Below, one piece after another: positions 1 to 26,411 of a DNA stretch of 26,411 nt. The stretch covers positions 1-26,411 of the IMG/VR virus record IMGVR_UViG_3300028423_000645; one strand, 5' to 3'. Every line of letters starts with the position of its first letter. Within the stretch, counting starts at the first letter, position 1. Under the pieces are notes generated by a model that searched no databases, had not been told where the DNA came from, and saw only the letters and a list, made by a program, of their open reading frames with translations. Both the position numbers and the translations under genes were made by a program. This stretch comes from a virus.

Positions 1-69
1 GTCTATAAGTATACTGGAATCTTTGCACCAATCCATCAAATTAGAAGTATATTAGCATATAAAAAATAA
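1..69 (+). CDS. C-terminal tail of an upstream gene (partial, unidentified)
   Basis: Frame 1 is open from the window edge to a TAA at 67-69 and encodes 22 residues ending in ...RSILAYKK. The gene starts outside the window, so its function cannot be judged from this piece. It ends 9 bases before the next start codon, within the A-rich leader of that gene, as expected for a real gene end in this tightly packed genome. Family unknown; reality of the coding frame is likely but rests only on spacing and an open frame. Confidence 0.5.
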   Translation, partial: VYKYTGIFAPIHQIRSILAYKK

Positions 70-78
70 AAAAATAAA

Positions 79-627
79 ATGAAACACATTAAATTATTTG
101 AAACCTATCTTAATGAGGCTAAGTCAATAATGTTAGACCCTTATAATTCAGAGGATTTAAAGAATGCAATTCAAAAACTAGCAGGTAAGCGTAGAGCAAG
201 TAATTTTGAATTTGAATTGTCTCAGCTTGAAGATAATGCTGAACAATATAAAATTGAAAGAGCAGAAGTAACAGGTAAAGGAGAATACACAATGGTAGAA
301 TTCTTTATGGGTAACGGCAAATCATTTTCAGTATTTGTTGATTTTTTAGGAATTACTGTTAATACAGGGCGTAGTACAGAATCGATCTATTTTTCACACT
401 ATAAAAACAGTGGAGAAGCTTGGGCAGCATTTCATAGTCTTATGTCAGGTGATACTGCTAAGTTTAAATCACAGTCAGCTGCTAAAGAATTACAGGTATC
501 CAAAGCTACAGGATTAAAGAAGCTTAAAGAATTAGAAGATGTGTTTAAAAAGGGAAAGGATGCTGAAGAATGGAAAACCATCGATGCGGCGATCCGTAAC
601 CTTGAGTCAGCGCTTAAAAATCTATAA
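79..627 (+). CDS. Capsid-targeted protein of unknown function (182 aa)
   Basis: The N-terminus MKHIKLFETYLNE|A has the form of a T4 capsid-targeting sequence: basic start, aromatic/acidic amphipathic stretch, then a prohead-protease site (L-N-E followed by Ala, residues 11-14). T4 internal proteins I-III use the same layout (MKTYQEFIAE|A). The rest is a soluble protein without signal peptide or membrane segment. Residues about 40-110 look like mixed alpha/beta; residues 135-182 are Lys/Glu-rich and probably helical. I recognise no enzyme motif. It is the first of a tandem group of leader-bearing genes (the next starts 6 bases downstream). An A-rich leader (AAAAAATAAAAAAATAAA) directly precedes the ATG. 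Packaging in the head is an inference from the motif; the body could be structural or an injected effector. Confidence 0.85.
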   Translation: MKHIKLFETYLNEAKSIMLDPYNSEDLKNAIQKLAGKRRASNFEFELSQLEDNAEQYKIERAEVTGKGEYTMVEFFMGNGKSFSVFVDFLGITVNTGRSTESIYFSHYKNSGEAWAAFHSLMSGDTAKFKSQSAAKELQVSKATGLKKLKELEDVFKKGKDAEEWKTIDAAIRNLESALKNL

Positions 628-632
628 TAACA

Positions 633-1229
633 ATGAAACACGTTAAGCTATTTGAACAGTTTATCAACGAGGCAGATGTTACTCAACCAATCGAAGGCGA
701 AGAAGTTGTAGTAATGCCAGGTCGTTTTCAGCCATTTCACAATGGGCACATTGCGGCACTTAAAAATGCTGCTAAGATTTTTGGTAAGCCAGTAGTAGCA
801 ATGCAGATTGTTTCAAAGAGAGAAGAGTCTCCTTTTCCAGAGAGCCTACTACTACAAATTGGTCAAGAGGTTGCAAAGAATGAAAAGGAAATTGCAGACT
901 TTTTTATCTACCCGAACAATTATGGTAGAACAGTTATTCCTTGGTTTGTTAGATTCTTGAGAGAGCAAGGTTATGAAACAGTTGGGGTCGGCGCAGGTAG
1001 TGATAGAATCAAGGCTTATACACCACAGATTAAATATGTTACAGGTCCAAAGACAGATACTATAGTTCATCCTGATTTTAAACTGGAAATGGTAGATGCA
1101 AGGGCAGAGGGAGGTCCTAGTGGAACCAAAACAAGAGAAGCACTTACAAACGATGATAGAGAAGCATTCGAAAAGATGGTCCCAAGTTATCTTTATAAAT
1201 ACTATAATAAATTAAGAAAGTATGTATAA
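633..1229 (+). CDS. Capsid-targeted NMN adenylyltransferase-like nucleotidyltransferase
   Basis: Member of the HIGH-type nucleotidyltransferase superfamily, closest in pattern to NadM/NadR-type nicotinamide-nucleotide adenylyltransferases, which join NMN and ATP to make NAD. Residues 30-39 read GRFQPFHNGH (phosphate-binding HxGH), residues 117-124 carry VGVGAGSD, and residues 163-168 read SGTKTR, matching the C-terminal ISxTxxR ATP-binding motif. In front of the catalytic domain sits a leader, MKHVKLFEQFINE|A, with a predicted prohead-protease cut after Glu13, so the mature enzyme would start at Ala14. Length (198 aa) fits a one-domain enzyme of about 170 aa plus leader and linker. The stop overlaps the next start by one base (TAATG), implying translational coupling. 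Exact substrate (NMN or another nucleotide or phosphoester) cannot be read from sequence; cytidylyltransferase activity is an alternative. Confidence 0.85.
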   Translation: MKHVKLFEQFINEADVTQPIEGEEVVVMPGRFQPFHNGHIAALKNAAKIFGKPVVAMQIVSKREESPFPESLLLQIGQEVAKNEKEIADFFIYPNNYGRTVIPWFVRFLREQGYETVGVGAGSDRIKAYTPQIKYVTGPKTDTIVHPDFKLEMVDARAEGGPSGTKTREALTNDDREAFEKMVPSYLYKYYNKLRKYV

Positions 1230-2113
1230 TGAGATACGTTAAACTATTTGAGCAGTTTATAAGTGAGTCAGGAAATGCAATTGCACAATCAAGACCATTT
1301 GAGCAACATGAAGTTCCAAAGACATTAGAGTGGATTGAAAAGAATGTTTTTCCTCTACTTGGAATCGATGGATTAGGAGATGACGCTGCAGTTATTGGAA
1401 GTGCTGGTAAAAAGAATCCAGGTGAAACGAGTGGAGATATTGATATCGCAGTTTCAGCAGATAAGATTGCAGGACACTTAGATACATCTCTAGGTAAAGT
1501 TCTCTTTGAGATGAATGATATATTAAAGCAGAATGGAATGGATGTGTCAATGGCTATGGGATTCCAGCAGGTTAGTATTGCAGCACCAATTGAAGGTAAT
1601 CCAAAAAATGGAGTTGGTCAAGTAGATTTAATGTTATCGAGAGACATAAAATGGAGTAAGTTTATGTACCATTCTCCAGACTTTACAAAGGATGAGTCAA
1701 AGTATAAAGGTGCATATAGAAATATATTATTAATGGCTGCAATTGGAAAGTCATTTGTTGAGATTTTAGATCAAACTGAAGAAGGAGATACTAAAGAATA
1801 TGAGGCATATGTAATCCGCCTAAATCAGGGAGTCGTTAAGGTTCGCAAATCCTTTGTTGGTAAAAGAGGCCTTGTTAAAAATGCTAAACTACTTAAAGAG
1901 TTTGATAAAGAGATTACAAATGTGCCCGAAGAGATTACAGATCTTTTATTTACAGGTGCGGATGTTAAGGACATTATGACTTATGAAAGTCTAAGAGATC
2001 TAATAAACTCAGGTCAATTTAAATTCCCTGAGAAGAGAGATGAAATTTTTAAAGAATTTGAAGTTAAATTAGGAATGTCGGGTTTACCGCTTCCTGAAGA
2101 TATGGCTAAATAA
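1229..2113 (+). CDS. Capsid-targeted Pol-beta superfamily nucleotidyltransferase
   Basis: Residues 57-73 have the Pol-beta-type nucleotidyltransferase signature: a Gly-Ser turn (G57-S58), then D70-I-D72, with a third likely metal ligand at D133 in the strand QVDLML. This fold moves nucleotidyl groups onto RNA, protein or small molecules (CCA-adding enzymes, MNT/HEPN-type toxins, kanamycin nucleotidyltransferase). The N-terminus MRYVKLFEQFISE|S is a third copy of the capsid-targeting leader, with a predicted cut after Glu13. About 160 residues follow the catalytic core; they are helical-looking and unassigned. The 1-base overlap with the upstream NMNAT-like gene and the one-base gap before the next ATG place it in the same operon. 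Substrate unknown; an injected enzyme acting on host RNA or protein is a hypothesis. Confidence 0.75.
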   Translation: MRYVKLFEQFISESGNAIAQSRPFEQHEVPKTLEWIEKNVFPLLGIDGLGDDAAVIGSAGKKNPGETSGDIDIAVSADKIAGHLDTSLGKVLFEMNDILKQNGMDVSMAMGFQQVSIAAPIEGNPKNGVGQVDLMLSRDIKWSKFMYHSPDFTKDESKYKGAYRNILLMAAIGKSFVEILDQTEEGDTKEYEAYVIRLNQGVVKVRKSFVGKRGLVKNAKLLKEFDKEITNVPEEITDLLFTGADVKDIMTYESLRDLINSGQFKFPEKRDEIFKEFEVKLGMSGLPLPEDMAK

Positions 2114-2114
2114 C

Positions 2115-3374
2115 ATGGCATTACAAAGTTTACAAACATATTTTGAATCAACAAACCGTGAAGAATTTATGGAGATGTTAAAGTCTCCATGTGTGGTTAC
2201 TGAAAAGGTACAAGCGTCATCGTTTCATGTTCGCAATGATGCTAAAGGATACGAGTATTTTAAAAGTGGTAAGAAGAAATCGCTTGATAAGGTAGATCGT
2301 ACGATTGCAAAATATTATGAAAATGCAATTAAGTACTTTGAATCTATTAATGACGAAGTTAAAGCTGAAATGCCAATTGATTGGAAGTTTGGCTTTGATT
2401 ATATGACAGATAGCCAAACAGTAGACATTAAATATGATACTCTACCAAAGAATGGACTTATCTTAACACATATTCAGGTTTTACACCCAGCAGATAAGAC
2501 ACTAATTAAAAAGGTTATTAGAGAACCAAAGATTCTTTTTGAATGGGCTGATAAATTAGAAGTACAAAGACCACAGGTTATTTTTAAAGGTGTTTTAAGT
2601 CATTATCAAAAGGATGAGCTTATTAAACTGTTAGAAATGAGTGATGAAGAACGTAATATGGCGTTTGAATCTCTTGGTTTCGCAAGAAGAGCCTATAATA
2701 TATTTGACAATTCACTTAACAAAACTGCGCTCAATGAAGATCTTGATGGTGAAATTGATTGTTTGGTAATTAATTTCTTCGATGGTAAAGGTACCAAGAA
2801 CTTTAAGCTAAGTGGAAATAATAGTAAGGTAGTTGAGTCTAGAAAACCAAGTGACACATACCAGATTGCTCTTCTAGATTTAGTTGAGTTTTTTGCAGAG
2901 TATGACATTAGCAATATTAAAATAGAATCAGAGAATGCAGATGAGAGATACATTGAATTAATTTCAAATGTATTTAATGCATATGTTAATGAAAATGCAG
3001 CAAAATATGCTGGTGTTAATTTTGATTCTGCTGGATTTAGTGATCGTCCAGAATTCGATCTTAATACTAAATTCATAATGAATGAAAAAACCATTGAATT
3101 GGTAAACAATAAGACACTGGCTGAACTTTACAAAATTGCGATCGGTTCATTTAGAAAAAAGAGAGCAAAGGAAACAGATATTATTAACACAGATCTAATG
3201 GCTCAGATTAATGAAATTGTTGAGAAAATTGAAGGTATCGTAATGTTAAAGAGTAACGAATCAAGCGTTATGCCATTCACGACATATTTAAATCATCAAA
3301 AACTAAAGACTCAAGCTAGTCCAATTGAAGAATCAAATCTACTCACATTTTCTCAATTTTTTAAAAAAGGGTAA
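2115..3374 (+). CDS. Ligase-fold (RNA/DNA ligase superfamily) protein with degenerate motif I
   Basis: The order of motifs resembles covalent nucleotidyltransferases: EKVQASSF at residues 30-37 in the place of motif I (normally EKxDGSxF, Lys being adenylylated), then a serine/lysine-rich stretch and RTIAKYYE (62-69) as in RNA ligases, DWKFGFDY (89-96) near motif III, DGEIDCLVI (211-219) like motif IV, and KNFKLSG (228-234) like motif V. The lysine is kept but the usual Asp-Gly is replaced by Gln-Ala, so ligase activity is uncertain. Residues 235-419 are unassigned. The extreme C-terminus (LLTFSQFFKKG) resembles the capsid-targeting motifs of neighbouring genes. It sits directly after the nucleotidyltransferase gene and ends a group of four tightly linked genes. 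Alternatives: active RNA ligase, or a catalytically dead relative with a structural role. Confidence 0.6.
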   Translation: MALQSLQTYFESTNREEFMEMLKSPCVVTEKVQASSFHVRNDAKGYEYFKSGKKKSLDKVDRTIAKYYENAIKYFESINDEVKAEMPIDWKFGFDYMTDSQTVDIKYDTLPKNGLILTHIQVLHPADKTLIKKVIREPKILFEWADKLEVQRPQVIFKGVLSHYQKDELIKLLEMSDEERNMAFESLGFARRAYNIFDNSLNKTALNEDLDGEIDCLVINFFDGKGTKNFKLSGNNSKVVESRKPSDTYQIALLDLVEFFAEYDISNIKIESENADERYIELISNVFNAYVNENAAKYAGVNFDSAGFSDRPEFDLNTKFIMNEKTIELVNNKTLAELYKIAIGSFRKKRAKETDIINTDLMAQINEIVEKIEGIVMLKSNESSVMPFTTYLNHQKLKTQASPIEESNLLTFSQFFKKG

Positions 3375-3376
3375 TA

Positions 3377-3384
3377 TATAGATA
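3377..3384 (+). promoter_or_regulatory. Late-promoter-like box (TATAGATA)
   Basis: TATAGATA lies 26 bp before the ATG at 3403, the same distance as similar boxes before 20941, 21784 and 24557. T4 late promoters have a single TATAAATA element recognised by gp55. This copy has one mismatch and is the least certain of the set. Confidence 0.35.
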
Positions 3385-3402
3385 AAACACACGAATAAAA
3401 AT

Positions 3403-3873
3403 ATGATTAATTTCAATAAGTTTATTAACGAGGCGTCTAAGAATGAGTTAAGGGTAAGTTTAAGACATGCACCTGAAGCAATCGACGCATACAATGATGG
3501 TCGTTGGTCAAAAATGTCAAAAATGAAAGGATCTGATGTTTATGTTTTCAAAAAGGAAGATGATATGTTAGATTTTTATGATACTTTAACTTCTGATTGG
3601 GACATTCCAGAGGAAGAAATTACAATGAACGAATCAAAAATTCAACTAAAAAGAAAGTATACTGAAAAATATCCTGCAATCACAGCAGGTAAGAGTGCTA
3701 GGGTAAGAAATAAAATGCTCGAGGCAATTGCTGACGGTAAAATCACACAAGAAGAGTTTGATAGTATTCTAAAGGAATATTCTAGAGATTCTTCTAGGTG
3801 GATGCGCAGAAACTCTAAGTATTTTAATGTATCTGAGGAAGGCATTTCACTCTCTAAGTTTGGCAACCAGTGA
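3403..3873 (+). CDS. Capsid-targeted protein of unknown function (156 aa)
   Basis: Starts with MINFNKFINE|A, a shorter capsid-targeting leader with a predicted prohead-protease cut after Glu10 (I-N-E followed by Ala). The body has two parts: residues 15-75, compact and mixed in composition, and residues 76-156, strongly basic and helical-looking with many Lys/Arg (for example RRNSKYF near 135-141), which would suit contact with packaged DNA. No enzyme motif recognised. Its TGA overlaps the GTG start of the next gene (GTGA), so the two are probably translationally coupled. A TATA-type box and an AATAAAAAT leader precede it, suggesting a fresh late transcription start. Confidence 0.8.
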   Translation: MINFNKFINEASKNELRVSLRHAPEAIDAYNDGRWSKMSKMKGSDVYVFKKEDDMLDFYDTLTSDWDIPEEEITMNESKIQLKRKYTEKYPAITAGKSARVRNKMLEAIADGKITQEEFDSILKEYSRDSSRWMRRNSKYFNVSEEGISLSKFGNQ

Positions 3874-5216
3874 CTATTAAAGAAGGTAATGCTTTCGGTG
3901 CAGCAAGAGCTAAAGCAATTGCTGATGGTAAGAAAGAGTTTACAGTTGACGGTGAAACTTATCCAGTTGAAGATGTTGACAAAGAGGACAAAGAGAATGC
4001 TGAAGATTTTAAAGGTGAGTCTGTAGTTACCGAATCTATGGAACTAAAGAAACTTGAAGATGCTATTAAAATGTTTCAGGATAAAATAGCTAAACAAGGT
4101 AGAGTTACTAATGCAAGAGACGAAGAACACCTAGAAAACTTGATTAGAATCTACAAAGAAATGGGTGGTAAAAATATTAAAGAGTCTACTAGTAATGAAG
4201 CCACTAGTGAGTCTTTTATTATCGAGTCTTTCTCTAAGTTTGTAGAAAGCTTAAATGAGTCTGAAATGCTTAATGAAGCATTTAAGTCAATGAAGCTTGC
4301 AAAGCTTTTAACACCTAAGAAGAAATCTAGCTGGGATAAAGGTATTGCACAAGAATTCTATAATTATACAAAGGTTAAACTTGATAAAATTGAAGACCAT
4401 GACTTATTAGAAGTAGATCCTAAAGTTGCTTACAAACAAAAAGGCGGTACTAAAGTTAAGTTCTTTTTAATTGACAACGAGAAGATGAGCCCATATACTG
4501 AAGACTCGTATGACGGTAGAATACCTGCTGGATTAATTGCAGTTCTAGATGGTAACAATGACTTTATGGGATCTGTCTATAAAAGATTTAGCTCTAATAA
4601 AGGTAGAGTCTTAACAAAGACTAATAAATCGGATTCACTTGGTGTTAACAAGAAAAGAAAGGGCTATGGAGCTACTGGACTTTCAAGTGCTAAGAGAATT
4701 GCTGAATTTGCAGACAGAGCGATCGTAATCGATATTGATATTTTAAAACAAAGATATTCAGCTCTACAACAGATAGATTCAAGAGATGCTGCTAAGAAAG
4801 GAGCAATTGCCTTTAAATCAGATAAAGATTTTAAAGCTGAAAATTTAGCTAGATATAATGAGATCTTAGCTAATAAGGCTTCAGCATTACCACTTGATAA
4901 AATGGTTAAAGATGCAATTGATAAAATTGCCAATCAGATTAAAGAAGGTCTAGCTAAAGGTGAAAAAGGACGTTATGGTGATATCATTGTTGGTAAAAAC
5001 TCAAAAGGACGCGAAGCTAAAATGAAAGATGCTTCTAATCATATGGGTACTATTCTAGATGATTATAGTAGATATGTGCAATATGTTGCAGATGCTGAAA
5101 AAGAGAAAGCAGAATGGGGTAAAGAAAACTCATACTACGCTAGAGAAGCAAAAAATTATGCTAAGAACCTTAGAGATAGAATTAAACAAATTGATAACTT
5201 TGGTTACGCTTGGTAA
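3870..5216 (+). CDS. Composite protein with an internal capsid-targeting-like segment (448 aa)
   Basis: Starts at a GTG that overlaps the previous stop. Residues 1-50 (FGAARAKAIADGKKEF, then an acidic VEDVDKEDKENAEDF) resemble a short module I have seen in many phage proteins but cannot name. Residues 114-137 contain SESFIIESFSKFVESLNES and then EMLNEAF. This looks like the capsid-targeting leaders of the neighbours and has three predicted prohead-protease sites, after Glu119, Glu130 and Glu136; another (I-K-E|S) is at 105. The C-terminal 310 residues have a basic, glycine-containing core (about 195-270) and a long Ala/Lys-rich helical region (about 310-440). No catalytic motif recognised. 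Cleavage would release a ~310 aa mature protein from a ~136 aa propeptide. Head location is inferred from the motif and neighbours. Confidence 0.75.
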   Translation: MTIKEGNAFGAARAKAIADGKKEFTVDGETYPVEDVDKEDKENAEDFKGESVVTESMELKKLEDAIKMFQDKIAKQGRVTNARDEEHLENLIRIYKEMGGKNIKESTSNEATSESFIIESFSKFVESLNESEMLNEAFKSMKLAKLLTPKKKSSWDKGIAQEFYNYTKVKLDKIEDHDLLEVDPKVAYKQKGGTKVKFFLIDNEKMSPYTEDSYDGRIPAGLIAVLDGNNDFMGSVYKRFSSNKGRVLTKTNKSDSLGVNKKRKGYGATGLSSAKRIAEFADRAIVIDIDILKQRYSALQQIDSRDAAKKGAIAFKSDKDFKAENLARYNEILANKASALPLDKMVKDAIDKIANQIKEGLAKGEKGRYGDIIVGKNSKGREAKMKDASNHMGTILDDYSRYVQYVADAEKEKAEWGKENSYYAREAKNYAKNLRDRIKQIDNFGYAW

Positions 5217-5232
5217 TTAAAAATAAAGAATT

Positions 5233-5592
5233 ATGCCAGCAACTAGTAAAGCACAACAGAGACTAATGGGAATGGCTTACGCTTATAAAAAAGGTGAGCT
5301 TGATGTCAAAGATGCTAGCCAGGAAGTTAAAGACCTAGCAGACGGAATGACTCTTAAACAACTTAAGAAATATGCTAGTACAAAACACGAAGGATTGCCA
5401 GACAAAGTTGAAGACAATTTGCAACCCGGAGATGTTGGCGGCATGGGGCCGATCAAGTTCCCAACTGCAACTGATGTCGGTTCTGGTGATGTTCCTACAG
5501 GCCAAGGCGATACAGAAGAAGAATATAAAAAGAAACGTAGAAAAATGAAACACTTACAGACGTTTGAGTCATTTATAGCAGACTTTAAGTAA
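5233..5592 (+). CDS. DUF3008-type small protein with a C-terminal capsid-targeting-like tail
   Basis: Residues 1-57 (start MPATSKAQQRLMGMAYAYK, end ASTKHEGLPDKV) match the pattern of DUF3008, a short family of unknown function found in phages and bacteria. Residues 60-95 are a Gly/Pro/Asp-rich, probably disordered linker. After a basic KKKRRK patch the last 15 residues are MKHLQTFESFIADFK, nearly the same as the N-terminal leaders of the neighbouring proteins but at the C-terminus and without the Glu that would allow cleavage. The ATG at 5545 inside the gene could be a remnant of a fused leader-bearing gene. The start follows an AAAAATAAA box; the next gene begins right after the stop. Confidence 0.8.
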   Translation: MPATSKAQQRLMGMAYAYKKGELDVKDASQEVKDLADGMTLKQLKKYASTKHEGLPDKVEDNLQPGDVGGMGPIKFPTATDVGSGDVPTGQGDTEEEYKKKRRKMKHLQTFESFIADFK

Positions 5593-6003
5593 ATGAAAAA
5601 ATTACTTTGGTTAGACGACATTAGAGACCCTAAAGACATCATGTGGCACAACTGGCTTGCAACCCGCGAAGTCAACCCATTTCACTATGATATTACATGG
5701 GTGACAAACTATAACGACTTTGTGGCCTGGATTAAGAAGAATGGCATGCCAGACGTGATTTGCTTTGACCATGATCTAGGTGAAGATGTTGCACCAGAGA
5801 AAGTTTCTAAAGGAATGAGCAAGCACCAAGCACGTATTAAGAAGAGAGAAACCATGAGTGGTTATGAATGTGCAAAATGGCTTGTTGACTGGTGTATTGA
5901 CAAAGACATAGATTTGCCAATGTGGAGAATCCAGAGTGCAAATCCAGTCGGAGCTGATAATATCAACAACTTGCTCTTGAACTATGCAAAATTTAGAGGC
6001 TAA
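5593..6003 (+). CDS. Cyclic-phosphate-processing receiver (cREC) domain protein
   Basis: A one-domain receiver-like protein of 136 aa. LWLDDIRDP (residues 5-13) supplies the acidic pair D8-D9, ICFDHDLG (56-63) supplies the central D59-H60-D61, and SGYECAKWL (89-97) and SANPVGADNI (115-124) match the conserved later segments of this family (WLDD, FDHDL, SxNPVG). The family has been proposed to process cyclic phosphates left on RNA ends, often beside RNA repair enzymes, and is common in phages. The gene starts immediately after the stop of the DUF3008-type gene and precedes an HAD phosphatase of the RNA-repair type. Activity itself has not been read from sequence; the assignment is by motif pattern. 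Confidence 0.8.
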   Translation: MKKLLWLDDIRDPKDIMWHNWLATREVNPFHYDITWVTNYNDFVAWIKKNGMPDVICFDHDLGEDVAPEKVSKGMSKHQARIKKRETMSGYECAKWLVDWCIDKDIDLPMWRIQSANPVGADNINNLLLNYAKFRG

Positions 6004-6015
6004 TTTGCAAAAAAA

Positions 6016-6048
6016 GTTGCCTAGTGTCAATCTTTTTGTTTATATTTG
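6016..6048 (+). promoter_or_regulatory. Host-type (Bacteroidota sigma-A) promoter before the accessory gene cluster
   Basis: GTTG at 6016-6019 and TATATTTG at 6041-6048, 25 bp apart start to start. The Bacteroidota housekeeping consensus is TTTG near -33 and TAnnTTTG near -7. The -7 element matches perfectly and the -33 element in three of four bases, with about the expected spacing. It lies in the 83-base gap before the HAD gene at 6087, giving a leader of about 30 bases. This suggests transcription by unmodified host polymerase, that is, early in infection. Confidence 0.65.
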
Positions 6049-6086
6049 TCTAGGAAACAAGTGACACCTTTGATAATATAAGACAC

Positions 6087-6701
6087 ATGAAAGTAATCTT
6101 CCTAGACAACGATGGTGTAATTTGCCTCTCAAATAATTGGGGTTCTCGGTTCAAAAAACAAAATAAGTTTTTTACCAAGGATAATCAACACAAAGGATTC
6201 GAAGATAATGGACCCGTTGAAGTTCGTTTCGATAACTTTGACAAAAAGGCAATTAAGGTACTTAACTCAATCCTAGAGGAAACTGGAGCCGAGATTGTAG
6301 TATCATCAGATTGGAGGTTTCATGCAAATCTAGACGAGCTAGGTGATTACTACGAGACACAGGGTATCGTTAAGCGACCAATTGGCGTTACTGAGAAGTT
6401 TCACTATACTAATTGGGTCGAAGAAGGCTTCATTAAACCACATGGTGAATTTCCATGGTCTAGGCAAGAAGACTTAGAACAACAGCGACACTTTGAGATT
6501 AAGAGATGGTTGCGAGACCATCCGGAGGCTACACACTGGGTAGCGGTTGATGACCTAAATATGGGCATCCATATTAATGCTAGTGCATATGGTCCTTATG
6601 ATAGGGATTGGGGACTAGAAAACTTCGTATGGACTCCTCGGTCCGGGGAAGGTATTAAACAGAGTGGAATTAAAGATAAAATTTTAAACTTTTTAAGATG
6701 A
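6087..6701 (+). CDS. HAD-superfamily phosphatase, RNA-repair ('Swiss Army Knife') type
   Basis: HAD fold: motif I FLDNDGV with the nucleophile/acid pair D7 and D9, motif II VVSSDWR (residues 71-77, Ser73 or Ser74), and motif IV VAVDDLNMG with D155/D156. The SSDWR form is typical of small HAD domains associated with bacterial RNA repair proteins, which are thought to trim phosphates from damaged RNA ends. It lies just downstream of the cREC-domain gene, supporting an RNA end-processing role. It is the first gene after the host-type promoter and its stop overlaps the next start (ATGA). Substrate is inferred; a nucleotide phosphatase is an alternative. Confidence 0.75.
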   Translation: MKVIFLDNDGVICLSNNWGSRFKKQNKFFTKDNQHKGFEDNGPVEVRFDNFDKKAIKVLNSILEETGAEIVVSSDWRFHANLDELGDYYETQGIVKRPIGVTEKFHYTNWVEEGFIKPHGEFPWSRQEDLEQQRHFEIKRWLRDHPEATHWVAVDDLNMGIHINASAYGPYDRDWGLENFVWTPRSGEGIKQSGIKDKILNFLR

Positions 6702-7000
6702 AAGCACAAGCAAATTTTTTAATCAAACACTACGAATACTTTGACGAGTATGGTAAACTTCAACATGAATACTACTACATCCAAGAATGGAAGAGATTCT
6801 TATGGTGGTATCGTTGGGTAGACATTAAACACGAAAAATGTGGTTATGGCGGTTGCTATAAGGTTCGCACCAAGTTTAAAACTCTTGAAGAGGCACGGAA
6901 CTTTGTAAGAGAGGTCCTATGCCCGGAGCGGCCAAAGGATAATTGTAAGAAAACGGTTGTAGATGAAATGGTTTGTAAAAACGTAGAATCAAAATGGTAG
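6698..7000 (+). CDS. Small aromatic-rich protein of unknown function
   Basis: 100 aa with a cluster of Trp/Tyr (YYYIQEWKRFLWWYRW, residues 25-40) followed by a beta-like segment and four spread cysteines (C49, C54, C84, C91 approximately), which might bind a metal, though no standard motif is formed. No family recognised. Overlapping ATGA with the HAD gene upstream and a 7-base overlap with the gene downstream make it a real member of the early operon. Confidence 0.65.
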   Translation: MKAQANFLIKHYEYFDEYGKLQHEYYYIQEWKRFLWWYRWVDIKHEKCGYGGCYKVRTKFKTLEEARNFVREVLCPERPKDNCKKTVVDEMVCKNVESKW

Positions 7001-7392
7001 AGAACAAGTACTATATGACAGACGAGGACTTTGAAGGGTTCTTGAAGGAGATCGGAGGTTTAGAGAATGGCTACTTCACAGATCGACCAAAGATCATGGA
7101 AAGATACTTCTTTGATGTAGGCAACGGATGGCTAGGCTTAATTAAAGAGCTTATTGAAGAGTCAATTAAACTTGGTTGGGATCGTCAGATCTGCCAGATC
7201 AAGGAGAAGTTTGGTGGGCTCAGGTTCTATATTAATGATGCGTCAGATGGGGTGCATAAACTGATTAGTGAAGCTGAGGATAAAAGCTATGAGATTTGTG
7301 AAGTCTGTGGCGAACCCGGTGGGGTGAGAAAAATAAACGGTTGGCTAGTTACACTCTGTGATAAACACAATAAAGAAAGGGGTAAGAGATGA
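6994..7392 (+). CDS. Phage zinc-binding protein of unknown function (CxxC...CxxH)
   Basis: 132 aa. The centre reads VGNGWLGLIKELIEE and QIKEKFGGLRFYI, followed by ICEVCGEPGG and WLVTLCDKH. The cysteines C102, C105, C122 and His125 form a likely zinc site. This pattern (GW..LI, QIKEKFG.LRFY, CE.CG.PG...GW..TLC..H) is one I recognise as a widespread uncharacterised phage/prophage family. The zinc knuckle suggests nucleic acid or protein binding. It overlaps both neighbours by a few bases in the accessory operon. Confidence 0.7.
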   Translation: MVENKYYMTDEDFEGFLKEIGGLENGYFTDRPKIMERYFFDVGNGWLGLIKELIEESIKLGWDRQICQIKEKFGGLRFYINDASDGVHKLISEAEDKSYEICEVCGEPGGVRKINGWLVTLCDKHNKERGKR

Positions 7393-7574
7393 AACCAGAA
7401 TTAGTTAATAAACTACAAGACTTTATCGATGCTTTTGAAACCGAACATGGTGAAGTGGAAGGCTTTGAAATCTCTTTAGACCATCCTATAGTAGAAGGGG
7501 AACGACAAGCTTATGCAGACATTAAAGAGTTTGTTGTAAAGAGAATTGTAAGAGAAGAAATTAAAATTAAATGA
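7389..7574 (+). CDS. Small acidic protein of unknown function (61 aa)
   Basis: Short acidic, probably all-helical protein without recognisable motif. Support is positional: its ATG overlaps the previous TGA (ATGA) and its TGA overlaps the next ATG (ATGA), the same coupling as the rest of the operon. Confidence 0.55.
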   Translation: MKPELVNKLQDFIDAFETEHGEVEGFEISLDHPIVEGERQAYADIKEFVVKRIVREEIKIK

Positions 7575-7942
7575 AGATAGCACTAATAGCACACGACGGC
7601 AAGAAAGCCGATATGGTTGCCTTTGTAATGAAACGGCTTGACTTTTTTAATAGGGGAGATGTTGAGATTGTAGCAACTGGAACAACAGGGACTTCAATTC
7701 AACATGCAGGTGTAGATAAAGTTGAACGTGTAAATAGTGGTCCTCTTGGTGGAGATGCAGAAATTGGAGCAATGGTGGCACGTGGAGAAATGGATGCAAT
7801 AATATTCTTTAGGGATCCATTAGATAAACATCCACATGACGTTGACATCTCAATGCTAATGCGACTATGTGACGTCCATGGTGTGCCACTTGCAACTAAT
7901 TACAAAGCAGCCCATATGTTTATAGAATATTTAAAGACATAG
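7571..7942 (+). CDS. mgsA: Methylglyoxal synthase
   Basis: Converts dihydroxyacetone phosphate to methylglyoxal and phosphate, bypassing lower glycolysis. The 123-residue protein keeps the family pattern throughout: IALIAHDGKK with H8 and D9, ATGTTG (35-40) for phosphate binding, SGPLGGDAEIG (56-66) with D62 aligned to the catalytic Asp71 of the E. coli enzyme, and RDPLDKHPHDVD (81-92) with D82, H89 and D92 aligned to E. coli D91, H98 and D101. It is about 30 aa shorter than E. coli MgsA (152 aa), lacking the N-terminal extension and the C-terminal end. Last gene of the early accessory operon. Activity is likely since all recognised active-site residues are present; the benefit to the phage is unknown. 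Confidence 0.9.
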   Translation: MKIALIAHDGKKADMVAFVMKRLDFFNRGDVEIVATGTTGTSIQHAGVDKVERVNSGPLGGDAEIGAMVARGEMDAIIFFRDPLDKHPHDVDISMLMRLCDVHGVPLATNYKAAHMFIEYLKT

Positions 7943-7959
7943 GTTGAAACATCATGACC

Positions 7960-7969
7960 ATCATATGAT
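7960..7969. repeat. 10-bp perfect palindrome ATCATATGAT
   Basis: A perfect inverted repeat in the 57-base gap between mgsA and the polymerase gene, 30 bp before the ATG at 8000, with a related ATCATGA half just upstream. It could be an operator or chance in AT-rich DNA. Confidence 0.3.
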
Positions 7970-7999
7970 ATAACGTATATCACACAAAAATAAATTTAA

Positions 8000-9400
8000 A
8001 TGCTATTAGATATTGAACAAAGAGATCAGGAAGTAATTGTATCATATTATAACAAAGAAGGAAAAGTAGCGTTTAAGCGATATCCAGTTAATCAGTTTGA
8101 AAATTGGGTCGTTACCAATGAAACCGATAGATGGAAAGACAATAAGTTTACAAATTGGGATGGTCGTCCCATCAAAAGACGACGTGCGAGATCATTTAAT
8201 AAATTCTCGCTTGTTTATTTCATGGACTCTTTACCAGAAAAAGATCGTGAAGAAATCTTTGAGTTTAACATTCCTCGCACATACTTTGTCGATATTGAAA
8301 CTGAAATCGTCGATGGCTTTCCTAAAGCAGAAGAAGCAAAGAGTAGAATTTTAACATTCTCTATTATTACCCCAGAACGCAAGGCGATTGTGCTTGGTTT
8401 AGATGATTTATCTAGTGACCAAATTAAAAAGATTGAAGAGGACACTAATAAGCATTTTAAGAATTACGATCAGGATTGGGAATTTTCATATTACAAATTT
8501 AAGGACGAATACAATATGTTGTATACGTTCCTGCATAAATTCCTTCCAAAGTTTCCAATGATGACAGGTTGGAACTTTATTAATTATGACTGGCAATATA
8601 TTGTAAATCGTTGTAAGAGATTGCAAATTGATTTAACAGATATTGCAGTTACAGGTTCATTAGATAAAAATGATAGTAGACCATTACACATGGGTATTCT
8701 TGACTATATGCAATTATATGATAAGTATGATCGTAGTGTAAAGGTTAAAGAATCAAATAAACTTGATTTTGTTTCAAGCCAAGTACTCGATGTCGCAAAG
8801 ATTAAATATACAGGTTCGTTACAGGATTTATATGAAAATGACTTCCAAAAATATGTCTACTATAACGTAGTCGATTCGATTTTGGTTTACTATATTGACG
8901 AAAGGTTAAAGTCAATGGAAGTTATGTTAACATTGGCAACAATTACACAGATGCCATTATATAAAGCAGCGTCACCTGTTGCCGTTACCGAAGCACTTAT
9001 GACAAGAAAGATGGCTGAGAGTAATCATAAGATTGGAGTTGATTATAATAAAGAAGAAGGTCAAAAAGACGGTAAGTACGCAGGTGCTTTTGTGAAACAA
9101 CCAATTGTTGGATATTATTCTGGAGTAAGTGCATTTGACTTTGCATCCCTATATCCATCGGTTATGAGACAGTTCAACATCTCTCCTGATGCATATGTTG
9201 ATATGGTTGCAAAACATGAAATAGCCGAAAGAAGAAAGAATGAGCATGAAATCGTTTGTGAAAATGGCGTAGTATATAAGAAGGAAGATTCTATCCTTAA
9301 AAAGATCTTAAAGGACTTATACACACAGCGTAAAGACTATAAGAAAACATCATATGAGTACTTTACAAAGGCCGATGAATTGAAAAAAAAATTTAGGTAG
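8000..9400 (+). CDS. 43: DNA polymerase gp43, N-terminal half (exonuclease and palm motif A)
   Basis: Family B replicative polymerase, split gene. The proofreading 3'-5' exonuclease is complete: Exo I FVDIETE (D98, E100), Exo II WNFINYDW (D197), Exo III YNVVD (Y288, D292). Palm motif A DFASLYPS follows with catalytic D380. The protein ends at residue 466 in the fingers region, before motif B, so alone it cannot polymerise. The missing part is encoded at 13712-14914. Together the two halves give 866 residues, against 898 in T4 gp43, and motif A to motif B spacing (86+40 residues) is only slightly less than in T4. The end is not ragged: the last residues KADELKKKFR are followed by a clean TAG. 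A nine-A run lies just before the stop. Confidence 0.93.
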   Translation: MLLDIEQRDQEVIVSYYNKEGKVAFKRYPVNQFENWVVTNETDRWKDNKFTNWDGRPIKRRRARSFNKFSLVYFMDSLPEKDREEIFEFNIPRTYFVDIETEIVDGFPKAEEAKSRILTFSIITPERKAIVLGLDDLSSDQIKKIEEDTNKHFKNYDQDWEFSYYKFKDEYNMLYTFLHKFLPKFPMMTGWNFINYDWQYIVNRCKRLQIDLTDIAVTGSLDKNDSRPLHMGILDYMQLYDKYDRSVKVKESNKLDFVSSQVLDVAKIKYTGSLQDLYENDFQKYVYYNVVDSILVYYIDERLKSMEVMLTLATITQMPLYKAASPVAVTEALMTRKMAESNHKIGVDYNKEEGQKDGKYAGAFVKQPIVGYYSGVSAFDFASLYPSVMRQFNISPDAYVDMVAKHEIAERRKNEHEIVCENGVVYKKEDSILKKILKDLYTQRKDYKKTSYEYFTKADELKKKFR

Positions 9401-9430
9401 ATTCAGACATTCTGGCAGAATTATTTGATA

Positions 9431-9438
9431 TATAAATA
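9431..9438 (+). promoter_or_regulatory. Perfect T4 late-promoter box TATAAATA
   Basis: Exact match to the T4 late promoter element, 31 bases after the stop of the polymerase N-half. A transcript from here would start around 9445 and meet the terminator at 9468-9492, so it would be a very short RNA unless termination is incomplete and nrdB (ATG 9521) is read. It may instead be chance in AT-rich DNA. Confidence 0.4.
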
Positions 9439-9467
9439 ACTAGTTTAGTAAACAAGTCAATCCAAAG

Positions 9468-9492
9468 AAGGTCTATCAATTAGGCCTTTTTT
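9468..9492 (+). terminator. Rho-independent terminator after the polymerase N-half
   Basis: Stem AAGGTCT (9468-9474) with AGGCCTT (9482-9488), seven pairs with one G-T wobble, 7-base loop, then a T-run to 9492. It separates the polymerase N-half from nrdB. Confidence 0.75.
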
Positions 9493-9520
9493 AGTCTAAA
9501 AAATAAAGTAATATAAGAAT

Positions 9521-10522
9521 ATGTCATTATTTGAAGAAAGAATAGAATTTAAACCATTTGAATACCCAGTATACTATACAGAGGGTTGGCTAAAACAGGC
9601 GCAAGCATTTTGGTTACATACAGAAATCTCAATGCAGGGAGATGTAAAGGACTGGAATGAAAGAATGCAAGATCATGAAAAGAATTTAGTAGGTAACATT
9701 CTTCTAGGATTTGCACAAACTGAATGTGCAGTTTCGGATTATTGGACTAACATGGTTACAAATTGGTTTCCAAAACATGAGATAAAACAAATGGCAATGA
9801 TGTTTGGATCTCAAGAAACGATTCACGCCACCGCCTACTCATACTTAAATGAAACACTTGGGCTTGAAGATTTCACAGCATTTCTACACGAACCTGCAAC
9901 CGCAGATAAATTTGAACATTTAACTTCGGTGGAAGCCGACTGGACACATGAAGACCTAGCAAAAAGTTCAGAGGCTAGAAAGCAAGTTGCAAGATCGCTT
10001 GCTATTTTCTCAGCATTTGCAGAAGGCGTATCACTTTATAGCTCATTTGCTGTTTTATACTCATTCCAAATGCGCAACTTATTAAAGGGTATTGGCCAAC
10101 AAATGAAATGGTCAGTTCGTGATGAATCATTACATAGCAGAATGGGTTGTCAATTATTTAGACATATGTGCGAAGAATATCCAGAATTAAAAGAAGAGGT
10201 AAAGGATGATGTCATTAGAGCTGCTAAATTAATGGTTGAAATGGAACATAAGTTTATTAATAAGATGTTTGAGATGGGAGACCTTGAAAACCTAAAGGCA
10301 GATGATCTAAAACACTTTATTGTAAAGAGAGCAAACGAAAAAATTGCAGAACTTGGCTATGATGGCCCGTTTATTGAATTTGATGAAGATAAGGCTTCAG
10401 AATTAGATTGGTTTTATCATCTTACTGGCGGTACAACACATACTGACTTCTTTGCGATTAGGCCGACTGACTACTCAAAGGCAGGAGAAGATGAAAACTG
10501 GGATGAAGACGATATTTTCTAA
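9521..10522 (+). CDS. nrdB: Ribonucleotide reductase class I, small (radical) subunit
   Basis: Makes the radical used by NrdA to reduce ribonucleotides to deoxyribonucleotides. The dinuclear metal ligands are visible with the correct spacing: E68, E99 and H102 (in QETIH), E168 (in AFAEGV), E202 and H205 (in DESLH); the 31- and 34-residue gaps equal those in E. coli NrdB. The radical tyrosine position is Y106 (HATAYS). The first ligand is Glu instead of the Asp of classic Fe-type (class Ia/Ib) enzymes, a pattern reported for class Id (dimanganese) NrdB of Flavobacteriia. No N-terminal ATP-cone. The C-terminus is acidic (DENWDEDDIF), as expected for the tail that docks on NrdA. Two bases separate it from the next gene. 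Confidence 0.93.
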   Translation: MSLFEERIEFKPFEYPVYYTEGWLKQAQAFWLHTEISMQGDVKDWNERMQDHEKNLVGNILLGFAQTECAVSDYWTNMVTNWFPKHEIKQMAMMFGSQETIHATAYSYLNETLGLEDFTAFLHEPATADKFEHLTSVEADWTHEDLAKSSEARKQVARSLAIFSAFAEGVSLYSSFAVLYSFQMRNLLKGIGQQMKWSVRDESLHSRMGCQLFRHMCEEYPELKEEVKDDVIRAAKLMVEMEHKFINKMFEMGDLENLKADDLKHFIVKRANEKIAELGYDGPFIEFDEDKASELDWFYHLTGGTTHTDFFAIRPTDYSKAGEDENWDEDDIF

Positions 10523-10524
10523 AC

Positions 10525-10956
10525 ATGAAAATATTTGAAAAAGATTTCTTATCTGATAAAGAGGTAAATGAATTACTTCATATTAATGCCGGCACCTACA
10601 AAATGAACAGGTATCAGCATCCAATAGTTGACAAGATAGTTAAACGCCTTCTTGATGATTTCAATTTTGAAGTTAAAGAAGAATCCTATTGGAGGATAGA
10701 ACAGCATCCAACGGGACACAGTTGGCACATTGATACCGGAGATAAAGGTCACATGTTATGGTGCCAGGTTGGTGTTTCTATTTTACTAACAAGTTCATTT
10801 ACCGGGGGTGAAACTTACTACGCAGATGACAATAATAAAACAAATGTCATGCTACAGGAAAGAGGTATTGGTGATTTATGTGCCCATACTTCAGATCAAT
10901 GGCATATGGTTACACCTCATAAAGGCAAGAGGATTGTCTTTTTAATGTTTATATAA
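10525..10956 (+). CDS. 2-oxoglutarate/Fe(II)-dependent oxygenase (prolyl-4-hydroxylase-like)
   Basis: A short double-stranded beta-helix oxygenase. SWHIDTGD contains the H68-x-D70 iron ligands, WHMVTPHKGKR the distal ligand H127 and the 2-oxoglutarate-binding R136, and GGETYY (94-99) the usual conserved turn. At 143 aa it is a minimal catalytic domain. It is inserted between nrdB and nrdA with 2- and 6-base gaps, so it is co-expressed with ribonucleotide reductase. Similar small oxygenases are frequent in T4-like phages of marine bacteria, with unproven substrates. A role in nucleotide or protein modification is possible; the sequence does not decide. Confidence 0.85.
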   Translation: MKIFEKDFLSDKEVNELLHINAGTYKMNRYQHPIVDKIVKRLLDDFNFEVKEESYWRIEQHPTGHSWHIDTGDKGHMLWCQVGVSILLTSSFTGGETYYADDNNKTNVMLQERGIGDLCAHTSDQWHMVTPHKGKRIVFLMFI

Positions 10957-10962
10957 AATAAA

Positions 10963-12819
10963 ATGTTTAATATGTTTAAAAATAATAAAGAAAAATCAGA
11001 AGAAACAAAAATGAATGATAAACCATTTGAAAATTTTGGATCTGATTTAGGCTGGGAACTTGGAGTAGACTTTCCAACTTGGGCTAATACTGAGATCTAT
11101 GTAAAGACAATTAGTAATGGCTACCTTTTAGAAGGAGAAACACCTAAAGATGCATATTGGAGAGTTGCAACTACAGTGGCGAAAAGACTACAGAGACCTG
11201 AAATGGCAAGCAAATTCTTTGATTATATTTGGAAAGGATGGTTGAACTTAGCTTCTCCAGTCCTATCAAATACTGGAACAGAGAGAGGCCTTCCAATTTC
11301 ATGTTTTGGTATTGACGTTGCAGATTCTATCCACGACATTGGAGCAAAGAATCTTGAAATGATGTTGTTAGCAAAACATGGAGGCGGTGTTGGTATCGGT
11401 ATTAATCAAATTAGACCGGCAGGTGCAAAGATTCGTGGTAATGGTACAAGCGATGGCGTAGTTCCATTCTGTAAGATTTATGATTCTACGATTCTTGCAA
11501 CAAACCAAGGTTCAGTTCGACGTGGAGCTGCTTCAGTAAATATTGATATTGAACATAAAGACTTTTGGGAATGGCTTGAAATTCGTGAACCAAAGGGAGA
11601 TGCAAACAGACAATCATTGAACCTTCACCAATGTGTCGTTGTTCCTGATGGATTTATGCAAAAAATTAAAGAGGGAGATAAAGAGGCACGTAAGCGATGG
11701 GCTGCCCTACTTAGAAAGCGTAGAGCTACAGGTGAACCATACATTATGTTTAAGGGCAATGTAAATAACGCTAATCCTGAGGCATATAAACAAAATGGCC
11801 TAAAAGTTTATATGACTAATATCTGTTCTGAGATTGCACTCCACACGGACGAAAATCATTCATTCGTATGTTGTCTATCATCATTGAACTTAGCAAAATA
11901 TGATGAGTGGAAGGATACCGATCTTATTTATACAGCAACGTGGTTCTTGGATGGTGTACTTGAGGAATTTATTCAAAAGGCAAAATTCATGAGAGGGTTT
12001 GAAAACTCTATCAGATCTGCTGAAAAGGGTAGAGCACTTGGCCTTGGAGTTCTTGGATGGCACACTTACCTACAAGATCGTAACATTCCATTTGAAGGAT
12101 TAACAGCACAATTTGAAACGCGTAAAATCTTTAGTGAATTAAAGACTGAAAGCGAAAAAGCAAGCCGCGACATGGCTAAAGAAATGGGAGAGCCATTATG
12201 GTGTGTTGGTACTGGAATGAGAAACACTCACCTAAGAGCAGTTGCACCAACTGTTTCTAATTCTAAGCTCAGTGGTAATATTTCCCCAGGTGTAGAACCA
12301 TGGGCAGCAAACGTATTTACTGAACAAACTGCAAAGGGAACATTTATTCGTAAGAATCAAACACTTGAAATGTTTTTAGATCAAGCAGGCCTTAATACGA
12401 AATACATATGGGACAAGATTCTTGAAGATGGAGGTTCAGTACAAGGTATTGAAGAACTTGACAATTGGTATGGTAAGCATAGTGTAATTGGAGAATTTAT
12501 AAGCAAGGATGAATATGATCTGCTCGATATAGCGCAACGAGAAGAATATACACCAATTAAAAATGTATTTTTAACATTTAAGGAAATTAATCAAATGGAG
12601 TTAGTAAGACAGGCCGGTGTTAGACAACAGTATGTTGATCAGTCAGTTTCACTAAACTTAGCATTCCCAAATACAGCAGATCCTAAGTTTATTAATCAGG
12701 TTCACCTTGAAGCTTACGATCAAGGCATTAAAACGCTCTACTATATGAGAACTGAAAGTGTTTTAAGAGGAGACATTGCAACCAGAGCAACAATTGATTG
12801 CTTAAGCTGTGATGGGTAA
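10963..12819 (+). CDS. nrdA: Ribonucleotide reductase class I, large (catalytic) subunit
   Basis: Catalytic subunit that reduces ribonucleoside diphosphates. Active-site cysteine pair C114 (LPISCFG) and C303 or C304 (VCCLSS), the radical cysteine in NICSE (N286, C288, E290), the radical-transfer tyrosines Y593-Y594 (LYYMR), and a C-terminal C613-x-x-C616 pair (CLSCDG) for reduction by thioredoxin or glutaredoxin. At 618 aa it is shorter than E. coli NrdA (761 aa) and lacks an N-terminal ATP-cone, so dATP inhibition through that domain is absent; NrdB has none either. An internal Met17 could be an alternative start, but the AAAATAAA box favours 10963. Followed by a structured 147-base gap. Confidence 0.93.
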   Translation: MFNMFKNNKEKSEETKMNDKPFENFGSDLGWELGVDFPTWANTEIYVKTISNGYLLEGETPKDAYWRVATTVAKRLQRPEMASKFFDYIWKGWLNLASPVLSNTGTERGLPISCFGIDVADSIHDIGAKNLEMMLLAKHGGGVGIGINQIRPAGAKIRGNGTSDGVVPFCKIYDSTILATNQGSVRRGAASVNIDIEHKDFWEWLEIREPKGDANRQSLNLHQCVVVPDGFMQKIKEGDKEARKRWAALLRKRRATGEPYIMFKGNVNNANPEAYKQNGLKVYMTNICSEIALHTDENHSFVCCLSSLNLAKYDEWKDTDLIYTATWFLDGVLEEFIQKAKFMRGFENSIRSAEKGRALGLGVLGWHTYLQDRNIPFEGLTAQFETRKIFSELKTESEKASRDMAKEMGEPLWCVGTGMRNTHLRAVAPTVSNSKLSGNISPGVEPWAANVFTEQTAKGTFIRKNQTLEMFLDQAGLNTKYIWDKILEDGGSVQGIEELDNWYGKHSVIGEFISKDEYDLLDIAQREEYTPIKNVFLTFKEINQMELVRQAGVRQQYVDQSVSLNLAFPNTADPKFINQVHLEAYDQGIKTLYYMRTESVLRGDIATRATIDCLSCDG

Positions 12820-12820
12820 G

Positions 12821-12907
12821 ATACGGTGACTTGTAATACAGTCACATTTTAGGACCGTTACATCGTTAACGGATTTAGGCCAGGGAATTCGCTACTCCCT
12901 GGCTTTA
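12821..12907 (+). other. Three consecutive hairpins in the nrdA-clamp gap (terminator and/or structured RNA)
   Basis: Stem 1 GTGAC 12826-12830 with GTCAC 12841-12845, followed by ATTTT. Stem 2 CCGTTA 12855-12860 with TAACGG 12867-12872. Stem 3 GCCAGGGA 12879-12886 with TCCCTGGC 12896-12903, followed by TTTAT. Stem 3 is the strongest but its T-run is poor, so it is a weak terminator at best; the series may be a structured RNA or a leader for the clamp gene. Confidence 0.5.
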
Positions 12908-12966
12908 TGTGAAACAGTTTGCCTATCCTACATATAATCTTTAAATTATTCAAACAAATAAAAAAT

Positions 12967-13710
12967 ATGAAATTAGTAATTGATCGAGTTGACCAACATG
13001 CCCTTACAAATTTTATTAATCGTGTAAAGCTAATTGATTCATTCATCTATATGAAGATGGATCCTAATCGTATTACTTCAGCCGTTTATCTTCCACAAAG
13101 AGATGCAGTGAAGTACCATGCAGTAAACACAAGTGCTATCTTTCAATTAGGTGAAATTCCTGAAACTAACAAAGAAATGAAAATATCGTTCTTTGATGGT
13201 GCTAAGGTAATTGATGCAATCAAGCATTTTGATAGTGACGCAATCAAAGGTGAAATTGAATTTATTGAAAATGATGAAGATCTGGTAGCTTCAACACTTC
13301 GCCTATTTAATGATGAGCTTGAAATTACACTAGCTTGTTCTGAACCTTCTTTAGGATTTAAAGACTTGACAGGCGATCAAATTGAAGCAATCTTTTCTAA
13401 GGATGGTAGCGAATTTAACTTTGAATTAGATACGTATTCTATTAATAAAGTTAAAAATCTATTCTCTCTTGATAAAGATGAAACGTTTGCGATCAAGGCA
13501 AATGGTAATGGAGTTAATGTTAAAGGTAAATCTTTTAATGTGGTAATTAACCCAGAAAGTAATGGTAGTGGAGATGTTACAGTATATAAGAAGTATTTGA
13601 ACCTGCTCGATAAAGAAGAGCAAAGGGTTTATATTTCTCCATCAAAGGTTGTTTTTGCTTCAAAAGATAGCGAGACACTTTTAACTGTATCAACTTGCCA
13701 AACTTCCTAA
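12967..13710 (+). CDS. 45: Sliding clamp (gp45-like)
   Basis: A 247-aa acidic, beta-rich protein without enzyme motif, of the length of T4 gp45 (228 aa), lying directly before the polymerase C-half; T4 also keeps gene 45 close to 43. The pattern KISFFDGAKVIDAIKHFD, the ELEITLACSE segment and the repeated strand-turn-strand layout fit a clamp. Clamps encircle DNA, hold the polymerase and, in T4, also activate late transcription with gp33 and gp55. I chose the ATG at 12967 because an A-rich box (AAATAAAAAAT) precedes it; an upstream TTG at 12919 would add 16 implausible residues. Assignment is by context and fold pattern, not a signature motif. Confidence 0.7.
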   Translation: MKLVIDRVDQHALTNFINRVKLIDSFIYMKMDPNRITSAVYLPQRDAVKYHAVNTSAIFQLGEIPETNKEMKISFFDGAKVIDAIKHFDSDAIKGEIEFIENDEDLVASTLRLFNDELEITLACSEPSLGFKDLTGDQIEAIFSKDGSEFNFELDTYSINKVKNLFSLDKDETFAIKANGNGVNVKGKSFNVVINPESNGSGDVTVYKKYLNLLDKEEQRVYISPSKVVFASKDSETLLTVSTCQTS

Positions 13711-13711
13711 T

Positions 13712-14914
13712 ATGAATATAGAAGAGTTAAAGAATAAACCAACCGATCAGTTAAACAAAGAAGAAGCAGAGCTCCTCATACAACATTATGAGGATCTTTC
13801 GGCCAAGTATACTGCATATGAACAAGCAGTAAAGGTAACTCTAAACTCTATCTATGGTGCATTTGGTAATAAGTGGTTTCACTTCTTTAACCTAAACATT
13901 GCAGAATCAATCACATTACAGGGACAGGACGCAATTTTATACTCTGAAAGTATATTAAATAAGTACTTTCAAGAATTCTTTCATAAAGACACTTTAGTAC
14001 ATGATAAGTTTAATATTAAAGTTAGGCATCAACTTGAAAGACCATCTGTAATTTATATTGATACCGATTCATGCTATGTTCAGTTTGAGGAAATGTATAA
14101 TTCAATTGAATGGCTTGACGAAGAACTGCCAATCGATGCATTTATTATTGAATTATACAATTTCAGATTGAAAGATTATATTGTCAAGGCAATGGAAAAA
14201 TATGCCGAAAAAAGAAACACTGACAATTATCTAATATTTGAACTTGAAACCGTAGCGTATGGCGGTATTTGGATGAGTAAGAAAAAGTACATTCAAAATA
14301 TCGCATGGGACGATAAGCTTGAAGTGACTGATCGACATCCTTCACTTAAAAAGATTAAGACAATTGGATTTGATACTATTCAGTCATCAACTCCATCATT
14401 CGCAAGAGCTAAATTGGTTGATGCTCTTAAGATCTTATTTAAGAAGCATAAAAATCCAACTGCTGAAGATTTACAAGAGCTTGTTAACTTTATGAAGCAG
14501 GCCAAGACTGAGTTTAAATTAGCAGACCTTGACGATATTGCATTCAATAAGAGAACAAACAATATTGAAAAGTATATTGTTGATGATCAGATTGAATTAC
14601 AGTTTGGTCTTAAATGTCCTCCGAATGTCAAGGCTGCAGGATTTTATAACTATCTATTGAATAATAACAAAAAATATAAGAACAAATATAAATTAATTGG
14701 TAATGGTGAGAAGCTTAAGATTTATCATGTTAAAGGTAACTTAAGCGATACCTTTGCATATATGCCAGGTGAACATCCATATGAGTTTGCACCTCCAGTT
14801 GATTATGATATGCAATTTGAAAAGTCAATGATTGACCCATTAAATCGCGTTTTAAAAGCAATTGGACTACAAACACTTGATACTAATCTAATTTATGCTT
14901 CGGCACTATTTTAA
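13712..14914 (+). CDS. 43: DNA polymerase gp43, C-terminal half (palm motifs B and C, thumb)
   Basis: Completes the family B polymerase. Motif B KVTLNSIYG (residues 41-49), motif C YIDTDS (115-120, catalytic D117 and D119), KKKY (195-198 approximately, DNA contact in the palm) and a thumb region follow. It begins with about 40 residues of fingers helix, so the break lies in the tip of the fingers. It has its own ATG one base after the clamp stop. The last residues, YASALF, resemble the hydrophobic C-terminal clamp-binding tail of T4 gp43. No intein or homing-endonuclease motifs are present at either break end, so the parts most likely assemble as two subunits. The upstream half is at 8000-9400. 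Confidence 0.92.
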   Translation: MNIEELKNKPTDQLNKEEAELLIQHYEDLSAKYTAYEQAVKVTLNSIYGAFGNKWFHFFNLNIAESITLQGQDAILYSESILNKYFQEFFHKDTLVHDKFNIKVRHQLERPSVIYIDTDSCYVQFEEMYNSIEWLDEELPIDAFIIELYNFRLKDYIVKAMEKYAEKRNTDNYLIFELETVAYGGIWMSKKKYIQNIAWDDKLEVTDRHPSLKKIKTIGFDTIQSSTPSFARAKLVDALKILFKKHKNPTAEDLQELVNFMKQAKTEFKLADLDDIAFNKRTNNIEKYIVDDQIELQFGLKCPPNVKAAGFYNYLLNNNKKYKNKYKLIGNGEKLKIYHVKGNLSDTFAYMPGEHPYEFAPPVDYDMQFEKSMIDPLNRVLKAIGLQTLDTNLIYASALF

Positions 14915-14924
14915 TAAAACTATT

Positions 14925-15077
14925 ATGGAAAATTTAGAACAACAGATTATCGATTTACGTAAAAAATACCCTAACGATGCACAGCTTGGAGAACAGGTTA
15001 GAGCGTTAGCAGGGTCTTTAATAAGAAGTAAAGAAAAAGATCAAAAGGAAACACAGCAAAAAAATGATCGATCTTAA
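14925..15077 (+). CDS. Small highly charged protein of unknown function (50 aa)
   Basis: Helical, charged protein starting MENLEQQIIDLRKKYPND. I chose the ATG at 14925, after the polymerase stop, over an in-frame upstream start at 14895 that would overlap the polymerase gene. It overlaps the next gene by 14 bases. No family recognised. Confidence 0.55.
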   Translation: MENLEQQIIDLRKKYPNDAQLGEQVRALAGSLIRSKEKDQKETQQKNDRS

Positions 15078-15264
15078 TACATTAACACCAGAACAGAGAG
15101 AAATTGTAAAGGAGTACCAAACAATTCACTCTAGGCTTTCAGCACTTGAAGATGAAATGAAAGATTTGAGTACAGAGGCAAATAAGCTAATGGAACAGCT
15201 GAAAAGGCTCCGTAAAAAAGATAAAAATATATTTGAAAATTATGGCAAAGAAAAAGGAATTTAG
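15064..15264 (+). CDS. Small coiled-coil protein of unknown function (66 aa)
   Basis: Residues 10-52 form a heptad-like coiled coil (SRLSALEDEMKDLSTEANKL). The Lys-rich end overlaps the start of uvsX by about 23 bases. Position between polymerase and recombinase genes suggests a replication or recombination accessory, but no family is recognised. Confidence 0.6.
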   Translation: MIDLNTLTPEQREIVKEYQTIHSRLSALEDEMKDLSTEANKLMEQLKRLRKKDKNIFENYGKEKGI

Positions 15265-16351
15265 TTTTGATGACATTAATGCAGAATTAGCTAGTTTAAA
15301 TCCACTAGGTTCTGTAATGTCAAATTCAAGTTTTAGTGATGTTACTGAGTGGATTGACACTGGTAACTATCATCTTAATGCATGTGTCAGTGGATCTCTT
15401 TTTGGAGGCTGGCCAAACAATAGATCATGTTCAATTGCAGGGCCTTCGGGTACTGGTAAAACATATTTAGTACTTAACTCAATTCGCAGGGCAATTGATA
15501 TGGGTTACAATGTAATCTTTTATGATTCTGAGGCTGCAGTTGATAAAACTCTTATGAAGAAATTTGGGATTGATACTGACAAGGTTAACTATCAACCAAT
15601 TAACACGGTCCAAGAGTTTAGGTCTTCAGTAACTACGATCACAAAGAGAATGCAAGAGGCAAAGAGAACAGGTGCTGATCTACCGAAAATGATGATTATT
15701 CTTGATTCTGCAGGTAACCTTGCAACTCAAAAGGAAATTAACGATGCGGTTTCAGGTTCTGAGAAATCAGATATGACGCGTTCAAAAATATTAAAGTCAA
15801 TCTTCCGTATTATTATGACTCCCCTCGCTGACTTGAAAGTACCATTTATATTTACAAACCATACATATCAAACACAAGACTTTATTAGTCGACAAGTTGC
15901 AGGTGGCGGTACAGGGCCAGAGTATGCAGCTTCAATCGTTCTTTTCTTAGGTAAAGCACAGTTAAAGGATTCTTCCGGTGAAAAGGCAGGTATTGTTGTT
16001 GCGGCCAGACCGAACAAAAATAGATTTGCTAAACCAACAAACATTAAATTCCATTTGCACTATACCGAAGGCATGAATCGATACGTTGGTCTTGAACAAT
16101 ATATTGATTGGGAAGATATTGGAATCACAAAGGGAGTCATTGAAAAGGGTGAAAAGATTCCTAAGAAAACAGCACGTAAATGGATTTGTAAGCATCTTGA
16201 CCATACTGTATCAAACTCAGAATTTTTTACAGAAAAGGTGTTTACACAAGAAATCCTTGAAAAAATAAACGAAAAAATACAACCAATATTTAACTATAGT
16301 ACTGAGGTAGAATTCGACTATGAAGAGTTAATGGAAGAAACAAAAGACTAA
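15242..16351 (+). CDS. uvsX: UvsX recombinase (RecA/Rad51-like)
   Basis: Forms filaments on single-stranded DNA and carries out strand exchange for recombination-dependent replication and repair. Walker A GPSGTGKT at residues 67-74; Walker B in MMIILDSAG; the AGGTGPEYAASIVLFLGKA segment is the DNA-binding loop and following strand of this family. Length 369 aa (T4 UvsX 391). The ATG at 15242 (MAKKKEFSFDD) is preferred to an in-frame TTG at 15233. The first residues overlap the end of the small coiled-coil gene. Followed after 30 bases by helicase gp41, as in the T4 uvsX-40-41 region but with no gene 40 between. Confidence 0.9.
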   Translation: MAKKKEFSFDDINAELASLNPLGSVMSNSSFSDVTEWIDTGNYHLNACVSGSLFGGWPNNRSCSIAGPSGTGKTYLVLNSIRRAIDMGYNVIFYDSEAAVDKTLMKKFGIDTDKVNYQPINTVQEFRSSVTTITKRMQEAKRTGADLPKMMIILDSAGNLATQKEINDAVSGSEKSDMTRSKILKSIFRIIMTPLADLKVPFIFTNHTYQTQDFISRQVAGGGTGPEYAASIVLFLGKAQLKDSSGEKAGIVVAARPNKNRFAKPTNIKFHLHYTEGMNRYVGLEQYIDWEDIGITKGVIEKGEKIPKKTARKWICKHLDHTVSNSEFFTEKVFTQEILEKINEKIQPIFNYSTEVEFDYEELMEETKD

Positions 16352-16381
16352 TCTTGTTTTTAATATTAAAATAAAACTAAT

Positions 16382-17698
16382 ATGCAATTCGGACAAGATT
16401 TTGAGAAAATATTCTTCCGCCTATCTCTAGAAAAGCCTAAGTACTTACAGGCAATTAAAACAGGTTACTATACATCTGAAGAGATTGACATCTTAAGCCA
16501 TTTGGCCAATAAATTCTACGTTAAGTTTGATGAAACTCCAGGTAAAGAGCAAATCAAACTTCTAGTACAAAATTATAAAAGAGCCAAGGAAAAGATTACT
16601 GATGGCATTCTTGATGTTATCTTTGATGTTGATCTTGCACAATATGACGAAGATTGGTTAATTTCAACAGCCGAATCCTGGATTAAATGGAGAACGTTTG
16701 ATACATCGTTAATTGATACTATTGAGTTTATTAAGACTACTCAAGTAACACCTGAGAATGCAGATAGCATTATTCAGAAGGTAAAGGGATTAATTAATGA
16801 TAGAAACAATATCTCATTTAATTCCGATCTTGGCCTTGACTTCTTTAATGCCGAAGATCACAATCAAAGAGAAGCAGAAAAGGTTAGCTCGGGCTATAAC
16901 TTTGTGGATCGCGTACTTAACGGCGGTTATGATAAGGGAGGTAACTTAGTAGTTTATGCGGGTGAGCAGAACATTGGTAAGTCAATCTATCTTGCAAATG
17001 ATGCTGCTAACTTTGTAAAGATGGGAGCTAACACTGTTGTAATTACGGCAGAGATGGCAGCACATAAATTTGTCAAGCGTATTGGTTCTAATCTTCTTTC
17101 TGTAAATATTGGAGATTATGCAGAGAAGGCAAAGAATCATGAATACATAAAAAGAAGGCTTGAAACGGTTGGTGATGGCTTTACGCCTCCTGGACAATTG
17201 TTCATCAAACAGATGCCAACATCACAAGCAAGCGTACTTGACATTGATGCATATTTAACACAACTTGAAGAAGAAAAGCAAATTAAGATCGGTGCAGTTG
17301 TAATTGACTATATTAATATCTTAGCAAATTATCGTAACCTAAATAGCGAAAACACATACTTAAAGATTAAGCAAATTGCAGAAGATTTAAGAGCAATGGG
17401 TCAGCGTCACGATTGGTTGATTGTGACTGCAACTCAGATTACAAGAAGTGGTTATAATTCAAGTGATATTACAATGAGTGATATTGCAGAATCAGCAGGT
17501 CTTTCACATACTGCCGATGTTATGTATGGAATTATTCAAGATGATTTGATGCGAGCAAATGATGAATATTGGCTTAAGATTTTAAAAATGAGAGATGGTG
17601 AAGGAAAGGGGACTAAATGTAAGCTAAATATTAATTGGAATTACATGAGATTAGTTGAAACTGACGAAATAACAAATAGCAACTTACACGGAATATGA
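16382..17698 (+). CDS. 41: Replicative DNA helicase gp41 (DnaB-like)
   Basis: Hexameric 5'-3' helicase that unwinds the lagging-strand template at the fork. The N-terminal ~150 residues are the helical domain; the RecA-like motor has Walker A GEQNIGKS (194-201), Walker B IGAVVIDY (D309), and the late motif TATQITRSGY with the sensor glutamine, followed by SAGLSHTADV. Length 438 aa (T4 gp41 475). Its TGA overlaps the next ATG. No primase gene (gp61) is visible in the window. Confidence 0.9.
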   Translation: MQFGQDFEKIFFRLSLEKPKYLQAIKTGYYTSEEIDILSHLANKFYVKFDETPGKEQIKLLVQNYKRAKEKITDGILDVIFDVDLAQYDEDWLISTAESWIKWRTFDTSLIDTIEFIKTTQVTPENADSIIQKVKGLINDRNNISFNSDLGLDFFNAEDHNQREAEKVSSGYNFVDRVLNGGYDKGGNLVVYAGEQNIGKSIYLANDAANFVKMGANTVVITAEMAAHKFVKRIGSNLLSVNIGDYAEKAKNHEYIKRRLETVGDGFTPPGQLFIKQMPTSQASVLDIDAYLTQLEEEKQIKIGAVVIDYINILANYRNLNSENTYLKIKQIAEDLRAMGQRHDWLIVTATQITRSGYNSSDITMSDIAESAGLSHTADVMYGIIQDDLMRANDEYWLKILKMRDGEGKGTKCKLNINWNYMRLVETDEITNSNLHGI

Positions 17699-18135
17699 TA
17701 GATAGAGATAAAATATTTGAAAATACATTTGACTCACCAGACTTTGAGATCTTACCAAACTTTTCATTTGACTTAGATCCAAGTTGTGCGGACTCAAGAT
17801 CTGAAGAGGAAAAGATTCATTATGAGCTAATTGCAGGTAAAATACATGAATTAATAACAAACTCAAGATTTGAGCAATTCAATGAAATTGATGAGCATGG
17901 CAGAAATACAAAACTAAAAAAGGTTGAAATTAACGAGGTATATGGTTATATCGTCGATGAAATGGTACAAAATTATAGTCGTATCGATATATTTAGCGAA
18001 CTGTGTACGTATTTTGATGTTAACCCAACTAAGTTTTATAATTCATTATCAAACATATATAAAGAAGATTTAATCGAAGAGCTTGATTTAAAGACAGGCG
18101 TGCTTGAACGCAAGAATATTAAAAAATTGTTTTAA
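17695..18135 (+). CDS. Possible gp33-like late transcription co-activator
   Basis: 146 aa, acidic N-terminus, then an all-helical C-terminal part: EINEVYGYIVDEMVQNYSR followed by FDVNPTKFYNSLSNIYKED and a final KNIKKLF. The order (invariant helix, E-x-x-V-D-E-M-V, short-hydrophobic tail) resembles T4 gp33, which bridges RNA polymerase and the clamp; T4 gp33 ends LDFLL. Similarity is only suggestive. It lies between gp41 and gp47 with overlaps on both sides, so co-expressed with replication genes. Alternative: unrelated accessory protein of the replication operon. Confidence 0.4.
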   Translation: MIDRDKIFENTFDSPDFEILPNFSFDLDPSCADSRSEEEKIHYELIAGKIHELITNSRFEQFNEIDEHGRNTKLKKVEINEVYGYIVDEMVQNYSRIDIFSELCTYFDVNPTKFYNSLSNIYKEDLIEELDLKTGVLERKNIKKLF

Positions 18136-19241
18136 TGATCGATAATAACTCAAGTAAAAACGTAAACCGTGTGTGGATCTTGGGCGATTTACACTTTGGT
18201 GTTCGTGCAAACTCACAAGAATGGCTTGAAATTCAAAAGGATTTCTTTGAAAACCTATTTATTCCAACATTAAAGAAACATGTGAAACCGGGCGATGTTT
18301 TGATACAGGTTGGAGATACGTTTGATAATAGACAATCAATTAACATTAAGGTACTTAATTATGCAGTTGATATATTTGAACGACTCGGTAAGATCCTACC
18401 TGTCCATGTGATTGTCGGTAATCATGATATTTGGGCAAAGAAGTCAAATGACGTAACTTCAATTGATAGTCTAAAATGGATTCCAAATGTTCAAGTTTAT
18501 AAAGAACCAAAGGAATTAGATTGGAATGGAAGAAGGGTATTGCTAATGCCATGGAGAAGAGATGTTGACCATGAGGTTGAAACACTTACAGAGTTTCCAA
18601 ATGCTGAAATTATATTTTGTCATTCCGAAGTAAGTGGATTATACCTAAATGAAAAGGTTAAGAACGAACATGGCACAAGACCATCGACATATCGCAAATA
18701 CACTAGGGTATATAGTGGCCACATACATTATCGTCAAGAAAAGGAAAAGCTACTAATGGTCGGAACTCCATACGAATTGACGCGCTCAGACCGCGGTAAT
18801 CAAAAAGGCTTTGATCTTGTTGATTTAGATAACATGCAAGAGACTTTCTTTCCAAATGATATATCACCTAAATTCCTAAAATATAACATCACAAAGTTAT
18901 ATGATGTACCTCTAGGTGAATTTAAGGAGCAAATTAAGAATAACTTTGTTGATATATTCGTGCCAAGTAAAATTGCAGCATCAAGCGCACTTGGAGAACT
19001 AATCAATAAAATTCAAAACGTTGGTCGTAAGCTTGAGCCAAATATTTATCAAGACGATGACATTATTGACAAGGATTTTCATGACCTTGATGAAGAAATA
19101 TACAAAAACTATAACGTATTAAGTCTTTGTAATTCATATGTCGACAATTTACATTATGACGATGAGATGAAACAAAAGCTTAAATATAAGTTAAAACAAT
19201 TGCACGATCTTTGTGCATATAACCATGATATTGATCGATGA
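18135..19241 (+). CDS. 47: Recombination nuclease subunit gp47 (SbcD/Mre11-like)
   Basis: Metallophosphoesterase nuclease of the gp46/gp47 complex, which resects DNA ends for recombination-dependent replication and host DNA breakdown. All five motifs are visible: GDLHFG (D18, H20), VGDTFDNR (D61), VGNHDIW (N96, H97), CHSE (H163) and SGHIHYR (H196, H198), with two metal ions expected. Length 368 aa (T4 gp47 339). Starts with a TAATG overlap after the gp33-like gene and ends ATGA overlapping gp46. Confidence 0.93.
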   Translation: MIDNNSSKNVNRVWILGDLHFGVRANSQEWLEIQKDFFENLFIPTLKKHVKPGDVLIQVGDTFDNRQSINIKVLNYAVDIFERLGKILPVHVIVGNHDIWAKKSNDVTSIDSLKWIPNVQVYKEPKELDWNGRRVLLMPWRRDVDHEVETLTEFPNAEIIFCHSEVSGLYLNEKVKNEHGTRPSTYRKYTRVYSGHIHYRQEKEKLLMVGTPYELTRSDRGNQKGFDLVDLDNMQETFFPNDISPKFLKYNITKLYDVPLGEFKEQIKNNFVDIFVPSKIAASSALGELINKIQNVGRKLEPNIYQDDDIIDKDFHDLDEEIYKNYNVLSLCNSYVDNLHYDDEMKQKLKYKLKQLHDLCAYNHDIDR

Positions 19242-20908
19242 GAATAGATTCAATTGCATTTAAGAATTTTGCAAGTTATGGAAATGCAGTTCAAAGAATA
19301 GAATTTGAAAATGAATTCTCTGAACTATTCCTAACACTTGGTAAAAACGGACACGGAAAAACAACGATTGCAAACGCCATTATCTTTGCACTATACGGTA
19401 AAGTTGAAGGTGTAAAACTTGGCGACCTGCCAAATAGAATTAATCGTGAATTGTGGGTACAGATTAAGCTACGCTGTGGCTCAATGGACGTTGATATTGA
19501 ACGAGGCCTTGATCCTGGTATATTTACAGTTAAGATAAATGGGGTTGAATTTGATAAGGCAGGTAAAAAGAGCGTACAAGAGTACTTAGAAGAAGAGGTG
19601 TTCGGTATGCCATATCATGTATTCAAAAATATTATTATTCTTTCAATTAATGATTTTAAGTCATTCTTAACGATGAACAATTCGGATAAGAAACAAATCA
19701 TTGATAAGATGTTTGGCTTTTCTGTGCTTAATGAAATGCAACAAAAGATTAAAGAAGAGCGTAGAAACATTAAGGCAGATATTAGTGCATATGACGCAGA
19801 ATTAGCCCAGATTATGGATTCTATTTCTTCAGTTCGAGCTAAGTTAAATACTTTATTAGAAGAGTCTACGCAAAAGAATAAAGAAAAGATTGAAGAGCTA
19901 AAGGCAGAGCTTGTTGAATTAAATGAACACACAAAAGGGCTAAAGATTGAAAGTGACGAAATTACTGCACAGATTGGAAGCTTTAAAGATATGCACGAGG
20001 CTTCAAGAAGCAATGCATCTTCATTAAAACATGAAATAGAGTACCTCAAAAAGAAGATTGAATTATATGAGGGTGGCCATTGCCCAACATGTGAAACAAA
20101 GTTAGATAGTGAATGGCATTCTCAAAAATTAGATAAGTATCAGTCTCAACTATCACAGCATACTGCTGAGATTAGAAAGCAAAAAGAAATTATGGATGAT
20201 GCAAAGACAAAGGCTGATGCACTAAATATTCAAAAGAAAGATATTGAGTCAAGGGCTTCTCAGATTAAATACGATATGCAATCTCTAAAGAATGAATTGG
20301 TCAAGATTAAAGAGACCTCTGATGGCGATCAGTTTGAGCATTTAAAAAAGCTAATCGATGATTTTGAGGTTAAAGAGGCAGAAAAATCAAGTGAGTCAAG
20401 TAAGCTACAAAATGAATACCAATTTACTGAAATAATTGAGACTATTTTAGGTGAAGATGGTGTAAAAAACCTTGCAGTTAAGACTATCCTGCCAGGCTTA
20501 AATACAAATATTGCAGCCATGACTCAAACAATGCACCTGCCATTTCATATTAAATTTGATGAAAGGTTTAACTGTATTATTAATCATTTAGGTGAGGAGA
20601 TTAACCCAATGACTCTGTCAACCGGTGAGCGTAAGAAGGCAGACTTTATTGTCATTATTGCAATTATAAAAATATTGAAGCTGAGGTTCCCACAATTAAA
20701 TCTACTATTCCTTGATGAATTGTTAAGTTCAGTAGATGCAGATGGCGTACACAATATACTAAAGATTTTAAGTCAAGTAATTAAAGAGAATAAAATCAAC
20801 ACGTTCGTTATAAATCACTCAGTTTTGCCACATGAAATGTTTGATAAAAAGATTCAAATCTATCGAGAGAATGGCTTCTCAAAGCTCGATATTGAACGAA
20901 TTGAGTAA
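19238..20908 (+). CDS. 46: Recombination ATPase subunit gp46 (SbcC/Rad50-like)
   Basis: SMC-like ATPase partner of gp47. Walker A GKNGHGKTT at 35-43, a coiled coil of about 340 residues with a zinc hook CPTC (C282, C285) in the middle, ABC signature LSTGERKKAD, Walker B LLFLDELLSSVD, and a switch region with a final His (INHSVLPHE). Length 556 aa (T4 gp46 560). Ends just before a TATA-type late box, so it is the last gene of the replication block. Confidence 0.95.
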   Translation: MRIDSIAFKNFASYGNAVQRIEFENEFSELFLTLGKNGHGKTTIANAIIFALYGKVEGVKLGDLPNRINRELWVQIKLRCGSMDVDIERGLDPGIFTVKINGVEFDKAGKKSVQEYLEEEVFGMPYHVFKNIIILSINDFKSFLTMNNSDKKQIIDKMFGFSVLNEMQQKIKEERRNIKADISAYDAELAQIMDSISSVRAKLNTLLEESTQKNKEKIEELKAELVELNEHTKGLKIESDEITAQIGSFKDMHEASRSNASSLKHEIEYLKKKIELYEGGHCPTCETKLDSEWHSQKLDKYQSQLSQHTAEIRKQKEIMDDAKTKADALNIQKKDIESRASQIKYDMQSLKNELVKIKETSDGDQFEHLKKLIDDFEVKEAEKSSESSKLQNEYQFTEIIETILGEDGVKNLAVKTILPGLNTNIAAMTQTMHLPFHIKFDERFNCIINHLGEEINPMTLSTGERKKADFIVIIAIIKILKLRFPQLNLLFLDELLSSVDADGVHNILKILSQVIKENKINTFVINHSVLPHEMFDKKIQIYRENGFSKLDIERIE

Positions 20909-20912
20909 GATA

Positions 20913-20920
20913 TATAAATC
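20913..20920 (+). promoter_or_regulatory. Late-promoter-like box (TATAAATC) before the gp15-like gene
   Basis: TATAAATC, one mismatch to the T4 late element, 28 bp before the ATG at 20941 and in the intergenic gap after gene 46, where a switch from early/middle to late genes is expected. Confidence 0.55.
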
Positions 20921-20940
20921 ACTTAAAAAAATAAATTCAT

Positions 20941-21747
20941 ATGGCATCATATAATTTGCGGTTTAATCGCGATGATAGTGTGATTCGACACCTAATCATT
21001 GGTTTATTAGCAGATCTAAACGATAAGCTTAGCTTTCATAGACAGCTATCAAACGAAGAAAGAGTTGATGTTGATGTGCCATTCTATTATTCAGTAACTG
21101 GTGATGAAAACTTTTTAAGAGATAGCTTTTTGTTTTCAACCGCACAGGGTATTGATTGTGTGCCAGATAATAATGTTGCTGATGGTAATTATGATCAGGT
21201 TCCAAGAGGAGTCTTAAATATAACATCATTAAACGTTGATCCTTCTAAGTTGGTTAATAAGAGAAATCAAGGATTTTATGCTAAGTTAGATCAAAATGGT
21301 ACAATGCAGAGTTACATGGCAGAATTCGACATGATACCAATTGTAATAGGTGTTGATGTTAATATCGTACTATCGAGTCAACTTGACATTTTTAAAGTTA
21401 CTGAAGCAATCATTAAAAAAATGTATCGTTCAAACTATTACAATGTTGAGGTTGGTCACTTAGAGGAAGGGCTATATAGAATATCATCAGAGTATGCGGT
21501 ACCCGATGACTATTCAATGGAGAGGCCAGTTGAATTTGGTTTTGGAGAAAAGGAAGACTTTAGAATTACGTTTGCACTTGAAATTAATTCATTTATTCCA
21601 TCATTTGACTTTAGCACTGAGAGACATGCGGGTAATAGAATGTTTGAAATAGGTAGTGTTGGAAATAATGGCAGCGGAAAGACCTCAGCATCAATTCTAG
21701 GAGATAATTATAGCGTTACCGGTAGGGACCTTCCATTTAAAGAATGA
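20941..21747 (+). CDS. 15: Probable proximal tail sheath stabiliser / tail terminator (gp15-like)
   Basis: 268 aa (T4 gp15 272). In T4 this protein caps the tail tube and sheath for joining to the head. The pattern fits along the length: a helix then LNDKLSFHRQLSNE followed by VDVPFYY and an acidic stretch (T4: SNIQIKRQLESG, IRVPITY), then MIPIVIGVDVNIVLSSQLDIFKVTEAIIKKM (T4: a long strand-helix segment of the same kind), and a late RITFALEINSFIP (T4: EWSLTFEVNGWMYP). Recognition is by pattern, with no catalytic signature to confirm it. It begins the late gene block and has its own late-type box. Confidence 0.6.
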   Translation: MASYNLRFNRDDSVIRHLIIGLLADLNDKLSFHRQLSNEERVDVDVPFYYSVTGDENFLRDSFLFSTAQGIDCVPDNNVADGNYDQVPRGVLNITSLNVDPSKLVNKRNQGFYAKLDQNGTMQSYMAEFDMIPIVIGVDVNIVLSSQLDIFKVTEAIIKKMYRSNYYNVEVGHLEEGLYRISSEYAVPDDYSMERPVEFGFGEKEDFRITFALEINSFIPSFDFSTERHAGNRMFEIGSVGNNGSGKTSASILGDNYSVTGRDLPFKE

Positions 21748-21757
21748 AACTAGGATA

Positions 21758-21765
21758 TATAAAGA
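21758..21765 (+). promoter_or_regulatory. Late-promoter-like box (TATAAAGA)
   Basis: TATAAAGA, 26 bp before the ATG at 21784, in the 36-base gap after the gp15-like gene; same spacing as the other late-type boxes. Confidence 0.5.
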
Positions 21766-21783
21766 AAATCATAAAATAATAAA

Positions 21784-22986
21784 ATGGCAACATTAAGCAA
21801 AAATATTTTTACAGTTTGTCTTAAGGAGAATAATGTAAGCAGGGTTTATTCTGCAAATAGATTCTTTGAGATCAACGAAGATACTGTTACTTTAACAAAT
21901 CCATCGAGACTAGAATCAACACTTGCATGGGCACTTGAAAACTTTACAATCAACGAAAATGGTATTGAATTCTACTATGACATTAAGGCAAATTCAATTA
22001 AGCATTTTGTAACTTCTATTTCTGAAGAGTTACAGAAAGATAAATTAGAAGAGTCAGTTGCAAATCAACAAGAGTTAGCAGATCTTAATGAAAATTTAAG
22101 TAATGTTAAATCTCTTAGAAAGGAACACAAGCTTGCAAATAACGAAGTTGCTATCTCTGAAGCTGATTCAATGATTGCTTCGCTTGAAAATAAAATTCAA
22201 GAACTAAAGAAATCTGCAACATATGTTAAATATTCGTTTGACGTAAATGAAAATAAAGCATATGCCAATAATAGAGAGGTTGTACTTGAAGATTTTGCAG
22301 ATCAAGCATTTGCAACAGGACATATTAGTTACAAAAATAAAGACATTTTAACCGCGTTTGAAATTGCAGCTAAAAACTTTAATGGATTTACAGTTGTTGA
22401 AAACTTAGTTGAAGTAATTGATGGCGACGTTAAGTATTCTACATTTAGAGTAGCAGATAAGGGTTATTCGTTTAGAAATAATACAGGCGCAAAACTTGAA
22501 GAGTTTAGAGAATTTTCACCAATTGCAACAATTGATTATATTGTTGAAAGGACAGGTAAGGATCTTTCATTTCTATTTGAAGATATATTGACATCAAAAG
22601 AAGAGTTGAAGTCTAAAATTGATGCGAAATTGCAAGAGACCTATGAGTTAATCGCATTCTTAAAGGACCAGAAAAATATCTTAGCCGATGCAAACAAAAA
22701 TATTATGGAAATTAAAGAGGCTGATAAACTAATTAATGGTGAAATTGCAAAGTTTGAAGCCATTGTTAGAATTTTAGAAAACGATGAACTAACCAAAAAT
22801 GACGGTTACATGAATGCTACACTAGACGCTGATTATGATGGAGCCCCTGAAGGAACACAAGTTAAAGTTGACGCTTTAGATTATACGTCAGCATCAAAGG
22901 ATGATATGATTACGGTTATGGTTAAAGAAGAACCAATGAAAGTAATTAAGAGACATATTAATCTGAATGCTGATGATTCAATTTAA
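21784..22986 (+). CDS. Coiled-coil late protein of unknown function (400 aa)
   Basis: No family recognised. Residues about 78-145 and 270-335 are Lys/Glu/Leu-rich with long helical stretches that may pair as coiled coils (for example QELADLNENLSNVKSLRK, and LKDQKNILADANKNIMEI). The regions between are mixed, and the last 60 residues are acidic and probably beta-rich. It is the last gene before a strong terminator and has a late-type box upstream, so it is probably a structural or assembly protein made late. No signal peptide or membrane segment. Confidence 0.6.
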   Translation: MATLSKNIFTVCLKENNVSRVYSANRFFEINEDTVTLTNPSRLESTLAWALENFTINENGIEFYYDIKANSIKHFVTSISEELQKDKLEESVANQQELADLNENLSNVKSLRKEHKLANNEVAISEADSMIASLENKIQELKKSATYVKYSFDVNENKAYANNREVVLEDFADQAFATGHISYKNKDILTAFEIAAKNFNGFTVVENLVEVIDGDVKYSTFRVADKGYSFRNNTGAKLEEFREFSPIATIDYIVERTGKDLSFLFEDILTSKEELKSKIDAKLQETYELIAFLKDQKNILADANKNIMEIKEADKLINGEIAKFEAIVRILENDELTKNDGYMNATLDADYDGAPEGTQVKVDALDYTSASKDDMITVMVKEEPMKVIKRHINLNADDSI

Positions 22987-23013
22987 GATCCTATTCTTAG
23001 AATAAGACTATAG

Positions 23014-23043
23014 AGGCCAGTTGGAAACAATTGGCCTTTTTTT
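23014..23043 (+). terminator. Strong Rho-independent terminator with GAAA tetraloop
   Basis: Ten-base-pair stem AGGCCAGTTG (23014-23023) with CAATTGGCCT (23028-23037), GAAA loop, then a run of T to 23043; one G-T wobble. It ends the gp15-like/coiled-coil late unit just before gene 55. Confidence 0.9.
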
Positions 23044-23050
23044 CGTATAA

Positions 23051-23058
23051 TATAAAAA
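23051..23058 (+). promoter_or_regulatory. Late-promoter-like box (TATAAAAA) before gene 55
   Basis: TATAAAAA, 20 bp before the GTG start at 23071, right after the strong terminator. A new transcription start must lie near here. The spacing is shorter than in the other boxes, so a different promoter type is possible. Confidence 0.4.
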
Positions 23059-23070
23059 TAAATTCAAAAG

Positions 23071-23448
23071 GTGGCAAAAAGAACTAAAAAATACTTAAAC
23101 AACAAAGATCTATATGATCAGATTGTTTTATCAAAAGAACAGGACAAATTGACCAGAGAAGCTGAAAAGATGCTAGTGCTTTTAGCTGAACGTGCAATTC
23201 GTAAACTAACGTATGTTAGTGAAGACGATAGGCAAGATTGCTTGCAATTTGCATTATTGGATCTCTTGAAATACTGGAGAAACTTTAACCCAAAATATAA
23301 AAATGCATTTGCATACTTTACTGAGATTGCAAAACGTGGCTATGCAAAAGGCTGGAATAAAATTCACCCTAAAAAATATAAGTCAACCCTAAGCCTCGAT
23401 AAGTCAGGTGGATCTTATGGTGAGGAAGGTGGACTATTCAATATTTAA
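23071..23448 (+). CDS. 55: Late-transcription sigma factor gp55
   Basis: Directs host RNA polymerase to late promoters with the clamp and gp33. The 125-residue protein matches T4 gp55 in its core: KYLNNKDLYDQIV near the N-terminus, ALLDLLKYWRNFNPKYKNAFAYFTEIAKRG (T4: helix then [22 protein letters not shown]) and a terminal acidic stretch. The sigma-2-like region is kept. It is shorter than T4 gp55 (185 aa), lacking much of the C-terminal part, and ends GGLFNI, which may serve as the clamp-binding tail. Start is GTG; the gene is preceded by an AAAATAAA box and overlaps gene 4 by one base (TAATG). Confidence 0.85.
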   Translation: MAKRTKKYLNNKDLYDQIVLSKEQDKLTREAEKMLVLLAERAIRKLTYVSEDDRQDCLQFALLDLLKYWRNFNPKYKNAFAYFTEIAKRGYAKGWNKIHPKKYKSTLSLDKSGGSYGEEGGLFNI

Positions 23449-23921
23449 TGTCAATAAAAAACGTAAAGCCAACCAAAAATTCAGGGTTTATTCAGGGTTA
23501 CTATGAACCCAAATATCCAAATAAGTATTTAGGCAAAACCCCAATCATCTTTCGTTCCTCATGGGAGCGTAAGTTTATGGTTTTATGTGACAGTAGAGAT
23601 GACGTTATCCATTGGTCATCTGAGCCTGTTGAAATTAAATATTGGTCAACGCTCGATAAAAAAGAACGTAGATACTATCCAGACTTTTATATGAAGGTAC
23701 AAAAGGTAGATAGTTATGAGGAATTCTTAATTGAAATTAAGCCATCTGAGCAGATTAAAAAGCCACAGCCACCTAAAAAGAATTCTAAGAAGGCATTGGC
23801 ATCATATAAGTTTCTTGCAGAACAGTTTGTTAAAAATAGAGATAAATATGCGTATGCTAAGCGATGGGCAGAAGAACGCGGCTGGAGGTTTGTCGTTCTT
23901 ACTGAAAAATCTCTTAAATAA
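23448..23921 (+). CDS. 4: Head completion protein gp4 (PD-(D/E)xK nuclease fold)
   Basis: Needed to finish DNA-filled heads before tail joining in T4. The pattern matches T4 gp4 closely: IIFRSSWERKFM (T4 ITYRSNWEKFFF), HWSSEPVEIKYW, RRYYPDFYM (T4 RRYFMDIWM), FLIEIKPSEQIKKP (T4 FFIEIKPKKE) and a last KRWAEERGWRFVVLTEKSL (T4 SLAEKRGIKFRILTEDGL). Candidate nuclease residues are E40, D79 and the E96-I-K98 pair. Length 157 aa (T4 150). It has TAATG overlaps on both sides, in a cluster with gp55 and the next gene. Confidence 0.95.
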   Translation: MSIKNVKPTKNSGFIQGYYEPKYPNKYLGKTPIIFRSSWERKFMVLCDSRDDVIHWSSEPVEIKYWSTLDKKERRYYPDFYMKVQKVDSYEEFLIEIKPSEQIKKPQPPKKNSKKALASYKFLAEQFVKNRDKYAYAKRWAEERGWRFVVLTEKSLK

Positions 23922-24523
23922 TGGGTGAAATTAAAAGACAAATACGCAAATTAAGCAGAGAAGCTGGCGGTAAATTGCTTGCTAGAAAAAAGGCACATTC
24001 TTGGTATACTACCGGTAAGAATAAAAGAAGCGAAAGATCAGTTGCTTCAACAGGTCAGCGCTTTAGACCAGGTAAAATTTATGTATTTGAATATAAAACA
24101 CCAAAGGGCATAGATCGGCTAGAATGGTGGGATCGGAATCCTGTTGTTTTAGCACTAGATCCATATAAAGGTAATGATGTCGGTATTAATCTAAATTTAT
24201 TACCAATTGGTGTTAAAGAAGAGCTATTAGATTTTGTATATGATCGAATGGCAGGTCAAATTAAATCTAAAACGATGGGATCAAGCACTGGAGATGCTAA
24301 ATTACAAGGTCAAATTGGATTATCGTATGGGGGTGCTAAAGGATTCTTAAAGAGATATGGATTTGATTTTGCAATCAGACAATACATACCAAATTTAAAG
24401 TCAAATCAGGCAGTGGTTGCGTATGAGAATTGGGCTAATATCGCCCTATGCGACTTCATTGATTTAAATGGAACTACAGTCGGCAAGGTAAAAGCAATGT
24501 TTAGAAAGCATCTTGGAAGTTAA
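23921..24523 (+). CDS. Conserved-looking phage protein of unknown function beside gp4 (200 aa)
   Basis: Arg/Lys-rich N-terminal ~50 residues, then a globular domain with GKIYVFEY, WWDRNPVVLALDPY and GINLNLLP. The last is a pattern I recall from uncharacterised phage proteins ((F/Y)(W/Y)D..P.VL.L...N.LGLNLHYLP) but cannot name. In T4 the gene after 4 is 53 (baseplate wedge); this protein does not resemble gp53, and I see no convincing gp2 resemblance. Start overlaps gp4 stop (TAATG). A head or neck structural role is likely from position between gp4 and portal. Confidence 0.65.
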   Translation: MGEIKRQIRKLSREAGGKLLARKKAHSWYTTGKNKRSERSVASTGQRFRPGKIYVFEYKTPKGIDRLEWWDRNPVVLALDPYKGNDVGINLNLLPIGVKEELLDFVYDRMAGQIKSKTMGSSTGDAKLQGQIGLSYGGAKGFLKRYGFDFAIRQYIPNLKSNQAVVAYENWANIALCDFIDLNGTTVGKVKAMFRKHLGS

Positions 24524-24529
24524 AGAATA

Positions 24530-24537
24530 TATAAAAA
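24530..24537 (+). promoter_or_regulatory. Late-promoter-like box (TATAAAAA) before the portal gene
   Basis: TATAAAAA, 27 bp before the ATG at 24557, in the 33-base gap before gp20; same spacing as the boxes at 20913 and 21758. Confidence 0.5.
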
Positions 24538-24556
24538 AGAATATAATAGTAAGAAA

Positions 24557-26152
24557 ATGGCAGGATTTACTGATAGAAATGGACCATTAAGTACTGGAAA
24601 AAGACCGTTTAGAATTTCATCATCACTGAAGAATCTATCTTCATTTGGTATGAGATTCGATGATTTAGTACTAAGACAGTCACAATCAATTGGCCCAATG
24701 GAGGACATGATCGGTTATGGTCAGATGAATCCAATGGGATTTGACAATGACGACATTTATGGGGCGTTTGCAGCCCTTTCAATGACAGACATTAACTTAA
24801 AGAAGAACATTCCATTTTTTGACAAGGATTACGTTGGAAAGCGTGATGAACTTCGCAGATTCTCACTTAACGATGAGATCGAGGATATTCTCGATATTAT
24901 GTGTGATGAAACGATAGTTTATGATGAAAAGAACTTTTTTGCAGCTCCTGAAATTATCGGGATGGAAGTTAGTGAAAATGTTGAAAAGGATCTCAACAAA
25001 TACTTTAAGCAAATCTATCAATATTTTGGATTCACATCAGATCAATCAGCGTGGTATTATTATAGAAAATTCCTGGTTGATGGTTATCTTGCCTTTGAAA
25101 TTGTCTATTCACCAGATCAAAAAACCATTATTGGTTTTAAAGAACTTGATCCAGTTACACTTGTTCCAGGATATAATCATGAAGATGGTAAAAAAGTTTG
25201 GGTTCAATACAAAGACGATCCAGTAAAAGAGAGAAAATTATATGATTCTCAAGTCATTTATATTTCATATTCTTCAATTACAACAGCAAGTAGAGTTTCA
25301 TATATTGAACGATTAGTAAGAGCATTTAACTTACTGCGTATTATGGAACACACTCGAGTGATATGGGCAACCACAAACTCAAGCTTTAGGATGAAGTTTA
25401 TTATTCCAGTTGGTGGTAAATCAAAGACTAGGGCAAAACAGTCATTGGCACAATTGATGCATTCATATAAAGAAAGCGTTGATTTTGATTGGGATAGTGG
25501 CACATTACAAACTGATGGTAAACCAATGTTACAGTTTAATAAAGAATATTGGTTACCAAGTAAAGAAGGTGAAACTCCTGAAATTGAAACACTCGGCGGA
25601 GACGGTCCAGACCTTTCAGATACAGAAGCTCTTAAATACTTCTCTGATAAATTAAAACATGTTTCTAAAATTCCTTACTCAAGATTTTTATATGAAGACG
25701 GAGGTGGAGACTTTAACCTAGCTGCCGATGGAATGATTCGTGATGAGATTAAGTTTTCAAAGTTTATTAAGCGCTTAAGGTCAGTTTTCCAAGAGATCCT
25801 TGTAAAACCACTGTACATACAGATGTGTTTGAAATATCCTGAGTTTGAAAACGATCCACAATTTAAAACACAAGTTTCGTTAAGGTTTAATGAAGAGAAT
25901 GTGTTTGCTGAACTTAAAAATTATGAGATTATGGAACGTCGTCTTGACTTTATTGGTCAAATGCGTGACAGGCTTGTTGAAGATAATCCAGAAACAATGG
26001 AACAAGAATACTTTTTTGATATGGACTTCCTTGTTAAAAAATACCTTAAAATATCTGAAGATGACTTGGCAGCTAATAAGGCAGCTAAGGCGAAAAAGGA
26101 ATCTGAAAGTGCAGGTGAAGAACCAGCTGACGATATGATGGGAGGATTCTAA
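24557..26152 (+). CDS. 20: Portal vertex protein gp20
   Basis: Dodecameric portal through which DNA enters and leaves the head. Length 531 aa (T4 524). Matching landmarks: LNDEIEDILDIMCDETIVYDE (T4: the DNA-entry helix with AVSEIVSDAIVYED), SYIERLVRAFNLLRIMEHTRVIW (T4: [23 protein letters not shown], the long helix of the stem), FNKEYWLPSKEGETPEIETL (T4: [21 protein letters not shown]), and DEIKFSKFIKRLRSVF (T4: DELTFAKFIRELQHKF). C-terminus acidic. It ends 16 bases before a capsid-targeted gene, as in T4 where core proteins follow gp20. Confidence 0.95.
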   Translation: MAGFTDRNGPLSTGKRPFRISSSLKNLSSFGMRFDDLVLRQSQSIGPMEDMIGYGQMNPMGFDNDDIYGAFAALSMTDINLKKNIPFFDKDYVGKRDELRRFSLNDEIEDILDIMCDETIVYDEKNFFAAPEIIGMEVSENVEKDLNKYFKQIYQYFGFTSDQSAWYYYRKFLVDGYLAFEIVYSPDQKTIIGFKELDPVTLVPGYNHEDGKKVWVQYKDDPVKERKLYDSQVIYISYSSITTASRVSYIERLVRAFNLLRIMEHTRVIWATTNSSFRMKFIIPVGGKSKTRAKQSLAQLMHSYKESVDFDWDSGTLQTDGKPMLQFNKEYWLPSKEGETPEIETLGGDGPDLSDTEALKYFSDKLKHVSKIPYSRFLYEDGGGDFNLAADGMIRDEIKFSKFIKRLRSVFQEILVKPLYIQMCLKYPEFENDPQFKTQVSLRFNEENVFAELKNYEIMERRLDFIGQMRDRLVEDNPETMEQEYFFDMDFLVKKYLKISEDDLAANKAAKAKKESESAGEEPADDMMGGF

Positions 26153-26168
26153 AAAAGATAAATATGTT

Positions 26169-26411
26169 ATGAAATACTTAAAACTATTTGAAGACTTTAT
26201 TAAAGAAGAAGCAATGTCTCCAAATCCGGATTCAGATATTGTTGCAGATGATATTACGCTCGAAGACGGTAGAACCGTATCTTCTGCTGAAATCATAGGC
26301 GCGATTATTAATTCAGAATCAGAGGATGAACTTGAAGATTTCTTTTTTGGCAAATATGGTGAAAATGCGTTTAAGCAGGGAGAGCTTGCAGAGATTAAAC
26401 AACTATGGAAC
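26169..26411 (+). CDS. Capsid-targeted / prohead core protein (partial, runs off the window)
   Basis: The 81 visible codons start MKYLKLFEDFIKE|E, a fourth near-copy of the long-type capsid-targeting leader with a prohead-protease site after Glu13, followed by an acidic stretch (ESEDELEDFFFG). Position directly after gp20 corresponds to T4 genes 67 and 68, prohead core proteins, and acidity fits such a role. The gene is open at the window edge, so length and full identity are not known. Confidence 0.75.
   Translation, partial: MKYLKLFEDFIKEEAMSPNPDSDIVADDITLEDGRTVSSAEIIGAIINSESEDELEDFFFGKYGENAFKQGELAEIKQLWN

What the first reader, a model, noticed from the sequence alone, without database searches (positions are those of the whole stretch)
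8000..14914. Replicative DNA polymerase split into two genes 4.3 kb apart
Exonuclease plus motif A are at 8000-9400 and motifs B and C at 13712-14914, with nrdB, an oxygenase, nrdA and the clamp gene between. All catalytic residues are present and the lengths sum to 866 aa, near T4 gp43 (898). No intein, intron or homing-endonuclease gene is seen at either break. Split gp43 is known in some T4-like phages of Aeromonas; here the intervening DNA is a normal nucleotide-metabolism block, so the halves seem to have been separated by gene insertion or rearrangement and to work as two subunits.
Basis: partly seen in the sequence, partly recalled or inferred. Interest (0 to 1): 0.75.

Follow-up and report, generated by a model that had tools for sequence, protein, structure and literature searches.

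The report
Ancient two-gene phage DNA polymerase
The copying enzyme of this marine phage is encoded as two separate genes that almost certainly assemble into one enzyme, and the same split, made once long ago, is shared by a large lineage of phages (mostly infecting Bacteroidota) that includes some of the largest known; similar but independent splits were already known in a few T4-like phages.

Summary
A T4/RB69-type family B DNA polymerase is encoded as an N half (8000-9400: exonuclease, motif A, first fingers helix) and a C half (13712-14914: second fingers helix, motifs B and C, thumb). nrdB, a small protein, nrdA and a putative clamp lie between. It is no assembly artefact: 126 IMG/VR loci (62 distinct pairs) show the same order, catalytic residues invariant, dN/dS about 0.03 in both halves. 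No full-length polymerase occurs in 20 long relatives (100-176 kb) or in distant genomes with the split. The break lies at the tip of the fingers with no residues missing and no intein, intron or homing endonuclease. Halves and putative clamp coevolve (r about 0.92), while the nrd cassette between them is swapped independently. The C half starts 1-3 nt after the putative clamp gene. One old split explains this group plus LR756500-504, Lak, PAU, MA9V and Tenacibaculum phages, where halves can be over 100 kb apart; only MaF61 nearby is fused. Aeromonas and Acinetobacter T4-like phages split independently at the same site. Best reading: an obligate two-subunit polymerase assembling without covalent joining. 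The kind is known (gp43A/gp43B); depth, breadth and clamp linkage appear new.

The parts
8000..9400 (+). Polymerase N half, 466 aa: N-terminal domain, 3'-5' exonuclease (DIET at aa 98), palm motif A (DFASLYPS at aa 380), first fingers helix (QRKDYKK at aa 443) with a 17-aa tail
9464..9492 (+). Terminator-like hairpin after the N half, followed by a T run; similar hairpins follow the N half in 38 of 62 distinct loci
9521..10522 (+). nrdB, ribonucleotide reductase small subunit (swappable cassette with nrdA)
10525..10956 (+).
10963..12819 (+). nrdA, ribonucleotide reductase large subunit
12877..12905 (+). Strong hairpin upstream of the putative clamp gene; terminator-like hairpins at this place in 58 of 62 distinct loci
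12967..13710 (+). Putative sliding clamp; stop codon 1 nt before the C-half ATG
13712..14914 (+). Polymerase C half, 400 aa: 40-aa leader with second fingers helix, motif B (KVTLNSIYG at aa 41), motif C (YIDTDS at aa 115), thumb, hydrophobic C-terminal tail LIYASALF

Best explanation
The two genes encode two subunits of one replicative family B DNA polymerase of the T4/RB69 type. The chain is interrupted at the tip of the fingers, between its two antiparallel helices, where neither palm nor exonuclease core is cut. The N half is probably made from its own transcription unit and the C half from a tightly spaced unit behind the putative clamp gene. The halves then associate without covalent joining through the shared palm and the paired fingers helices, forming a normal exonuclease-polymerase whose C-terminal tail can dock on the clamp. 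The split happened once in the ancestor of a large phage lineage, mostly of Bacteroidota, and has been kept; the nrd cassette between the halves is exchangeable cargo. Shown here: gene structure, conservation, break site, co-inheritance, a tree compatible with a single origin, absence of intein and intron, absence of another family B polymerase in relatives. Inferred: physical assembly, activity, transcription units, clamp identity and docking.
For: Both halves align collinearly to RB69 gp43 with no overlap. Residues between the fingers motif and motif B: 57 in the window, 28-72 in fused relatives, so nothing is missing. In 62 distinct N/C pairs the catalytic residues are invariant; dN/dS medians are 0.027 (N) and 0.038 (C). 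Distance correlation N-C is 0.918 and N-clamp 0.924, against 0.09-0.22 for polymerase halves with nrdA/nrdB overall; within one nrd type N-C is 0.911 against 0.68-0.77 with nrd genes and 0.76-0.80 with recA. No further PF00136 locus in 20 contigs of 100-176 kb, LR756500, PAU or MA9V-2, and no full-length polymerase in the further complete records with the split. Tree: 20-row clade at 100/100, 19 of them split; the 19 as one clade is not rejected (p 0.53) while all split rows together are (p 3e-35). The putative clamp sits between the halves also in LR756500, PAU, MA9V-2, PTm1 and pT24. Putative clamp stop to C-half ATG: 1-3 nt in 57 of 62 loci. Biochemical precedent: Aeromonas phage 25 gp43A and gp43B co-purify and have polymerase activity (PMC2988022).
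Against: No direct evidence of binding or activity. AlphaFold models of the halves alone are poor (pLDDT 57 and 68), worst in the palm segments that would need the partner; no complex could be modelled. Clamp identity is weak. MaF61, a fused long-branch relative, is not firmly placed: the N-half tree puts it inside the split group, which would need a re-fusion or transfer.
Confidence: 0.88

Rival explanations
1. The halves are joined covalently after all, by trans-splicing of RNA (a split intron) or protein (a split intein).
For: Split inteins are real in this lineage: the C halves of LR756500, Lak-A2 and PTm1 are themselves cut at motif C and carry intein-splicing domains on both sides.
Against: At the fingers break the window halves end and begin with polymerase helices and carry no intein domain; no intron RNA family is found at E up to 1. 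Terminator-like hairpins and several genes intervene. In other genomes the halves lie over 100 kb apart, often on opposite strands.
Confidence: 0.03
2. Only one half is functional; a host or other phage polymerase replicates the genome, and the halves are relics or specialised proteins (for instance a free exonuclease).
For: The host replicase would always be present; the window's genome is incomplete.
Against: Both halves are under strong purifying selection with invariant polymerase and exonuclease residues, and coevolve. Palm motif A is in one half and motif C in the other, so neither could polymerise alone. T4-type replication genes surround them: UvsX/RecA-like, DnaB-type helicase, gp46/gp47-like.
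Confidence: 0.06
3. Assembly or binning artefact that inserted foreign genes into one polymerase gene.
For: The window is a single metagenomic contig.
Against: 126 loci have the same order and strand with gaps of 3.65-5.77 kb; complete genomes of isolates PAU, MA9V-2, PTm1 and pT24 are split too.
Confidence: 0.01

Closest known systems
gp43A/gp43B of Aeromonas phages 25 and 44RR2.8t
   Same: T4-type polymerase cut at the fingers tip into about 500 + 390 aa; no intein at this break; phage 25 halves co-purify and are active (PMC2988022).
   Different: Independent origin; halves 49 nt apart (44RR) or separated by one homing endonuclease gene (25), and 25 also has an intron in 43B. Here nucleotide-metabolism genes and a putative clamp lie between, and the split is fixed across a deep lineage.
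Split polymerase of Acinetobacter T4-like phages (PhT2, ZZ1)
   Same: Same break site; small genes between the halves over 2.1 kb; the ZZ1 split is noted in PMC4177764.
   Different: PhT2 groups with fused T6 in Straboviridae; a separate event.
Sphingomonas phage PAU gp105/gp110, Chryseobacterium phage MA9V-2, Tenacibaculum phages PTm1 and pT24, Prevotella Lak phages, huge phages LR756500-LR756504
   Same: Same split by tree and break site. In PAU, MA9V-2, PTm1, pT24 and LR756500 the putative clamp also lies between the halves.
   Different: Other or no genes between; halves over 100 kb apart in LR756501, LR756502, LR756504 and Lak-A2; an additional split intein at motif C in LR756500, Lak-A2 and PTm1.
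Split-intein PolB (Aes123 PolB1 and relatives)
   Same: A polymerase B encoded in pieces in T4-like phages.
   Different: There an intein rejoins the chain; here the break is in the fingers and no intein is present.

Membership tests
T4/RB69-type family B DNA polymerase (gp43) | Exonuclease and palm domains with motifs A, B and C | tested here: met
T4/RB69-type family B DNA polymerase (gp43) | Groups with T4-like polymerases in a tree | tested here: inconclusive
   A separate, fully supported clade on a long branch (1.5 changes per column) among T4-like polymerases; exact placement weak
Split gp43 (gp43A/gp43B) | Two ORFs, break between motif A and motif B in the fingers | tested here: met
Split gp43 (gp43A/gp43B) | Halves co-purify and polymerise | not testable with these tools
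   Reported for phage 25 (PMC2988022)
Split gp43 (gp43A/gp43B) | Common origin with the Aeromonas and Acinetobacter splits | tested here: not met
   AU p 3e-35
Intein-split PolB | Intein N and C domains at the break | tested here: not met
   positive control
Intron- or homing-endonuclease-split gene | Group I or II intron or endonuclease gene at the break | tested here: not met
   (Rfam, window); ORFs between the halves in 62 loci were clustered and ten of the variable ones tested with Pfam, no endonuclease found
Sliding clamp (gp45) for 12967-13710 | Sequence or fold match to gp45/PCNA | tested here: inconclusive
   hhalign P 4.7e-4 against 0.07-0.44 for controls; no PDB, Pfam or PHROG hit

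The most novel reading that the evidence does not exclude
The replicative polymerase of an entire deep phage lineage has been an obligate heterodimer since its ancestor, and the split is functional rather than merely tolerated: the C half is made with its clamp as one unit while the exonuclease-bearing N half is expressed separately, so holoenzyme assembly, or the balance of exonuclease and polymerase, is a point of control.
Probability: 0.2. Interest if true: 0.75.

Novelty: new variant of a known kind. Interest (0 to 1): 0.52.

Why it matters
A single-chain enzyme whose active site is built from both sides of the cut has persisted as two chains over great divergence, even with the genes over 100 kb apart. 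That makes it a natural test of how far an essential replicase can be taken apart, gives a marker character for a huge-phage lineage whose polymerases look like fragments in annotation, and supplies naturally evolved split points for polymerase engineering. Independent breaks at the same fingers tip in Aeromonas and Acinetobacter phages argue that this is the permissive site of the fold.

Tried and rejected
MaF61 as a seed for more fused relatives: none found in IMG/VR. A mixed N-half alignment was too divergent for a pattern search. The LR756500 N half as seed found one copy of that phage itself and otherwise distant (25-31% identity) polymerases; PAU found only itself. Fold search of the separate halves puts RB69 gp43 at top rank, but with poor models (rmsd 9-18 A) this adds little to the sequence evidence. 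The putative clamp was not found in LR756502, LR756504, Lak-A2 or MaF61 with the profile used, nor in GTDB genomes. Literature searches found no description of this lineage-wide split in open papers; Jug-phage polymerase genes are reported as split by intervening endonuclease sequences (PMC12363816), and a jumbo-phage survey describes a split Pol III-like protein, not a split PolB (PMC7824862). Subscription papers, including Petrov 2010 J Mol Biol, could not be read. Considered and rejected: assembly error, pseudogene, stop-codon recoding (each half has a proper start and neither half continues across the break).

Full report
CHECK OF THE OBSERVATION. The two ORFs exist as described. The first carries the family B exonuclease domain and the first part of the polymerase domain, the second the rest. 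Against solved structures the best match of both is RB69 gp43, in collinear, non-overlapping pieces: RB69 85-487 and 536-819; with a profile the second piece reaches 529-833. Extrapolating, the break lies near RB69 505-520, which is within the fingers domain (RB69 469-572, from general knowledge). nrdB and nrdA are secure; the oxygenase and clamp labels are tentative.

NOT AN ARTEFACT, NOT UNIQUE. Searches of IMG/VR with each half gave 80 loci each. Both complete halves occur in 126 loci, 62 distinct pairs, always N-nrdB-nrdA-clamp-C on one strand, with 3.65-5.77 kb between. No fused gene was seen among them. Twenty contigs of 100-176 kb and the records of LR756500, PAU and MA9V-2 have no PF00136 locus outside the known pieces; the further complete records with the split have no full-length polymerase (LR756502 shows one stray 38-position match below the cut-off).

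BREAK SITE. In all split forms the N half ends shortly after the first fingers helix and the C half opens with the second fingers helix leading into motif B. The window and its near relatives have a 17-26 aa N tail and a 40-43 aa C leader; fused enzymes have 28-72 residues in that interval. So the fingers are complete and simply cut at the tip. The AlphaFold models, though poor overall, show a long helix on each side of the cut (aa 432-465 and 16-50).

BOTH HALVES ARE FUNCTIONAL AND BELONG TOGETHER. Exonuclease and polymerase catalytic residues are invariant over 62 distinct pairs; dN/dS is about 0.03 in each half. Evolutionary distances of N, C and the putative clamp correlate at 0.91-0.92. 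nrdA and nrdB correlate with each other at 0.995 but with the polymerase only at 0.09-0.22, because 13 of 62 loci carry a different nrd type in the same place. Without those loci the N-C and N-clamp correlations still exceed those with nrdA, nrdB and recA. Position alone does not explain this, since the nrd genes lie closer to the N half than the C half does. Further cargo between nrdA and clamp varies (ferritin-like, 2-hydroxyacid dehydrogenase, polyA polymerase-like, glycosyltransferase); no homing endonuclease was found.

EXPRESSION ANATOMY. The C-half ATG follows the putative clamp stop by 1-3 nt in 57 of 62 loci. Terminator-like hairpins lie upstream of the clamp in 58 of 62 and after the N half in 38 of 62 (the two window hairpins are at 9464-9492 and 12877-12905). 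The window hairpin before the clamp is strong, but its T run was too short for the strict scan. This suggests separate units for N half, nrd cassette and clamp-C half, which remains to be tested by RNA-seq.

ORIGIN. In a tree of 30 polymerases, the window group, LR756500-LR756504, Lak-A2, PAU, MA9V-2, PTm1 and pT24 form one fully supported clade with the fused MaF61 inside or beside it. Holding the 19 split members together costs nothing (p 0.53), so one split after MaF61 branched off suffices; separate trees of the halves agree on the clade but place MaF61 differently. Holding the 19 together with the Aeromonas 44RR and Acinetobacter PhT2 splits is rejected (p 3e-35), so the same site was cut at least once more within Straboviridae; since 44RR and PhT2 are not sisters (PhT2 groups with fused T6), that was two cuts, or one cut and a re-fusion. 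In LR756500, PAU, MA9V-2, PTm1 and pT24 the clamp homologue lies between the halves, upstream of the C half, so N-clamp-C is the probable ancestral order. In LR756501, LR756502, LR756504 and Lak-A2 the halves are over 100 kb apart, on opposite strands in each: they need no linkage.

A SECOND CUT ELSEWHERE. In LR756500, Lak-A2 and PTm1 the C half is itself split at motif C, with intein-splicing domains on both sides. This is a useful control: an intein at the fingers break would have been seen.

MECHANISM AND NOVELTY. The simplest mechanism is non-covalent assembly of two subunits, as reported for Aeromonas phage 25 gp43A/gp43B, which co-purify and are active (PMC2988022). Split gp43 is thus a known kind. 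What appears unreported in the open literature searched is one old split fixed across a deep, mostly Bacteroidota-infecting lineage including huge phages, its linkage to a clamp-like gene, and the independent exchange of the nrd cassette lodged between the halves.

Noticed in passing
window 9521-12819 and loci L011, L050, L059, L075, L161: The nrdB-nrdA cassette is replaced as a unit by a different type (about 42% and 31% identical) in 13 of 62 distinct loci, at exactly the same place.
   Followed up: partly
L004 (LR756500), L170 (Lak-A2), L172 (PTm1): The polymerase C half is cut again at motif C with split-intein domains, making a three-gene polymerase; PTm1 has a VSR endonuclease gene between the intein halves.
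   Followed up: partly
window 5593-6003 and 6087-6701: Adjacent genes with a cyclic-phosphate-processing receiver domain (cREC_REC) and a HAD domain of RNA-repair proteins (HAD_SAK_2).
   Followed up: no
window 7571-7942: MGS-like domain protein directly upstream of the polymerase N half.
   Followed up: no
L012:8473-8910 and similar in 15 loci: Small protein with a signal-peptide-like start between nrdA and the clamp, of a look common in Bacteroidota, a hint about the host.
   Followed up: no
L174 (Flavobacterium phage MaF61) 7410-10394: Fused 994-aa polymerase on a very long branch beside or inside the split clade; possible re-fusion.
   Followed up: partly
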